From: Chloroflexota bacterium
GTDB taxonomy: Bacteria > Chloroflexota > Anaerolineae > JAAEKA01
Assembly (NCBI GenBank): GCA_034717495.1
Contig: JAYELL010000091.1
Coordinates: 1 to 64,000 of the forward strand
Length of the DNA stretch: 64,000 bases
Reading direction: 5' to 3'
The notes under the pieces are model-generated. The model was not told the origin of the DNA and ran no database searches. It worked only from the letters and a program-made list of their open reading frames with translations. Numbering within the stretch: the first letter of the stretch is position 1; each line of letters begins with the position of its first letter. Shown here one piece after another: positions 1-64,000 of the stretch. The position numbers and the translations under genes were made by a program.

Positions 1-141
1 AGGGGAGACAGGGGGAGGGGCGATACGGGGACGCGGCGACACGGGGGGACGGGAGACATGGGGAGGGGAGACACGGGGACGTGGAGACATGGGGAGGGGA
101 GACAGGGGGAGGGGCGATACGGGGACGCGGCGACACGGGGG
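1..141. repeat. G-rich repeat block with an exact 47-bp direct repeat
   Basis: Bases 1-47 recur exactly at 95-141. The stretch between them (48-94) is built from shuffled pieces of the same motif, including GGGAGACATGGGGA-type units. One strand is strongly G-rich with many GGGG runs, so G-quadruplex formation is possible. The block lies just downstream of the stop of the sugar transferase gene, which reads leftwards. It continues beyond the window edge, so its full size is unknown. It is not a CRISPR array because there are no unique spacers. Confidence 0.85.
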
Positions 142-151
142 CATTGAGCTT

Positions 152-1564
152 TTAATACGCCCCGCGACCGCGTACCACCACGCCAATGGTTCGCCAAAGA
201 ATCTGAATATCGAGCAAAGGGGAATAGTTTTGAATATAGTAGAGGTCATCTTCGGTGTGCAGGTGCATCATGCGCTCGCTGCGCCCGTTGATTTGCCACC
301 AACCAGTAATGCCTGGGGGTACTGAAAACCGACGGCGTTGCCAGGATTCGTAATGTTGAACCAGCAATGGCAGTTCAGGTCGGGGCCCGACCAGACTCAT
401 TTCCCCTCTCAGGACGTTGAAGAGCTGGGGTAACTCGTCGAGGCTGGTACGACGAATGAAGTGGCCCACCTGGGTGACACGCGGATCATCCGGGGATTTG
501 TGGATCATGTCCCCGTTGCCGTTGGTTTTTGTGGTCTCGTCTGTCAGATGTTCCGCATTGGCGACCATGGAGCGGAATTTGTACATCTGGAACCTGCGTC
601 CATTCTCGCCAACGCGTTCCTGAACGAAGAGGGCGGGGCCGCGGCTGTCCAGTCTGATGGCCGCGGCGACCACGAGCATGAGCGGCCAGAAAACCAGCAG
701 GGTTAACGAGCCGACTGCCAGATCGAAGGCTCGCTTGACCACTCGATCAAAGCCGTCAATGGCTGGGTCGCGCAGGCCAACCAGGGGCAAACCGTTGAAA
801 TCCTCGACAGTTGCCTGGCTCATGGCCAGGTCGAAGAAATCGGGTACGACCCGGACTCGAACAGGATACTCTTGCAGGGCCATAACCAGACGCTCAATTG
901 CACCGTGAGCCCGCAGTGGCAACGCGAAGATGATCTCGTCCACCTTCTGTCCATCGACGATTCCTGGCGTGTCCCTAACGGTGCCAAGCACGGGTGCACC
1001 CTGTATCCAAAGAGTTTGCTTGGTCGGATCATCATCGACATAACCAACCATGGTTAATCCAGCAACCGCTTGCGCCATCACCCCGCGACCCACCCGTTGG
1101 CCCAGTCGACCCGCACCCACTACCAGAACGCGGCGCGGTATCACATCCCGGCGGCCGGAAAAGCGCAAAGCGCCGCGCAGCCCCAACCTGAAGCCAATGA
1201 GCAGGATCAGGTCCCCGATTATGAAGTAAAGGAATAGTCGGCGCGGTACCTCGCGGAAGGTGAGATATAATACGCCAGCGAAGACGAGGCAAGCCACGGC
1301 GACGGCCCAAGTGATCGTCTGCGCTTCGTCCGCGGCGGTTGCGGTTCGCCGGGCATCATAAACCTGCGCGACGATAAAAGTGGTACCCCAGATAAGTACC
1401 ACCAGAAGGTAAATGGGCCATGGCTGAACCACTTCCTCCCAGGTTAGCTTGACGCCAAAAGGCAGCCAGTATCGGCCCTGTTCGGCTGTGAACAGGGCTA
1501 ACATCGTAATCAGGAGGTCAGATACGATTAAAAAAAGAATGGTATTTGTGTCAAGCTTTCGCAT
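152..1564 (-). CDS. Exopolysaccharide polyprenyl glycosylphosphotransferase (WbaP/WcaJ-type sugar transferase)
   Basis: This 470-aa membrane enzyme would transfer a sugar-1-phosphate from a nucleotide sugar to undecaprenyl phosphate, the first step of exopolysaccharide repeat-unit assembly. The first ~125 residues hold about four membrane helices. A Rossmann-like CoA-binding_3 segment follows (VLVVGAGRLGQRVGRG). The C-terminal ~200 residues form the bacterial sugar-transferase domain, with a membrane hairpin after KRAFDLAVGS, then YKFRSM and DELPQLFNVLRGEMSLVGPR, all hallmarks of PF02397. The ATG at 1564 has GAGGT eight bases upstream and an extended -10 box about 50 bases upstream. The gene stands alone here. 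Its sugar substrate cannot be read from sequence. Confidence 0.93.
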   Translation of the reverse strand: MRKLDTNTILFLIVSDLLITMLALFTAEQGRYWLPFGVKLTWEEVVQPWPIYLLVVLIWGTTFIVAQVYDARRTATAADEAQTITWAVAVACLVFAGVLYLTFREVPRRLFLYFIIGDLILLIGFRLGLRGALRFSGRRDVIPRRVLVVGAGRLGQRVGRGVMAQAVAGLTMVGYVDDDPTKQTLWIQGAPVLGTVRDTPGIVDGQKVDEIIFALPLRAHGAIERLVMALQEYPVRVRVVPDFFDLAMSQATVEDFNGLPLVGLRDPAIDGFDRVVKRAFDLAVGSLTLLVFWPLMLVVAAAIRLDSRGPALFVQERVGENGRRFQMYKFRSMVANAEHLTDETTKTNGNGDMIHKSPDDPRVTQVGHFIRRTSLDELPQLFNVLRGEMSLVGPRPELPLLVQHYESWQRRRFSVPPGITGWWQINGRSERMMHLHTEDDLYYIQNYSPLLDIQILWRTIGVVVRGRGAY

Positions 1565-1612
1565 TGCAGAAATACCTCGCGCAGTTGATATAGTTACTCA
1601 AAACCGCGGGAA

Positions 1613-1641
1613 ATTATACCACAGCCGATGCCAGAACAAAA
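1613..1641 (-). promoter_or_regulatory. Extended -10 promoter of the sugar transferase gene
   Basis: On the minus strand TGGTATAAT (TATAAT at 1618-1613) forms a perfect extended -10. The -35 position (around 1641-1636, TTTTGT) is poor. Transcription would start near 1606 and give a ~40-base leader carrying the GAGGT ribosome-binding site. Confidence 0.55.
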
Positions 1642-1707
1642 AGTGCGTACAAAAGTACCATTCCCACTCAAGAAGAGGTCATGGGAGTTGCGCAAACGGA
1701 CAGTCGC

Positions 1708-3552
1708 TTAACGCCGTTTTGGATCGGGGACGGCAATTCGAAAGTAGGCGTCAAGCGCAGGCAGGTTTGCCTCCCTGACAGCCAGGTTTAGTGTGCTGTT
1801 CAAGGGTAAATCCTGGCGGAGATGGAGACGCGTTTCCCAGCCCAACTCAGGAATCAATACCGAGCCTCTCAACCTCTCTTTTTTGACCAGAATGCCGTCA
1901 CCCTGCCAGTTGGGATTTTGCAATAGATAGACCAGGGTCCAATGGCGGCGGGACAGGCGCTCAGCCTGCCGGGTGCTGCCGGAAGCGGCTTCGGCTATCC
2001 CCATCCGTTCCATAACTGACTGCACATCCAGCAACGTTGTGCCGTGAAGATAGGCCCGCAGTTGCTGGTGTACAACCAGGTCGAGGTAGCGCCGAAGTGG
2101 GCTGGTGGCTCGGCTATAGGCATCGAGCCCGAGACCAGCATGAAGTCCGGGGATGGTACTCTGGTGGCTACGCTTAAGGGTCCGCCGTTGGGCATACATG
2201 CCTGAGAGGGTGGTGTCTTCGGGAAGCTCGTCGTTCGGTGGATCTTGGATGGTGTAGGGAAGTGCAATGTCACGCTCCAACGAGAAGAGCGCAGCTGCTT
2301 CACCTGCCATAATCATTGCCTCTGTGACCAGCATTCGGCTCCACAATGGCAACAATGGTTCAATGGAGACTATGCCATCTCGAACCTGGATTTTCACTTC
2401 GGGCAGATCGATGACAACGGCGCCGTTGGCACGACGGCGAGCCTCGGAGGTCCTTGCCAGCGTCAACAACTGTTTGAATGGCTGTTCATTGAGACGCGTC
2501 TCTGCTTCCCGATAGCTGAGACGTTGTACACGAACCCAACTGGGGACGACCTCGCAGCCTGTGACCTGGCCATGGGCATCAACGTCCAGACCGAAAGACA
2601 GGGCTGGTGAGACGGGTTCCAGCCCCAGGGCCAGGCTTTCCGTGACCGCACGCGGCAACATGTGCACCGTGCCCTCCGGTAGATAGAGATTTGCTCCCCG
2701 GTTTCTCGCTTCCAGATCGGCTGGACTGTCCGGAGTAATCAGAGCCGCAACATCAGCGATATGAACCCAAAGTCGGTTTCCCTCCAGGCTGAGGGCATCG
2801 TCCGGGTCCTGAGTACCTTCATCGTCGATTGCGAAGGCAGGGAGGTGGGTCAGGTCGATACGATCTTCTTCAGGCAAAGCCGCAAGAGGGGCTTTGGGTT
2901 CGGATAGTGCCATGTCAAGGCGTTGAGGATGGGGATTGATGGAATAATCCCAGTCTCCCAGTTCCAGAAGCAGAGCGTGCGCGTTTTCCTGGGTCTGTGC
3001 CTTGCCCAGGGCATTGAGCACCCGACTCTTGTCTTGTTGACCCAGGGCTAACTCCCGTACATCCTGCAGAAACACACTATCTTCCGGCAGATAGGCTCCT
3101 TGTCGGGTTCGGTCCAGGAAGTCAGCCCAGGCTTGGGTCCGGGCGGCCTCGGCATCCCTGCGGCTTTTTTCATTTTCAATATCCTCGGCGGTGTTAGCGG
3201 TGATAAGGTCAGGCGTTCCCCGGAAGTACAGGCCATCAGCTACCCAGGTCCACGTCGCCCATGCCGTTGCAGGTGTGTACTCTCCAAAGGCAAGCTCGGT
3301 CAACTCGGCCAAATCAGTAGTTTCCCCTGCCAATAGTCCCCAGGCGGTAACTAGCTCACCGGCATCCGTGGTCTGTAGCTCCCCCAGGTCCTTCACAGGG
3401 CCCGGGTGAAGAAGAACCACATCCTTCGGCCGTATCCGCCGCACCGGGCCTTTGACTGTATCGAGTTCCAGGCGGTCGCCCAGCTGTCGAACAATGGCCT
3501 GACGGGATTTGTAGAGAACGAGGCTGCCTTGCGTAAGCTTCGCGTCTGGCAT
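1708..3552 (-). CDS. RNB-domain 3'-5' exoribonuclease (RNase II/R family)
   Basis: This 614-aa protein matches the ribonuclease II/R family, which degrades RNA processively from the 3' end. The RNB catalytic signature is at residues 241-254 (AIDDEGTQDPDDAL), with the aspartates that bind Mg. The conserved late RNB motif YSRATSPLRRYLDLVVHQQL is also present. The last ~60 residues (RGSVLIPELGWETRLHL onward) look like a short S1/OB-type end. The N-terminal ~230 residues are divergent from E. coli RNase R and resemble the shorter RNB proteins of cyanobacteria and Chloroflexota. ATG at 3552 is preceded by AAAGG at six bases. It is transcribed alone, leftwards, divergent from the thioredoxin-like gene. 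Confidence 0.9.
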   Translation of the reverse strand: MPDAKLTQGSLVLYKSRQAIVRQLGDRLELDTVKGPVRRIRPKDVVLLHPGPVKDLGELQTTDAGELVTAWGLLAGETTDLAELTELAFGEYTPATAWATWTWVADGLYFRGTPDLITANTAEDIENEKSRRDAEAARTQAWADFLDRTRQGAYLPEDSVFLQDVRELALGQQDKSRVLNALGKAQTQENAHALLLELGDWDYSINPHPQRLDMALSEPKAPLAALPEEDRIDLTHLPAFAIDDEGTQDPDDALSLEGNRLWVHIADVAALITPDSPADLEARNRGANLYLPEGTVHMLPRAVTESLALGLEPVSPALSFGLDVDAHGQVTGCEVVPSWVRVQRLSYREAETRLNEQPFKQLLTLARTSEARRRANGAVVIDLPEVKIQVRDGIVSIEPLLPLWSRMLVTEAMIMAGEAAALFSLERDIALPYTIQDPPNDELPEDTTLSGMYAQRRTLKRSHQSTIPGLHAGLGLDAYSRATSPLRRYLDLVVHQQLRAYLHGTTLLDVQSVMERMGIAEAASGSTRQAERLSRRHWTLVYLLQNPNWQGDGILVKKERLRGSVLIPELGWETRLHLRQDLPLNSTLNLAVREANLPALDAYFRIAVPDPKRR

Positions 3553-3599
3553 GAGGAACCTTTCTTCAATAAAGGGAGGAATAGCGCTCGGCCGGCACT

Positions 3600-3608
3600 A
3601 GTGTACCA
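3600..3608 (-). promoter_or_regulatory. Possible extended -10 of the RNB exonuclease gene
   Basis: The minus strand reads TGGTACACT, an extended -10-like element about 50 bases before the ATG. No convincing -35 hexamer is seen at 16-18 bases. This is a weak call. Confidence 0.35.
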
Positions 3609-3753
3609 CACCCAGTCTCCCTTGATGCAAATCATCGATGGGTAGATACCGATCGGCGTATGCGCCGTTACGGAAGACCTGACACAATCTTGATACACTA
3701 AGGCGGTTCTGGCAAGCAAATTCGGTGGCAAGGAAAGAGCAGGAAGGTCAATA

Positions 3754-4002
3754 ATGATAACACTGGATGTTTATGTTTCCACCGGTTGCGCAAACTGCGC
3801 GTATGCTCGTGAACTGGCAGTTCAGGTCGCCAGAGCATTTCCTGCAGTTGAGGTGAATGTGCTTGAATTGGGAGAGATCGAGAGTCCGCCTGAGACCGTG
3901 TTCGCCACACCGACCTACCTGCTTGATAGAAAACGCATTTCCCTGGGGAATCCTGATCACCAGGAACTTTATTCCCTTCTTGACGTTGCGCTGAATTCCT
4001 GA
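3754..4002 (+). CDS. Small thioredoxin/glutaredoxin-like protein
   Basis: This 82-aa protein has a single thioredoxin-type fold outline. A beta strand is followed by STGCANCAYARELA, with a CxxC redox pair (CANC, residues 12-15). A later ATPTYLLDRKRISLG has the cis-proline (TP) expected opposite the active site in thioredoxin-like proteins. It would act as a cytosolic thiol-disulfide exchange protein, but the partner is unknown. ATG at 3754 follows AGGAAGG. The upstream neighbour is divergent and the HEAT-repeat gene lies 276 bp downstream on the same strand. Confidence 0.75.
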   Translation: MITLDVYVSTGCANCAYARELAVQVARAFPAVEVNVLELGEIESPPETVFATPTYLLDRKRISLGNPDHQELYSLLDVALNS

Positions 4003-4225
4003 TTCGCCCTCTTCGGGCAAGCTGTTGTCTGGTCTTCGGTACCTGAATGCTCGTTTTCTTGTCCACTGTGCAAGTAGAGTAGCCACGAACACGTGCTGAG
4101 CGCCGCCGAAGTATTGGTTCTCGCTTGTCCAGGTCAGGGTTCACCGTTGGATACCGATTGACACCTGAACCTCGCGGGGAAATCATTGGAACGTTCTGGG
4201 GTGAACAGGGCAAGCGTTTCTGCGT

Positions 4226-4253
4226 TTGTTGAGCAGGGGTTTATGACTACAAT
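4226..4253 (+). promoter_or_regulatory. Possible promoter of the HEAT-repeat gene
   Basis: TTGTTG (4226-4231) and TACAAT (4248-4253) are 16 bases apart. They would start transcription just ahead of the GGAG ribosome-binding site. The hexamers are imperfect, so confidence is low. Confidence 0.35.
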
Positions 4254-4278
4254 GGTCGTATCGATTTGGAGATGCAAT

Positions 4279-4770
4279 ATGACGAAACGTGAGCTGGATG
4301 CCCAATTGGCGCGAATCACAGACCCCGATCCCCTGATGCGGCTCGATGCTGCGCGCCGCTTGGGGCAGTTGGACGCACCTGGGCCTGATGGCACCGCCGC
4401 TCTTATCACGGCGCTGAACGATCGAGAGTGGAGCGTTCGCGCTGCTGCTGCGGAAGGCCTTGGGCGTTTGGAGAGCGATTCTGCCCTGTTCTCACTATGC
4501 GAGCAGCTGGAACATCCCCGGACAGAAGTTCGGCGTGCTGCGGTCAATGCTCTCGATGCTATCGGGGATAGACAGGCAACGGCGCCATTGATACTGAGGT
4601 TGGAAAGGGAACGGCACAATGAGACACGACGTCTCATTGTGCGCGCCCTTGGAAGACTAGGCGATGATCGGGCACTGGGGCCTCTGCAGCGGTTGCGCGG
4701 GGATAAACATTGGGCTGTACGGAGCGAAGCAGTGGCCGCTTCGGAACGGATAATGACTCGCCAGGAATAG
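4279..4770 (+). CDS. HEAT-repeat (PBS lyase-type) protein
   Basis: This 163-aa protein is composed of about five HEAT-like repeats of ~31 residues. Each carries the pattern of A-x-x-L-x-x-L/I followed by RxxAAxALG, for example LMRLDAARRLGQL, WSVRAAAAEGLGRL, TEVRRAAVNALDAI and NETRRLIVRALGRL. Such alpha-solenoids are protein-binding scaffolds, and some are phycobilin lyases, though no phycobilisome genes are near. I use ATG 4279 rather than the in-frame ATG at 4186. GGAG lies seven bases before 4279, and the 31 residues upstream have no HEAT character. No signal peptide or membrane segment is present. Confidence 0.75.
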   Translation: MTKRELDAQLARITDPDPLMRLDAARRLGQLDAPGPDGTAALITALNDREWSVRAAAAEGLGRLESDSALFSLCEQLEHPRTEVRRAAVNALDAIGDRQATAPLILRLERERHNETRRLIVRALGRLGDDRALGPLQRLRGDKHWAVRSEAVAASERIMTRQE

Positions 4771-5554
4771 ACTCGGAGAGTTCCTTTCGCATGTTGATGT
4801 TAAAGAATCACTCCAATGACTGTGCTCAATCGTGGAAAACACCGCAAAAAGTTGACCCGGGACATTATTGGAAGCGTTTGGGAAGGGGGTTTTCCAGCAT
4901 GTTGTGGACAGGCATGGTGTATGCACTATATGTAGTGTTGAGCGATTAGTCTCTGGTTAACGAAACCTTAAAGTTAGAGAAAAATACACGAGATTTCTAT
5001 TGGTGTGACTCGACCGTAAATTGGATGTTATGCCGACCTGCGATGGTACTCTTGTGGTTCTTTCGTATAACCATCACAAGATACCGCGTAAAACAGGTGT
5101 TCGCCCGCTTTTACTTAACCGTAATTGGCGCCGAAAACAGGGTTACCCGATTTCTGCATAAGTTGACTGGAATGGCGGTTGCACATACAATTGGTATCGA
5201 CCGCTTGACAGCATGTTGGGAACATTCTCCTCCCGATATGATGGCTGTCAACATCGTCCCTGAGTGGGGCAATTCCAGCCGGTGCGATATGAATCCTCAT
5301 GCACCCCTACGGGATTGCTACACAATCAGCTAGACTGGCGTAACACTGAAGCCTACATCGAAGCAATTGCCAGACTGATTGTTCTTCAACGCTGAACGGG
5401 GCTTCCGCAATTGGATGCCTCCCCAGACGCGGTCTAGCAATGCGGCCTGAGAGGGCACAAACAATCTAACTTTTTTCTGTCTTAATCGACTGGTCTTTGA
5501 CCAGAGCGGCGTGATGTTGCGCGGCAGATTCTCATCGATCGGAAGGTGATCGAG
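4771..5554. other. Gene-free region upstream of dnaA with DnaA-box-like sites
   Basis: No open frame here has family features. The stretch carries CGTGGAAAA (4831-4839), one base away from the TGTGGAAAA motif clustered downstream of dnaA. It also carries TTTTCCAGC (4890-4898), TGTGGACAG (4904-4912) and an AT-richer patch around 4930-5030. A perfect short palindrome is at 5490-5504. It could be one arm of a bipartite origin or the dnaA regulatory region. I see no tRNA, terminator or recognisable promoter. Confidence 0.4.
5490..5504. promoter_or_regulatory. Palindrome CTGGTC-TTT-GACCAG upstream of dnaA
   Basis: A perfect 6-bp inverted repeat with a 3-base centre lies 50 bases before the dnaA start. 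It could be a repressor operator or a small hairpin in the dnaA leader. No regulator can be named. Confidence 0.35.
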
Positions 5555-6985
5555 ATGTCCTCCTCCAACTCAGATAATTACCGAAACGGTCCAACGGTCA
5601 GCCCGAAGAAAGCCTGGAAAGTTGCTTTAGGGGAGCTGCAGCTTCAGCTTACATCGGACATATTTGAGATGTACCTTCATCCGACGCGCTTCATGGCCTA
5701 CGAGGATGGCACCTTTTTGGTTGCTGTTCCCAATGGTTTCGTGAAGGACTGGCTCGACCTGCGCCTAAATCAACGGGTGAAGCGGACCTTGCGTCACATC
5801 GTGAACCGCGAGGTGGAGATCAAGTACACGGTACAAACACAGCCCGTGCGCGAGGTAGAAGATCCCGCGCCAACTCCCCTCCTTGACTTTATCTCCTCTG
5901 AACCGCAGGTGTCTCGGAACTCAAAACCGGTAGCTGGACAACCACTTGTGGCGGACTATACATTCGCAACATTCATCGCGGGATCAAGCAATCTGATGGC
6001 GCATGCGGCCTCGGTTGCTGTTGCCGAAAAACCGGGCGGTCGCTACAATCCCCTCTTCATATACAGTGGGGTAGGTCTCGGTAAGACGCACTTGATGCAT
6101 GCAATCGCGCATCGGAGTCGCCAGGTTGGTCTGAACCCGGTGTATATCTCGTCCGAAGTCTTCACTAACGAATTGATTACAGCCATTCGAACCAACGCCC
6201 AGGACCAGTTCCGGGCCAAATATCGCACCAGCGATGTCTTGCTGGTCGATGACGTCCAGTTTCTGGCTGGAAAGCCCAGCACGCAGGAGGAGTTCTTTCA
6301 CACCTTCAATGCGTTGCATGAGAGCGGACGCCAGGTAGTACTGGCATGTGATCGTCCCCCAAAGGCGATGTCGGCACTGGAAAACAGGCTGCGTTCACGT
6401 TTCGAATGGGGTCTTATAGCGGATATCCAGGCACCTGATCTGGAGATGCGACTTGCCATATTGCAGGCAAAGTCGGTATTCCAGGGAGTGGATGTGCCCA
6501 ATAGCGTGCTGGAACGGATCGCCCAACTGGTTCCCACCAATATTCGGGAGCTTGAAGGAGCGTTGACCAAGACGATCGCTCACGCCAGTTTTGGTGGTGA
6601 GGCTTTGACAGCAGGCATGGTGGACGAAATCCTCGAGGACATGGTCCCGCGCACAGCGGAAGTGGAACCTGAAGAAGTTTTAGTGCTTGCGGCCCGTCAC
6701 TTCGGTGTGCCACTCGATGAGTTGACGGGTGCACTTCGCAAGCGCCATGTGGTTCGAGCGCGCCAGGTTGCCATGTATTTATTGCGGGAAGATCTGGACT
6801 TGTCCTTCGCGGCGATCGGGGGAATGCTTGGCGGACGGGACCACGCTACCGCTATGCATGGCGTTCGAAAAATCTCGAAGCTGCTTGAAACAGATGATGT
6901 GATTCAGGGCCAGGTGGACGATCTCAGGAGCCAAATGACCGTTCCAGTGCCGGTTCCCATACGTAGGGGGAGACTTCCAGGGTAG
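5555..6985 (+). CDS. dnaA: Chromosomal replication initiator protein DnaA
   Basis: DnaA binds DnaA boxes at oriC, oligomerises with ATP and melts the origin. This 476-aa protein has domain I (about 20-95), a short domain II, and the AAA+ domain III with Walker A GVGLGKTHL (about 172-180) and Walker B VLLVDDVQFLAGK. It also has the box VII segment LENRLRSRFEWG, and domain IV ends in the DNA-binding signature GGRDHATAMHG. I choose ATG 5555 over GTG 5546. The only Shine-Dalgarno sequence (GGAAGG, 5541-5546) is eight bases before the ATG but overlaps the GTG. dnaN is not adjacent. TGTGGAAAA sites follow the stop. Confidence 0.97.
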   Translation: MSSSNSDNYRNGPTVSPKKAWKVALGELQLQLTSDIFEMYLHPTRFMAYEDGTFLVAVPNGFVKDWLDLRLNQRVKRTLRHIVNREVEIKYTVQTQPVREVEDPAPTPLLDFISSEPQVSRNSKPVAGQPLVADYTFATFIAGSSNLMAHAASVAVAEKPGGRYNPLFIYSGVGLGKTHLMHAIAHRSRQVGLNPVYISSEVFTNELITAIRTNAQDQFRAKYRTSDVLLVDDVQFLAGKPSTQEEFFHTFNALHESGRQVVLACDRPPKAMSALENRLRSRFEWGLIADIQAPDLEMRLAILQAKSVFQGVDVPNSVLERIAQLVPTNIRELEGALTKTIAHASFGGEALTAGMVDEILEDMVPRTAEVEPEEVLVLAARHFGVPLDELTGALRKRHVVRARQVAMYLLREDLDLSFAAIGGMLGGRDHATAMHGVRKISKLLETDDVIQGQVDDLRSQMTVPVPVPIRRGRLPG

Positions 6986-7204
6986 TATCTCCGAGACAGT
7001 TGTACAAATCGCATAAATTGTGGAAAACCCCACCTGTTTTGGTGGAAAACTGACGTTGGTTGTGGAAAACCGGCGTCTTTTTCGCGTTGCCGCTACGTTG
7101 GAGAACTACGTTTCGCGTTGCCCGACGTGGGACACCCAATATATGGGCACCCATCTCAAATCAATGCCTCGGGTTTTCCACACACCTGGGTCGGGCGGCT
7201 TGTT
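6986..7204. other. oriC: Putative replication origin (oriC): cluster of DnaA-box-like sites
   Basis: This 219-bp gap directly behind dnaA holds TGTGGAAAA at 7019-7027 and 7061-7069 and the inverse TTTTCCACA at 7174-7182. A near-match GGTGGAAAA lies at 7041-7049. TTTTCCACA is a common variant of the DnaA box TTATCCACA. Three perfect and one near copy in under 170 bp beside dnaA is the arrangement expected of an origin. A clear AT-rich unwinding element is not obvious, and dnaN is not next door, so the call is tentative. Confidence 0.5.
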
Positions 7205-8137
7205 TTAAATGGAACATGCTACAAGCAACGATGTTTCGTTCCGGGTAGCTGCTGGCGAAGTTGCAAACCCGCAAACCTGGAATCCGGCCTTGAGGTAGAA
7301 GGCCACGGCGGGATTTCCGGCCTCGATTTCGGCGACGATGCTGGACGCGTCGGAGCGTCGTGCAAGGGCGATGCATTCCTCAACCAGCTGAGTACCAATC
7401 CCCCAACGGCGGTAGTTCGGTGTTACGAAAACATCATCGATCCGGGCTCGGGTTGCCCTCTCCATGATCAGGCCCGCGTATCCTACGATAGTGCCTCGGT
7501 CCAGAGCGAGAAGGAGGCGCGTGTCCTTCTCCGACTCAGGTGAACCCAACGCGTCGGTTGGTCGCTGATGCGTCTGGGCCAGGGCAATAGCTTCTGCATA
7601 TTCCTCTGGGCGTGCAGGACGATAGTTGATGGCTCGCGCTCGTCGCCAATCCTTCAAGGCATTTCGGTGGGTCCAGAAGGCGATTTTCTGGTCTGGTGGC
7701 AATTCATCAGGGCTAAAGAAGGCAGCATCGCTTGCATCATCACCAGCTTGTAGCTGTCCTGAGATTAGATGGGCACTATAAACAATCAGCACGCCTCGGG
7801 GGTAATCGTCTCCTCCGAATGAGTAGACATCCAGTAACTGGTCAATTTCGATGTCGATACCAGCTTCCTCGGCCGTTTCACGAATGGCGGCTTCTTCAGC
7901 TGTCTCATCAGCCTCCACATAACCCGCCGGCAACCCCCAATAACCAGCTCGAGGGGCAACTCCCCGGCGGATAAGTACTACACGGCCATTCTCTTCCACC
8001 AGAGCTGCGGCCGCGACCACCGGATTGAGATAGTAGATGAAACCACATCCTGGACACATTGGCCGGGAGCGGTCGCCTTCCAAACGCTCGACCAGGCGCG
8101 TGCCGCACTGAGGACAGTATTTCGGATTTTGAGCCAT
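7205..8137 (-). CDS. Zinc-ribbon Nudix hydrolase fused to a GNAT acetyltransferase
   Basis: This 310-aa protein has three parts. A zinc ribbon uses C8, C11, C28 and C31. A Nudix domain carries the full Nudix box at about 72-94 (GYVEAD-E-TAEEAAI-RE-TAEEAG). From about residue 170 there is a GNAT domain with the acetyl-CoA-binding pattern YRRWGIGTQLVEE. The Nudix part resembles NUDT12/NudC-like and related NTP-pyrophosphohydrolases with an N-terminal ribbon. The GNAT part would acetylate an unknown amine. The two activities presumably act on linked substrates, but nothing in the sequence names them. It is transcribed towards the putative origin and converges with dnaA. Confidence 0.85.
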   Translation of the reverse strand: MAQNPKYCPQCGTRLVERLEGDRSRPMCPGCGFIYYLNPVVAAAALVEENGRVVLIRRGVAPRAGYWGLPAGYVEADETAEEAAIRETAEEAGIDIEIDQLLDVYSFGGDDYPRGVLIVYSAHLISGQLQAGDDASDAAFFSPDELPPDQKIAFWTHRNALKDWRRARAINYRPARPEEYAEAIALAQTHQRPTDALGSPESEKDTRLLLALDRGTIVGYAGLIMERATRARIDDVFVTPNYRRWGIGTQLVEECIALARRSDASSIVAEIEAGNPAVAFYLKAGFQVCGFATSPAATRNETSLLVACSI

Positions 8138-8240
8138 GAGACCTCCAGGTATTCGCCCTTTCCCCTATTGTACCGCTTTGGAAACGCTGTCACAAATAGG
8201 ATGAGCATGCTCGACCAGTGGTCACGTCCATGGGGAGTAT

Positions 8241-8270
8241 TACAAACTGCAGGTCCTGATGTGGTATAAT
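8241..8270 (+). promoter_or_regulatory. Extended -10 promoter of the DUF1786 gene
   Basis: TGGTATAAT (TATAAT at 8265-8270) is a perfect extended -10. The -35 region (TACAAA, 8241-8246) is weak. Start of transcription near 8277 leaves a ~20-base leader with GGAG seven bases before the ATG at 8297. Confidence 0.6.
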
Positions 8271-8296
8271 GCAACCAACCCCCACGGAGTGAAACG

Positions 8297-9421
8297 ATGC
8301 AAATTCTCGCCGTCGATATTGGTACCGGAACGCAGGACATTCTTCTTTTCGATAGTAGCCGGGCGCCCGAAAACTGTCTCAAGCTCGTCATGCCTTCGCC
8401 GACCATGCTGGTGGCAAGCCGGATCCGCCAGGCGACGGCCAATCGAAAGGCGGTGCTGTTGACCGGTGTGATTATGGGAGGCGGGCCCAGCAGTTGGGCT
8501 ACCGAGGATCATCACCGGGCAGCTTTACCCATTTTCGCTACACCTCATGCTGCGCAGAGTTTCAACGACGATCTGGAAGCGGTTTGCAGGGATCTGGGCA
8601 TCGAAATACTAACCGACGGGCAGGTTTCAGATCTCATCGACCGGCCCGATGTTGCCCATGTAGAGATGCGAGACTTTTCCTACAGTGCCATCCGAGCTGC
8701 GTTTTCCGCCTTTGGTTTCGACCTTCGGCCGGACGCCGTGATGGTGGCGGTGTTTGATCATGGCAATGCACCGCTTGATGTCAGCGACCGGCAGTTTCGT
8801 CTTGATTATCTGGCTGATCGGCTGCACTCAGATGGCCGGTTGAGTACTTTCGCCTTCGCTGCCAGTGAAGTGCCTGCGATTATGACCCGGCTGCGCGCTG
8901 TTGTCGACTCAGCGCAAGATGTCGATGCACCGCTTTTTCTAATGGATACGGCGCCCGCCGCTGTCTTGGGAGCCCTATGCGATCCAGAAGTTGCCGCTTA
9001 TCCGGATGCCCTGGTTGCCAATGTGGGAAACTTTCACTGTCTGGCGTTTCAGTTTCAGTCAGGGCAGACAGTGCGGCTATTTGAACACCATACTGGTTTG
9101 TTGAGTCAACAACAGTTGATCGATTGGCTCAACCGGCTGGCCGATGGATCGATCACTCACAAAGAGGTCTTTGCCGAGCATGGTCATGGTGCGCTGGTGC
9201 TGAATCGGGACCCCGTGCCAATGGCTCGGCTGGCAGTGACCGGGCCCCGGCGTGCAATGCTAACGAAAACCGATCTGCCTGTCTATTTTGCGGTGCCCTT
9301 TGGAGACCAGATGCTGACCGGGTGCTGGGGGATGATCCGGGCGCTCGCCGATCTGGTTCCGGAATGGGCAGATGAAATTCAGCCAGCATTGGCTGGTGAT
9401 CCATCCCGCAGTCTTTGGTAA
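8297..9421 (+). CDS. DUF1786 family protein (actin-like ATPase fold suspected)
   Basis: This 374-aa protein opens with MQILAVDIGTGTQDILLFD, the phosphate-1-type loop (DIGTGTQD) seen in ASKHA-fold ATPases. This opening is typical of DUF1786 proteins of archaea and Chloroflexota, sometimes annotated as putative pyruvate formate-lyase activating enzymes. I see no radical-SAM CxxxCxxC motif, so that name is unlikely here. Later glycine-rich stretches (GVIMGGGPSSW, NVGNFHCLAF) may complete a nucleotide pocket. It has its own promoter and strong GGAG site, and sits 152 bp ahead of the M20 amidohydrolase. The function is unknown. Confidence 0.75.
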   Translation: MQILAVDIGTGTQDILLFDSSRAPENCLKLVMPSPTMLVASRIRQATANRKAVLLTGVIMGGGPSSWATEDHHRAALPIFATPHAAQSFNDDLEAVCRDLGIEILTDGQVSDLIDRPDVAHVEMRDFSYSAIRAAFSAFGFDLRPDAVMVAVFDHGNAPLDVSDRQFRLDYLADRLHSDGRLSTFAFAASEVPAIMTRLRAVVDSAQDVDAPLFLMDTAPAAVLGALCDPEVAAYPDALVANVGNFHCLAFQFQSGQTVRLFEHHTGLLSQQQLIDWLNRLADGSITHKEVFAEHGHGALVLNRDPVPMARLAVTGPRRAMLTKTDLPVYFAVPFGDQMLTGCWGMIRALADLVPEWADEIQPALAGDPSRSLW

Positions 9422-9573
9422 AAATGTGGCGATAATGCGACCCAACAGCCTTTGAACCTCTATGCCACCAAATTGGCCTGCGGTGGTTAGGTTTCTGTCT
9501 TCCCCGGCCATCGATGCAATGATGGCTGGTCGGTGAAGCGGACGACGAAAACGACAGTCAAGGATGACACAAG

Positions 9574-10773
9574 ATGACAAGGACGACATCCCCGATCATG
9601 TTGGAGGCGCAAGCTCTCGAATCTCAGTTGGTCAACTGGCGGCGAGATCTGCATCGCCACCCCGAATTGGCTTTTGAAGAGCACCGTACGGCCGGTGTCA
9701 TTGCGCGCTATCTTGCTGATCTGGGCCTGGAGGTACGAACGGGTGTTGGGCGGACCGGCGTTGTCGGATTATTGGCCGGGGAGTCCGGTGGGCCCTGTGT
9801 GATGCTAAGATTCGATATGGATGCGTTACCTGTTGAGGAAGCTACTGGCCTGCCTTTCGCCTCCACAATACCTGGCCGCATGCATGCCTGTGGACACGAT
9901 GGGCATGTGGCCATTGGCCTGGGAGTGGCTACTCTGCTGGCACGTTTGAAGAACGATTTTTTCGGCAGCGTCAAATTGGTGTTTCAGCCAGCCGAGGAAA
10001 TCGCTGGCGGTGCACGGGCAATGATCGCCGACGGGGCGCTGGAGGAGCCGGTGCCCGATGTGACCTTTGCCTTGCATCTTTGGAGCCAGAGCCCCTCCGG
10101 CATGGCCATGATCAAGGCGGGTCCCCTGTGGGCATCTGCTGATCGTTTCGACATCGATATAGTGGGGCGAGGATCTCACGGGGCGATGCCCCATACAGGT
10201 GTCGATGCTGTCGCTGTAACGGCTTACGCGATTACCCAACTGCAATCCATCGTTAGTCGTGACCGAGACCCCCTTCAGCCCGTTGTTCTCACCATTGGCA
10301 CGGTGGCCGGTGGCGCCGCGTTCAACGTGTTGGCGGAACGAGTCCACCTTAGCGGCACGTTGAGATCGTTTGAGTCCGACGTGCGAAGCAAGGTCATTGA
10401 GCGCATGTATCGTGTCCTGGCAGGTGTCTGCGAGGCACACGGCGCCCAGTACGATCTTCGGTTCAGTGACTACACCCCTCCCGTGATCAACGATCCTGAA
10501 GCTACCCGTTATCTTCGGCAAGCGGCAAGAGCTGCAATTGGCGATGAAGCCGTAATCGAGGCCCCAATGATGATGGTCGCCGAGGACATGGCAGAGTTCA
10601 TCAACCGGATACCGGGAAGCTATTTTGTAATAGGCGCACAGAAAGTGGGCTCTGCGTCTGAGCCTCATCACAGTTCCCTCTTTGATATCGATGAGGCGGC
10701 ATTGCCCGTAGGAGTGGCGATCATGGTTCAAGCCACCCTGGATTTCCTGGCGCACCCTTTCGAAGAAGGATGA
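9574..10773 (+). CDS. M20D family amidohydrolase/aminoacylase
   Basis: This 399-aa metallo-enzyme resembles HipO-, IAA-amino-acid- and N-acyl-amino-acid hydrolases, which cleave an acyl or peptide amide bond. The metal ligands of M20D are visible in HACGHDGH (C and H), QPAEE (general base and ligand), ALHLW and the late PHHSSLFDIDE. The smaller dimerisation domain lies between SHGAMPHTGVDAV and the late metal motif. AGGA stands nine bases before ATG 9574. A 21-bp gap leads to the enolase-superfamily epimerase, so the two probably share a message. This pairing suggests use of N-acylated amino acids or dipeptides, but the substrate is unproven. Confidence 0.9.
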   Translation: MTRTTSPIMLEAQALESQLVNWRRDLHRHPELAFEEHRTAGVIARYLADLGLEVRTGVGRTGVVGLLAGESGGPCVMLRFDMDALPVEEATGLPFASTIPGRMHACGHDGHVAIGLGVATLLARLKNDFFGSVKLVFQPAEEIAGGARAMIADGALEEPVPDVTFALHLWSQSPSGMAMIKAGPLWASADRFDIDIVGRGSHGAMPHTGVDAVAVTAYAITQLQSIVSRDRDPLQPVVLTIGTVAGGAAFNVLAERVHLSGTLRSFESDVRSKVIERMYRVLAGVCEAHGAQYDLRFSDYTPPVINDPEATRYLRQAARAAIGDEAVIEAPMMMVAEDMAEFINRIPGSYFVIGAQKVGSASEPHHSSLFDIDEAALPVGVAIMVQATLDFLAHPFEEG

Positions 10774-10794
10774 CCTTTTTTTGAGGAGTCGAAC

Positions 10795-11856
10795 ATGCAG
10801 ATTACCAATGTTGAAGTGGTACCCATCGAGCTTAACCTGACAGTACCCTATCGAGTTGCCTATGGCGATCAGGTCGACCACGCTGCCATGGTGTTTGTGC
10901 GTTTGGATATCAGCGATGGTAGAAGTGCCTGGGGATGTGCTGCTTTCGATACCGCCTTGACGGGTGAGACACTGCAGAGTGTCGTAGCCGCCTGCCAGCG
11001 TTGTGCGGACCTTGCCCTTGACTTGAATCCACTGAATATTGAGTATGCCCTCGCCCAGTTTGAGACGCTGACTGGCGATACGCCATCAGCCCAATGTGCC
11101 TTTGATATCGCATTTCATGATCTATTGGGCCTGGAAACGGGCTTGCCCCTCTATCGCCTGTTTGGCGGTTTTCGTCACCGCATCCAGACCTCGGTAACCG
11201 TTGGGATCGCTCCCGTTGCCGAAACGGTGGAGTTAGCCCACGAGCGAGCCAACCAGGGATTCCGCATTCTCAAGATCAAGGGTGGTCTCGACCCTGAGGT
11301 GGATGTGCGCAGGGTGCATGCAGTGGCCGATGCTCTACCCGAGCTGGCATTGCGACTTGACGCGGATCAGGGATACAGCGTCCGTCAGGCTCTGGATGTT
11401 GCGCGGGCGGTGGCGGGAAAGGTAGAAATGCTGGAGCAACCAACACATGCAGGCTCCCTGGAAGCTCTTTGTCAGGTGGCAGAACACAGCCCTGTACCGA
11501 TTCTTGCCAGCCAGAGTGTGTCGGACCCCGCGGCAGCGCTGGAGATCGCCAACCGGCGCTGTGTCAGCGGCATCAGCATCAAGTTGGTCACCTGCGGTGG
11601 CATGACACGAGCTCGTCAGTTGGATGCCATCGCCCGGGCGGGTCGAATGTCAACCATGGTTGGCTGTCTCAATGAGCCTGCGCTCCTGATAGCGGCAGGA
11701 TTGGCCTTCGCTTTGAGCAGTCCCAATGTGCAATATGGCGATCTGGACGGACATTTCGATCTGGTTGACGACCCCACTGTCCCTGGTTTTTGCTTCGAAG
11801 ATGGCTGGCTTGTCGCCACCGATGTGCCCGGTCTGGGTTGTACTGTGGAACTATGA
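10795..11856 (+). CDS. Enolase-superfamily protein, dipeptide-epimerase-like, with an altered metal site
   Basis: This 353-aa protein follows the L-Ala-D/L-Glu epimerase branch of the mandelate racemase/muconate lactonising family. Both catalytic lysines are recognisable (RILKIKGG and ISIKLVTCGGM). Two metal ligands are present (RLDADQGY and MLEQP). The third motif, normally a DES-type acidic loop, reads ILASQSVSDP here, so the expected aspartate ligand is replaced by serine. The protein may have a shifted ligand, a different reaction, or have lost activity. GAGGAG lies upstream of the ATG. Its TGA overlaps the cofD start as ATGA, which suggests translational coupling. Confidence 0.8.
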   Translation: MQITNVEVVPIELNLTVPYRVAYGDQVDHAAMVFVRLDISDGRSAWGCAAFDTALTGETLQSVVAACQRCADLALDLNPLNIEYALAQFETLTGDTPSAQCAFDIAFHDLLGLETGLPLYRLFGGFRHRIQTSVTVGIAPVAETVELAHERANQGFRILKIKGGLDPEVDVRRVHAVADALPELALRLDADQGYSVRQALDVARAVAGKVEMLEQPTHAGSLEALCQVAEHSPVPILASQSVSDPAAALEIANRRCVSGISIKLVTCGGMTRARQLDAIARAGRMSTMVGCLNEPALLIAAGLAFALSSPNVQYGDLDGHFDLVDDPTVPGFCFEDGWLVATDVPGLGCTVEL

Positions 11857-12884
11857 TCGACGCGGCTGGAAGGGATTACAAGGGGGAGCTGCAATGGCCT
11901 GTCGACCCCAACCAAAACGCCGGCCCGGTTGTTGCACTGGCTGGTGGCGTAGGAGGAGCCAAGCTGGCTTACGGGCTCTATCATCTGCTGGGTGAGGCGC
12001 TTTCAATGGTGGTCAATACGGGGGATGACTTCGAGCACTGGGGGCTGTCGATCTCTCCCGACCTTGATACGGTCATGTACAATCTTGCCGGCATCAACCA
12101 GCCTCAACGGGGGTGGGGTCTCGCCGATGAGACGTTCCATGCGCTTGAAATGGTGTCTCGCTACGGCGAGGCGCACTGGTTCCGTCTGGGTGATGGGGAT
12201 CTGGCTACCCACATTCTTCGTTCTCACAGGCTAAATAAAGGCGAAAAACTGACCGAGGTCATGTTTAAGCTGAAAACAGGCCTTGGAATCGGTGCGGGGT
12301 TGTTACCTATGAGCGATGATCGGGTGCGCACAATGGTTCATACCGATCAGGGTGTGTTGGGTTTTCAGGAATATTTCGTCCACCAGCGCTGCGAACCAAG
12401 GCTGTACTCGCTTCAATTCGATGGCATAGACAAGGCTCGACCTTCCCCCCAGGTACTCGCTGCTCTCGATGCGGCTCGAGTTGTGATCCTCTGTCCCAGC
12501 AACCCCTACCTCAGCCTTGACCCCATTCTGCTCCTGCCCGGGTTGAGTGATTGGCTGTGTTCTTTGCCGGTACCGGTAATTGCAGTTTCGCCGATCATCG
12601 GAGGCAAGGCGTTGAAAGGTCCTGCGGCGAAGATCATGGCGGAGTTGGGCGTGGAGTCGTCCGCTGTGGCCGTGGCGAAGCACCTGGCGGGGCGCATCCG
12701 CCTGGATGGCTTCGTTCTGGACTCGCTGGATGAAGCGCTGGCTGATCGGGTGGCAGACGCTGGTATTACACCCCTGGTGACTGATACGATCATGCGGGAT
12801 GACTCCTCGAAGATCAAGCTGGCGTCGGAAGTTCTTGGCTTTGCTGCACAACTGGATAAACGAGCCAGACGGGTCCCGCGCTGA
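11853..12884 (+). CDS. cofD: 2-phospho-L-lactate (or phosphoenolpyruvate) transferase CofD
   Basis: CofD/FbiA joins the phosphoenolpyruvate- or lactate-derived moiety of an activated GDP intermediate to the deazaflavin Fo, forming the F420-0 precursor. The 343-aa protein carries the family start ALAGGVGGAKLAYGL, then VVNTGDDFEHWGLSISPDLDT and the late SPIIGGKALKGPA loop. The start is ATG 11853, whose ATGA overlaps the epimerase stop. An upstream in-frame ATG at 11790 lies inside the epimerase gene. Eight bases after its stop the cofC fusion begins, so cofD and cofC form one operon. Confidence 0.93.
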   Translation: MIDAAGRDYKGELQWPVDPNQNAGPVVALAGGVGGAKLAYGLYHLLGEALSMVVNTGDDFEHWGLSISPDLDTVMYNLAGINQPQRGWGLADETFHALEMVSRYGEAHWFRLGDGDLATHILRSHRLNKGEKLTEVMFKLKTGLGIGAGLLPMSDDRVRTMVHTDQGVLGFQEYFVHQRCEPRLYSLQFDGIDKARPSPQVLAALDAARVVILCPSNPYLSLDPILLLPGLSDWLCSLPVPVIAVSPIIGGKALKGPAAKIMAELGVESSAVAVAKHLAGRIRLDGFVLDSLDEALADRVADAGITPLVTDTIMRDDSSKIKLASEVLGFAAQLDKRARRVPR

Positions 12885-12892
12885 CGATCATC

Positions 12893-13990
12893 ATGTCACT
12901 TTTTATCATTGTGCCTGTGAAAAGCCTACAGGGGGCAAAAAGCCGTCTTTCCGAAGTTCTTGATGAGCAGCAGCGGCGCACCCTGGCGGTTGCCATGTTG
13001 GAGAACGTCCTCTCGGCGGTACAACTTGCCCAGGAAAGACTGCCCGGCCAGGGGATCGTAATCAGCGCTGATGTCGAGGTGCTGGCGTTGGCAAGGGCTT
13101 ATGGGTTAATGCCATTGGCCGAAGAGCTCCATTCCGTCGGTTCTCAAGGGAACGGGGATGCTGAAGCACAGCTGAATTCGGCCTTGACACAGGCTTGCGA
13201 TTGGGCACAAAAGCATGGTGGGGATGCGGTGTTGGTTCTGCCGGCCGACTTGCCGTTGCTTACCGTTGAGGAAATCGAGGGGCTGTGGTTGGCCAGTCAG
13301 CAACTTTACTCAGCACGGGCCATGGTTATCGCGCCTGATGGACGGGAACAAGGCACCAATGGTCTTTTGATGCGACCACCAGGTGCCCTTGCTTTCCAGT
13401 TTGGTTTCGACAGTTTCCGGCGACACTGCGACCAGGCACGGGATCGGGGCATGGCCTGGCACGTCCATCGTTCCCCAAGGCTGGGATTGGACATTGATGT
13501 GCCGGTGGATCTCGAGGCCTATCTGGCTGTGGAGACTGCCGACGCTGACGACCATGTTTCTATCGAAGGCGACAGGGTTTTATTCGATGATCAGGCAGAA
13601 GCATTTCTCGCGGAAGGCGGGCATCTGATGCGGCTGGGCACCATTGGACGGGATGGTTTTCCCCAGGTTACGCCAGTGTGGTATCTTTTTCAGAATGGGC
13701 TGTTTTACATCACAACGGCACACGACCGGATTAAAGCCCGCAACATGCTGGCAAACCCTCGAGTCGGGTTTGCTGTCGACAGTGAGGTCAAGCCCTACCG
13801 TGGATTGACCGTTTGGGGAAAGGCTCGACTTGTAACAGAGGGGGAAGACGCCCGATCGCTGACCAGGCAGATTGCGGCCCGCTATGTGCCCGCTGGGCGA
13901 CTCGACCTGATGGTTGACACCTTGATGCAATCACCGCGCGTTATAATCGTTATCGAACCCCTGCGGGCTGCCAAAATGGGCAGTTGGTAG
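12893..13990 (+). CDS. cofC: CofC guanylyltransferase fused to a PPOX-class F420-binding-type domain
   Basis: Residues 1 to about 210 are CofC/FbiD, which activates 2-phospholactate or phosphoenolpyruvate with GTP for F420 synthesis. Visible motifs are FIIVPVKSLQGAKSRLS, VLPADLPLL and GLDIDVPVDL. After an acidic linker, residues ~225-365 form a split-barrel pyridoxamine-phosphate-oxidase-like domain (MRLGTIGRDGFPQVTPVWY, NMLANPRVGFAV, TVWGKARLV), the type that in many Chloroflexota and Actinobacteria binds F420. The frame is continuous with no sign of frameshift. Coupling an F420-making enzyme to a likely F420-using domain resembles, in logic, the FbiB fusion of actinobacteria. It converges with cofE, only 3 bp apart. 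Confidence 0.9.
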   Translation: MSLFIIVPVKSLQGAKSRLSEVLDEQQRRTLAVAMLENVLSAVQLAQERLPGQGIVISADVEVLALARAYGLMPLAEELHSVGSQGNGDAEAQLNSALTQACDWAQKHGGDAVLVLPADLPLLTVEEIEGLWLASQQLYSARAMVIAPDGREQGTNGLLMRPPGALAFQFGFDSFRRHCDQARDRGMAWHVHRSPRLGLDIDVPVDLEAYLAVETADADDHVSIEGDRVLFDDQAEAFLAEGGHLMRLGTIGRDGFPQVTPVWYLFQNGLFYITTAHDRIKARNMLANPRVGFAVDSEVKPYRGLTVWGKARLVTEGEDARSLTRQIAARYVPAGRLDLMVDTLMQSPRVIIVIEPLRAAKMGSW

Positions 13991-13993
13991 AAT

Positions 13994-14749
13994 TCAACGA
14001 AACTGATCCGTTTCCTTGGGCCGAATCAGCTCCTGCAATGACCCCTGACCTGGTGTGTACTCAGCACCACGGATAAGAACAGCTGGATTTCCTTCCGATG
14101 CCTGGCCCATCAGCAGGGAGGCAGCGGCAGCCAACTCATCGGCAGTGCCCACCAGAGTGGCCTGAAGGGCGCGGCCTGTCAGATCGGCCTCTCCCCGCAG
14201 GTCTGTCAAGGGACGCATGCCGGCGACACCGATCGCGATGCCGACGGTGCCCAGTCGCCAGGCTCGCCCGTGGCTGTCGCTAACGATGACGGCCAGGTCT
14301 GCCCCTGTGGCGATCTTGATGGTGCTACGAATACGTTCAGCCGAGGCATCGGGATCCTCCGGCAGGAGCAATACCCACTGATCGTTTCCCCGAACGTTGG
14401 AGTGGTCCACCCCCGCGTTTGCGCTGATAAAACCTCTTCGATGCTCGGTGATGATCAGGCCGGGCCGGGCTCGGATGATCTCGTCGGATTCTTGAAGAAT
14501 CACCTCGACCAATTGTGGATCCTTGCCTGTCTTCTGCGCAATGGCGATGGCTTCGGCCGACGGGACAACATCAGGCAGGTAGACGAAACGATCTTCTGCC
14601 TTGCTGACAATCTTCTGAGCCACGACCAGAACATCACCGTTTCGGAACTCAATGCCGGCAGCCGATGCGCAGGAAAGCAAAAGGCCCGGCAAATCGTCGC
14701 CGGGCTCAATCAAGGGAAGGGCAGGAATAGCGATCAGTTCAATGGGCAT
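13994..14749 (-). CDS. cofE: Coenzyme F420-0:L-glutamate ligase CofE
   Basis: CofE adds the gamma-linked glutamate tail to F420-0 using GTP. The 251-aa protein has the conserved opening IELIAIPALPLIEPGDDL and the signature VSDSHGRAWRLGTVGIAIG. It lacks the nitroreductase domain fused to the actinobacterial FbiB. I choose ATG 14749. The open frame extends upstream to 14953, but that part lies inside ftsK and has no CofE features. Only 25 bp separate it from the ftsK stop, so it is probably read through from ftsK. No clear Shine-Dalgarno sequence is seen. Confidence 0.92.
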   Translation of the reverse strand: MPIELIAIPALPLIEPGDDLPGLLLSCASAAGIEFRNGDVLVVAQKIVSKAEDRFVYLPDVVPSAEAIAIAQKTGKDPQLVEVILQESDEIIRARPGLIITEHRRGFISANAGVDHSNVRGNDQWVLLLPEDPDASAERIRSTIKIATGADLAVIVSDSHGRAWRLGTVGIAIGVAGMRPLTDLRGEADLTGRALQATLVGTADELAAAASLLMGQASEGNPAVLIRGAEYTPGQGSLQELIRPKETDQFR

Positions 14750-14774
14750 GTGTCTTTGGAAGAGAAAAGAGTGA

Positions 14775-17399
14775 TTAGAACCAGACTCGTGGCGGGTGGT
14801 CGTCGGTGGGCTCGTTGCTCTCTTCGGGAATGCCATCTGTCTCAGTTCCATTCGAACTGCCGGAGCTGGCCGTTTGCTGTTCGCCTGGTTCAGGCAGGAC
14901 TTCTCGCCCCCTGCTGCCACCCCGGTCGGGACCAACAACACCCCGTTCCTCAAGTAAGTCGATCAAGCGAGCTGCCCTGCTGTAGCCGATACGCAGTCGG
15001 CGTTGTAACAGAGAGACGGATGCTCTGCCAGCCGTCCGAACTACTTGAACAGCTTCCTCATAGAGATCATCCTGGGAATCCTCTTTCTTCTGTTGCTGGA
15101 TCATTTCCTCCCAGATGGGCATCTGAACGACATCCTCTGGTCGAGGAGGAGGCATGGCCGTCATGCCTCCGGGCATCGGCACCACCTCATCCTGGAAATC
15201 CTCGCCTTCAGTGATACGAACGCCTTTCCAGTAACGAACCAGTTTTTCCAACTCGGCATCGGACACGAAGCAACCTTGAAGACGAGCCAGTTTGCTGCTA
15301 TCGGGACGCATGAACAGCATATCGCCTTTGCCCAACAAGGCCTCGGCGCCAGGCGTGTCCAGGATAACCCGGCTGTCAATCTGGCTGGTCACGGCGAAGG
15401 CAACCCGGCTGGGAAAATTCGCCTTGATCAAGCCTGTGACGACATCCACGCTGGGGCGCTGGGTGGCGATAATAAGATGGATACCGGTGGCCCGGGACAT
15501 CTGCGCCAGTCGACAGACATAGCGTTCGACATCATCGGGCGCGGCCATCATTAGATCGGCCAGCTCATCGATTATCAGGACCATGTAGGGCAGGGTTGGC
15601 TCGCCTTTTTTAACCATCTTGGCATTGTAAGCTTCCAGGTTGCGCGCACCCTCCTTGGCAAAGAGTTTGTAGCGGCGATCCATTTCGCTGGTAGCCCAAC
15701 GCAGTAAAGGCACAACTCGCTCAAGTTCGACCACGACTGGTGAGAGAAGATGGGGAATACCGTTGTACGTGGTCAACTCCACCATCTTTGGGTCTATCAT
15801 CAGCAGTCGCAGGGTGTCTGGCGTATGGGTGAGCAGAAGCGTCGAGATAATGGCGTTGACGCAGACTGATTTTCCGGAACCGGTCGCGCCGGCGATCAAC
15901 AGATGTGGCATGCGACCAAGATCGGCAATGGCTGGCTGGCCTGCAGTATCCTGTCCCAGTGCGATCTTCAGTGGGCTTTTCATCTGACGGAAGGTGTCTG
16001 ACTCCATTACCCCGCGCAGGGAGACCAGCGTCTTCTGCATGTTGGGTACCTCGAGGCCCACCATGGGACGCCCAGGCACTGGCGCCTCGATGCGAATAGG
16101 TGATGCCGCCAGAGCCAATGCCAGGTCATTGCTCAGGGATTGAATCTTCGAGACCTTGATCTTGACCCGTTCGTAGCGCTCCACATCGTTGTCGATCACC
16201 TCTTTGACGAGCTCATCGGTGATGGGCCGGCGAGAGCTGCCATATCCGCGCCGTTTCAATATCTCTTCCGCTTCCCGACGTATCTCATCGCGGCTGCGCC
16301 GGCGCTGGCGATAGCCTGGCTGCAGGCCATACTGGGTGACTGCCGGACCCTGGTTGGCCTCCACAACCCGTACAGGCACACCAAAATCGGAAAGGGTCTG
16401 TTCAATGATCTTGGCGCGTTCCCGGATCTCATCTTTACTGATCTCGACCTCGATTGCGTCATCCAGGATGTCGTCTACGTTGGGTAAACGCCAGGAACGG
16501 CCGCCGCCAATGATGCGCGGAATCAGGGAATCGGCGGTGGCGGGTGCTGAACCCCGGTTTTGACCAGCGGCGGTTTGGTTGGAGGTTGCTGTAGGCGCGT
16601 CACCACCGATCACGCGTGGGGCCCGTGTAGGGTCGGGGGTGGAATCGTTGTTCGCCCCGTTTCCCCCGATCACCAGAGCTGGTCCTTTTGGCTCTGCACC
16701 GCCAGGATCGAGAGTGCCACCCAGCACCATGGCTTTGAGTCTGTCCAAAAAGGAGAGAGGGGCTACTGGCAGGTCGGGTTGCCGGGAAGCGATACTGGGT
16801 GCAGTGTCCAGCCCATCTTCCTGGAGCGCCTGCCAATCGGCTGTTCTTCCCCCGAGCCAGAACTGGATCCTGTCGGCGGCAGATAACAATAGTGGCCCCA
16901 TCAACAGAGCTGTTCCCAGTATTCCCAATAAGATGACCACCACCCAACTCAGGTTGTAGCCCAGGCCATTGATCAGAATCTCGCTGCCGGCGTAGCCGAG
17001 CAATCCTCCCCCACCTCCTTCCCTGCCAATCTGAAGCGCATCTGCGTCGGAGATGGATCTATCCATATGGAGTGCGATGACAACTGCCAGAAACAGCAGG
17101 AGGCCGCCCACAGGACGGTACCAGGGAAGTTCGTCCAGCTTTCCGATCCCCCGCAGGACTCCCCACAGGCCGAAGCCAACAAGAATGAAGGGCAGCACGA
17201 CCACACCGCCGCCAACCAATGAGCGAAGCTGTCCGATCCACCAGCTGGTGACCGTGCCCTGGCGCGGCGAAATCAGAGTCAGAAGGGTCATGATCCCGAT
17301 CAGGATCATGATTGAGCCCACTACCTGACTCTGCCCGAGGAACTCCAGGTCCAGCGAGAGACCATTGGATTTCGATTTGCTGCCCTTACGCTTTGCCAT
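14775..17399 (-). CDS. ftsK: DNA translocase FtsK/SpoIIIE
   Basis: FtsK pumps chromosome DNA through the division septum. The 874-aa protein has about four N-terminal membrane helices (residues ~25-175) and a variable linker (~180-310). The RecA-like motor has Walker A LLIAGATGSGKS at about residue 505 and Walker B YMVLIIDELADLM. The C-terminal winged-helix gamma domain (EEAVQVVRTAGRASVSLLQRRLRIGYSRA, split as AVQVVRTAGRAS and LQRRLRIGYSRAARLI) recognises polar DNA sequences. ATG 17399 sits about 75 bases behind an extended -10. cofE follows in the same direction. Confidence 0.96.
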   Translation of the reverse strand: MAKRKGSKSKSNGLSLDLEFLGQSQVVGSIMILIGIMTLLTLISPRQGTVTSWWIGQLRSLVGGGVVVLPFILVGFGLWGVLRGIGKLDELPWYRPVGGLLLFLAVVIALHMDRSISDADALQIGREGGGGGLLGYAGSEILINGLGYNLSWVVVILLGILGTALLMGPLLLSAADRIQFWLGGRTADWQALQEDGLDTAPSIASRQPDLPVAPLSFLDRLKAMVLGGTLDPGGAEPKGPALVIGGNGANNDSTPDPTRAPRVIGGDAPTATSNQTAAGQNRGSAPATADSLIPRIIGGGRSWRLPNVDDILDDAIEVEISKDEIRERAKIIEQTLSDFGVPVRVVEANQGPAVTQYGLQPGYRQRRRSRDEIRREAEEILKRRGYGSSRRPITDELVKEVIDNDVERYERVKIKVSKIQSLSNDLALALAASPIRIEAPVPGRPMVGLEVPNMQKTLVSLRGVMESDTFRQMKSPLKIALGQDTAGQPAIADLGRMPHLLIAGATGSGKSVCVNAIISTLLLTHTPDTLRLLMIDPKMVELTTYNGIPHLLSPVVVELERVVPLLRWATSEMDRRYKLFAKEGARNLEAYNAKMVKKGEPTLPYMVLIIDELADLMMAAPDDVERYVCRLAQMSRATGIHLIIATQRPSVDVVTGLIKANFPSRVAFAVTSQIDSRVILDTPGAEALLGKGDMLFMRPDSSKLARLQGCFVSDAELEKLVRYWKGVRITEGEDFQDEVVPMPGGMTAMPPPRPEDVVQMPIWEEMIQQQKKEDSQDDLYEEAVQVVRTAGRASVSLLQRRLRIGYSRAARLIDLLEERGVVGPDRGGSRGREVLPEPGEQQTASSGSSNGTETDGIPEESNEPTDDHPPRVWF

Positions 17400-17476
17400 G
17401 ATTGCTACGTTGCGGAAATCCCGAAAATCAGGCGGAAACGCTCATTTTTCCCGCGAAATAGAACAAACGTGCCGTT

Positions 17477-17505
17477 ATTATAACACAGATTACCGGGAAA
17501 GAAAA
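17477..17505 (-). promoter_or_regulatory. Extended -10 promoter of ftsK
   Basis: The minus strand reads TGTTATAAT (TATAAT at 17482-17477), an extended -10. A TTTTCT hexamer 17 bases upstream is a weak -35. Confidence 0.5.
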
Positions 17506-17536
17506 GCGCGTTATGTCACTTTAGGCCTTGAGGGGC

Positions 17537-19210
17537 TTACACCTCCAGCACCAACGGCAGAATCAACGGTCGACGACCGGTTTCCCGATAAACGACCTGC
17601 GCCAACGCGTCCTTGATCTTTGAGGCAAGAGCAGCGGGCGGTCCTTTGTGAACAAGGGCATCCCTGATGCTATCTTTCGCCAATTCAATCAGTTCCTCTG
17701 ATTCTCTCATGTAAACGAAACCCCGAGAGAGAATCTCGGGCTCAATGACGATCTCACCCGTGTCCTGATTCACGGCGGTAATGGCAACCAGGAACCCATC
17801 CTGGGAGAGATGGTGCCGATCGCGCAGAACGACGTGGCCGATATCTCCAACGCCCAGACCATCCACCAGCACGTGGCCTTCGGTAATCCGTTCGGCCTTT
17901 CTGGCCCAATCTGGTCCAAACTCCATAACCTGACCGCTCTCGATCACAAAGATGTGATCTTCGGGAATCCCCATGGATTCCGCCAGCCGCCCATGCAACA
18001 CCAGGTGGCGATATTCGCCGTGGATTGGAATGAAATACTTGGGCCGCACCAGATTGATCATCATTTTATGATCTTCCCGGCTACCGTGACCGCTCACGTG
18101 CACGTGGGCCAGCTCGTGGTAGAATACATTGGCTTGCAGTCTGAACAGGTTATTGATAGTACGGTTGACCAGTTCCTCATTTCCTGGAATTGGCACCGCC
18201 GAAATGATCACGGTGTCACCCGCGCGAACATTGACGCGATGCTCTTCCATGCTCATTCGGACCAGCGCGGAGGTAGGCTCTCCCTGGCTTCCGGTGCAGA
18301 TGATCACAACCTGATCAGGGGGAAGGCGTTCCATTTCCTCGTAGGAGAGCAGTTCGGTCGGATCGACATCAATATAGCCCAAGCGGATGGCCATGCGCGC
18401 GTTGTCCCGCATGGAGCGTCCGACCAGTCCTAGCCTTCTACCATGTTTTTGGGCCAGCTTCAAGACCTGGCTGACCCGCGAGATGTTCGACGCGAAGGTG
18501 GCAATGAAGATCCTTTCTTCTGCAGAGCGGAATATTCGATCGAATGTGTCGTCCAGTTCTTTTTCTGGAGGGGTGAAGCCCTCTACCTCGGCGTTGGTGG
18601 AATCCGAAAGCAATAAGAGCACGCCACGATCGCCCAGGGCCTGCAATTTGGCGAAATCAGTGAGGCGGCCGTCGACCGGATGTTGATCAAATTTGTAATC
18701 GGAGCCGTGGATCACCAATCCAGCTGGGGTGGTGACAGCCACGCCTACGGTATCCGGGATCGAGTGACATACATGGAAGAATTCTACTTTGAAGGGGCCA
18801 AGCTCCAGAATATCATCCGGTGTGATTACATTCAGATCGGCATCGTCGCGGTAACCTCGCTGGCGGAGTTTTACCTCCGCCAACCCCATCGTCAGTTGGG
18901 TGCCATACACGGGAGCATCGATCTGCTGAAGGACGTAGGGAAGGGCGCCGACATGGTCTTCGTGGCCATGGGTGATGATGATGGCTTCAATTTGATCGGC
19001 TCGTTGGACAAGATAGTCGATATCAGGGATGACAATATCAACGCCGAGCATGTCGCTTTCGGGAAACATCAGTCCTGCCTCGATAACCAACAGGTGGCCA
19101 TCGTAGTCGAGCACCATCATATTCTTGCCGATCTCGCCCACGCCTCCAAGGGGGACCACGCGCAGGGGCAGGATCGGCTCGCTTGAGTTGTATTCGGCAT
19201 TGGAATTCAA
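17537..19210 (-). CDS. rnj: Ribonuclease J
   Basis: RNase J is a metallo-beta-lactamase/beta-CASP ribonuclease with 5'-3' exo- and endonuclease activity in mRNA decay and rRNA maturation. The protein (~557 aa) shows the conserved start RVVPLGGVGEIGKNM, the zinc motif THGHEDHVGALPY, the later HGSDYKFD, and beta-CASP motifs such as CTGSQGEP and HVSGHGSREDHKMM. The Shine-Dalgarno AAGGAGA is seven bases before TTG 19210 but abuts ATG 19216, so TTG is the better-placed start. ATG 19216 would add two residues. It is a single-gene unit upstream of ftsK. Confidence 0.95.
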   Translation of the reverse strand: MNSNAEYNSSEPILPLRVVPLGGVGEIGKNMMVLDYDGHLLVIEAGLMFPESDMLGVDIVIPDIDYLVQRADQIEAIIITHGHEDHVGALPYVLQQIDAPVYGTQLTMGLAEVKLRQRGYRDDADLNVITPDDILELGPFKVEFFHVCHSIPDTVGVAVTTPAGLVIHGSDYKFDQHPVDGRLTDFAKLQALGDRGVLLLLSDSTNAEVEGFTPPEKELDDTFDRIFRSAEERIFIATFASNISRVSQVLKLAQKHGRRLGLVGRSMRDNARMAIRLGYIDVDPTELLSYEEMERLPPDQVVIICTGSQGEPTSALVRMSMEEHRVNVRAGDTVIISAVPIPGNEELVNRTINNLFRLQANVFYHELAHVHVSGHGSREDHKMMINLVRPKYFIPIHGEYRHLVLHGRLAESMGIPEDHIFVIESGQVMEFGPDWARKAERITEGHVLVDGLGVGDIGHVVLRDRHHLSQDGFLVAITAVNQDTGEIVIEPEILSRGFVYMRESEELIELAKDSIRDALVHKGPPAALASKIKDALAQVVYRETGRRPLILPLVLEV

Positions 19211-19365
19211 GGGCATTCTCCTTAGTACCAAAAGAGTCAGATTCTTGCACACCGGGCAAAAAGGTTAGCCACGAACTTAACGGCGAAGGAACGAAGGGCA
19301 AAAAGAACTTGAGAAATTAGCCGTTAGGTCTGTGGTAAATCCGCCCCCGACGCAGGTTTCTGCTA

Positions 19366-19980
19366 TCAAAACAGGCTAAGTTGTTGGTAGTCGTCCTCGG
19401 GAGGCGGATTGTTATCGTCGGTTGCGGGTTCCTGCAATTCCTCAAGAAGTGGAGGCAGCTCGGCGAAATCTTCCTTGATTGCCTGCATCCAACGGGGATT
19501 GCGCAGTGCCGCTGCAGGATGGAACATGGGGACGTATGCCCGGTTGCCAACTCGTTTGATCTGTCCGTGGATCCGGGTAATCGACTGGCCTGGGAAATAA
19601 CGGGACATGGAAAAACGGCCCAAAGTTACAATGATTTTGGGCTGAATCAACTCGATCTGACGATCCAGGTACTCCCGGCAGGCTGCGATTTCATTCTGTA
19701 GTGGGTCGCGGTTGCCGGGAGGACGGCATTTGATGACATTGGCGATGTAGACTTGCTCTCTGGAAAGGCCGATTCCCTGCAAAAGTTTCTCCAATAGATT
19801 GCCCGACGCACCGACAAAAGGACGGCCTTGCTGGTCCTCATGGAATCCGGGTGCTTCGCCAATAAACATGATCTGAGCGTCGTCGGGGCCTTCCCCTGGA
19901 ACGGCATGGGTTCGACCTTCACCGAGACGGCACTTCTGGCACATCCGAACTTCTTGGGCCAGACTCTCCAGTTCGGACAC
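19366..19980 (-). CDS. Family 4 uracil-DNA glycosylase with a C-terminal clamp-binding motif
   Basis: This enzyme removes uracil from DNA to start base-excision repair. The 204-aa protein has the four iron-sulfur cysteines of family 4 (C14, C17, C85 and C101), the active-site motif GEAPG at 41-45, and the late FHPAAALRNP uracil-recognition loop. After residue ~175 an acidic, proline-rich tail ends in QLSLF (200-204), which matches the bacterial sliding-clamp-binding consensus QL[SD]LF exactly. The start is GTG 19980 with a strong AGGAGGT five bases before it. A TAGACA-17-TAGAAT promoter lies upstream. Confidence 0.93.
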   Translation of the reverse strand: MSELESLAQEVRMCQKCRLGEGRTHAVPGEGPDDAQIMFIGEAPGFHEDQQGRPFVGASGNLLEKLLQGIGLSREQVYIANVIKCRPPGNRDPLQNEIAACREYLDRQIELIQPKIIVTLGRFSMSRYFPGQSITRIHGQIKRVGNRAYVPMFHPAAALRNPRWMQAIKEDFAELPPLLEELQEPATDDNNPPPEDDYQQLSLF

Positions 19981-20025
19981 AATTACCTCCTGATAGGGCT
20001 AATGGGTGGTGAAATGATGATTTTC

Positions 20026-20054
20026 ATTCTACCGCAGGCTGGCTCATTTGTCTA
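20026..20054 (-). promoter_or_regulatory. Promoter of the uracil-DNA glycosylase gene
   Basis: TAGACA (20054-20049) and TAGAAT (20031-20026) are separated by 17 bases on the minus strand. Each differs from consensus by one base. Transcription would start near 20019, about 40 bases before the GTG. Confidence 0.55.
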
Positions 20055-20161
20055 GGAATCGGGTACAATAACAGATGGTGAAACCCTCTCACCGGGTTCA
20101 ACGTATTGGGAGTGAGTGGGCCACAATTTTGGCAAAATCTGCAACCGGCAAGGAGCGAGGC

Positions 20162-21019
20162 ATGGATAATAATAACCGCAACACAACACTGATCGTGATC
20201 GTTCTGGCGATTTTCTCATGCTGCTGCATTATCATGATGACCGGTGGGGCTTTGATCGGAACTGCCGGTTGGCGTCTGGCACAGGATTTCGATGATCTGG
20301 CCAAGTTTGACGCGACCAACACTTTTAGCCAAACCTTTTCGGTTGACACGCCGGCCGAACTGGAAGTCGATATCGCTGCCGGGTCGGTCACGGTGACTGT
20401 CGGGGAAGGCAACATGATTCAGGTTGATACGGAGATCCGTGCCTACGACGTTTCCAGTGAGCGGGCGCAGGAGGCGCTGGATAAGGTGCGTTACTCGGCC
20501 ACCCAGTCGGGATCGAAGGTGAATGTAAGGGGAGAATGGTCGAACAAGACTCAGTGGCGAGCTCGTAGCCCTGAGATCAACGTGCGCGTCAGCGTGCCGC
20601 GCCGGACTGATATTGAAGTCAAGGTCGATGTGGGCAAGGTTCATCTTCAGGATGTAACGGGCGAAATTGACATCGAGACTGGTGTAGGTCGGGTTGATAT
20701 CGAAAACGTGACCGTGCCCGATGATTTCCGGATCCGGACAGATGTAGCCGATATGAACTTCACCGGCAGCTTGAACGAGGGAAGTGACTACACGTTCCAG
20801 AGCGATGTTGGCGCCATCAAGCTAACATTGCCGGCCAATAGCCGATTTGAGCTTGATGCATCCAGTGATGTAGGCAGTGTACTGGTGGATTTCGATATCG
20901 AAGGGGAGATCAGCCGGGATTTTGTCGGAAAGAGCGTTAAAGGTGTGGTTGGCGGGGAATCGGATACGAAGGTATCTGTTCAGACCAATGTGGGTGCGAT
21001 ATTAATCAGGCAACAGTAG
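20162..21019 (+). CDS. DUF4097-type beta-strand repeat protein, membrane-anchored
   Basis: This 285-aa protein has one N-terminal membrane helix (about residues 9-32, with three adjacent cysteines), then a long outer segment of short beta strands. The strands repeat a hydrophobic-V-x-V-D/T pattern (GSVTVTVG, VDVGKVHLQDVTG, GVGRVDIENV, DVGSVLVDFD, NVGAILI). This is the right-handed coil expected of DUF4097/putative adhesin proteins. The cargo or partner is unknown. ATG 20162 has AAGGAG six bases upstream. The in-frame ATG at 20075 lacks a site and would add a non-conserved extension. Confidence 0.75.
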   Translation: MDNNNRNTTLIVIVLAIFSCCCIIMMTGGALIGTAGWRLAQDFDDLAKFDATNTFSQTFSVDTPAELEVDIAAGSVTVTVGEGNMIQVDTEIRAYDVSSERAQEALDKVRYSATQSGSKVNVRGEWSNKTQWRARSPEINVRVSVPRRTDIEVKVDVGKVHLQDVTGEIDIETGVGRVDIENVTVPDDFRIRTDVADMNFTGSLNEGSDYTFQSDVGAIKLTLPANSRFELDASSDVGSVLVDFDIEGEISRDFVGKSVKGVVGGESDTKVSVQTNVGAILIRQQ

Positions 21020-21035
21020 ACTCAACCCTTTTTCC

Positions 21036-21069
21036 TTGTTAATACAGCAAGTATGATGTATACTATACA
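21036..21069 (+). promoter_or_regulatory. Promoter with overlapping palindromic operator of the toxin-antitoxin operon
   Basis: TTGTTA (21036-21041) and TATACT (21059-21064) are 17 bases apart. A perfect 13-bp palindrome, TGTATACTATACA (21057-21069), covers the -10 box. Ribbon-helix-helix antitoxins usually repress their own operon by binding such palindromes, so autoregulation is likely. Confidence 0.65.
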
Positions 21070-21101
21070 CTATCAAGTAGCTGTGTAGCAGGAGGTGTGG
21101 C

Positions 21102-21371
21102 GTGCCCAAAAAGGAAAAAGTCACATTGACACTGCCTTCCGAGGTTATGGACGCAGTCCGCGAGCAGGCATCACCCCGGGGCTACAGCAAATTCATCGCC
21201 GAGGCTGTGGTCTATTTCATCCAGGAGCGACGACGATTGGCCCTCCGGGAGAGATTGATCGCGGGTTATCAGACCCACGCCGAGCGTGACCAGGCATTGG
21301 CTGAAGAATGGCGCCACGTGGAGGAAGAAGTGTGGCCGGAATCCGTTGCCCCGATGGAGCAAGGGGAATGA
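21102..21371 (+). CDS. Ribbon-helix-helix antitoxin of a mazEF-type pair
   Basis: This 89-aa protein starts KKEKVTLTLPSEVMDAVREQA and continues GYSKFIAEAVVYFIQERRR. The single beta strand plus two helices is typical of RHH/CopG DNA-binding antitoxins. The C-terminal half, rich in Arg and Glu, should wrap and neutralise the toxin. The start is GTG 21102 with a strong AGGAGGTG. Its TGA overlaps the toxin ATG (ATGA), so the pair is translated in tandem. Loss of the antitoxin would free the mRNA-cleaving toxin. Confidence 0.8.
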   Translation: MPKKEKVTLTLPSEVMDAVREQASPRGYSKFIAEAVVYFIQERRRLALRERLIAGYQTHAERDQALAEEWRHVEEEVWPESVAPMEQGE

Positions 21372-21724
21372 CCGGGGAACGCTTCCGACGAGGAGACATC
21401 TGGACAGTGCATCTTGAGCCCGTTGTGGGCTCGGAGCAAGGTAAGACCCGGCCCGCCCTCGTTATTCAGAACGACATTGGCAATCAGTACAGCCCGGTGT
21501 TGATCGTGGCAGCGCTCACCTCTGGCGAAAACGCGCGTTACGACGTACAGGTCGAAGTGAAAGCGCCGGAAGGAGGACTGCAGCGCAACTCGCTGGTGCT
21601 CCTAAACCAGGTCCGCACGATAGACAAGCGACGGGTGGGGCGGTATTGGGGGCGCCTGTCCACGCAGACGATGCAGCGGGTTGACGAGGCCATCAAGATC
21701 AGCCTGGGCCTGGTGCCCATTTAG
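21368..21724 (+). CDS. mazF: MazF/PemK-type mRNA interferase toxin
   Basis: This 118-aa protein shows the PemK/MazF fold markers RRGDIWTVHLEPVVGSEQGK-type start, then TRPALVIQND, VLIVAALTS and the late LVLLNQVRTIDKRRV. MazF toxins cut single-stranded RNA at short sequence motifs and stop growth. The start is ATG 21368 inside the antitoxin stop (ATGA). The longer frame from 21308 would sit wholly within the antitoxin gene. All core strands are present, so the toxin looks intact. Confidence 0.9.
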   Translation: MTGERFRRGDIWTVHLEPVVGSEQGKTRPALVIQNDIGNQYSPVLIVAALTSGENARYDVQVEVKAPEGGLQRNSLVLLNQVRTIDKRRVGRYWGRLSTQTMQRVDEAIKISLGLVPI

Positions 21725-21745
21725 GCTATCGATCGCTGACCGGGG

Positions 21746-23122
21746 TCATTTCGCCTTCAGAGGCTCCCGCAACTCCTCGATTTGGGTTAGAACGGCAGAT
21801 CGGGCTGTGCCGCCATAGACGTCCCGTCGCTCCACCGAGCGCTCGAAATCGAAGACATCTTCCAGGTTCTCGTCGAACAACGAACTGATCGCCAGATAGT
21901 CATCGCGGCTAAGCTGACTCAGTCCGAGCCCCAGTTCCTCGCTGCGTTTTACCGCTCTCCCAACTAACTCGTGCGCTTGTCGAAAGGGCAATCCGCGGCG
22001 AACCAAATACTCAGCCAGGTCGGTGGCGAGCAGATCGTCACTCAAGGCGTCTTGCATCCGTCGGGGGTCGATCGACAGGGTTGTGAGTACCCCGATGGCT
22101 ACGGGAAGTGCCTGTCTCAGGCTGTCCACGCTGTCGAAAAGGGGCTGCTTATCCTCCTGGAGATCTTTGTTATAGGCTGCGGGTTGGGCCTTTAGCATAG
22201 TCAAGACGCCGACAAGGTTACCGACAAAGCGCCCACTCTTGCCGCGCAGAAGTTCAAGGGAGTCGGGGTTGCGTTTCTGGGGCATAATGCTGCTGCCGGT
22301 GCTGAATTCCTCAGCGACGGCGACGAAGCGGTATTCCCGGCTACTCCAAAGAATCAGGTCTTCCGCCCATTGGCTCAGGTGCACACCCAGCAAGGCAGCC
22401 CAGCTCAGAAATTCCACCACGTAATCGCGGTCTCGCACAGCATCCAGGGAATTGGCAATGGCTTGATCGAAGCCCAACTCAGCCGCCAGCAGATGACGAT
22501 CGACCGGGAAGGGGTTGCCTGCCAGTGCGCCGGCGCCCAGGGGGCAGCGGTTGACGCGGCGACGCAGATCAGCAAGACGCTCCCGGTCCCGTTGCCATGC
22601 CCAGGCATGACTCAGCAGCCAGTGGGACCAGCGAATGGGTTGCGCTGGTTGAAGGTGTGTATAACCTGGCATCAAGACGTCAATATGTCTCTCTGCCTGT
22701 TGGGCGGCGCCGCCGATCAACGAAACCAACAGGCTATCAAGGATGTCGATCTGATGGCGAAGCCACCAGCGCAGGTCGGTAGCTACCTGGTCATTGCGGC
22801 TGCGACCGGTATGCAGCTTGCCTGCGACTGGACCGATCAACTCACTCAGCCGCCGTTCGACCGCTGTGTGGATATCTTCGTCGCCGGGCTGTATCTCAAA
22901 TTGGTCTGTTTTCCACTCCTCGGCCACCTGTTCCAGCCCATCGATCAGGGCCTTGCGTTCCTGTTCGGTGATCAAACCAGCAGTCGCCAGGCCTTCCGCG
23001 TAGGCCATGCTGCCCAAGATATCCTCCAGCCAGAGCCGTTGGTCAAAGCCGATGGAGTCGTGAAACTCGCGCAGCAGGGGACTGGGTTCGGTCTCGAAGC
23101 GTCCACCCCAAAGTTGGGTCAT
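21746..23122 (-). CDS. argH: Argininosuccinate lyase
   Basis: ArgH splits argininosuccinate into arginine and fumarate, the last step of arginine synthesis. The 458-aa protein has LWGGRF at the start, the GDEDIHTAVE and TGRSRNDQVATD motifs, and the fumarase/lyase signature GSSIMPQKRNPD with the catalytic serine. ATG 23122 is six bases behind AAGGAGAG. The open frame extends to 23308, but that part is not ArgH. The aldo/keto reductase is 32 bp upstream and argJ 36 bp further, so all three probably form one transcription unit. Confidence 0.97.
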   Translation of the reverse strand: MTQLWGGRFETEPSPLLREFHDSIGFDQRLWLEDILGSMAYAEGLATAGLITEQERKALIDGLEQVAEEWKTDQFEIQPGDEDIHTAVERRLSELIGPVAGKLHTGRSRNDQVATDLRWWLRHQIDILDSLLVSLIGGAAQQAERHIDVLMPGYTHLQPAQPIRWSHWLLSHAWAWQRDRERLADLRRRVNRCPLGAGALAGNPFPVDRHLLAAELGFDQAIANSLDAVRDRDYVVEFLSWAALLGVHLSQWAEDLILWSSREYRFVAVAEEFSTGSSIMPQKRNPDSLELLRGKSGRFVGNLVGVLTMLKAQPAAYNKDLQEDKQPLFDSVDSLRQALPVAIGVLTTLSIDPRRMQDALSDDLLATDLAEYLVRRGLPFRQAHELVGRAVKRSEELGLGLSQLSRDDYLAISSLFDENLEDVFDFERSVERRDVYGGTARSAVLTQIEELREPLKAK

Positions 23123-23154
23123 CGGTCTCTCCTTGTCGTCATGCCAAATTTGGC

Positions 23155-24120
23155 TTAAAGTGGTTCCTGCCAGGCACTTGCTTCGGCGAGTTCCTCTACG
23201 TCTTTGGCGCTCAATGTGACCGTGGTCGCCTTGAGCGACTCCTGGAGCTGATCGACGCTGTTGGCGCCGAAGATCGGTGAAGTGATCAGCGGTTGGTGCA
23301 GAAGCCATGCCAGTGCGATCTGGGCATCGGTGGCACCGTGACGCTCGGCTACAGCATCCAACTTGTCCAGGATGGTGAAACCGTGGTCATTCAGGTAGCG
23401 CCGCATACCGCCAGCTCGCTGGCTTTCAGGCATCCTGTCTCTGCGATACTTGCCGGTCAGGAAACCTCCTGCCAGCGGGCTGTAGGGGATCACGCCAATA
23501 TCCTGGTCTTCGCATAGAGGCGCCAACTCGCGCTCGAATTCGGATCGGCGAATCAGGTTGTAATGGGGTTGGATACTGTCGTAGCGGGCCAATCCCAGCT
23601 TGTCGCTGGTCCACAGAGCCCTGGTTAGACGCCACGCCGGGTAGTTGGAGCAGCCCACGTAACGCACTTTGCCCTGGCGAATCAGGTCATCCAGCGCACG
23701 CATTGTTTCGTCGATGGGCGTCTCCTCGTCGTACCAATGTGTTTGGTAGAGATCGATGGTATCGGTCTGCAAACGGCGCAGTGAGTCCTCACATGCCTTG
23801 ATAAGATGAGAGCGGCTTAGCCCTTCGCCGTTGGGGCCATCCCACATACGGCCTCTCGCTTTGGTTGCCAGTACGATCTGGTGCCGGTTGTTGCGCTTTT
23901 TCATCCAGCGGCCGATGATTTCCTCGGAAACGCCGCCGGGGTTACCCTCGGCCCAGTGTGAGTAAATATCGGCGGTGTCGATAAAGGTGCCGCCAGCTTC
24001 GAAAAAGACATCCATCACCTGGACGGCCGTTTCCTCCGTGGCCGTCCAGCCCCATTGCATGGTTCCCAGACACAGCTCTGAGACCTTCAGACCAGTCCGG
24101 CCCAATCTTCTGTATTTCAT
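23155..24120 (-). CDS. Aldo/keto reductase
   Basis: This 321-aa NADPH-dependent oxidoreductase has a TIM barrel and the catalytic tetrad of the AKR family. These are the Asp and Tyr of FIDTADIYS, the Lys of LATKARG, and the His of YQTHWYD. Cofactor-binding motifs include [10 protein letters not shown] and [16 protein letters not shown] prefer ATG 24120 because AAAAGG is nine bases before it but directly touches the ATG at 24129. It sits between argJ and argH. It has no known role in arginine synthesis, so it may simply share the operon. Confidence 0.9.
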
Positions 24121-24156
24121 GAGTTTCATCCTTTTAAATCCCTTTGCTACGCCCTC

Positions 24157-25380
24157 TTACGTCCGATAGTGCGCGTTCAGCGTAACGTAGTCGTGAGTCA
24201 TGTCACTGGTCCAGACCGTTGCCTCAGCAGAACCCAGGCCCAGGTCAAGGTGGACGTGCAGATCGCTGCATTGGAAAATCGCGGCTGCCTCAGCTTCATC
24301 GTAGGGCAGTGGTGAGCCCTGGCAGACCACCTGCAGCGCTCTGTTTCCGTTGCCGGCGAACCACAATGAAACCTGCTCAGGCCTCAGGCTCACGCCGCCG
24401 TTGCCGGCTGCCATCAGCACCCGTCCCCAGTTTGCATCGCCACCATAGACTGCGGTTTTGAACAGGACCGATGTGGCGATGGTCCTGGCGACCTGGCGTG
24501 CCTCGGCTTCTGTTTCGACACCGGAAACGCGCACGGCCACGAATTTACTGGCGCCTTCGGCATCACGCACCATCTGCTGCGCTAAATCCTGACAGACCTC
24601 GGTCAATACTGCTTCGAAGGCCATCTTGTCGACCGGCCCGGCGAGTCCGTTGGCCAGGACGAGCAGGGTGTCGTTGGTGCTCTGATCGCCGTCCACTGTA
24701 ATGGCGTTGAAACTTCGATCCACGGCGCGGTCAAGTATGGACTGAAGGGCTGTGGACTCTATAGCGGCATCGCTGACAACACAGGCAAGCATGGTCGCCA
24801 TGTTGGGGTGAAGCATTGCCGCGCCTTTGGCGATTCCCACAAGAGTCGCCGTCGACAGGGATCGGCGCGCGGTTTTTGTTTTGGTATCGGTGGTCATGAT
24901 GGCCTGGGCCGCCCTTCCCAGGGCCTCATCGCCGAAGCTCTCAGCGTTCTGTATGGCCCGGGCGGCCTCGCCAATCCCCGCCTTGACCTTCTGCATTGGC
25001 AGTGGTACACCGATCACGCCGGTTGACATGACCAGGATCGAGCCGGCCGGCAGATTCAGCGAGGCTTCGGTTAATTGAGCCATCTGCCGGGCGTCAGCCA
25101 GTCCCTGCTGTCCGGTGCAGGCATTGGCGTTCCCCGCGTTAACCACAATGGCCCGAATGTTGTCAGGGTTCGCTTGAAGAGCCAGTTGATCGTACAGCAC
25201 TGGAGCTGCCGGAAACCGGTTCTGCGTAAAGACGCCAGCTGTCTGGCAAGGACTGGCGCTGGCAATAATGGCCAGATCGAGGGTCCTGTCCCCGTAGACC
25301 GCTGTCTCAGGTTTCAGGCCGCAGGATACGCCTGCGAAGCGAAAGCCGGACACGATTTCCAAATTGGCATTTCTTGTCAT
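24157..25380 (-). CDS. argJ: Bifunctional glutamate N-acetyltransferase / amino-acid acetyltransferase ArgJ
   Basis: ArgJ moves the acetyl group from N-acetylornithine to glutamate, recycling it in arginine synthesis. Some versions also use acetyl-CoA. The 407-aa precursor cuts itself before the threonine of MLHPNMAT-ML (about T196) to give two chains. The preceding TLVGIAKGAAM and later GDANWGRVLMAAG are family signatures. ATG 25380 is used. A TTG at 25389 is also possible because no strong Shine-Dalgarno site decides. argC, argB and argD are not in the window. Confidence 0.95.
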   Translation of the reverse strand: MTRNANLEIVSGFRFAGVSCGLKPETAVYGDRTLDLAIIASASPCQTAGVFTQNRFPAAPVLYDQLALQANPDNIRAIVVNAGNANACTGQQGLADARQMAQLTEASLNLPAGSILVMSTGVIGVPLPMQKVKAGIGEAARAIQNAESFGDEALGRAAQAIMTTDTKTKTARRSLSTATLVGIAKGAAMLHPNMATMLACVVSDAAIESTALQSILDRAVDRSFNAITVDGDQSTNDTLLVLANGLAGPVDKMAFEAVLTEVCQDLAQQMVRDAEGASKFVAVRVSGVETEAEARQVARTIATSVLFKTAVYGGDANWGRVLMAAGNGGVSLRPEQVSLWFAGNGNRALQVVCQGSPLPYDEAEAAAIFQCSDLHVHLDLGLGSAEATVWTSDMTHDYVTLNAHYRT

Positions 25381-25473
25381 CGAAAACAACTCGCTCGAGA
25401 ATCAGGTTAGATTCAACATCGTTGGTTGCTGTGCATTGGGCGGCCTGCAAAGGATTGCTGCTTGACTGGCGGG

Positions 25474-26235
25474 TCAAGCAATATCACCCGCCAGAAGTTC
25501 AGCCAGGTGACGGATCTGGCACGGGCTGTCGCGGCGGTTCAACTGACCGGCGATGTGCAGGAGACAGCCTGTTTCGCAGGTCACCACGAGGTCGGCGCCG
25601 CTGCTCTCGATGGCACGGACCTTGCGCTCCGCCATAGCGCTGGCAATTTGGGGCAACTGCACGCTGAACGGTCCACCGAAACCACAACAGGAGTCCGAAT
25701 CGGGAAGATCGACGATTTCTGTATCCTGAACCTGGGCAAGCAGAGCTTTTGGTTGCCGATCGATGCCCAGTGTTCGCAGAAGTTGACAGGCGGGATGATA
25801 GGTTACCTTGCCCTCGAATCTGGAGTCGATAGTCTCGATGCCAAGGACATCCACCAGAAATTCGGAAAGTTCGAAGGTGCGCTTTGCCATTGCCTTGGCC
25901 CTTTGGCGCCAATGGGCATCAGAAGCCAGCAACCGGGGATACTCGTGGCGGACCATTGCCACGCAAGTTGCCGATGGCGAGACGATCGCCTCAAACGGCT
26001 CGAAAACTTCGATCCAGTGCCTGGCGTTGTCGGTCGCTTCTCTTGTCCACCCGGCATGGTGTGCCGGCGCGCCGCAACAGGTTTGGTCCAGGGGAAACTC
26101 AACCCGCAGGCCCTGTTGCTCCAGTAAGCGCACGGTGGCTTCACCAACCTGCGGCCGGAAGATGTCCACCAAACAGGTGATGAACAGCGCAACTGTGGTT
26201 GGTCGGTTTGATCGGAATGGAGTCAGGTCTGGCAT
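25474..26235 (-). CDS. LutA/GlcF-like Fe-S oxidoreductase subunit (two CCG domains)
   Basis: This 253-aa protein has two cysteine-rich CCG domains, with CCGAPAHHAGW near the middle of the first half and CCGFGGPFSV in the second. It also has the companion cysteines (ITCLVD, ATCVAM, PACQLLR, ETGCLL). It matches LutA/YkgE, which with LutB and LutC oxidises L-lactate, and the related glycolate oxidase iron-sulfur subunit. LutB and LutC are not adjacent, so the electron partner is unknown. The ATG at 26235 has no evident Shine-Dalgarno. An 18-bp imperfect palindrome lies about 30 bases upstream. Confidence 0.85.
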   Translation of the reverse strand: MPDLTPFRSNRPTTVALFITCLVDIFRPQVGEATVRLLEQQGLRVEFPLDQTCCGAPAHHAGWTREATDNARHWIEVFEPFEAIVSPSATCVAMVRHEYPRLLASDAHWRQRAKAMAKRTFELSEFLVDVLGIETIDSRFEGKVTYHPACQLLRTLGIDRQPKALLAQVQDTEIVDLPDSDSCCGFGGPFSVQLPQIASAMAERKVRAIESSGADLVVTCETGCLLHIAGQLNRRDSPCQIRHLAELLAGDIA

Positions 26236-26265
26236 GGGGTTTGAAATGGTCAATGGTTACTGGAA

Positions 26266-26283
26266 AATTGTCAGCTGTCAATT
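26266..26283. promoter_or_regulatory. Imperfect 18-bp palindrome upstream of the LutA-like gene
   Basis: AATTG-T-CAGCTG-T-CAATT has 16 of 18 symmetric positions and lies 31 bases before the ATG. AATTG...CAATT half-sites resemble those of GntR-family lactate regulators. This is an analogy only, and no regulator is in the window. Confidence 0.35.
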
Positions 26284-26312
26284 GGCAATGGTAGCTCTGA
26301 TCCGGCGGCTGG

Positions 26313-27737
26313 TCAAGTCCACTCCCACGGCAAGGTGTTCTGATAGATCCAGGCCACCGTGTGCATGACACTGACCGCGGTCAACATCAAGCCGGCTTGA
26401 GCCAATTGGAATCGATCTGGCAATGCCTTGGGCAACAAGCGGGCCAGCAGGAGCGTGCCGGGTATTGCAGCCAGACTGAACAGATCCCAGTCGCGTTGTC
26501 CGCCGTAGTCCGGGTTCCACAGCCAGGTGAACAACCAATAGAGACCAGTGCATAGCGCCAGAAAGACAATATCAGCAGTCCATACCCGGGGGGAAGCCGG
26601 GTCCTTGCGCTGGCTGAAAAGGGCGATGATGACGATAAAAAAAGCGCCCAGCGTGACCGGGGCCGTCAATACCTGCTCGTTAAGAAAGTCTCTTACATGA
26701 AGCCAGGAGAACATGGTATAGTGCTCCCAGCGGGTCGAGACCTCGGTCAGTGGAACGAACCACCGGGCATCGCCTCCACCGGGCCGATCGGTGGTTACAA
26801 GTGTGTCTACCCCATGCCCGCTGAGGGTCATAATGACTATGACGCTGCCTGCTACAGCAATTAGGGGCACCGCTACCTGCAGGGCGGCCCTGAGCCACCG
26901 CTGTGGGTCCTTCTCGTTCTGCCCGATCCAAACCCATGCCACGAAGAGAAGTGCCGGGTCGAGGACGACCGTAGAGGGATGCAGCGCGTTAGTGATTGCC
27001 AGGGCCAGGACGGGCTGCCGCAGTGGTCGTTGACCCTGGAGGCATTGCAGGGCTAACCAGAGGAAGAGCAAGATGCCAACTGCCGCGAGGCTGTAGTTTT
27101 CGGCATACCCGAAAAAGAGTTGCATGACACCCAGCGATCCCACAAGTCCCACGATGACCAGTTTTTCGGTGCGGTTCTGCCCGATGCTGTCGGCCAGCCT
27201 GAGTAATACGTAGACATAAAGTACTCCGGCCAGCGGACTGAAAAACCGGTAAGGGGGCCAGGCATCCTGCCATCCCAGAATGGCATTGCCCAATTCCCAA
27301 AGGCGAACATGGAGGAAAACGTCCAGCGGTGCCTGCCAGGTACCGGTCAGGCGCAACGCCGGGTCGGAGTAGGCGATGCCATTGACCAGGATGTAGGCGT
27401 CACCCCAGCGGGTGTGGACGATGCGGAACAGGGTGAAGGGGATGATGGACAGCAGGGCGATCAACAGAAAGAGCAGATTGCGCGGGATGGGCGGAATCCC
27501 TTTCAGGAGTCTGTCGATAGCCTGTGAGAGAATCCCTGCGGCGAATGGCAGGCAGGCAAGAGCGGTTAAGCCGGCCAGCAACCAGCGCCAGATAGGTGGC
27601 AAGTAGGTAATCGGCCAGAGCCCCCATGCAGTTTCTTCGCTAAACAGGGGGGAAACCAGATGCAGGCCTATCAGTCCCAGACAGAAGAGTCGTAGAACTG
27701 TGAGCAGGTGGTCGCCGCGGGCATCAGAGGTGCTCAT
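26313..27737 (-). CDS. Multipass membrane protein of unknown function
   Basis: This 474-aa protein has about eleven hydrophobic helices spread over its length. Larger polar loops occur after the third helix (RIVHTRWGDAYILVNGIAYS) and near the C-terminus (WLWNPDYGGQRDWDLFSL). The layout of many helices with an early acidic loop recalls GT-C-type glycosyltransferases, but I see no diagnostic motif and do not name it so. ATG 27737 lies 22 bp past the stop of the NAD(P)HX repair gene on the same strand, so the two are probably cotranscribed. Confidence 0.7.
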   Translation of the reverse strand: MSTSDARGDHLLTVLRLFCLGLIGLHLVSPLFSEETAWGLWPITYLPPIWRWLLAGLTALACLPFAAGILSQAIDRLLKGIPPIPRNLLFLLIALLSIIPFTLFRIVHTRWGDAYILVNGIAYSDPALRLTGTWQAPLDVFLHVRLWELGNAILGWQDAWPPYRFFSPLAGVLYVYVLLRLADSIGQNRTEKLVIVGLVGSLGVMQLFFGYAENYSLAAVGILLFLWLALQCLQGQRPLRQPVLALAITNALHPSTVVLDPALLFVAWVWIGQNEKDPQRWLRAALQVAVPLIAVAGSVIVIMTLSGHGVDTLVTTDRPGGGDARWFVPLTEVSTRWEHYTMFSWLHVRDFLNEQVLTAPVTLGAFFIVIIALFSQRKDPASPRVWTADIVFLALCTGLYWLFTWLWNPDYGGQRDWDLFSLAAIPGTLLLARLLPKALPDRFQLAQAGLMLTAVSVMHTVAWIYQNTLPWEWT

Positions 27738-27759
27738 GAGAGGACCAGTGCTTGACCGG

Positions 27760-29622
27760 TCAGGCGGCCCGCAACTGCCGGATAGCCGTGGGAAGTTTGT
27801 GAAGCAGATCCCCGGCCACGACGCCGGTATCGCCCAGCTCCTGGCGGGCCAGTTCACCTGTCAGCCCGTGCAGGTAACCGGCAAGCAGAGCAGCTTCGAA
27901 CGGTGCTATCCCCTGGCTCAGTGTGCCAGCGATCGCCCCTGCCAGGACGTCACCGCTACCGGCTGTGGCAAGGGCTGGGTTTGCAAAGGGCAGTACGGCA
28001 AGGCGACCATCGGGCGCTGCTACCACCGTGTACGCTCCTTTTAGTACCACGACCAGGTTCCAGGCAGCGGCCTTTTCGCGGGCGAGACCAATTCGATTGG
28101 CCTGTACTTCCGCCGTTGAGCAGCCACAAAGACGTCCCATTTCGCCTGGGTGGGGCGTGACTATCGTGTCGGGCGGCAGGTACGTGTGCCAATCCTCAAC
28201 CTGAGCAAGCGCATTCAGAGCGTCGGCGTCAAGGACAAGAGGGCAATCCTGCAGAAAGTCAGCCGGAGAGGATTTCGACGTCCGGCGGCGCGCCAAAAAC
28301 CCGATTGCAGGCCCATCGGACTCTTTCTCTTCGATCGCTGCTGCGTCGTCTGCTGCAGGCGCCATCTCTTCTACCGATACCTGCTGCCCGGCCAGGAAGC
28401 CGACGGTCGCTGCACGCTGGCCCTGGAATCCAATCCCGACCAGGCGTTGAACGAACTTGACGGCCTCTTCTTCCTGGCTGAGGCCGGGACCGACCAACAG
28501 GGCCGCGTAACCATCCATGTGCTCTGCCAGGACCTTGACTGCTGTCGGACTCAGGACACCCATCTCCTCTGGCAACAGGAGCCAGGTGCTCTCGGCCAGG
28601 TTCGACGCAAGAATCGGATGCAATGAAGCAATGATGCCGAGAGTCACCAATCCGGCGCCCACCCGATAAGCTGCCGATCCGGACAGGTGGGCGGCACCGG
28701 TGTAGTTCACCGACCCTGCTACGATCATGGTCTTGCCAAAGGTGCCTTTGTGGGCATCAAGGGGGCGGGCCGGCAGCAGACTTTTTGCCAATTCCGGTGT
28801 CACCATCTCGGTCTGAATATTGTCGCCCAGGCCTGGATCGGTGCCGATGTCCGCCACCTCAATCTGGCCGCAGGCTGCAGGACCATCGGCGATGAAATGG
28901 CCTGTCTTCGGATTGGCGAAGGTGATGGTCAGGTCCGCCGCAAGGCTTGCCGGGTCCAGCTCCCCTGTGTCGCAATTCAGTCCACTGGGGCAGTCTACCG
29001 CCACAATCTGGGGCAGTTGATAATCATCGTAGGGAGTCAGCAAAAGGAAGTCAAAGTTGCGGAGCGAGTCAAGCGCCATGGCGGCCTCCATGGAAGAGAG
29101 TTCCGCCGTTTCATCGATCTCCTCATCCTGGAGGGATTCCTCGCTCGTTCGTTCCGCCAATCCCTGGCGCACGGCTGCCAACAGGTCAACCATATCCCCC
29201 TCGATCGGCCGTGATACCCCGGTGCCCAAAAGCGCATCCACAATGACATCTGCATCGATGATCATGTCTTGAAGTTGGGAATAATCCTCATCATCCCTGG
29301 CATGCACGATGGGAATCTTGAGACGGCGCACTGCCTCGAAATTGCTGTTTTTTTCTGGTTTTCGTTTCCAACAGTAAACAGAGACTAACCTGCTTGGATC
29401 CCATTGGTGCAGATAGCGCGCAGCGACGAGGCCATCGCCGCCGTTGTTTCCTGGACCGACCAGTATCAGGATGCCACCGTCGCTGTCCCAGGGCGCCATA
29501 TGGCGTTGAATGCTGGCAGCTACTGAGCGCCCCGCCAGCGCCATCATAGTGTCGTAGCAGTGTCCGGAGGCATCTGCTGCCTGCTCGATCTCTACCATCT
29601 CAGGGACCGTGACGATTTTCAT
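27760..29622 (-). CDS. nnr: Bifunctional NAD(P)HX repair enzyme (epimerase plus ADP-dependent dehydratase)
   Basis: The N-terminal YjeF_N part epimerises the hydrated cofactors NADHX and NADPHX (GPGNNGGDGLVAARYL, VDALLGTG, VAVDCPSGLNCDTG). The C-terminal carbohydrate-kinase-like part dehydrates the S form using ADP (GTFGKTMIVAGS, TPHPGEMGRLCG, ATAGSGDVLAG with the catalytic Asp). At 620 aa it is longer than the usual ~500. The extra length comes from an acidic insert at about 155-185 and a second insert at about 400-450. The second insert holds two similar segments (TVGFLAGQQ and AIGFLARRR). Domain order is normal and there is no frameshift. Confidence 0.93.
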   Translation of the reverse strand: MKIVTVPEMVEIEQAADASGHCYDTMMALAGRSVAASIQRHMAPWDSDGGILILVGPGNNGGDGLVAARYLHQWDPSRLVSVYCWKRKPEKNSNFEAVRRLKIPIVHARDDEDYSQLQDMIIDADVIVDALLGTGVSRPIEGDMVDLLAAVRQGLAERTSEESLQDEEIDETAELSSMEAAMALDSLRNFDFLLLTPYDDYQLPQIVAVDCPSGLNCDTGELDPASLAADLTITFANPKTGHFIADGPAACGQIEVADIGTDPGLGDNIQTEMVTPELAKSLLPARPLDAHKGTFGKTMIVAGSVNYTGAAHLSGSAAYRVGAGLVTLGIIASLHPILASNLAESTWLLLPEEMGVLSPTAVKVLAEHMDGYAALLVGPGLSQEEEAVKFVQRLVGIGFQGQRAATVGFLAGQQVSVEEMAPAADDAAAIEEKESDGPAIGFLARRRTSKSSPADFLQDCPLVLDADALNALAQVEDWHTYLPPDTIVTPHPGEMGRLCGCSTAEVQANRIGLAREKAAAWNLVVVLKGAYTVVAAPDGRLAVLPFANPALATAGSGDVLAGAIAGTLSQGIAPFEAALLAGYLHGLTGELARQELGDTGVVAGDLLHKLPTAIRQLRAA

Positions 29623-29848
29623 GCTAAACGCTGCTCCTTACTTTCTTTGTTATCCGACCTCGTTCCGAGTAGCTGTTTGAAAAGGGGTCGAAGGTCTCCC
29701 CAGGCCGCTCGAAAGCTGTAATTCAGGCCTGGAAACCCGCCTGATGCCGCGAAGCACACTTTGAAGACCCAACAAGTCCATGGACAAGACTTCTCAAACA
29801 GTTTCTGAGTTTCCAGGAGGCTTCGCACAGAATGCCTTGCTCCGCGGG

Positions 29849-30511
29849 TCAAGTTATCGACCGTGCTTCACCCGGTCGTGCTTGGGCCAGCCACCATGCC
29901 AGCAAGAGCATCAACATGAAACAGACCACGAGGATGGCCACGTAAAAAAGCTGAATAGAGCTCGAAGTTGAGGCGCCAATAGGATTCAATGGGTGCCGAA
30001 GGACGCCAGTTCGGGCGCTGAGTAGCGCAACCGCCCCGCCCAAAAGCAGATTGGCCAGAGCACTCAGGCGATCATCGCCAAGCAAGTGGCGGACGACGAT
30101 TACTAACAAGCCAACGCCAATGATCTGGAGGCTCATGGCTGTCCTCGGTTCGTCGAAGGCGATCCACACTCCCCAGGTTGCATAGGTGGGGATGATGCTC
30201 AGCAGGAAATGGACGATGAACGATGCCATGGCCGAGACTTGCACCGCGTTGGACCAGTGGAGTAACCGCGAAGAGGGCCTAAAAAAAAACAACAGACCAA
30301 GGAGACCGGAGAGCATTAGTCCCAGCATACCGATGCGAGCCAGGGCGCCATGGAGGTAAAGGACCTTTACCAGGTTGCCTAGCTGCCGTTCGGCGGGTGA
30401 GAGGAGCAGGAGCAGAGCCAGGAGTAATAATAGCGCAATAGCGGCAAGGATGAAGCGTTGACGGGTAAGAACGGGTGGATGTGGCTCCTGCAGGGGTGAG
30501 GCTGTTGACAT
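29849..30511 (-). CDS. CcsA/CcmC-like cytochrome c assembly membrane protein, divergent
   Basis: This 220-aa protein has six membrane helices. The segment KVLYLHGALARIGM, then TYATWGVWIAFDEPRTA, then LRHPLNPIGAS follows the outline of CcmC/CcsA heme-handling proteins. In those proteins a His and a tryptophan-rich WWD loop (WGTWWVWD-like) bind heme. The tryptophan motif is degenerate here, so heme binding is uncertain. The bc-complex operon with two diheme cytochromes is 4-9 kb away and would need such a factor. ATG 30511 has no Shine-Dalgarno and lies six bases behind the -10 box, which suggests a leaderless mRNA. Confidence 0.55.
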   Translation of the reverse strand: MSTASPLQEPHPPVLTRQRFILAAIALLLLLALLLLLSPAERQLGNLVKVLYLHGALARIGMLGLMLSGLLGLLFFFRPSSRLLHWSNAVQVSAMASFIVHFLLSIIPTYATWGVWIAFDEPRTAMSLQIIGVGLLVIVVRHLLGDDRLSALANLLLGGAVALLSARTGVLRHPLNPIGASTSSSIQLFYVAILVVCFMLMLLLAWWLAQARPGEARSIT

Positions 30512-30517
30512 GGAGCG

Positions 30518-30547
30518 ATTGTACCACAGGCGTCGCGCGCTTGACAA
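30518..30547 (-). promoter_or_regulatory. Promoter giving a probable leaderless mRNA for the CcsA/CcmC-like gene
   Basis: TTGTCA (30547-30542) and extended TGGTACAAT (TACAAT at 30523-30518) are 18 bases apart. Six bases separate the -10 from the ATG at 30511, so +1 falls on or beside the A of the ATG. Confidence 0.6.
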
Positions 30548-30570
30548 GAGATAATCGGACGTCCCAAGGC

Positions 30571-30599
30571 TTGACCACTGACGACGTGTAGGCTATACT
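30571..30599 (+). promoter_or_regulatory. Promoter of the 575-aa uncharacterised gene
   Basis: TTGACC (30571-30576) and TATACT (30594-30599) are exactly 17 bases apart. Transcription would start near 30606, giving a ~50-base leader. It is divergent from the promoter of the CcsA/CcmC-like gene. Confidence 0.65.
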
Positions 30600-30656
30600 G
30601 CTGATCAATTCAGTCAATTCGACTCCCGTCGCGTCCCGGTAACATTCCCGATCACT

Positions 30657-32384
30657 ATGCTGCGTACTGTCCCTGAGACCATCAACGAAGAAGTTGATCT
30701 CTATATTCGCACCTACTACTCCCTGCTTCGCAGTTCGGAGGCGATCAGGGTGCGTTCCCTGGAAGATACCCACGCGGCCATGCACGCCAGCTTGCACCCT
30801 TCGGCCGACGATCCGGAACCAGATATTTCGGCCTTTACCTACGCGGCGGCCCGGTTGCCAACCTGCATGCACCAGGTGACCATGGTGTATTTAGGGCAGT
30901 CGGACGAGGTGTTTTTGCGGCGCACCGGAACTGGCATCTCGACCTGGCAGCGGGTCTACGCGGCGGCTCGCCGGCGCAAGATGTTCTTTGATGGGGGGAG
31001 CACGCTGGCATGCTACATTGCCAGTGTAAGCGATATCGACGACCTGATTCCCATATTGACAGCCTACCAGATTGAATGGAATAAACTTCATTTAAGATTC
31101 CATGGGTCGGACACGGCGGCTCGGCTGGAGGATAAGCTGGAGGCAGGCGAACTATCTGATGACGATCAGGAAGCAATCAGACTGGAGCTTGGGCTTACCG
31201 AGGGAGAATTTCTGCGGCTATGCCAGGCCTGGCGAGGCGATCTGGCAGGTAGTTTCTGTAGTCTTGCCAAGCGCCCCGCCGACATAAGGTTGAACTTGCT
31301 GGCGGGGTCGGCATCGGACTATCGCCAGGCAGTCCAGACCTGGTGGAGCAGTGTTGTAGTTGAAGCCGGCCTCGGGCCCCTGGAAGATCGATCCATCTAT
31401 TTCGTCTCCAGCAATCCCCACTCGATTCCCAATCTGCTGACTGGTTTTGCCCGCAGCAGCCGGGACCAGATTCTTGCCTTCCTTGAAAAACATGACCCGG
31501 AGGGCCTGCAGGCCGAATGGCAGCGCACCGTGGAACTGGGCGATCGGGATGGTCAGGAAAACCTGCTGTATTATCTGCAGCGGGCTTATCTGACAGAATA
31601 TCCGGAGCAGGAAGAGGACTGGCTTGCCCGGGAATCCGAGATTGGCGTGCGGCGTGTCGATAATCCCCACTATCTCGATGTCGGCGCCCAGATCATTGAG
31701 TTGGGACGCCTCGACCCTCAAACGCTGGACCCTCGCCTGCAGATGCCGGGACTCGAGAGATTGAGCCAGAGCGAAGCGTTGATTGTCAACGTGGACTACC
31801 CCTTGGGCATGGCTGCTTACAACCTGTTTTCTCAGATATCGGCACGTGTCCCTGCTATTCTGGGCGTGTACATCATGGGCAAGGCTGCAACGCTCAGCGG
31901 CCGTGTGGGCGACGTGATGATTCCCAATGTCATCTATGACGAACACTCCCGGAACACCTACCTGTTCAAGAACTGTTTTGAGGCGGCCGATTTGGCCTCC
32001 TATCTGCTATTTGGCACCGTTTTCGACAACCAGAAGAGCGTCACGGTTCGGGGTACTTTCCTACAGAATCAGCAATATATGGCGGTGTTCTATCGGGAGG
32101 GCTATACCGATATTGAGATGGAAGCCGGTCCCTATTTAAGCGCCATCTACGAGGATATCTATCCCCAGCGGTATCCGGTCAACGAAATCGTCAATCTTTT
32201 CATCAACGCTCCCTACGATATTGGGCTTTTGCACTATGCGTCGGACACGCCCTACAGTCGTCGTCAGCACCTTCTAAGCAAGAGTATGAGTTTCTTTGGG
32301 GTAGACGGCACCTATGCTTCCAGCATTGCCATTGTGCGACGGATTTTTCAGGCAGAACTGGCAAGGCTTCAGTCGGAGGTGTGA
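30657..32384 (+). CDS. Conserved uncharacterised protein with nucleoside-phosphorylase-like C-terminal motifs
   Basis: This 575-aa soluble protein has no signal peptide or membrane helix. Residues 1 to ~370 are mostly helical and unlike anything I can name. Residues ~375-530 carry EALIVNVDYPLGMAAYNL, GVYIMGKAATLSGRVGDVMIPN, VTVRGTFLQNQQYM and DIEMEAGPYLSA. The order of a glycine-rich loop, a GD-V-x-I-P turn and a late EMEAG acidic motif resembles purine-nucleoside phosphorylases and AMP nucleosidase. It may therefore cleave a nucleoside or nucleotide. I believe homologues occur in other Chloroflexota. ATG 30657 lacks a clear Shine-Dalgarno. The YfhO-like gene follows after 9 bp. Confidence 0.7.
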   Translation: MLRTVPETINEEVDLYIRTYYSLLRSSEAIRVRSLEDTHAAMHASLHPSADDPEPDISAFTYAAARLPTCMHQVTMVYLGQSDEVFLRRTGTGISTWQRVYAAARRRKMFFDGGSTLACYIASVSDIDDLIPILTAYQIEWNKLHLRFHGSDTAARLEDKLEAGELSDDDQEAIRLELGLTEGEFLRLCQAWRGDLAGSFCSLAKRPADIRLNLLAGSASDYRQAVQTWWSSVVVEAGLGPLEDRSIYFVSSNPHSIPNLLTGFARSSRDQILAFLEKHDPEGLQAEWQRTVELGDRDGQENLLYYLQRAYLTEYPEQEEDWLARESEIGVRRVDNPHYLDVGAQIIELGRLDPQTLDPRLQMPGLERLSQSEALIVNVDYPLGMAAYNLFSQISARVPAILGVYIMGKAATLSGRVGDVMIPNVIYDEHSRNTYLFKNCFEAADLASYLLFGTVFDNQKSVTVRGTFLQNQQYMAVFYREGYTDIEMEAGPYLSAIYEDIYPQRYPVNEIVNLFINAPYDIGLLHYASDTPYSRRQHLLSKSMSFFGVDGTYASSIAIVRRIFQAELARLQSEV

Positions 32385-32393
32385 GGGTTTCCT

Positions 32394-34862
32394 GTGAGCG
32401 TGATCCTTCTGCTTGTCGGTGTCTGGTTCCTTGTATTCCTTCTGGCCTATTGGCTGCATCGCCAGGGAAGGCCTGACTGGTATAAGGATGTATTGGCAGC
32501 TGGGCTGTTGGGTCTGGCTGCCATCGGTTATTTCTGGCGAATATTGATTGGCGATGCCTACATGCCGGCCGACGGCGGTGACCTGATCTCCTTCCTCTGG
32601 CCGACCTACCGATTCGCCGCCGACAGCTTGCGGTCGGGTACGTGGCCTCTCTGGAACCCCTATCTCTACGGTGGCGCCCCCCACGTTGCGGATATTCAGG
32701 CCGGCTTCCTATACCCGGTCAATCTGGCACTTTTCCTCCTGGTTCCAGGCTTTGGGGTCAGGGCCATGGAAGGGCTCGGTATTCTCCACCTGTGGTGGGC
32801 CGGGTTGGGCATGTATGTCTTCCTGCGAAGTCTGCCGTGGGAGGAGAAAACATCATGGCGGGTGGGCCGTACTGCCGCGCTTGCTGGCGGCCTGGCCTTT
32901 GCTTTCTGCGACGCGCTTTGGATTCATTTCGGCAACCTCAACTACATCGCGGTTGTCAGTTGGCTACCATGGGTAATGACCTGTTTTGGGCGTGCCCTGG
33001 AACATGGTTCTGGCGAAAACGATGGCAGATGGCGCGACCTCGGTTGGGCGGCCTTGGGCGGTCTGTTTCTGGGTATCGCTACTCTGGCGGGCCATATCCA
33101 GGCCACAATCTTCATTGCCGTGGCTGTGGTCTTGTACGGGCTTTTCTGGCTATACTGGGAATTTACGGACCAGAAGAGGGATTGCACAGGATTTTGGGAT
33201 ACCTTGAGGCCTGCCCTGGGACGGTTGATTGCCACTGTCGCTATCCTGGCTGTGGTTGCTTTTCTCATCGCAGCACCGATTCTTCTGCCTGCGCTTCAGT
33301 TGGCCCCGTATTCCGGGAGGGCCGACTGGACCTATCAAGAGGCGGTAGGTTATTCCCTCGCTCCGCCCCAGTGGATCGGCTTGTTGATACCAGGTTTCTT
33401 TGGCCGGGGCCCTCAGCTGCACTGGGGTCCGTGGCCGCGCGTGGAGGCTGGTTATCTGGGCGTTCTTCCGCTGATTCTGGCGGTTCTGGCGCTATTGGCT
33501 CGCCAGGGGCGTCGTACCTGGATACTGGCAGGAATCAGTGGCGTGGCCTTTCTCCTTGCCCTGGGGATCTACAGTGTTCCGCATGGATGGTTAAGCGCCT
33601 TGCCCGGCTTCAACCTGTTACGGGCGCCGGGACGCTTCATGATATTGGTGGACTTTGGACTTGCTGCGCTGGCAGGCGTGGGGTTTCAGGCACTAATTCG
33701 GGCTTCTGCTGCCAGCAATGACTGGCGGGCACTGATTCAGCTTGAGGGTGGATTGCGTTGGGGTGCCAGGGTGCTCATTGCCATCATCGTGCCGCTCACG
33801 CTGGCGGTGCTGCTGCTGACTCAGGATAGAGACCCGGAGATATACATCCGGATGGCAGTGACGGCCATCGCCCTCCTGCTGTTCGTGGGATTCTTTCTAG
33901 CCAGCACTGCCTTGATCGCGGCGCGTCGGGCCGGCTGGGCTCGACCAGGTACTATTGCGGTTCTGGCTCTGATTTTGATTTTTCTCGACCTGGCCAGCAC
34001 GGGCGCTTACTTCGATATTGGCACCAAAAACCCGGCTACCGGCTTCGATCATCCAGAGATTGCTGCGTTTCTATCGCAAGAAGAGGATCCCTTCCGCATC
34101 GATGCCCGGACCGGAATCGATCAGCTGTGGCAGCCCAACACAGCTTTTTTTGCCGAGGTGGATGACGTGTGGGGATTGGTAAATCCCTCGGTGCTGGCTT
34201 ACTACGAACGGTATTGGGAGGAAATGGGCAGTCGTTCCAGCCAGCTTTATGACTTTTTGAATGCTCGCTATGTGATTGCCCGCAAGGATGTCGAGCTGGA
34301 TTGGGACAAATTCGAACTGGCTTTTGATGGTGATCCCGATCTAAACCTCTATTTCAACCAGAGGGCCCTGCCGCGGGCACAGCTTGTGTATCAGGCACAG
34401 GTGATCGATTCCTCTCAGGATGCCGAGTTGGTCTGGTCTGCCGTGCACGCGCCCGCCTTCGATCCCTCACAGGAAGTTGTCCTCGAACGCGGCGAAACGA
34501 AACTGTTGCCGGAACTCGGCGAGGCTGCCGGTGAGGGCAGTGTGACCTGGCTTCGGCGTGAACCCAACGATCTCTTGATGGAGGTTACCACGGGTGGCCC
34601 AGGCTATCTGACTTTGAGCGACGTGTGGTATCCCGGGTGGCAGGCTGAGATTATTGCCGATGGTGTGGCGCAGCGGCAGCCCGTGTTACGAGCCAACACT
34701 GCTTTTCGGGCCATTCCCCTCTGGCAGGAGGGCACCTATCAGGTTCGGCTGCGCTTCCAACCGCCCGGTTGGAAGGTAGGGTGGCTGCTGTTCGCTTTGG
34801 CACTGATTCTTTTGGTCTTCATCGCTCTATTGGTCTGGTGGGAACGCCGGCAGACACCTTGA
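32394..34862 (+). CDS. YfhO-family multipass membrane protein
   Basis: This 822-aa protein has about thirteen membrane helices. A first outer loop, PADGGDLISFLWPTYRFAAD followed by WPLWNPYLYGG, is a hallmark of YfhO/GT-C-like proteins. The C-terminal ~250 residues are a periplasm-facing domain (ending YLTLSDVWYPGWQAEI, typical of YfhO) before a last helix. YfhO-type proteins are thought to glycosylate lipid-linked or cell-wall polymers, but the substrate here is unknown. The start is GTG 32394, nine bases after the stop of the upstream gene. A hairpin terminator follows. Confidence 0.85.
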   Translation: MSVILLLVGVWFLVFLLAYWLHRQGRPDWYKDVLAAGLLGLAAIGYFWRILIGDAYMPADGGDLISFLWPTYRFAADSLRSGTWPLWNPYLYGGAPHVADIQAGFLYPVNLALFLLVPGFGVRAMEGLGILHLWWAGLGMYVFLRSLPWEEKTSWRVGRTAALAGGLAFAFCDALWIHFGNLNYIAVVSWLPWVMTCFGRALEHGSGENDGRWRDLGWAALGGLFLGIATLAGHIQATIFIAVAVVLYGLFWLYWEFTDQKRDCTGFWDTLRPALGRLIATVAILAVVAFLIAAPILLPALQLAPYSGRADWTYQEAVGYSLAPPQWIGLLIPGFFGRGPQLHWGPWPRVEAGYLGVLPLILAVLALLARQGRRTWILAGISGVAFLLALGIYSVPHGWLSALPGFNLLRAPGRFMILVDFGLAALAGVGFQALIRASAASNDWRALIQLEGGLRWGARVLIAIIVPLTLAVLLLTQDRDPEIYIRMAVTAIALLLFVGFFLASTALIAARRAGWARPGTIAVLALILIFLDLASTGAYFDIGTKNPATGFDHPEIAAFLSQEEDPFRIDARTGIDQLWQPNTAFFAEVDDVWGLVNPSVLAYYERYWEEMGSRSSQLYDFLNARYVIARKDVELDWDKFELAFDGDPDLNLYFNQRALPRAQLVYQAQVIDSSQDAELVWSAVHAPAFDPSQEVVLERGETKLLPELGEAAGEGSVTWLRREPNDLLMEVTTGGPGYLTLSDVWYPGWQAEIIADGVAQRQPVLRANTAFRAIPLWQEGTYQVRLRFQPPGWKVGWLLFALALILLVFIALLVWWERRQTP

Positions 34863-34882
34863 AGATACCGGTTGGAATCATT

Positions 34883-34911
34883 AGCCCCCGGAACCATGCG
34901 GTCCGGGGGCT
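34883..34911 (+). terminator. Intrinsic terminator hairpin after the YfhO-like gene
   Basis: AGCCCCCGGA (34883-34892) pairs perfectly with TCCGGGGGCT (34902-34911) around a 9-base loop that can pair further (CC/GG). A short T run follows (GATTTTT). It sits between two converging genes and may stop both. Confidence 0.75.
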
Positions 34912-34943
34912 TCGTGATTTTTGAAAGCAATTGGCGAAGCGAC

Positions 34944-35765
34944 TCACGACTCGGTCGAGTTGCGATTGCTGGCGAAACGAAGCAGAAGGACGAGCAGCAC
35001 GCCAATCAGAATCAATCCAAGTATGACTAACAACCCCGAGGTGGTGTCGCCCTGTTGGGGCGCGCTTTCCGTTGGCACCGACGACTGGCTGATGGCGACG
35101 ATATAGGCTGAGATGTCATCGATATCCTGGTCAGTAAGGGGACCACCCTTTTCCTGGCTCCAGCCTGGCATGGCGGTTCCAAGTATCCCGGTCGCCACTG
35201 TGGCGCGTAGGAACTGCTGGGGGTTGATGCTGGAGAAGGTCTTGGACAAACTGGATCCAACCCGGCCCTGTCCCTGTTCACCGTGACACATGGTGCAGTT
35301 CTGCATGAATAGAGCCTGCCCGTGCCCGGAATCTCCGCTCGCGCCGGGCACGGTAGGCACTGGGGTCACAGGAAAGGGGGTTGCAGTAGGGGCGAGTTCG
35401 CTTCGCCCACCACTGAGGCTGTTCACAAATGCCGCTACATCGTCGATTTCCCCGTCGGTGAGGGGACCTCCCTTTTCCTGGCTCCAGGCGGGCATTGTGG
35501 TGCCCGTTACGCCATTGGCGACAACCTCGTGAACAAATGCTTCGGGAAACAGAGCAGGGAAAGGATCGGAGAGATCGGAGCCTGCGCGGCCCTGGCCATC
35601 CGGGCCATGGCAGACAGCGCAGTCGGCATCGAATATTTGCGAACCCCTGGTGATGTCGCCTTCCTGGGCACTAACGGTGGCCGCAGCGATCAGGAGAAGC
35701 ATCAGCACCACCAGCAGAACACCTGTTATGCGGAAATAGTGGGTGTGCGACTTGTTGCGATGCAT
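34944..35765 (-). CDS. Membrane-bound diheme cytochrome c with duplicated domains
   Basis: This 273-aa protein has an N-terminal signal/anchor (residues ~13-33), two c-type heme sites and a C-terminal membrane helix (~245-265). The heme sites are C49-A-V-C52-H53 and C157-T-M-C160-H161. Each domain ends in a near-identical MPxWSQEKGGPLTD segment carrying the likely methionine ligand, so the two arose by internal duplication. A Pro/Thr-rich linker joins them. ATG 35765 has AAGGAG eight bases upstream. It is the last gene of the Rieske/cytochrome b operon, 75 bp after the previous cytochrome, and probably passes electrons from the bc-type complex. Confidence 0.9.
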   Translation of the reverse strand: MHRNKSHTHYFRITGVLLVVLMLLLIAAATVSAQEGDITRGSQIFDADCAVCHGPDGQGRAGSDLSDPFPALFPEAFVHEVVANGVTGTTMPAWSQEKGGPLTDGEIDDVAAFVNSLSGGRSELAPTATPFPVTPVPTVPGASGDSGHGQALFMQNCTMCHGEQGQGRVGSSLSKTFSSINPQQFLRATVATGILGTAMPGWSQEKGGPLTDQDIDDISAYIVAISQSSVPTESAPQQGDTTSGLLVILGLILIGVLLVLLLRFASNRNSTES

Positions 35766-35840
35766 GAAGTGCGCTCCTTGCTGTCCCAGCAACCTCAAGG
35801 GTACCGGGGACAGGTCATGGACGGGAATGCTGTGAGTGAG

Positions 35841-36617
35841 CTATTCCAGCGTGAGCAGGTACTGGACCAGTCCTTCGAATTCCGCTTCGTTCAGCGTGTC
35901 GCCGTACGTTTTGGGCATCAAGTTCGCTGGGAAACCTTCCACGACGTAGTCGTTAGGCAATAGAATGGACTCCCGGATGTATTCCTCGGCTGACATAGGC
36001 GGTTTTTGCTCCGATCCTCTTGCAGCAATGCCACCTAGGTTGGGTCCGACCATGTCTGGACCATAAGGTTCGCCGTGGCAACCGCCACAACCGTTCGCTG
36101 TATAGACCGCCTCCCCAATCTCAACAGGCGTCGCGTCTTCGGAAATGGGTTCACCGGGGGCCTCAGGTTGGGCGATGCCCGCGCCTGTGGCTGTGGATTC
36201 CCAGTTCATGATATAGCTGGTGACATCGCGAACCTGGTCAGGTCGCAAGGGACCACCATATTCCTGTCCCCAGGTGGGCATCACCGCCGAGTAAGCACCA
36301 CTACCTACAGGCCGGCCTGCAGCAACGGTGGACTCGATGTAACTCTGGAGGGAACCCGACCAACCTACTTCATCAACCCGAGTATCAAAGAAGGCTGTCG
36401 AGTTGAGGGTAGGGGCAACACCGGGAATACCTTCGCCCTGGATTCCATGGCAACCGGAACAGGCATCGGCGAAAACGGTGGCACCATTCTCGACACCGCG
36501 GCCGCCAAAGTTCGCCTCTTTTTCCGGCATACGGGTTTTCTCGCCAGCGCCCACGATGATGACCAGCACCCCGAGAAGCAGAAGGGCGAGAATTCCAACG
36601 GTGATTTTATTGATCAT
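35841..36617 (-). CDS. qcrC: Diheme cytochrome c of the quinol:cytochrome oxidoreductase
   Basis: This 258-aa protein has an N-terminal membrane anchor (residues 5-23), then two CxxCH heme sites, C53-S-G-C56-H57 and C177-G-G-C180-H181. Candidate Met ligands are MPTWGQEYGGPLRPDQ and the late NLMPKTYGDTLNEAE. It lies 15 bp after the cytochrome b stop, the usual place of the cytochrome c subunit in actinobacterial and Chloroflexota bc complexes. It would accept electrons from the Rieske centre. Domain two is only distantly like domain one, unlike in the neighbouring cytochrome. Confidence 0.88.
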   Translation of the reverse strand: MINKITVGILALLLLGVLVIIVGAGEKTRMPEKEANFGGRGVENGATVFADACSGCHGIQGEGIPGVAPTLNSTAFFDTRVDEVGWSGSLQSYIESTVAAGRPVGSGAYSAVMPTWGQEYGGPLRPDQVRDVTSYIMNWESTATGAGIAQPEAPGEPISEDATPVEIGEAVYTANGCGGCHGEPYGPDMVGPNLGGIAARGSEQKPPMSAEEYIRESILLPNDYVVEGFPANLMPKTYGDTLNEAEFEGLVQYLLTLE

Positions 36618-36632
36618 AGTCGTTGTTCCTCA

Positions 36633-38246
36633 CTACTCGTTGGCGTAGCCGGAGTCTTGATGAATGTAGAAGGGCTTTTCGAAGGTTTGCTCGTCCTGTC
36701 CTTCCGGTGTCCAGAACACACGCATCGTAACCTTCTTCAACCCATCCTGCCAGTTTTCGACGATCATCTTGCCATAGCCGTCTCTCAGGCCCGCGTTGCC
36801 CTTCTCAAGGGCCGCGGCGTTTTCCTCATGGATAAAGTCGGCATAGAGTTCCATGACCTCTTCCACTTCGGGACTGGCACCTTCGTTCTGAGATCGGGTA
36901 TCCCATAACCCGGCCTCGGGGGAAATGGTCAGGCTTTCCCATGGGATCTCGCGTACGGGACCGACACCTTCCTCCGGTAGCATAAGCTGCACCACCTCTT
37001 CAGCCGGTGGTGACTCAACGGCATACCAGGGTGTGCCCATCCAGGACAGGATGATAAAGACAGCTGACGCAATCAGGAACAGCGAGAGGGCGACCCGACG
37101 GTCCTTGGCTTTTCGACTGGGGTTGAAGTCGATGTAGGGCAGGATAAACAGGAAACCAAAGACGATAGTCGGCACAATGACACCCATCAGGGTGGGATCA
37201 CCCAGCTTTAACAGGCCCTGGATCCACAGGAAATACCAGGGTGCTTCGGTGTGAAGAGGTGTCTTGAGTGGATTGGCGTGGTGCTCCAGCGGTGCACCGG
37301 GATAGACGCCAAAAACGATGAGCGCCAGGAGAATGAAGGTGATGATTCCAAGAAACATCATCTCATCGGTGAAGACATCGGGCAGATAGTACTTTCGCCT
37401 GTCAGCGGGGACACGTTTTGCTGTATCCTGACCGACCTCCTCTTCAGAGGATGGCAGCGAAATACCAACGCGAACCACCTTATAGTAATGGACGAAAAAG
37501 AAGAAGATGATTACCAGGGGTACAAGCAGCACATGGAGAAGATAAAAGCGTAACAGGCCACTCGGACCGATATCGGGAGCACCGAGCAGGAGCAGCTTGG
37601 TGGCATTGCCCAGGGCAGGTGGCGGTGCCTTGTCGGCCATACTGGTTCCAATGGTGACTGCCCAAAACGCCAGCTGATCCCAAGGCAATAGATAGCCACT
37701 GAAGCTCATGAGCAGTGTTGCCAACAGCAGAACAACACCGGTCAACCAGGTAAACTGCCTGGGTTTTTTATACGAACCTGTCAAAAAGGTGCGCACCATG
37801 TGAAGCACCACGATGATAACCATGGCCTCAGCCGCCAAACGATGGATATCCCGCATAAACTGGCCAAAGGGCACGTTGCTTATGATGTTGAGCATGTCAC
37901 CATAGGCCCGTTCCGGTGTCGGGGCATAATAGATCATGAGGAAAATGCCTGTAATGACCTCGACGACAAACAAGTAGGTGCTCAATAACCCCAATCTGAA
38001 GGTGTAGGTTAGCTTGGTGACAGATTCATGATAAAAGCTGGGTTTGATGTGAAACCAGAAGGACTCAGAGTGCACTTTCAGGCGGGGATTGGGCCGCCGC
38101 GGCTCATCTCCCCGGGCAAGGCCTCGAAGGTCGTTCCAGTTCATGCCAGTAGTAAGCCTGGTGATAAATACATCCAGCTGGCGTAAGGCCCATGGGGAGA
38201 GACCCTCAGTTCGTATCTCGTTGGTGACGTTTTGGAGTATGCTCAT
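36633..38246 (-). CDS. qcrB: Cytochrome b (b6-like) of the quinol:cytochrome oxidoreductase
   Basis: This is the quinol-oxidising, heme b-carrying core subunit. The 537-aa protein joins the cytochrome b6-type N-half with a subunit IV-type C-half. The first heme-ligand pair is H-x13-H (DIHRLAAEAM to VLHMVR). The second pair is H-x14-H (LLHVLL to FVHYYK), and the x14 spacing is the b6-type spacing. The Qo-site PEWY motif reads EAPWYF. About 110 extra residues follow the last helix, a soluble tail with conserved VTMRVFWTPEG. GGGAG precedes ATG 38246. Rieske is 71 bp upstream. Confidence 0.93.
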   Translation of the reverse strand: MSILQNVTNEIRTEGLSPWALRQLDVFITRLTTGMNWNDLRGLARGDEPRRPNPRLKVHSESFWFHIKPSFYHESVTKLTYTFRLGLLSTYLFVVEVITGIFLMIYYAPTPERAYGDMLNIISNVPFGQFMRDIHRLAAEAMVIIVVLHMVRTFLTGSYKKPRQFTWLTGVVLLLATLLMSFSGYLLPWDQLAFWAVTIGTSMADKAPPPALGNATKLLLLGAPDIGPSGLLRFYLLHVLLVPLVIIFFFFVHYYKVVRVGISLPSSEEEVGQDTAKRVPADRRKYYLPDVFTDEMMFLGIITFILLALIVFGVYPGAPLEHHANPLKTPLHTEAPWYFLWIQGLLKLGDPTLMGVIVPTIVFGFLFILPYIDFNPSRKAKDRRVALSLFLIASAVFIILSWMGTPWYAVESPPAEEVVQLMLPEEGVGPVREIPWESLTISPEAGLWDTRSQNEGASPEVEEVMELYADFIHEENAAALEKGNAGLRDGYGKMIVENWQDGLKKVTMRVFWTPEGQDEQTFEKPFYIHQDSGYANE

Positions 38247-38317
38247 TTCAGATTACTCCCTGGCCGGCTTCTGTGACTCCGGCCGAATGAATATCGGTTC
38301 AGGGCACCCAGTTATGA

Positions 38318-39031
38318 TTAGTTGGAGGAACCGAGGAGTTTTTCGCCTGTGTTCGCCCAGACCTCAGCGTCGGGGTCAGTGAGCGGAAGTGCTTCTCCGC
38401 CTTCGGTGACCTCTGCCAGCACCTGACCGTTCTTTTCCAGGCGCATGACAAACTGGTCAAGCGATCGGGGCGCCGGTCCCTCGATGTATTTCCCATCATG
38501 TTGGAATTTAGATCCATGGCAGGGACATTCGAAGCGCTGGGTTTGATCCTTCCACTCGTAAAGGCATCCCAGGTGCGTGCAAACCCGATAAAGGGATCGA
38601 ACCCCGTCCGCGTCGTTGACCAGCCAGAAGGCGCCATCCAGATTCTGGACAGGAGAGGCACCGACCTGAGGCATGGAGCTTGCAGATCCGAGATTGAAAA
38701 CACCACCGAACTCACCTTCCTTGAATCGGGGCAAGGCAAAAGCAAAGGAGGCGATCCCGGCTTCGACCAGAACCAGGCCCAAAGCCGCTCCCCAGGCGTA
38801 GGTAAGGAATTCGCGACGATTAACTGGTTCTGGCGACACACGCCCGGCCTTTTTGGCGGCCTTATCTTCTTCCTTGACCTGACGACCAGATTTGCGATAT
38901 GAACCCTGGTCGCTGCGGTATTCGGTACCAGCTGCCGAATCCCTGGCTTGCTGTTGCCGCTTTTCTTCCAGAAATTTCTGTTGTTCCGGACTCAGTTCAC
39001 CATCTGAGCCAGTAGATTTGGGGTTGGCCAT
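38318..39031 (-). CDS. qcrA: Rieske iron-sulfur protein
   Basis: This 237-aa protein supplies the [2Fe-2S] centre of the complex. Ligand boxes are C151-T-H153-L-G-C156 and C169-P-C171-H172-GSKF, with the disulfide cysteines at 156 and 171. The N-terminal 70 residues are very hydrophilic and charged. They precede [15 protein letters not shown] and a single membrane helix (about 77-100), which resembles a Tat-type anchor with RR. ATG 39031 has AGGAGG six bases upstream. It is the first gene of the four-gene respiratory operon, with a perfect consensus promoter and a ~150-base leader. Confidence 0.96.
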
Positions 39032-39188
39032 ATGGCTGCCTCCTGATGGCGCCTGAGGTAGGAAAAACTGTGGTGCAATCAGACCTGTGCTCAGTCATGA
39101 CCCTGCAATTTCGTTGCAACTACGAGGCGCTGCATTTGCTATCAGAGGGAAAGTGGTCCCAGCTCGTTTATGCCGGGAGAGACGCCGA

Positions 39189-39217
39189 ATTATAACATGC
39201 GGGTATACCTCTGTCAA
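39189..39217 (-). promoter_or_regulatory. Consensus promoter of the Rieske/cytochrome b/cytochrome c operon
   Basis: TTGACA (39217-39212) and TATAAT (39194-39189) are both perfect and 17 bases apart, and the -10 is extended (TGTTATAAT). Start near 39182 leaves a ~150-base untranslated leader before the Rieske ATG. Confidence 0.85.
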
Positions 39218-39299
39218 AACAGTTGCTCTTGACGGGAAAAAAAGGGACGGGCATCGACAATGCTTTCCGCAAAATACACCCGGACACGCACAGGGGCCG

Positions 39300-39734
39300 T
39301 TACTCCTCCGACGTGATCGGACCACGCCGCTTCTTTTTTTCACTTCGCCGCCGCTTGGCTTCGAGGCGCCGCCTTCTGGCCGCTGCGCTGGGTTTCGTGG
39401 ACCGTCGTTTCTTGGGCCGCTTGAGCGCTGTGGATAGTAAATCGCGGAAACGACCGATAACATCTTCCCTGTTTTCATGCTGGCTGCGGCCGGCCTGTGA
39501 TGTGAGGTGAAGGATGCCATCGTTGTCCAGGCGCCCTTTAAGCCTGGACATGGCTCTCTTTCGCTGTTGCTCGCCAAGGCTTGGCGTGGTGGCGAGATCA
39601 AAGAGGAGTTCGACCTTCGTCTCCGTTCGTTGGGCGTGCTGACCACCAGGGCCACTGCTGCGCGCGTATCGAAAACGCAGTTCGTTGAATGGGATAGTGA
39701 TGTTCCGGTTGATGATGATATCTTTGTCTGTCAA
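39300..39734 (-). CDS. arfB: Peptidyl-tRNA hydrolase ArfB-type ribosome rescue factor
   Basis: This 144-aa protein carries the release-factor GGQ loop (SSGPGGQHAQRTETKVELLFD). Its C-terminus is an arginine/lysine-rich tail (from about residue 108 to the end), the part that enters the empty mRNA channel in E. coli ArfB. It would free peptides from ribosomes stalled on broken mRNA. Length matches ArfB, not RF1/RF2. The start appears to be TTG 39734, about ten residues before the conserved core as in other ArfB proteins, since no ATG is available. AGG precedes it weakly. Confidence 0.9.
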   Translation of the reverse strand: MTDKDIIINRNITIPFNELRFRYARSSGPGGQHAQRTETKVELLFDLATTPSLGEQQRKRAMSRLKGRLDNDGILHLTSQAGRSQHENREDVIGRFRDLLSTALKRPKKRRSTKPSAAARRRRLEAKRRRSEKKKRRGPITSEE

Positions 39735-39760
39735 TGAAGGGACCTGTTGTATGCTTCGGG

Positions 39761-40771
39761 CTAGGGCGTGCCACCGGTCAGTGGAATCGTTGTCGTGAGT
39801 GGCTGGCCGGTTGTCAGCGGCACGGTTACAGTCAAGGGTTGATCAGGCAGTAGCGGCGCTGTCGGTAAAGGAAAGAGACGCTCGACGCGAATCGAACGCG
39901 TATTCTCATAGTAATCGGGACAGGTGGACTGGTCGAATTCTGTTACCCGATTTCGAAAAACAGAGACCTGATAGACGGCGGCACCCTGCCGCATTTGCCC
40001 ATCCTCACCCGGGTAAAGAGTAAGTTCTTTGTCCTGCCACTGGAATAGAAGAGGCATCACCTGTCGATCAATGCGGCAGCCGTCCATGTCGATTGTGGAG
40101 ATCACAGGGCAATCGCTATCTGCTTCGGCGGTCGACATCAGGAGAGAATCATCCAGTAGGTCGACGTCAGTGGCTCCGAGGAAGAGCAGCCCGTGGTCGT
40201 CATACACCTGCAGCTCGTAGCCATGGCTTTGGGGTAAATACCGGCGGATGGTCACAGTGCTGGTTATCGTTGCCGTAGGCGACAGCTGCGCGGTGGTCAT
40301 GGTTCGGGTCAGTGGTTCGATGAGATCGGTCCATGCAATCATCCGGTAGGACTGGTTAACCGCCAGGGGCGGGGGGTCTCCCAGATAGTCCAGTGTCAGG
40401 GTAATGCCTTCGGCAACCTCGCCCAGAGTAAAGGAACGATGGGGCAAGTTGACCGGATCTTCGTCGGTAGCCAGGAGACTTGCCTGAAATTCGATGATCT
40501 GGCCGTTCGCGTAAGCGGTCAATAGGTCGGGTGAGAGAGGATCGTCGGGAAGCAGGATCCAGGATTGGATTGCGCCATCTCCCGTGCAATGTTCAGGCTG
40601 GACGATGGGTGTTGGCGTGATGTTGATCGGGCGCGGGGCAGGAAGTTCTTCGGGCAGAACGCACGCCACGAGCAGCATCGCCAACAGGCACAAGGCTGAG
40701 GCCAGGAAAAGAGTGGTTCTGTAACTCCTGGTTCTCAGCCTTGATTGCGTCACAACATCACCGGATGACAC
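39761..40771 (-). CDS. Secreted lipoprotein of unknown function
   Basis: This 336-aa protein has a positively charged N-terminus, a hydrophobic segment and a lipobox LLVAC (about residues 33-37), so it should be lipid-anchored on the outer face of the membrane. The mature part has several cysteines (CTGDG, DCPV, DGCR, TCPDYY) that could pair. The last ~40 residues are a low-complexity proline/threonine tail of repeated PLT-T motifs. No family is recognised. The GTG at 40771 starts seven bases after the valS stop, with the GGAGGG at the end of valS as possible ribosome-binding site, so it may be read with valS. Confidence 0.65.
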   Translation of the reverse strand: MSSGDVVTQSRLRTRSYRTTLFLASALCLLAMLLVACVLPEELPAPRPINITPTPIVQPEHCTGDGAIQSWILLPDDPLSPDLLTAYANGQIIEFQASLLATDEDPVNLPHRSFTLGEVAEGITLTLDYLGDPPPLAVNQSYRMIAWTDLIEPLTRTMTTAQLSPTATITSTVTIRRYLPQSHGYELQVYDDHGLLFLGATDVDLLDDSLLMSTAEADSDCPVISTIDMDGCRIDRQVMPLLFQWQDKELTLYPGEDGQMRQGAAVYQVSVFRNRVTEFDQSTCPDYYENTRSIRVERLFPLPTAPLLPDQPLTVTVPLTTGQPLTTTIPLTGGTP

Positions 40772-40777
40772 GGTGTG

Positions 40778-43525
40778 CTAACCCTCCAGTGCCTGCAAGC
40801 GCTTCTCGATTTGCGCTTTCTTGCTTTCCCATTCAGCCAGGTGGCCTCGCGCGGCCTCCACCACTTCGGGTGGCGCGTTGTTGACGAAACCGGGATTGGC
40901 CAGGCGGCCTGCGTTGCTGGCTACCTGTCGTTCGACGTTGGCCAGTTCCTTGTGCAAGCGGGCGACCTCTGCATCCAGATCGACCAAACCAGCCAGAGGA
41001 AGGGCGACCGTAATGCCTCCGGCTACCAGGCCCACAGATTTTGGTGGAATCTCCAGAGTCTCAGCGATTTCCACCTGATCCATGTTCAGGCGGGCCAATG
41101 TTGCTATGACGGCGATCTGTTCGCTTACCAGTGCCGTGTGTTTCCCGGCACTGAACAGAGCATCGATCTTTCGGCCCGGGGCCACATCATACTCGGCGCG
41201 GGCGTTGCGGATCGCACGGACGATCTCCTCGATTCGGCCGAAGTCTTCCTCGGCTGCCAGATCTCTCGACCCCGCCTCCGGCCATGGCGCGATGATCAGC
41301 GCTTCAGGCCAGCCACCATCGGGCGCGAGCTCATCATCGGTGGCTATTGCTGCCCGCTTCAAGATCTGCCAGATCTCTTCGGTCACGAATGGAATGAAGG
41401 GATGGAGAAGCCTGAGAGTCTGGTCAAGAGCATTGATCAGAATATGGGCCGTGCGCCAGGCATCCGCACCACCTTTTGCCAGCTGAGTCTTGGCGATTTC
41501 GATGTACCAGTCGGCCAATTCGCTCCAGATGAAGTCATAGGCTTGACGGGCCGCTTCGCCAAACTGGTAACTCTCGATGAGACGGGTTACCTCGGCAATG
41601 GTCCGGTTGAGTCGACCCTCGATCCACAGGTCAGCCAGGCTGCCTGAGTTTGCAGGGGAACCCGGCGCTGTGCCCTGGGGCTGTTCCGGCATCTGGGCGG
41701 CCAATTTTCCCAGGTTGCTCACCGTGAAGCGGGCGGCATTCCAAATCTTGTTGGCAAAGTTGCGGTTGGCGCGGACACGGTCCATGTTCAGATTCATGTC
41801 GTTCCCTGGTGTGGAGCCAGTCAGCAATGTCAAACGCAGGGCATCGGCGCCGTAATTGTCCATGACCTCGATGGGATTGATCACATTGTTGTAGGTCTTC
41901 GACATCTTCCGCCCCTGAGCATCTCTGACGAGCCCATGCAGGTAGACGGTATGGAAGGGAATGTCATTGGTGTACATCAATCCTTGCATGATCATCCGGG
42001 CGACCCAGAAGAAGAGGATGTCGTAGCCTGTGCCCAACACGTCAGTAGGATAGTAACGGCGCAGATCTTCGGTATCCTCAGGCCAGCCCAGCGTACTGAA
42101 GGGCCAAAGGCCGGAGCTGAACCAGGTGTCCAACACATCCGGATCTTGTTCCAGAGCCACCGGTTCCTTGTAATGCTCGATAGCCTGGTCCTGTGCTTCT
42201 TGCTCGCTGCGAGCTACGAAGACCTGCCCATCGGGTCCGTACCAGGCAGGGATGCGATGGCCCCACCAAAGCTGACGGCTGATGCACCAGGGGCGCAGGT
42301 TTTCCAGCCAATGGTAATACACCTTGGTGAATCGCTCCGGGATGATCTTGATACGGTCGCTGCGCACCGCGGCCAGCCCCATTTCGGCCATGGGCGCCGT
42401 GTTCACGAACCATTGCTTGCTGACCAGTGGTTCGATGATCTCGCCGCCGCGTTGGGCTCGTGGCACTTGCATGGCATAGGGCTCTTCGCTGATGACGAGA
42501 CCAGCCTCGGCCATATCCTGCCACAACCTGGTGCGAGCTTTGAAGCGCTCCATACCGGCGTAAGGGCCCGCCTCGTGGTTCAGGGTGGCGTCCTTATTCA
42601 TGATATTGACGGTTTGCAGCCCATGTCGCTGGCCAATGTCGAAGTCATTGGGATCATGTCCAGGTGTGATCTTCAATGCGCCGGTGCCGAATTCCATGTC
42701 CACGTAGGTATCGTGGATGATCGGAATCGGCCGGTTGAGTATGGGTACCAGGCAGGTCTTGCCGATCAGATCCCGGTAGCGTTCGTCGTCGGGATGGACT
42801 GCCACCGCCGTGTCGCCCAGGATGGTCTCAGGGCGGGTGGTCGCTACCGGAATGTAGCCTTTGCCCGGCCCCTCCTTCAGATCGACTCCTGCCACCGGGT
42901 ACTTGAAATAGTAGAGCGTCCCTTGCTCCTCTGTGTACTCCACTTCCACATCGCTGACGGCAGTTTGGAGGCCTGGCGACCAGTTCACAATGTATTCGCT
43001 CTGGTAGATCAACCCCATTCGATAGAGTCGCACGAACGCTTCCCGGACGGCCCTGCTAAGACCGTCGTCCAGGGTAAAGCGCTCCCGGTCCCAGTCGCAA
43101 CTGGCGCCGATACGCCGTAGCTGCCCCACAATCCTTCCGTGGAACTGGCGTTGCCAGGCCCAGGTCTCCTCGATGAATGCCTCGCGGCCGATTTCCTCGC
43201 GGCTCGTGCTCTCATCGCGCAACTTGCGTTCGACCTGCAGTTGAGTGGCAATGCCGGCATGGTCGGTACCGGGTATCCACAGGGAAGCCCGCCCTTGCAT
43301 CCGGTGGTAGCGGATCATCAGATCTTCCACGGTCACGAATAACGCGTGGCCCTGATGCAGAACACCGGTGACATTGGGTGGTGGAATGGCGATGACAAAG
43401 GGTTTGGCATCGGGACCGGCGACTTCTGGCTTGAACCAATTCTGCGCCTCCCACCAGGAATATAGCCTGCCCTCAGCGGCTGCAAAATCGTATCTTGTTG
43501 GCATATCAAAAGGTGAGTCAGTCAT
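40778..43525 (-). CDS. valS: Valyl-tRNA synthetase
   Basis: ValS charges tRNA-Val and edits mischarged threonine. The 915-aa protein has the class I HIGH box as PPPNVTGVLHQGHAL, the KMSKS box as GRKMSKTYNN, the editing domain (ATTRPETILGDTAVAVHP), WNSP-like ..VNWSPGLQTAVSD, and a C-terminal coiled-coil arm (LDAEVARLHKELANVERQV). The start is ATG 43525, with AAGGA six bases upstream inside the end of the methyltransferase gene. The ATG at 43531 directly touches that site. It is the second gene of an operon controlled by a valine T-box. Confidence 0.97.
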   Translation of the reverse strand: MTDSPFDMPTRYDFAAAEGRLYSWWEAQNWFKPEVAGPDAKPFVIAIPPPNVTGVLHQGHALFVTVEDLMIRYHRMQGRASLWIPGTDHAGIATQLQVERKLRDESTSREEIGREAFIEETWAWQRQFHGRIVGQLRRIGASCDWDRERFTLDDGLSRAVREAFVRLYRMGLIYQSEYIVNWSPGLQTAVSDVEVEYTEEQGTLYYFKYPVAGVDLKEGPGKGYIPVATTRPETILGDTAVAVHPDDERYRDLIGKTCLVPILNRPIPIIHDTYVDMEFGTGALKITPGHDPNDFDIGQRHGLQTVNIMNKDATLNHEAGPYAGMERFKARTRLWQDMAEAGLVISEEPYAMQVPRAQRGGEIIEPLVSKQWFVNTAPMAEMGLAAVRSDRIKIIPERFTKVYYHWLENLRPWCISRQLWWGHRIPAWYGPDGQVFVARSEQEAQDQAIEHYKEPVALEQDPDVLDTWFSSGLWPFSTLGWPEDTEDLRRYYPTDVLGTGYDILFFWVARMIMQGLMYTNDIPFHTVYLHGLVRDAQGRKMSKTYNNVINPIEVMDNYGADALRLTLLTGSTPGNDMNLNMDRVRANRNFANKIWNAARFTVSNLGKLAAQMPEQPQGTAPGSPANSGSLADLWIEGRLNRTIAEVTRLIESYQFGEAARQAYDFIWSELADWYIEIAKTQLAKGGADAWRTAHILINALDQTLRLLHPFIPFVTEEIWQILKRAAIATDDELAPDGGWPEALIIAPWPEAGSRDLAAEEDFGRIEEIVRAIRNARAEYDVAPGRKIDALFSAGKHTALVSEQIAVIATLARLNMDQVEIAETLEIPPKSVGLVAGGITVALPLAGLVDLDAEVARLHKELANVERQVASNAGRLANPGFVNNAPPEVVEAARGHLAEWESKKAQIEKRLQALEG

Positions 43526-43527
43526 GA

Positions 43528-44334
43528 TCATTCCTTCCTGCCATCCGAATTCTCCAGGGATGGTTGATCTTTGCGCGATACAACGACAAGGCGGCGGGAT
43601 AAAGCTTGAAATGGGAGAAGATCAGGAGGTGCCGCAAGCGCTCCATAATAGGCAACTGGCTCAAGTTCTGCTTGCGACAGCATTCGTGTCAATTCGGTTG
43701 CCGTATAAACATGCACTCTGAAGGACAACATGTGCCGCTCACCACGTTCATCGGCCCACAGCCAGTATTCCTGATTCATGCCGCTGATCGGATCGAATTC
43801 GCGGCTGGTGCAGACCAATAGATCATCGATCTCGAACCAATCGGTGGGGCGAAAAGAGCTCATGATGTAATCGCGATGGGTCAGATCGACGATGAAGACC
43901 CCGCCAGGTTTGAGCACGCGCTGAACCTCGGAGAGTACTCGTTGGTTCTCTGCAGGATCCTCAAAGTAACCGAAAGCCGAAAAGATGTTGATCACCGCAT
44001 CGAATCGACCGGTCCATTGCTCGGGTAGCTCGCGCATGTCACCCTGCTGCCAGGAAACATCCTGGTCCGATTGCGCTGTCGTTTCCCGGGCACTGTCCAG
44101 CAGAACAGTGGAAAGATCAAGGCCGGTCATAGAATAGCCGATCTGAGCCAGGGGCACACTGATGCGACCGTAGCCGCAGGCCAGATCAAGAATCTCAGCC
44201 CCTTCCTGCACACCGTTCAGGCCCAGCAGCGCGGTTATTCCCTCGATTTCCTGGGCTGTCCGAAGTGGATCGCGCGCCTCGCGAAAAAGCTTGAGGTATT
44301 TTTCGTCGAACAGATCTTGCCACCACTCAGTCAT
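43528..44334 (-). CDS. Class I SAM-dependent methyltransferase
   Basis: This 268-aa protein has the Rossmann methyltransferase motif I EILDLACGYGRISVPLA, an acidic end of strand two (TGLDLS), motif II-like QGDMRELPEQW and motif III VLKPGGVFIVDL. The substrate cannot be read. AGGAAAAG lies seven bases before ATG 44334. Its stop is two bases before the valS start, and its 3' end carries the valS ribosome-binding site, so the two are translationally linked. It is the first gene behind the valine T-box leader, hence induced when charged tRNA-Val falls. Confidence 0.88.
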   Translation of the reverse strand: MTEWWQDLFDEKYLKLFREARDPLRTAQEIEGITALLGLNGVQEGAEILDLACGYGRISVPLAQIGYSMTGLDLSTVLLDSARETTAQSDQDVSWQQGDMRELPEQWTGRFDAVINIFSAFGYFEDPAENQRVLSEVQRVLKPGGVFIVDLTHRDYIMSSFRPTDWFEIDDLLVCTSREFDPISGMNQEYWLWADERGERHMLSFRVHVYTATELTRMLSQAELEPVAYYGALAAPPDLLPFQALSRRLVVVSRKDQPSLENSDGRKE

Positions 44335-44428
44335 GGGTTCTTTTCCTGCCGGTTTTCTGCCGGATCAAACGATCGATTGGGCCCTTGCATTGGTGCAGGT
44401 ATATTGCTGTCGTGCCATTCGATGGCCG

Positions 44429-44466
44429 AAAAAAAACACCCCTTTCGTCACAAGGACGAAAGGGGT
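44429..44466 (-). terminator. T-box-controlled intrinsic terminator
   Basis: A 12-bp GC-rich stem with a 5-base loop is followed by eight T on the minus strand. Its upstream arm lies next to the T-box sequence, so the antiterminator and terminator are mutually exclusive. Confidence 0.93.
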
Positions 44467-44723
44467 TCTCTCGCGGTACCACCTTGTTTGACAACAGTGA
44501 CAGGCACTGTCATCCACTCAGGCGCTGTAACGGGCTCACCCGGGATGACCTACTGCAGGCTAACCTGTATTCTCAGCCATCCAACTTCCCGGCGACCTTC
44601 AACGGGGCTCGCATCGAGGTGGGCTCTCAGCCGTTGGCTCACCCTTTCTGGCGACGGCTTTCCGTTTACTCCTCCGGTTCGCAGTTGTTGCTTTGCACGG
44701 TTTCGTGCTATTTGCTTTGAAGT
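44429..44723 (-). ncRNA. Valine T-box riboswitch leader of the methyltransferase-valS operon
   Basis: The leader contains the T-box core AAGGTGGTACCGCG (44485-44472) that reads the tRNA acceptor end. It is followed by a terminator with a perfect 12-bp stem (44466-44455 with 44449-44438) and eight U (44436-44429). Upstream, Stem I is visible: an AGTA bulge followed by AACGG pairs with CCGTT. The 3' side of the resulting loop reads GAAGGTCG, placing the specifier codon GUC (44596-44594), a valine codon. Uncharged tRNA-Val would favour the antiterminator and let transcription proceed. Confidence 0.95.
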
Positions 44724-44729
44724 GGCGCG

Positions 44730-44758
44730 ATTATAGCCCAATCCCTGGCCGCTGTCAA
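44730..44758 (-). promoter_or_regulatory. Perfect consensus promoter of the T-box leader
   Basis: TTGACA (44758-44753) and TATAAT (44735-44730) have an exact 17-base spacer. Start of transcription is expected near 44723. Confidence 0.9.
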
Positions 44759-44780
44759 ACAGAATCTTTTCCGATTAGCC

Positions 44781-46193
44781 TCAGCGCGTCTCGATGGTGA
44801 TGCTTTTGATCAGGTCACCGGGCTTGGAAGCAGCCTGGGGATCGCGCAGGCTGATCGAGTCGACCACCTCCATGCCCTCGATTACCTTGCCGAATACGGT
44901 GTGTTTGCCGTCGAGCCAGGGGGTCTCGGCCAGGGTGATAAAGAACTGAGTACCGTTGGTGTTGGGCCCGGCGTTTGCCATGCTGAGCAGGCCCGCCGAG
45001 TCGTGGGTCAATTCGGGAACAAACTCATCGGAGAACCGATATCCTGCCCCACCGCTTCCTGTACCAGTTGGGTCGCCGGCCTGAGCCATGAATTCCTCGA
45101 TGACGCGATGGAAGGTGGTGTTATCATAAAATCCCAAATCTGCCAGTACGACGAAGTTGTTCACCGTATTGGGTACTTGTTCCTCGTGAAGATCGACAAG
45201 TATGTCTCCCTTTTCTGTAGTGATTCGGGCCAGGTAGTCGACACCCGGCTCCAGTTGCATCGCCGGTGGGGCATTGAATATGCCTTGCCGTTGCTCCGGG
45301 GGAATCTCTGCCAGAGGGCGGCCACCGTCCGGATCGAGGACAGGGGATAGCGGTTCTGGGGTCGCTGTGGGCGGTGGCGGTGTGGGTGCCTTTCGCTCGT
45401 CGGCCTGATCGATAGAAACCTGGATGATCTTATCACCCTCAACGATTTGATCGACGACCTCGAGCCCCTCGATGACCTGACCAAACACCGAATAGCCACC
45501 ATCCAGAAAGGGCGTCTCCTGGTTGGTAATGTAGAAGGTGCTGCCATTGCTGTCCATCCCGGGATTGCTCTGGTCTGGAAGGCGGGCCCATCCCATGGCG
45601 CCTGCCCGATGCGGTACCAGTATCTCCGCCGGGATCGTGTATCCCGGTCCGCTTTCGCCATTGTCCAGCGGATCACCGCTGAGAACGGCAAAGTGTTGGT
45701 CGGGCTGGGGTACCTGGTGCCAGTTCATGCCGTCAAAAAAGCCGAGATTGGCCAGTACGACGAAGTTGTTGACGCTTTGAGGCGCTTCCTGCGAATACAT
45801 CTCGACCACGATATCGCCCTTGGCGGTTTCGATGGTCGCGACATAAACTCCCTCTGGATCGATGATCATATCGGGGGCAGAGTCGAACATCTCGGCGCGC
45901 TCTTCAAGGGAAAGGCTGCCAAGCGGACGTTCGTCGCCCGCGGCGGGTATCGGTTTCTTTCCGCCAACATCGCTTGCCTCCTGCTGATCAGGGGACTCAA
46001 CAACTTCCTCGACAGCATCGCCTGGTTGATCGCTTGTGGCGGTTGTCTCCTCCTGCGATGTCTTCACCGGAGTGTTGGTCTCTGAAGCGATGCTCGCTGG
46101 CGATTCCGGAGCGCTGCAAGCACCCGCAACCATGATCACGAAGATCGAAAGAGCTAAAAATATAAATCTCACTTGCTTAAGGTTTGAAAACAA
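44781..46193 (-). CDS. Lipoprotein with two cyclophilin domains, the first degenerate
   Basis: Cyclophilins speed cis-trans isomerisation of prolyl bonds. The protein (~470 aa) has a signal with lipobox VAGAC, a Thr/Glu-rich linker, and two cyclophilin domains (about 120-275 and 310-465). The second keeps the catalytic arginine and neighbours (TFHRVIEEFMAQAGDP, NTNGTQFFIT). The first reads NWHQVPQPDQHFAVLSGDP, so the arginine is lost and it may only bind. Both share a DERPLGSLS/GGRPLAEIP-type lead-in, so they arose by duplication. TTG 46193 is seven bases behind GGAGGT. The ATG at 46208 overlaps that site and has none of its own. Confidence 0.88.
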   Translation of the reverse strand: MFSNLKQVRFIFLALSIFVIMVAGACSAPESPASIASETNTPVKTSQEETTATSDQPGDAVEEVVESPDQQEASDVGGKKPIPAAGDERPLGSLSLEERAEMFDSAPDMIIDPEGVYVATIETAKGDIVVEMYSQEAPQSVNNFVVLANLGFFDGMNWHQVPQPDQHFAVLSGDPLDNGESGPGYTIPAEILVPHRAGAMGWARLPDQSNPGMDSNGSTFYITNQETPFLDGGYSVFGQVIEGLEVVDQIVEGDKIIQVSIDQADERKAPTPPPPTATPEPLSPVLDPDGGRPLAEIPPEQRQGIFNAPPAMQLEPGVDYLARITTEKGDILVDLHEEQVPNTVNNFVVLADLGFYDNTTFHRVIEEFMAQAGDPTGTGSGGAGYRFSDEFVPELTHDSAGLLSMANAGPNTNGTQFFITLAETPWLDGKHTVFGKVIEGMEVVDSISLRDPQAASKPGDLIKSITIETR

Positions 46194-46332
46194 CAGTGTT
46201 ACCTCCATGGTTGAATACGTACTAAATCAACTTTCTATGTTGGTTTGCTGTAAAGCCAGATTGGCAATGTGCCACAGCAAAAACGACTGGTCTCACTACC
46301 GCTTGACATCCCGGCAGCAACACCACCTACTC

Positions 46333-47697
46333 TCAACTCTCCAGGATCGTTTCGGCTCCACGGTCTGGAAGAGGGACGCCCACCTTGATGACCCGTTTTC
46401 CAGCTCCGGGAATGTCACCAGTTGCATTAACGGCGTCGATCAGAATTCGAGAACGAGCGACCACCTCAGCGTAGTCAACGGACGAGTGGTTGGTGAGGAT
46501 CGCCACGGCATCGGCCCGATCGAGAGCCGGGTGCAGGGCCTCCGACTCCAGCAGGACACCTGGTCGGTGCAATGCGTTTCCTCCCACATTCAGTTTGAGC
46601 ACATGTGGATCGTGGAAAGATACCCGGGCGCCCGCTTTCAACAGAAGTTCGATGACTCGCCGGGCCGGCGAGTTCCGGGCATCGTCAATATCTGCCTTGA
46701 ATGCTACGCCTAAAATCAGCACCCTCGCGTCTCGCATCGAAATGCCGTACAGATTCAGCCCATCAGAGATTCTTCGCACAACATGGTCAGGCATATCGGC
46801 GTTGACTTCAGCGGCCAGTTCGATGAACTTGGTGTAAAAATCGAATTCGCGGGCTTTCCAGGAGAGATAATAGGGATCCACCGGGATACAATGCCCGCCA
46901 ACACCGGGACCTGGTGTGAAGGGCATGAAGCCAAAAGGTTTGGTTTTTGCGGCATCGATCACTTCCCAGATATCGATCTGCATCCGTTCCATGAGCATTG
47001 CCAGCTCGTTCACCAGGGCAATGTTGACGCTGCGAAAGATGTTCTCCAACAGCTTGGTCATCTCTGCTGCCCGGGGAGTCGAGACGGGATGGATATCTGG
47101 CGTAAGATGGGCAAACAGCATGCAGGCCATCTCTGTGCAGCCTGGCGTCAAGCCACCTACGACCTTGGGAATATTGTGGGCGCTGTAATCCTTGTTTCCG
47201 GGATCAATGCGCTCGGGCGAAAAAACCAGGTGGAAGTTCCGACCTGCCTGAAGTCCACCCTGTTCCAGGATCGGTTGCACAATCTCCTCGGTGGTTCCCG
47301 GGAAAGTAGTACTTTGCAGGATCACCATGCTTTCGTTGTGCAGATGTGGCAGAATGCCTTCAGCTGCCGCGATGATGTAACTCAGGTCTGGCGTCTTCAT
47401 GTTGTCAAACGGTGTGGGCACACAGATCAGGATGATGTCAGCGTTCACCAGACGCCTGTAGTCGGTCGTTGCCTCCAGGGCGCCGTGTCTCACCAGGGAG
47501 GCGATCTGCGTCGACAGCACGTCAGGAATATCGCTGATTCCCTGGTTGATTCTGTTCACCCGATCCGAATCGATGTCGATGCCAATCACAGAGAAGCCGG
47601 TTTCCCCGAATGCCGACGCGTGGGGAAGACCGACGTATCCCAGGCCGATGATGGCAATAGTCGCTTGTTTGTGCGCGATCTTCTCTTGAAGGGACAT
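46333..47697 (-). CDS. UDP-sugar 6-dehydrogenase (WbpA/TviB-type)
   Basis: This NAD-dependent enzyme oxidises the C6 of a UDP-sugar to a carboxylate, making a uronic acid donor. The 454-aa protein has the Rossmann motif AIIGLGYVGLPHASAFGETG, the FSPERIDPGN loop, and the catalytic cysteine in GPGVGGHCIPVDPYYL. Length and motifs fit the UDP-GlcNAc/ManNAc dehydrogenase branch (WbpA, TviB, WecC) rather than short UDP-glucose dehydrogenases. With the Gfo/Idh/MocA oxidoreductase, aminotransferase and acyltransferase of this locus it can form the WbpA-B-E-D pathway. No Shine-Dalgarno is seen at ATG 47697. Confidence 0.92.
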   Translation of the reverse strand: MSLQEKIAHKQATIAIIGLGYVGLPHASAFGETGFSVIGIDIDSDRVNRINQGISDIPDVLSTQIASLVRHGALEATTDYRRLVNADIILICVPTPFDNMKTPDLSYIIAAAEGILPHLHNESMVILQSTTFPGTTEEIVQPILEQGGLQAGRNFHLVFSPERIDPGNKDYSAHNIPKVVGGLTPGCTEMACMLFAHLTPDIHPVSTPRAAEMTKLLENIFRSVNIALVNELAMLMERMQIDIWEVIDAAKTKPFGFMPFTPGPGVGGHCIPVDPYYLSWKAREFDFYTKFIELAAEVNADMPDHVVRRISDGLNLYGISMRDARVLILGVAFKADIDDARNSPARRVIELLLKAGARVSFHDPHVLKLNVGGNALHRPGVLLESEALHPALDRADAVAILTNHSSVDYAEVVARSRILIDAVNATGDIPGAGKRVIKVGVPLPDRGAETILES

Positions 47698-47746
47698 GAT
47701 GTTTCGTTTAGTGACTCAGGGAATCTCTTCGTGCCGGCACAGGAAC

Positions 47747-48757
47747 TCAGTCGTAACCGACCTTCTCTTCAAACCACCAAATGGCGATGATACCCAGTAC
47801 CGCCATGCCAAGGCCAACGGCGTAACCCAGGGGAATACTGGCGGTGGTAATGAAAATCGCCACCATACCACACGCACCTGCAATCAGATAACAGATCAGC
47901 ACCGCTTCCCGTCTTGAACCGCTTAGACGGGCCAGGCGATGGGAGATGTGGTCCTTTCCCGGTGTTGTCAGCGGGTTCTTGCCGCGGCGCAGGCGGGAGA
48001 TAATGACCATGGTCATATCAAAAATAGGAAGGGCCAGCACCAGGACCGGTACCATCCATGTGACGAAGTGGGTGTTGTCGGGAAATCGCAGTTTAATCGC
48101 CAGGGCGGCCAGTATAAAACCGATAAAGAGGGAACCACTGTCACCCATAAAGATGCTTGCCGGATTGAAGTTGTAGATGAGGAAACCGATGCATGCCCCC
48201 AGCAGCGCGGCGGACATGGCACCGACCAGATACTGATCACTAAGGGAGGCCAGGATCAGGAAAAAGGCAGCTGCTATCGTGGCAATCCCTGCCGACAGAC
48301 CATCCATGTTATCCAGGAAATTCAGAGCGTTGGTGATCCCAAGGACCCATAGCATCGTCACCGTGATGTTCAACCATTCCTGCTGAAAGATGCCGATTCG
48401 CACGCCGCTAAAGATCAGGATGCCGGCAGCGAGTGCCTGAACAGCCAGCTTCTGAAAGGGCTTCACCGGATTTCGGTCATCGATTCCGCCAATAATCGAG
48501 ACCAGGGTAGCGCCAATCAAAATGCCGATGGCCTCGTTGATACGAAAGCGAGTCTGCAGTACAAGGAGAGCTATGATGAATCCCAGGTAGATCGCCACAC
48601 CACCCAATCGCGGGATGGGCGCGCTGTGGACCTTACGAAAACTGGGTTGGTCGACAAAGCCGAAGCGCCAGGCTACCCACCGGACGACGGGCGTTGCGGC
48701 GACGGCGAGCACCAGTGCGGTGGCTGCGATTAATACGTAGATCGTGGCAGGTTGCAT
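47747..48757 (-). CDS. Undecaprenyl-phosphate sugar-1-phosphate transferase (WecA/TagO/MraY family)
   Basis: This 336-aa integral membrane enzyme would load a HexNAc-1-phosphate onto undecaprenyl phosphate to begin glycan synthesis. About ten helices are present. Family motifs are GGIDDR (Mg-binding DD), [28 protein letters not shown] and GKDHISHRL (histidine motif distinguishing WecA/TagO-like proteins). Its ATG overlaps the stop of the ligase-TPR gene (TGATG), so translation is coupled. With the WbaP-like enzyme at the left end of the window, the genome has two classes of initiating transferase. Confidence 0.93.
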
Positions 48758-51700
48758 CAGTTACCCGGTTTCTTCTCCAATTGCTGGATCAGCGCCAGCA
48801 ACGAGGCGCGGTCATTTTCATCCTGGGTGAGCTGCAAGGCTGCTTTCGCGAAATCCAGAGCCCTTTCCAGGTCGCCGGTCTGTTGATAGAGAATTGCCAG
48901 GTTGCGGGCGCTTGCCAGGTCGTTCGGGCGCGCCTGCAATACCATCTCGTTGCGTTCAATAGCGTTTGCCAGGTTGCCCCGTTGGGCGTAGAGGAATCCC
49001 AGATTGCTGTTGATATGGACGTTGTCAGGATCGATCTCCAGGCCTTGTTCGTAGTACTGGATGGCCTGATCTTCCTCGTTTTTCAGCCGGAAGAAATCCC
49101 CCAGGCGCTGGAAGGTATCCGGATATTCCTGATCGAGTTCCAGCGAAACCAGATATTGTTCCAATGCCTTGTCGTCATCACCTGCTACTTGATAGGCGGA
49201 ACCATACTCATTGTGCAGATGCGCGGCGTTGGGACTAAGATCGGTAGCAACCTGGTAGTAATTCAGCGAACGTTCGATCAACTCCTGCCGCCTGTCAGCT
49301 GAACTCATCTGGGCCCATGCAAGGAAAAGGCGTCCCAGGTTGGCTGTATGATCGGTATTCAGGGGATTCAGGTTCTGAGCCTTGAGCAACGATTGGTACG
49401 CGTCACCAATAAAGTTCTCTCGTTCTGCCTCGCTTGCCTGCCGTGCCCGCTCCAACTGCGCTCGACCGAGGAAGAGATAGTAGTAGTCCTCCGTCGGCTG
49501 CTGTTGGATGGCTTTGTCGTATAGGAAAATGGCTTCTTCGTATAGCCCGGCGGAATCGTAAGCCTGGCCCTGTTTGTAGATAATATCTGCACGGACAAGG
49601 TTGATGTTGACGGAAACAATCAGAAACAGGGCCAGCGCAGACAGACCAACGCCCGCGATCGGGCCAAACCAGGAACCCTGCCCCAACCATTGGCCGGAAC
49701 CGGGCCGCCTGCGCCAGATGACCACACCCAGCAGGAGAATGAGTACGAAGATGAGCAGGTAGAAGGTGAAAATATGGCTGGACACTCTGTTGACCAATTC
49801 ATTCAGCGTAATGCCGCTGCCAGGCTGTTGTCTGAGAACGTCACTGGCCAGCCTGCTGGCATGGATGAGTCCCATGACCAGAAATATCCCGATACTGATT
49901 GCCGAGAAGATCAGTGCAGCCTTGCCGAGCCAACGGGCGGTTAATCGCTCTGTTGCGTCTCGTGCGATACTGAACAGGGCCAGCGCCATTCCGACGAACC
50001 AGGTAAAGATCACCATCCAGAGAGCGGCCGCGCTTGTCACCCGCTGTTCACCGACCACGCGGCTGGTGAAGGAATGCCAGAACAGGGCGAATGGACTGGT
50101 CTCGCGCAGGTGGGCGACATTGGGGCTTATCGTAAAATCGTAGGCCAGCGTAAAGAGGATGATTCCCGCCAGGACGGCGTAGATGATCACTTCGCCCCAG
50201 GCACCAGTTGTCTGAGATCCGGAACTCCTGGCCGGCGTTAGCGCCGTCTGCGGGGTGGATCGGCGACGACGCCTGCTGCGGCTTCGACCAGGTTTGCCCG
50301 ATGGCGCCGGGGTTGAGAGGGCCGGTTTCGTGCTGGTCGCCGTCGCGGGAATACCCAGGGGAAGCCAGTTCATGCCTACTACCACCAAAGTCGCACTCCA
50401 GACCCAAAAGTAAGTACGGGTCGAGGCAATGGCGATTCCAAAGTGGATTTCGGTGAAGTGGGCGATGATGGTGGTAAAAGCTGTGAGAATCAGGAACTCG
50501 CGAAGCCCCAGCTTCATTGGCTGATCTCTGATCTCATTCCAGACAGCGGCCAGCGGGATATAGAAGAGCACAATGCCGGCGATCAAGCCGATGGGCAGGG
50601 TCAGCCCCGACAGGATCCAGTCCCCCTGTGTCAAGTAGGGTACCAGGGCACCGATCCCCGCACCTGCGATCGAGATGGCGATAAACAGCCAGAATTGGGA
50701 TCTGTTGCGTATCAAGCCCAGCCATTTCAACGAATAATAGAAGACGCTCATGAAAAGGGTCATGTAGGCCAGGAATCCCACCAGCCCAGTCGTGACCAGG
50801 GCATCGAATGTCTCATTGTGTGATCGATCAGGCGAGGCATTGCGCGCTTCATAGTGGGCCAAATCGGGTGGATAGAAGCGGTTGAAGGCCATCCACATGG
50901 ACTCTGGTCCGTAACCCACCAGTGAGCGAAGGCCATTCACCCGATCAGGTGTCATGGTTGTCACATCGATCTGGCCTCCGGTGGCTGGATACTCAATGGG
51001 TTCGTGGGGCTGGATCAACTCGGTGGCGCCTTGCCAGATCAAGGTGCGTACTTTGGCGGTGCGCGCCTCAAAGTCCAGAGCAGTCCCCAACCGGCCGATA
51101 TAGGGGTTTGCCCGCAGCCCTTCCAATGGCGTATTGGGTAGATTGAAAATGACCAGAAAAGCGATTCCCGCGACGGCGATTCCAATCCATGGTACCCACA
51201 ACCACTGAGCCACAGTACGGAGGCTATTCCCCAGCCGCGGGTTCCTGGCGGCCCATGCCCGAAGGCCCAGCAGGCCAACCGTGCCAAAGACAAACAGCCC
51301 CGCACCAAGTGCCAGGAAGGGGCCGCGGCTCTGGGAGTAAAAGATGGCCAATAGTTGAATGGCAACAATGAAGAGATAGCTACCTGCAAGGATTGCGTCG
51401 GCAAACCCTTTTTTTGATCCCTCGTCGCTCATAAGTCGGGCAAAGTGGATCAGGAATCGCTGGAGCGTCAAAAAAAAGGCCATCAATAGATAGGCCGCAA
51501 CAAAAATCGCATTGCCCATATTGGCGGCGATTCGCCGCTGGACATTTCCACCCCAGGGAAGTGGATCCAAGCCTGCCCTTTGCAGGATCCCATAAATGGC
51601 AATTGGAAGGCTGGTCAATATGATGGCGAAAATGATACGATGCCACTGTTCCCGCTGGCGTAGATGTCCCAGCATCAGGAAGAAGATGACGATGTAGGAC

Positions 51701-52089
51701 AGGGTCGTATAGGTGCCCTGTAGTCTTTGGTATGAGCCTCCCCAGCTGATCCTCGGTTCAAGGGAAAGGATGGTGCTGAGCAGATAAACCGCGACCAGAA
51801 TCAGGGTAGGAAGGACCAGAGGAGTCTGGCGAATACGCTGCCAAAGAGATGGTTCGGGCTCATTGTCCGCATTGCCCTCCTCCCCGGGACTTTTTCGCAA
51901 TCCGCCATCGACCAGCTTGACGATCCAGGCGATTGCCATGATGAGGGCAATGGATCGCAAGAGGCTGATTTTGTCGGGCTCAAAGACCCGGCTGGAATGG
52001 ACATTAAAAAAGAGTGGCACGATGATAAGTGCCGCCAGCCAGCCGGCTTCGATGATCGCTTCAGAAAGGCGAGAAAGTTTGGAATCCAT
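48757..52089 (-). CDS. O-antigen ligase/polymerase-like membrane protein with a C-terminal TPR domain
   Basis: This 1110-aa protein has about twelve helices in the first ~560 residues, with the Wzy_C-type outer loop marked by [15 protein letters not shown] and later [19 protein letters not shown], typical of ligase/polymerase enzymes. A basic Ser/Arg-rich stretch ([17 protein letters not shown]) and more helices follow. After residue ~820 the protein becomes a chain of tetratricopeptide repeats to the end ([33 protein letters not shown] and others). It would polymerise or ligate lipid-linked glycan, with the TPR part binding partners. An extended -10 promoter lies upstream. Confidence 0.87.
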
Positions 52090-52119
52090 GACGGTAGTTC
52101 GTGCGCAACGATGGGTGGC

Positions 52120-52150
52120 ATTATAACATAGGTTCAGAGAGAATGTTCAA
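52120..52150 (-). promoter_or_regulatory. Promoter of the ligase-TPR/WecA-like gene pair
   Basis: Extended TGTTATAAT (TATAAT at 52125-52120) is preceded by TTGAAC (52150-52145) at a long 19-base spacing. The extended -10 probably compensates. Transcription would start near 52113, giving a ~24-base leader. Confidence 0.55.
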
Positions 52151-52175
52151 CCTCTGGGTCTATAGCGTACTCCCG

Positions 52176-53204
52176 CTAGCCCCCACTCTTGAGGAACACC
52201 TCTTTTCCGGTACCAGCCGATTGGTAGATTGCGAGGACAAGTTCCAGCGACTTGCGTGCTTCTTCTCCAGGTGTGCCGGGAGAACGTCCTGCAATCAACG
52301 CATGGGCAAACTCCCTGATTACCTCCCTGTGACTGTAACCATATACGCTTGGCGGGTCGACCCGCTGGCTGGTCAGTATCTCCGCCTCCTGCTCCAGCTG
52401 GCCAGCGACTTTCCAGAGCGTGATGCGGTTAAGGGCAGTTCCTCCGATCTTGACTGAGCCTTTCCCGCCAAAGATGGCCACAGACCCTTCCAGGTTTTTG
52501 GGCCATGTCAGGGTAGAGCCCTCGACGGTTCCAAGGGCGCCGCTGGCGAACTTCAACACCGCTACCCCTACATCTTCCGCTTCCATCTCGTGTGCCAAAG
52601 TGGCCGTGTAGGCCTGCACCGATTGCACGGGACCCATGAACCACTGGAGCGCGTCGATATGATGGATGCTCTGATTCATCAACGCGCCCCCGTCCATGGC
52701 CCAGGTGCCGTGCCAGTCATCCTCGTAGTATGATTGAGGCCGGTACCAGCGGACACAGGCGTTTCCCAGATAGAGCTCTCCCAGCGCGTCCTGGTCGATC
52801 AGCTGGCGAATCTGCTGCATTGGGGAGTTGTAGCGGTTCTGCAAGACCACTCCCAACATCCGGTTGTGAGCGCGCGCTGTTGCGATCATGCGGTCGGCAT
52901 CCGCCAGATTGAGGGCGATCGGTTTCTCCACCAAAACGTGTTTACCTGCTTCGAGAGCATCCAGTGCCACCCGGGCATGCAGGCCGCTGGGTACACAGAT
53001 GCTGACTGCGTCGATGTCCGACCGATCCAGCAGGCGAGCGTAGTCAACGAAGGATTCGGTGTTGTATTCGGCAGCAAACCGCTCGGCTCGGTCCTGTCGA
53101 ATATCGGCAACTGCCCTCATTTCCGTTTCAGGTAATTGGCTGAGCGACTGAGCATGTCTGGGAGCAACTCGCCCACACCCAATCAGGCCAAATCGTATCG
53201 TCAA
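52176..53204 (-). CDS. Gfo/Idh/MocA family oxidoreductase (WbpB/WlbA-like)
   Basis: This 342-aa NAD(P)-dependent sugar dehydrogenase has the Rossmann start RFGLIGCGRVAPRHAQSL and the EKP motif in HVLVEKPIALNLADAD. It also has the second-domain sequence MNQSIHHIDALQWFMGPV, with the catalytic histidine region typical of the family. In the WbpA-B-E-D route such an enzyme oxidises C3 of UDP-GlcNAc uronic acid, and the co-location with those enzymes supports this. Other sugar-oxidation roles remain possible. Its start overlaps the stop of the upstream glycosyltransferase (ATGA). Confidence 0.85.
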   Translation of the reverse strand: MTIRFGLIGCGRVAPRHAQSLSQLPETEMRAVADIRQDRAERFAAEYNTESFVDYARLLDRSDIDAVSICVPSGLHARVALDALEAGKHVLVEKPIALNLADADRMIATARAHNRMLGVVLQNRYNSPMQQIRQLIDQDALGELYLGNACVRWYRPQSYYEDDWHGTWAMDGGALMNQSIHHIDALQWFMGPVQSVQAYTATLAHEMEAEDVGVAVLKFASGALGTVEGSTLTWPKNLEGSVAIFGGKGSVKIGGTALNRITLWKVAGQLEQEAEILTSQRVDPPSVYGYSHREVIREFAHALIAGRSPGTPGEEARKSLELVLAIYQSAGTGKEVFLKSGG

Positions 53205-54397
53205 GGGGTTTTCTCCTGGTTCATGATGGTTGCTTCAATCACATCCATGCGATCGAGGACATGGCGCCAACTGAAATGCTGGGAAACAAACTGGCGCGCG
53301 GCCTGGCCCATCGTTTGCCGGGCCACAGGATCGTTGAGAAGGCCGACGATATGTCCCACGGTAGTTTCGATATCGTCGGCCACCAATAGATCCCGCCCGG
53401 CTTCGGCTTCCAGGCCACCGTTCACCATGCTGCTGGTCACGACCGGACGGCCCGCGGCCATGGCCTCCAGAACCTTGTTCTGCACCCCGGCAGCAAAGCG
53501 CAATGGTGCGACAAAGACTGCAGACCGGTTCAGGTAGCCGTTGAGATCGTCGACAAAACCGGTTACGGTCACCGATGGGTTCGCTGCCAACGCCTGTACC
53601 TGAGGCGCGGGATCGGCACCCACGATAGTAAGCTTGGCTGCTGGAATCTGTTCCTGGATGCCGGGCAGGATTTCGTTTGCGAGATAAGTAGCCGCATCCA
53701 CGTTGTGCAAGACGCCCATGTGCCCGACGAAAACCAGACTGCTGGGTTCCCGGGGAATATCAATGGGATGCAGCCGGTTCAAATCGACCCCGTTGGGGAT
53801 GACCTGGATATTGGCTGTTGGACAACCTGCTGCCAGTAACTGGCGGTCGTGGTTGGATATCAACCAGGTCTCTTCAAAGGAATCGGCAACGAAACGTTCA
53901 TAGCGTTGGATGCGGGGGCGCTCTACCCTGTACACGAAACGAGATATCGCGCTTCGGTAGGGCAACGACCGCAGGATTTCACTGGAGATCGCATCGGTAA
54001 GATCGACAATGCGGTAGAGATTGGGTGTGTCGGCCAGATAGGGTGCCATCCTGAAGAGATGGATGTAAGCCGCGTCGAAAGGGTTGCTGGCGAGCGTATC
54101 GTTCACGAGTCCCTTCATGGCTGCTGATCTATAATAGAGGGCCTGCAAGGGTTCGGAACGCCAGAGGTTCGCAGCTACCCCGAGGGTTGATAGCTTTGCG
54201 CTCAGTGGAATGACCTGGATTTCTTTACAGTAGGCCTCCAGAGCAGATTGGTGGTCGCGTTCCTCTTCGTCGGCGATGAATGAAAGCAGTACAATTTCAT
54301 GCTGCCCGGACAACTGTTTGATGAAGTTGAAGGCCCGCAGACGGTCGCCCCGATCGGGCGGATAAGGTAACCTTGAAGTCAAAAAGAGGAGTCGCAT
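53201..54397 (-). CDS. GT4-type glycosyltransferase
   Basis: This 398-aa GT-B-fold enzyme opens with FLTSRLPYPPDRGDRLRAFNFI, the opening seen in sugar transferases associated with exopolysaccharide/PEP-CTERM loci. The C-half has VIPNGVDLNRLHP, SLVFVGHMGVLHNVDA, and the nucleotide-sugar-binding loop VAPLRFAAGVQNKVLEAMAAGRPVV with the E-x7-E style acidic pair. Donor and acceptor sugars are unknown. It is ten bases behind the first sulfotransferase gene and overlaps the oxidoreductase gene by four bases, so it belongs to the same operon. Confidence 0.9.
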   Translation of the reverse strand: MRLLFLTSRLPYPPDRGDRLRAFNFIKQLSGQHEIVLLSFIADEEERDHQSALEAYCKEIQVIPLSAKLSTLGVAANLWRSEPLQALYYRSAAMKGLVNDTLASNPFDAAYIHLFRMAPYLADTPNLYRIVDLTDAISSEILRSLPYRSAISRFVYRVERPRIQRYERFVADSFEETWLISNHDRQLLAAGCPTANIQVIPNGVDLNRLHPIDIPREPSSLVFVGHMGVLHNVDAATYLANEILPGIQEQIPAAKLTIVGADPAPQVQALAANPSVTVTGFVDDLNGYLNRSAVFVAPLRFAAGVQNKVLEAMAAGRPVVTSSMVNGGLEAEAGRDLLVADDIETTVGHIVGLLNDPVARQTMGQAARQFVSQHFSWRHVLDRMDVIEATIMNQEKTP

Positions 54398-54406
54398 CGT
54401 TCCTGG

Positions 54407-55369
54407 CTAGCTGCGTTTTCCACGATTGAGGGTCAAAATGCCCATTTTGTACAGCATACGCTGTGTTGTGTCGGACACCAGATACTTTCCGGCCAGCGCC
54501 GACAATCTGGCTCGTTCACTGGCCGTCAATGGGTCCAGTGGCGCGACCGGGTAACCAAAGGCTTCCAGCGTTTCCCCGGCGACTTGCTCCGCCATCTTCT
54601 GGTCGAAGGGCGCCATCTCGTTTCGCCATCTCTGGACACTGGCAGAGGAAATGGGTTGCAGGACCTCAACATGAGTTGTCTTGCCTGTTGATTTCCTCGA
54701 TTCCCGGGTGTGATCCAGCATGGCCGGATGGAATGTTTCTCCGAGGAACTGGCAGAGCTTTTGGGCGACGGGTCCCGGCGATTCAACCAGGGATTCGTAA
54801 TGGACCTCCAAATAGCGGTCAGGACCCAGTAGCTGGCCTGCAGCCCGTCCTGTCTCAACGTTTCTGACCCAATTCCTGAGCAGGTAGTAGCTGTCCATAT
54901 AGGCACGCGTTGCGCCCCACTTATTTTTTGCGGACAGGGTAACATCCCGTCCGTCACGGACCACATGGATGAACTGGGCCGTTGGGAAAATCCTGTTGAG
55001 CGCGGGAATGAACCGGACATAACCGGGTGTCTTGTCACCCCATCTGGCAGCGCCATGGGGCTCAGCCTTTAGCCGGTAGAGGGCATCGAGCAGGAATGTC
55101 AGTCGCGGTTCTGCTAATCCGGCATAAAACGCTGAAGTGTCCACGACCAGATCTCGCCAGGCGCGGTTTAGATCTCCGATCCTGTGCAAAACGCCCTGCG
55201 CTTCGGCTTCCGTGAGGATTTCATCAGCATCTTTTCCCAGGAAGGGAATGAAGCCCGTTTCGTCGGGGATGACTATCCGCGGGTGGCTGCTGAGGATGAA
55301 CCTGAGCAAGGTTGTGCCCGAACGGGGGCTTCCGACCACGAAAATGGGCTGTTCGATCAACTGAGCCAT
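54407..55369 (-). CDS. PAPS-dependent sulfotransferase
   Basis: This 320-aa enzyme would transfer sulfate from PAPS to a hydroxyl group of a glycan or other acceptor. It has the 5'-phosphosulfate loop FVVGSPRSGTTLLRF (residues ~10-24) and the 3'-phosphate motif IHVVRDGRDVTLS, plus RWGDKTPGY, as in bacterial and eukaryotic sulfotransferase_3 proteins. It lies 16 bases after a paralogous sulfotransferase gene. No signal peptide is present, so it acts in the cytoplasm on precursors. Confidence 0.9.
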   Translation of the reverse strand: MAQLIEQPIFVVGSPRSGTTLLRFILSSHPRIVIPDETGFIPFLGKDADEILTEAEAQGVLHRIGDLNRAWRDLVVDTSAFYAGLAEPRLTFLLDALYRLKAEPHGAARWGDKTPGYVRFIPALNRIFPTAQFIHVVRDGRDVTLSAKNKWGATRAYMDSYYLLRNWVRNVETGRAAGQLLGPDRYLEVHYESLVESPGPVAQKLCQFLGETFHPAMLDHTRESRKSTGKTTHVEVLQPISSASVQRWRNEMAPFDQKMAEQVAGETLEAFGYPVAPLDPLTASERARLSALAGKYLVSDTTQRMLYKMGILTLNRGKRS

Positions 55370-55384
55370 GCGATTGATCAGGTC

Positions 55385-56341
55385 CTATATTGGTGGCATT
55401 ACGCCTAGCGTCTGTAGACCGCGTCGGCCAGTTTGCAGGGTTGTATACTTCATCTTCAGGGCAGCGAAGCGGGCTTGCTCTTTTGCTGACATAGTGCCAG
55501 GGTCGGTCATCGCGTAGCCCAACCGTTCAAGCTCGCTGCCCGCAATGCGGTGGAAAAGACGGAGATCTTCTGGTGCCATTTCCGCCCGCCAGCGCTCGAT
55601 GCGCTGCGTCCCAGGCGCCTGGCGCACAGGATCGTGGAAACTCCCGGCAATGATCTGTTTTTGGCCCAACAACTGGGGCCGCGACATGTCAGGATAAAAC
55701 TGTTCGCCAAGGAAACCGCAGATTTTTCGTAGTTCCTGGTCAGGATCTGCCACCAATTGCTCGTAGCGAAGTTCGTGGAAGTGCTCATTGCCAATCCGGT
55801 GGCCAGCTTCCTGGGCTTCACCGATACGCCGGACCCAATTACGGGCTGCGAAGTAGATGTCTATGTGATATTCCTTGTTTCCCCACTTGTCCAGCATCGA
55901 TAGCGCAGCATCCCGCCCATCCCGGATGAGGTGAATGAACTGCGCGGCGGGAAATAACTGGTTCAGAAGAGGCACATAGCTGCTGTAGATGGGCGTCTTG
56001 TCTCCCCAACGTTGCGCGCTGTACTGCTGCGCATAAAGGCTGTACAGGCTGTCCAGAAACGCCGCTGGTTTCTTGGGCGACATGGATCTCCAGATCTCCT
56101 GGGGATCGGGAGGCGCGCCCTGCCACTCCTTGGCAAAGCGATAGCGCCCGAAGATGATATCCAACATTTCCGCTACCTGCTTTTCGCTCAGATTTCCCGT
56201 CGGATTACCCAGAAAAAAACGTGGAATGAAATCAGATTCAGGCGGAATGTAGATGCGCGGATGGCTGCTGAGCATGAATCGCAGCAGGGTTGTTCCTGAG
56301 CGATGTACACCTATGATAAAAATCGGACGATTGCTTGGCAT
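55385..56341 (-). CDS. PAPS-dependent sulfotransferase, paralogue of its neighbour
   Basis: This 318-aa protein has the PAPS loop FIIGVHRSGTTLLRFMLS and the 3'-phosphate motif IHLIRDGRDAALS. It shares RWGDKTP and the aromatic/Arg motif ARNWVRRI with the next sulfotransferase, so the two are tandem duplicates that have diverged considerably. ATG 56341 has no clear Shine-Dalgarno. It is divergent from a third sulfotransferase gene, with only 47 bp between the two start codons. Confidence 0.9.
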   Translation of the reverse strand: MPSNRPIFIIGVHRSGTTLLRFMLSSHPRIYIPPESDFIPRFFLGNPTGNLSEKQVAEMLDIIFGRYRFAKEWQGAPPDPQEIWRSMSPKKPAAFLDSLYSLYAQQYSAQRWGDKTPIYSSYVPLLNQLFPAAQFIHLIRDGRDAALSMLDKWGNKEYHIDIYFAARNWVRRIGEAQEAGHRIGNEHFHELRYEQLVADPDQELRKICGFLGEQFYPDMSRPQLLGQKQIIAGSFHDPVRQAPGTQRIERWRAEMAPEDLRLFHRIAGSELERLGYAMTDPGTMSAKEQARFAALKMKYTTLQTGRRGLQTLGVMPPI

Positions 56342-56353
56342 TGTGCGCTGGGT

Positions 56354-56382
56354 TTGACGCTTCAGATTCAGTCTGGTAGTAT
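56354..56382 (+). promoter_or_regulatory. Promoter giving a probable leaderless sulfotransferase mRNA
   Basis: TTGACG (56354-56359) and TAGTAT (56377-56382) are 17 bases apart. Six bases separate the -10 from ATG 56389, so +1 falls on the ATG. No Shine-Dalgarno is present. Confidence 0.6.
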
Positions 56383-56388
56383 CCGGCT

Positions 56389-57402
56389 ATGATCCACTCA
56401 CCGGTGCTCATCCTTGGCTGTCCGCGGTCTGGCACGACTCTTCTCTACAGCATGTTGTCGGAGATATCGTCCCTCTGGTCGCTCGGCTATGAGAGCAAGG
56501 CAATCATCGAACAGCATCATCATCCCGACCAGAAGGATTGGCAATCAGGCGTTCTGGTTGCCAGCGATTTGACCGATGTGTCCCGGATACAGATGCTGGA
56601 CGCTTTTGAGCGATATGCTGCACCGGGTTCTTTCTGGAGCCAGATCAACCGTGTACGCAGCGGCCTGCGGGGCAACCCGGCATGGCGGTGGGTGAAAGGG
56701 CGGGGCCGGACGAAAAAAGCCGGCTCTGGCGTCAGCAGCGCGGTGCCTCAACAGGGCCTCAACGCCGTTCGGACTGCGGCGCGGTTGCGCACTACGATCA
56801 CGGGGCGTCAGAGTACCGCCATTCGTCTCCTGGAAAAGACACCGGAGAATTGCCTGCGTTTACCCTTTTTGTTGGCGCTGTTCCCTGATGCCAGCGTCAT
56901 CTATCTCACGCGCGACGGCCGAAGCAATATCAATTCACTGATCGAGGGCTGGCAACAGCCCCATCTTTTTCCGGGCTACCAGGTCCCGGTTGAACTGTCG
57001 ATTCCTGGCTACAGCCGGCCTCGCTGGGCATTTACCTTGATTCCTGGCTGGCAGGAACTGACCAGCAGTCCTCTGGAAGAGATCTGCGCCTGGCAGTGGG
57101 TTCGCTGCAACGAGGCCGTGTTGGAGCATCGGAGCCAGACCGGCGCCGCCGTACCCTATCTGACCATTCGTTACGAGGATCTGATCGGCAATCCCGGGCC
57201 GGTTTTGCGACAGATTGCGCAGTTTCTCCACATCGATTACGAACGGGACCTGGCTCGTTTCTCCAGCGATTTACCGCAGATCAATGTGGTTTCCTCGCCC
57301 GCTCAGGACAAATGGCGCCGGCAGAACCGGGATGCGATTGAACGGGTCCGACCGCTGATCGCGCCTATGATGCACCAGCTTGGCTACGATAGCAAGTTCT
57401 GA
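56389..57402 (+). CDS. Third sulfotransferase, on the opposite strand
   Basis: This 337-aa sulfotransferase has the PAPS loop LILGCPRSGTTLLYSML at the start and IYLTRDGRSNINSLIEGW as 3'-phosphate motif. It is less like the two leftward copies (an LLEKTPEN motif replaces RWGDKTP). It is the only gene in the 46-64 kb locus read rightwards. Its promoter places transcription start on the ATG. Its 3' end overlaps the 3' end of the converging glycosyltransferase gene by 19 bases. Confidence 0.88.
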   Translation: MIHSPVLILGCPRSGTTLLYSMLSEISSLWSLGYESKAIIEQHHHPDQKDWQSGVLVASDLTDVSRIQMLDAFERYAAPGSFWSQINRVRSGLRGNPAWRWVKGRGRTKKAGSGVSSAVPQQGLNAVRTAARLRTTITGRQSTAIRLLEKTPENCLRLPFLLALFPDASVIYLTRDGRSNINSLIEGWQQPHLFPGYQVPVELSIPGYSRPRWAFTLIPGWQELTSSPLEEICAWQWVRCNEAVLEHRSQTGAAVPYLTIRYEDLIGNPGPVLRQIAQFLHIDYERDLARFSSDLPQINVVSSPAQDKWRRQNRDAIERVRPLIAPMMHQLGYDSKF

Positions 57403-58517
57403 TAAAAGGCCAGTAGCCTGCTTTCCATCTTTTCCCAGTTGTAGTGTGTTTGAACAAGACTCTGCCCCTGGCGCCCCATGACCAGCCCTGCCTGGGGGTC
57501 CCGCAGGATGCGCAGAATCGCCTGGGCATGCGCGGTGGGGTCATCAGCGGTCACCAGATAACCGTTTTTTCCGTCGTGGACGAATTGTCTCGTTGAGGGC
57601 AAGTCGCTGCTGACCACCGGCACGCCATATGCCATGTACTCGAACAACTTGGTTGGGATGTTCTTTTCGTTTTTGGGCACAGGTTGCCAGGTGACCCAGC
57701 CGACAGCAGCCTGCTGCAGGTAGTCGCCAATCTGCTCAAAGGGCACCCGGCCGGTGACCGTTACCGCGGCCTCGATTCCTCGCTGGCGAGCATCCCGGAG
57801 CAATTCCTCCTGCAAATCGGGTGGCATGAAGTGGCCCACCAGCAGCAGCTTTGCCTCGGGCATCTGCCGGGAAACCTGGTGGAAAGCTTCCATCATCAGG
57901 CGGGAGCCCCGATTGCGCTCCAGGCCTCCCAGGTAAAGCACGACGGGGTCTTTACGTGCGCTTGTCGCGGTCGCAGCAGCGGCATCCTCGACGAATTTCA
58001 TGGATGGAAAGTTGAATAGGGTGATCTTTGGGCGGTCGACGTTTCTGAAGGGAAGGGCGATCTGGTCGTCGGCGAAAATAAGCCCGCTTTGAAGCCGCGC
58101 CAGGAGAGGTTCCAACCAGCCGAAGGCCCAGGCAATCGGTTGGCGCAGCCAGCCCGGCATGTAGTCCTTGACGCGGATGAAATCGGCGTTGACTTCGTGG
58201 ACGTCGTAGACCGTAGGCTTGCCCGTGCGCAGGCGAAGCCAGGGGGTAACCAGTGTAAGCTCCGGATCATGGAAATGGTAGATGTCTGCCTGAGTTTCCC
58301 AGGCACGTTGGAGTAGTGAAACCCAGAGCCTCGGCCGTTGCCAGCGTGGGATTCTGGGCAGCGCAACGATGCGCACACCATCTTTGACCTCATCGCGATC
58401 ATGAATTGCGATCAACGTTACTTCATAACCGGCTCGTCGCAAACTGAGAGCCTCCCGGAAGAAGACGCGATTGTCCAGAGCAATGTGGACGCTGGAAAGG
58501 ATACAAACGCTGGGCAT
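57384..58517 (-). CDS. GT4-type glycosyltransferase
   Basis: This 377-aa GT-B enzyme has an N-half of YDVHEVNADF and ADIYHFHDPELTLVTPWL (acceptor domain). The C-half contains VVLYLGGLERNRGSRLMMEAF, LLLVGHFMPPDL and the donor-binding loop IPTKLFEYMAYGVPVVSSDLPS with its acidic pair. The family transfers a hexose, HexNAc or uronic acid from a nucleotide sugar. ATG 58517 follows GGAGGT by nine bases, and GTG 58520 is an alternative. It lies downstream of the flippase gene in the same direction. Confidence 0.9.
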   Translation of the reverse strand: MPSVCILSSVHIALDNRVFFREALSLRRAGYEVTLIAIHDRDEVKDGVRIVALPRIPRWQRPRLWVSLLQRAWETQADIYHFHDPELTLVTPWLRLRTGKPTVYDVHEVNADFIRVKDYMPGWLRQPIAWAFGWLEPLLARLQSGLIFADDQIALPFRNVDRPKITLFNFPSMKFVEDAAAATATSARKDPVVLYLGGLERNRGSRLMMEAFHQVSRQMPEAKLLLVGHFMPPDLQEELLRDARQRGIEAAVTVTGRVPFEQIGDYLQQAAVGWVTWQPVPKNEKNIPTKLFEYMAYGVPVVSSDLPSTRQFVHDGKNGYLVTADDPTAHAQAILRILRDPQAGLVMGRQGQSLVQTHYNWEKMESRLLAFYQNLLS

Positions 58518-58658
58518 CACCCGGCCACCTCCAGGGCAACCGCAGTTCTCCTTAGCTTGATTCGATTCTTAGTTCCGGTCAACGGAAAGGGCGCCACTCT
58601 GTTGTTCACTTTGTGGTTTCTCTTCAGCAGTTGCATCGGTGCCTCGCCCTTACAGTAC

Positions 58659-60116
58659 TCAGCCTGTCGATCTGCCAGGCCACAATTGTCTAAGCATGGC
58701 CAGCATTTCGAGCACCTGTGCCCGCTCCAGGAGGAGCAATATGCCCAGATACGTGGTGCTGAAAGCAGTCGTTTTCAGGATCGCTGTGTACCAGTTTGCA
58801 TTATCGATCCCCAATCCACTGAGCACGGCGAAGGTTGCTGCAATGCCCAGGACCAGGGCCAGGCTCGGAATGGCGAACATGCGCCGCAGGGAAAAGTCAA
58901 CGTGGCTTCGCGCCTGCCAGAACAGGATCGCCATGCCTGCGATCAACATGGCATCGACTGCCAGTGCAACTCCGGAAATGCCGAAAGTAGCTCCCAGGGT
59001 GAAGAGACCGATCAGCAGGATCACCAGTTGAGCCGTTCTTGCTCTTACCAGGACTTCTGGACGCCCAACCGCAATGAAAACGTCTCCGACGGTGGTCTTG
59101 ATGGGATCAAGCAGCGTGAATACCAACATCAGACGAAATGCATCGAGCATGGGGAGCCACTTCTCTCCCAGCAACAGAAGAATAAACTCGGGTGCGACCA
59201 GCAACAGGAGCCCGGCAAGCAAGAATCCAGTGCGGACCAGGAACGCATTGGTGCGAAAAAACGCCTGGGAGAGGCGGTGACGATCGTTTTTCAGTTCAGC
59301 ATAGGTGCCGCCGGCAACCAGGTTGATGGGCATTGCCAGGAAGCGACGGGGATAGATGGCAAAGGTGTACGCCCTGGAGTAGAATCCCAGGGCTGTGGCG
59401 CCCAGATAGAATCCTGTCCAAAGGTCATCGATCTTGTCCAGGGCTTTCATGAGCGCGACCGCTACAAAATTGCGGCTGCCAAAGCGCAGATAGTAGTCCA
59501 CAACTCCCGAAAACCAGGCCAGGTGAGGCCGCCAGACTGGCCGCCAGACATAGAGCACGAGCAGAGTCAAGAGCATGGCTGTCAGGTCGGTGGCGAGCAA
59601 CGCCCAAAGATCAGCTCCTCGAAATGCCAGTGCGATCGCAACCATTGTGGTCGCCAGCGCTCGCAGCACTTGAAGCAGCGCCAGCCGTCGATGAACCACC
59701 CGCCGGGTCAGGATCAGCCGGGGAGTTTCGGCAAGCTGCATACCAAAAGTGGCGATCAGCAGAACCAGAATCGCCGTGCGCAACGGGTTTTCTGCAAAGA
59801 CCCAGGCAGCCGCGCCCAGAAGAACAGCCCAAACCAGCAAAAAGACAAGCTTGAGCGAAAAATGAACTGCGGCAGCCCGGTCTTCGTTTTCAGTCTCGGG
59901 CGCCCGGTGTAGAAATGCCCCGCCCATTCCGAAATTGGGCAATATTACCGTGAGCCCCACAATCGCGCTGGCACCCGCATAGACACCAAAGGTATCTACG
60001 GGCAGCATCCTTGCCAGCAAGATGGAGCGGACAAACAGCACCGCCACGGTAATGATGCTGGCGCCGATGTTCCACGATGCTGACGTGATGCTGCGCTTGG
60101 AGAGGCTTTCACTCAT
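58659..60116 (-). CDS. Polysaccharide flippase (Wzx/MurJ-like, MATE/MOP superfamily)
   Basis: This 485-aa protein has twelve to fourteen membrane helices and the Polysacc_synt_C/oligosaccharide flippase layout. It starts KRSITSASWNIGASIITVAV and continues FVRSILLARMLPVDTFGVYAGASA, a typical first pair of helices. It should flip undecaprenyl-linked repeat units across the membrane. No Shine-Dalgarno is evident at ATG 60116. It lies 51 bp after the glycosyltransferase stop, so it probably belongs to the operon that begins at the right window edge. Confidence 0.9.
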   Translation of the reverse strand: MSESLSKRSITSASWNIGASIITVAVLFVRSILLARMLPVDTFGVYAGASAIVGLTVILPNFGMGGAFLHRAPETENEDRAAAVHFSLKLVFLLVWAVLLGAAAWVFAENPLRTAILVLLIATFGMQLAETPRLILTRRVVHRRLALLQVLRALATTMVAIALAFRGADLWALLATDLTAMLLTLLVLYVWRPVWRPHLAWFSGVVDYYLRFGSRNFVAVALMKALDKIDDLWTGFYLGATALGFYSRAYTFAIYPRRFLAMPINLVAGGTYAELKNDRHRLSQAFFRTNAFLVRTGFLLAGLLLLVAPEFILLLLGEKWLPMLDAFRLMLVFTLLDPIKTTVGDVFIAVGRPEVLVRARTAQLVILLIGLFTLGATFGISGVALAVDAMLIAGMAILFWQARSHVDFSLRRMFAIPSLALVLGIAATFAVLSGLGIDNANWYTAILKTTAFSTTYLGILLLLERAQVLEMLAMLRQLWPGRSTG

Positions 60117-60167
60117 GGGTCGGTCGACGGTAAAATGAACTGATTTCCAGTCGGGCCGGGTGATGGC

Positions 60168-61268
60168 TCAGCCCTGGATAGGTTTTTCCATGACGCTCAG
60201 ATAGAGATCGGTGATCTTATCGCGGATACTGGGCCAGGAGAAGGTTTCTGCGTTCTGGACGGCCGCCCGGCTCAGACGATAGGCCAACCGGGGATCGTTT
60301 GCGATGCGAACTACAGCATCTGCCAGGGCCTGCTCATCGCCAGGTTCAACCAGGAGGGCGTTGACGTTGTTCTCAACGGTAAAGGGAACGCCTCCAACGG
60401 CTGTCGCCACGATGGGCAAACCACTTGACGAGGCCTCCAAAAAAGTCGAAGGTTGATTGTCCACTGTACTGGTGCTGATGAAGATGTCTGCATTCTCATA
60501 GTGTGTCTTGATTTCCGCAAAGGGCACGCGACCTGTGAAGGTCACTGGAAGGCTAAGGCTGCGGCTGAGCGCTTCGGTTTCGGATCTCAATTCTCCTTCA
60601 CCAATCATGGTGAGCATTGCGTCCGGAAGTCTTTGTTTGATCCTGGCAAAAGCTCGCACCATCTGTTGGGGGTTGCCGACCTGGTTGAACTGTTTGATCC
60701 ACAATAAACGCTGCCCCCGCCACCTGTCGCGAGCAAAACACTCGGCTGGTTTTGCTGAAAACTCTTCTTCGCGTACCAGGTTCGGAATGATTACAGGGTG
60801 AATGCCGAGCGCTTCGAATACCGGCGCCGTGTACCGGGATAGCGCAATCAATGCGTCGATGCGCGCCAGAGGCGCGCGCGCGATCGCTTTGTGACGCTGA
60901 ACGAACTGGGCGGCCTTGCCGCCATGATAGGTAGCGACTACAGGCAGACCCTTCAAGCGGCCGACCAGCAGCGAGGCGCTGATTGGCAGATAAAAACCCC
61001 AGTAGGAGGAGAGGTGCACGTGGACCAGATCGCCCCCCTGTGCTGCACGCCACAGCCTGCCCGGTACAATCACGGACTGGGCAAAGGGCAACAGGGCACG
61101 CCCCACTCCCCCCCAGCGGCGCAGGCTTTGCACGTTGGTGTCCACTGAATGCACGTCAACGCCATCGTTGCGCAGGTACTCGCTGAGAAGCTCCACCTGG
61201 GTAGTGACGCCACCGGGCCTGGGATAGTGGGGCCCCACCATGCAGACGCGGCAGTCCTGCAGCCTCAT
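60168..61268 (-). CDS. GT4-type glycosyltransferase
   Basis: This 366-aa GT-B enzyme has the N-terminal loop MVGPHYPRPGGVTTQVELLSEYL and the SSYWGFYLPISASL acceptor segment. The C-half carries HPVIIPNLVREEEF, LTMIGEGELRSETEAL and the donor site IFISTSTVDNQPSTFLEASSSGLPIVAT with its acidic pair. I choose ATG 61268. The open frame runs up to 61445 but that extension overlaps the aminotransferase gene and is not glycosyltransferase-like. AGAGGT lies 12 bases upstream. Confidence 0.9.
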   Translation of the reverse strand: MRLQDCRVCMVGPHYPRPGGVTTQVELLSEYLRNDGVDVHSVDTNVQSLRRWGGVGRALLPFAQSVIVPGRLWRAAQGGDLVHVHLSSYWGFYLPISASLLVGRLKGLPVVATYHGGKAAQFVQRHKAIARAPLARIDALIALSRYTAPVFEALGIHPVIIPNLVREEEFSAKPAECFARDRWRGQRLLWIKQFNQVGNPQQMVRAFARIKQRLPDAMLTMIGEGELRSETEALSRSLSLPVTFTGRVPFAEIKTHYENADIFISTSTVDNQPSTFLEASSSGLPIVATAVGGVPFTVENNVNALLVEPGDEQALADAVVRIANDPRLAYRLSRAAVQNAETFSWPSIRDKITDLYLSVMEKPIQG

Positions 61269-61302
61269 GCTGCGACTACGACCTCTCTGCAGGTTTCGCG
61301 AA

Positions 61303-62400
61303 TCATTCGTAGAATTCACTGATTGCTGCGGCAATCTGGTGCTGTTGGGCTTCCGACAACTCGGGAAAGATAGGCAACGACAGCACTTCACTGCCGGCCT
61401 GTTCTGCCACGGGAAATGTGCCCTCTGCCAGGCCCATATCAGCATACATCTCTTGCCGGTGCAGGGGGAGAGGGTAATAAACCATGTTGCCGATTCCCCG
61501 CGCCTTCAGGAATGCAGCCAGTTCATCTCTATGGGGAGCCCGAATCGTATACTGGTGGTAAACATGGTGGACATCAGGGCGCACATAGGGCGTCGTGACA
61601 GGCAAGTCTGCCAATAGCTCATCATAGCGATCTGCAACCCGCCGCCGCGCCGCCTGCCATTGATCGAGGTAAGGGAGCTTGACCCGTAACACGGCTGCCT
61701 GTATGGTGTCCAGCCGGCTGTTGAATCCGATCACTTCATGGAAATAGCGTGTCTTTCCTCCTTGTCTGCGCAGGATGTCGATTCTTTCAGCCAGGCAGGC
61801 ATCGTTGGTAACAACCATGCCTGCATCTCCGAAGGCGCCCAGGTTTTTTGTGGGATAAAAACTGAGACAACCTATGGAACCCATGCTGCCGGCTCGACGG
61901 CCCTTGTCTTCAGCACCGATCGCCTGGGCGGCATCCTCGATCACGGCAAGGTCAAATGCCTGCGCGGTCGCCAGGATGGCATCCATGTCCGCGGGTTGGC
62001 CGTAGAGATGCACGGGAATGATGGCCCGGGTGCGGGGGGTGATGGCTGCTTCGATCTGCTGGGGATCGATATTGAAGGTGTCCGGTTCGATATCGACGAA
62101 CACCGGCGTTGCTCCGCTACGGGTGATGGTGTTGGCCGTTGCCACGAAGGTGAACGGGGTCGTAATGACCTCGTCCCCAGGTCCAATGTCAAGCGCAGCC
62201 AATGAGAGTCGCAAAGCATCGGTGCCCGATGCCAGGCCGACACCATGGGCACAGCTGCAATAGGCCGCGACTTCCCGTTCCAGGGCTGCCACATCGGGGC
62301 CGAGGACGAACCAACCACTATCCAGGACTCCCTGCAGGGCTTCTGCAATTTCCCCGCGGATCGAGTCGTACTGTGTCTTCAGGTCCAGAACTGGGATCAT
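61303..62400 (-). CDS. DegT/DnrJ/EryC1/StrS-type sugar aminotransferase (WbpE-like)
   Basis: This 365-aa PLP enzyme transfers an amino group from glutamate to a keto-sugar nucleotide. Motifs are SGTDALRLSLAALDIGPGDEV, ITTPFTFVATANTI, VHLYGQPADMDAI, DAAQAIGA (PLP phosphate pocket) and the PLP-lysine segment SFYPTKNLGAFGDAG. WbpE-type enzymes act on the 3-keto UDP-GlcNAc uronic acid made by the WbpB-like enzyme, and both are in this locus. ATG 62400 is behind GGAGGT at eight bases. The acyltransferase gene is 21 bp upstream. Confidence 0.92.
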   Translation of the reverse strand: MIPVLDLKTQYDSIRGEIAEALQGVLDSGWFVLGPDVAALEREVAAYCSCAHGVGLASGTDALRLSLAALDIGPGDEVITTPFTFVATANTITRSGATPVFVDIEPDTFNIDPQQIEAAITPRTRAIIPVHLYGQPADMDAILATAQAFDLAVIEDAAQAIGAEDKGRRAGSMGSIGCLSFYPTKNLGAFGDAGMVVTNDACLAERIDILRRQGGKTRYFHEVIGFNSRLDTIQAAVLRVKLPYLDQWQAARRRVADRYDELLADLPVTTPYVRPDVHHVYHQYTIRAPHRDELAAFLKARGIGNMVYYPLPLHRQEMYADMGLAEGTFPVAEQAGSEVLSLPIFPELSEAQQHQIAAAISEFYE

Positions 62401-62421
62401 AGATGGATACCTCCAGGCGCC

Positions 62422-63171
62422 TCATTGATTTTCTACCAACTCGGCATCCGGCACATCCCGAACGATGCGGGCCGGCGAGCCCATGACGAGTGTCCGGGGC
62501 GGGACCGAGCGCGTGACTATCGATCCGGCGGCTACAAAAGCCTCACTGCCCACCTCGATGTTGGGCAACAATGTGGCGCCTGCGCCGATCCGTGCACCCC
62601 GCCGAATGACCGCGCCACCGCGCTCGCTGAAGCGCTTCTCGGTTCGTCCCATGGTGTTGTCATTGGTCGTGACTACGCAAGGTGCGATGAAACAGTGCTC
62701 TTCGATGGTGGACCAGGCTGCAATATAGGCGCCCGACTGGATTTTGGTTCGACTGCCGATGGTCACCTCGTTCTCCACGGTGACATGGGTACCAACGATC
62801 ACACAATCGCCGATGGTACATTGTTCGCGCACGAAGGCAAGATCTCCGACGAGACTCTGTCGTCCGATGGTGGTGCCTCTGTAGATCACAGCCCCTGTAC
62901 CGATGCCTGTGCCACCGTCGATTCTCAACGGCGCCAATGACTTCGGTATCTCGACGGTGCTCGTGGAGGCAGGTCTGGGGGGACGGCCAAGAACGGCGTG
63001 GTCGCCAATGTGGCAACCCTGACCAACCTGTGTGCCCGCGTGGACTACGGCATAATGCCCAACGACACATCCCCTGCCAAGCTGTGCGCCAGCTTCGATG
63101 ACCGCGCCAACTCCCACGCTACAGTCCTTTCCGATCTGGGCCATGGGGTCGATGTGCGCTGTTGTGGTCAA
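62422..63171 (-). CDS. Left-handed beta-helix acetyltransferase (WbpD-like)
   Basis: This 249-aa protein is made of hexapeptide repeats ([LIV]-G-x-x-x-x), for example AQIGKDCSVGVGAVIEAG, CVVGHYAVV, CHIGDHAVLG and a later run ARIGAGATLLPNIEVGSEAF. It ends with the typical MGSPARIVRDVP. WbpD acetylates the 3-amino group of the UDP-uronic acid made by WbpE, which suits the neighbouring aminotransferase. The start is TTG 63171, seven bases after GGAGGAGG and overlapping the uridine kinase stop by four bases (TTGA). Acyl donor and sugar are inferred from context only. Confidence 0.88.
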   Translation of the reverse strand: MTTTAHIDPMAQIGKDCSVGVGAVIEAGAQLGRGCVVGHYAVVHAGTQVGQGCHIGDHAVLGRPPRPASTSTVEIPKSLAPLRIDGGTGIGTGAVIYRGTTIGRQSLVGDLAFVREQCTIGDCVIVGTHVTVENEVTIGSRTKIQSGAYIAAWSTIEEHCFIAPCVVTTNDNTMGRTEKRFSERGGAVIRRGARIGAGATLLPNIEVGSEAFVAAGSIVTRSVPPRTLVMGSPARIVRDVPDAELVENQ

Positions 63172-63806
63172 CTTGCCGCCTCCTCCAGCAGTGCCTGGAT
63201 CCGGGAGGAAACCATGTCAAGCGCGACCTGGTTATGGCCACCTTCGGGAATGATGACATTGGCATATCGTTTGCTCGGTTCGACAAATTCCAGGTGCATG
63301 GGTCGAACGGTCTTCTGGTACTGGTCGACCACCGAGTTCAGCGAGCGTCCTCTTTCCTCGATATCACGTATTAGCCGCCGGATGAAGCGAATATCAGGGT
63401 CGGTATCAACATAGATCTTCACATCGAACATGTCGCGCAGTTCGCGTTCGGAGAAAATAAGGATTCCCTCGACCATGATCACCGGTTCAGGCGTAACCAA
63501 ACGAGTCTCGTCGGTACGGACATGTCTACGAAAGTCGTAGACTGGTACGGGAACAGTTTGGCCCTCCCACAGTTGTTTCAGATGCTCGACCAGGAAGGGA
63601 GTCTCCAGGGCGTTGGGATGGTCGAAGTTCAACAGGGCCCGTTCCTCCTGCGGCAGGTTGGAGGCATCGTAGTAATAGGAGTCGTGTTGAATGAAGGCGA
63701 TTCGATTCCATCCTACCTTTTCCAGGATCGCGTGCGCCACGGTTGTTTTGCCGGAACCCGTGCCTCCGGCAACACCGATGATGATAGGTTTGATCTTGTC
63801 GGTCAT
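63168..63806 (-). CDS. udk: Uridine kinase
   Basis: This 212-aa enzyme phosphorylates uridine or cytidine to the monophosphate, feeding UTP and thus UDP-sugar pools. The P-loop GVAGGTGSGKTTVAHAI is at about residues 11-27. HDSYYYD, NFDHPNALETP and the late RRLIRDIEERGRS and QYQKTVRPMH motifs are standard for Udk. ATG 63806 follows GGAGGT by eight bases and overlaps the preceding gene by four bases (ATGA). The open frame continues to 63959, but that part is in the upstream gene. It sits inside the polysaccharide operon. Confidence 0.96.
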   Translation of the reverse strand: MTDKIKPIIIGVAGGTGSGKTTVAHAILEKVGWNRIAFIQHDSYYYDASNLPQEERALLNFDHPNALETPFLVEHLKQLWEGQTVPVPVYDFRRHVRTDETRLVTPEPVIMVEGILIFSERELRDMFDVKIYVDTDPDIRFIRRLIRDIEERGRSLNSVVDQYQKTVRPMHLEFVEPSKRYANVIIPEGGHNQVALDMVSSRIQALLEEAAS

Positions 63807-64000
63807 GATGTAAGACCTCCGCCATAGGTCGCGGCCCAGGCTGCAAACCAACGGGCGGCCTGGCGCCAGGAACGAGATGGATCCAATCCTGCATCCACCC
63901 GCTGGCTGCCTGCCCGTTGGGTCTGAATATGCATGTGAAGTCTTCCCGCCGGCCGCCACAGGCTCAGTAGCAGGCCTGCCAGCACGAGCAGGCAGCTACC
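63803..64000 (-). CDS. C-terminal end of a gene cut by the window edge
   Basis: An open frame enters from beyond 64000 and ends at the TGA of ATGA shared with the uridine kinase start. About 65 residues are visible: a hydrophobic stretch (LLVLAGLLLSLWRPAG) that could be the last membrane helix, then a positively charged tail rich in Arg, Gln and Trp. The tight overlap says it is cotranslated with udk. The family cannot be named from this piece. Confidence 0.6.
   Translation of the reverse strand, partial: GSCLLVLAGLLLSLWRPAGRLHMHIQTQRAGSQRVDAGLDPSRSWRQAARWFAAWAATYGGGLTS

Follow-up and report, generated by a model that had tools for sequence, protein, structure and literature searches.

A valine T-box leader ahead of a methyltransferase-valS operon in a Chloroflexota bacterium

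On the minus strand of the 64,000-nt window (the whole stretch of DNA analysed here), a leader resembling a T-box riboswitch stands in front of a gene encoding a methyltransferase. This arrangement raises the question of which tRNA such a leader would sense, which gene it would chiefly regulate, and whether the methyltransferase belongs functionally to the unit that it opens. Judging from sequence and comparison, we read the locus as a canonical transcription-attenuating T-box riboswitch that is specific for tRNA-Val(GAC) and controls a methyltransferase-valS operon, and we put the probability of this reading at roughly 0.94. A valine T-box with transcription attenuation was also the core of the original prediction, which is supported by a covariance-model match (E 3e-20), a GUC specifier, competing antiterminator and terminator folds, and the presence of valS as the second gene.

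Architecture of the leader

The predicted leader comprises the following features, given from the promoter downstream:

44758-44730, minus strand: sigma-70-type promoter TTGACA-17-TATAAT, 12/12 consensus positions
44691-44449, minus strand: T-box leader RF00230; covariance model, 219/219 model positions, 89.3 bits, E 3e-20
44677-44589, minus strand: Stem I from its lower helix upward; CCGG 44677-44674 paired with CCGG 44592-44589, RF00230 structure
44673-44667 opposite 44600-44593, minus strand: specifier loop, AGGAGUA opposite GAAGGUCG; RF00230 structure and compensatory changes
44596-44594, minus strand: specifier codon GUC (valine), within the 3' strand GAAGGUCG, unpaired in the RF00230 structure
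44487-44450, minus strand: antiterminator, ACAAGG 44487-44482 paired with CCUUGU 44455-44450 plus an inner helix; fold of 44450-44490, -12.4 kcal/mol
44485-44472, minus strand: T-box core AAGGTGGTACCGCG, identified by sequence; its UGGU matches the ACCA end of tRNA-Val (A73)
44466-44438, minus strand: intrinsic terminator hairpin, 12 pairs; fold of 44430-44470, -21.1 kcal/mol
44437-44430, minus strand: terminator U tract of eight U, GTTTTTTTTC, identified by sequence

The perfect promoter claimed in the original prediction is present, and the TTGACA/TATAAT pattern with a spacer of 15-19 occurs twice in the window compared to 0.01 occurrences expected by chance. Related valine T-boxes have the same promoter at a comparable distance, as checked in two of the compared valS leaders (L032 and L034). 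From the position of the promoter, the leader would start at about 44723. A second perfect TTGACA-17-TATAAT promoter lies at 39189-39217 of the window (minus strand), upstream of Rieske/cytochrome b genes (39031 and below).

Scanning the whole window against Rfam at gathering scores produced no match, because the curated cut-off of RF00230 is 93 bits and the leader scores 3.7 bits lower. Applying the RF00230 model to the minus strand, the check suggested along with the original prediction, gave a significant, full-length match that nevertheless misses the gathering score. Two other Rfam matches, to a PyrR binding site (RF00515; 16.9 bits vs a gathering score of 54, E 8.1) and to ST7-OT4_2 (under its cut-off), were rejected as chance.

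The assignment of GUC as the specifier, and hence of valine as the amino acid sensed, follows from the RF00230 structure and agrees with the valS gene downstream. Comparison with other Chloroflexota valS leaders found GUC at the same place in 38/38 cases with a placeable loop, a figure flattered by the placement procedure, which required GUN and took the best-paired option. When the requirement for a valine codon was dropped, GUC was still the commonest triplet (27/41), and the Stem I helix pairing in this less constrained search was 0.786, compared to 0.61 +/- 0.02 with shuffled 3' arms (2000 shuffles, maximum 0.678). The lower helix is maintained by compensatory changes among the 38 leaders (CCGG/CCGG, CAGG/CCUG, CGGG/CCCG, UGGG/CCCA, GCGG/CCGC, CGGA/UCCG, UGAG/CUCA and GGGG/CCCC), such that four pairs co-vary. 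The AGTA-type loop of Stem I noted earlier is likewise intact in its GAA/AGUA form and matches those of the relatives.

Folding Stem I, as had also been suggested, gave a divided result that bears on the refuting condition attached to the original prediction. In the minimum-energy fold, UC of the GUC triplet pairs with GG of AGGAGUA with a probability of about 0.9, but no alternative codon is exposed in place of GUC. Moreover, 13 of the 38 leaders that keep GUC have loops (AAGAGUA, AGCAGUA, AGUAGUA) in which this 2-bp pairing is impossible. The GG:UC pairing is thus not a conserved feature, and we set it aside as evidence against exposure of the specifier.

Downstream of Stem I, the T-box core, an antiterminator and a 12-bp terminator followed by eight U were all located as originally described. 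Positions 44466-44450 are common to the antiterminator and the terminator, which overlaps the 3' arm of the former, rendering the two folds mutually exclusive. The genome carries a gene for tRNA-Val(GAC) (locus L118), whose discriminator, A73, fits UGGU.

The operon and its predicted control

Two genes follow the leader:

44334-43528, minus strand: gene 1, class I SAM-dependent methyltransferase, 268 aa; Pfam Methyltransf_25, 1.6e-21
43531-40778, minus strand: gene 2, valS, valyl-tRNA synthetase, 917 aa; NCBIfam PRK05729 and TIGR00422, both above cut-off

The earlier statement that the first gene is a methyltransferase, not valS, is correct for gene 1 but misleading for the operon, given that gene 2 is valS (1168.9 bits with PRK05729, cut-off 704; 1051.1 bits with TIGR00422, cut-off 612.1). 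Control of the methyltransferase alone was rejected on this ground. The valS reading frame opens within the gene 1 stop codon, with a 4-nt overlap, behind AGGAAGGA, and no promoter-like site was found between the terminator and valS; for these two reasons, we infer that the methyltransferase and valS share a single transcript. Sequence and comparison demonstrate the elements of the leader, its specifier, the mutual exclusion of its folds, the cognate tRNA and the operon order.

Gene 1 gave many generic class I matches and no NCBIfam equivalog above its cut-off, and naming a substrate for the methyltransferase was accordingly dropped. An ORF of 336 aa (40771-39761, minus strand), 6 nt downstream of valS, has a lipoprotein-like start and no Pfam match; it may be a third gene of the operon. 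The nearest named relatives of the ValRS are those of Caldilineales SKYG74 (77%) and Caldilineae J102 (71%), which places the host among Chloroflexota near Caldilineales, in agreement with the Chloroflexi origin that had been proposed.

By analogy with the T-box family, the leader is expected to switch in response to tRNA. When tRNA-Val is charged, the 12-bp terminator would fold and transcription would halt ahead of the operon. Uncharged tRNA-Val would pair through its anticodon GAC with the GUC specifier and through its free ACCA end with UGGU in the T-box bulge, holding the antiterminator in place. The antiterminator would then occupy the 5' arm of the terminator, allowing RNA polymerase to continue through the methyltransferase gene and on into valS, which overlaps it, and failure of charging would thus yield more valyl-tRNA synthetase. 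Essentially, this reading corrects that of a T-box set over a stray methyltransferase: the leader would serve ordinary synthetase feedback.

A different view of the locus accepts the T-box as real but has valS expressed chiefly from an internal promoter, such that the switch mainly governs the methyltransferase. The methyltransferase gene does intervene between the leader and valS, and a promoter-like site with 9/12 consensus positions is found at 43486-43459; this site, however, is within the valS coding region and cannot drive full-length valS. The 4-nt overlap of the two genes and the usual location of GUC T-boxes in Chloroflexota, directly before valS, also argue against an internal promoter, and we consider this scenario very improbable. 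Loss of switching in a decayed T-box relic, to which the score under the RF00230 gathering cut-off and one unpaired position in the upper helix of Stem I might point, deserves hardly any credence, as the core, terminator, promoter, specifier and GAA/AGUA loop are all intact, as in relatives, and other T-boxes of the genome have similar scores.

Recurrence of the methyltransferase in T-box operons

With the riboswitch reading preferred for the leader, the role of gene 1 was considered separately. Within the family of the host, the order T-box-methyltransferase-valS is found in two relatives (G001 and G004); in G005, the T-box is followed by valS without the methyltransferase, and in G003, a different ORF separates the T-box from valS. 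Of the 35 homologues inspected across the class, 13 directly follow a T-box as its first gene; these 13 come from families f1, f10, f14 and f8. In the retrieved stretches, the methyltransferase is followed by valS in f1, f14 and most of f10; the contig of one f10 genome (G122) ends before valS, and other genes, either an AbrB/PIN pair or a nitronate monooxygenase, also intervene in some f10 genomes. In f8, the specifier of the T-box is one for leucine (GAACUCG), and the methyltransferase and leuS come after it. Loci with the order T-box-methyltransferase-aaRS in families other than that of the host include L145, L147, L150, L153, L154 and L160-L163. Outside the class, a T-box ahead of a methyltransferase homologue was seen at 0 of the 28 loci inspected; core-motif matches in L231, which lie within the coding frames, were left out of the T-box count. 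The recurrence of T-box-methyltransferase-aaRS across four families, three with valS and one with leuS, is a mildly new observation.

A single origin of all T-box-linked methyltransferases is disfavoured (p-AU 0.013, for a group named after the tree was seen), and one origin of the valine-linked methyltransferases is not rejected (p-AU 0.196). These results suggest at least two captures of the methyltransferase by T-box operons and therefore lend some support to a functional link. The patchy presence of the methyltransferase fits hitchhiking too.

On balance, we lean towards the methyltransferase being a mere hitchhiker, without functional partnership with the synthetase. Its absence from G005 and replacement by another ORF in G003, the other valS loci inspected, where no methyltransferase lies between the T-box and valS, the homologues in other families and classes that do not adjoin a T-box, and the additional genes inserted in f10 all favour this interpretation. 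It has to be weighed against the appearance of the same methyltransferase family as the first gene behind T-boxes in four families and against the tree result, with its post hoc choice of group. More doubtfully, the methyltransferase could work together with branched-chain aminoacyl-tRNA synthetases, forming a recurring amino-acid-starvation module of this class in which, upon failure of charging, it would modify the tRNA, the synthetase or a metabolite related to them.

Other T-boxes of the genome and the phylum

The host genome contains seven T-boxes (ileS, trpE, thrS, val, leuS, pheST and aspS/asnS-like), only one of which attains the Rfam gathering score; consequently, the other six are missed in default annotation, and the curated RF00230 cut-off overlooks most T-boxes of this genome. 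The rules of specifier and of pairing between the T-box bulge and tRNA position 73 seen in the valine leader also hold for the leaders of ileS (AUC, U to A73), trpE (UGG, C to G73), thrS (ACC, A to U73) and pheS (UUC, U to A73). The seventh T-box, preceding the aspS/asnS-like gene, is weak. For the leuS T-box (CUC), a tRNA-Leu(GAG) was not found among the tRNAs examined, and a loose-pattern search gave 63 matches vs 59 in the control. In the relative G004, the thrS T-box is immediately preceded by a tRNA-Val(GAC) gene (L028:1415-1490).

In two leucine T-box leaders of f8, a complete tRNA-Ala(GGC) is nested between Stem III and the antiterminator (L153:2299-2713 and L154:2298-2701), and the Rfam T-box match spans the nested tRNA with 70.8 and 79.4 bits, respectively. 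A tRNA-Ala(CGC) is located just before Stem I of the nested-tRNA leaders, and because the best promoter match precedes this tRNA, a single transcript is predicted with the order tRNA-Ala(CGC)-Stem I/III-tRNA-Ala(GGC)-antiterminator-methyltransferase-leuS. A pattern search of 396 genomes of the class detected a tRNA T-arm at a distance of 60-90 nt upstream of GGTGGNACC in 34 genomes, compared to a handful in the reversed control. ARAGORN, combined with the presence of a T-box core on the strand of the tRNA, confirmed the nested arrangement at 19 loci in three families (16 in f15, 1 in f25 and 2 in f8; including L203-L219). T-box and tRNA-like Rfam matches occurred together in 13/13 f15 loci tested, and leuS was found downstream of nested-tRNA leaders wherever the retrieved sequence extended far enough (L203, L209 and L219). 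In the host genome, a tRNA-Ala pair lies upstream of the leuS T-box and is not nested; in the family of the host, including the host itself, a tRNA-Ala(CGC)/tRNA-Ala(GGC) pair is seen just upstream of the leuS T-box (L005:1501-2090, L017, L023, L025 and L026). A literature search covering titles and the openings of abstracts returned no description of a tRNA nested in a T-box leader. If RNase P excises the nested tRNA, the sensing domain would be cut off from the antiterminator, and it would matter which came first, switching or processing.

T-boxes are nearly universal in Chloroflexota, being detected in 140 of the 151 genomes sampled (E up to 1e-6), and had already been reported from Chloroflexi in 2008 (Dehalococcoides ileS, trpE and a trpB-like gene; PMC2494555) and 2013 (PMC3766115). 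The original prediction was therefore right that such leaders are known in Chloroflexi, and this one is not a rare non-Firmicute example.

Compared with the canonical transcriptional T-box of RF00230, the leader shares Stem I with its AGUA/GAA specifier loop, Stem III, the AAGGUGGUACCGCG antiterminator, the competing terminator and a cognate aminoacyl-tRNA synthetase operon, and no essential difference is apparent; its shortfall from the gathering score is like that of most T-boxes of the genome. The Dehalococcoides T-boxes are alike in mechanism and phylum but differ in amino acid and class, and valS is not among the Chloroflexi cases named in the relevant passage of that report (PMC2494555). 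Close counterparts are the valS T-boxes of Chloroflexota, such as those of SKYG74 (L034), J102 (L032) and Thermanaerothrix daxensis (L049), which have GUC, UGGU and valS downstream as here. GUC T-boxes preceding valS are common across the phylum, and most lead straight into valS, whereas here a methyltransferase gene intervenes. At two further Chloroflexota loci (L045 and L046), the T-box and the matched valS are separated by an ORF of ~830 aa that resembles a second valS or a related synthetase. Seen against these systems, the leader is a functional-looking but ordinary example of the Chloroflexota valine T-box, a kind that is already known.
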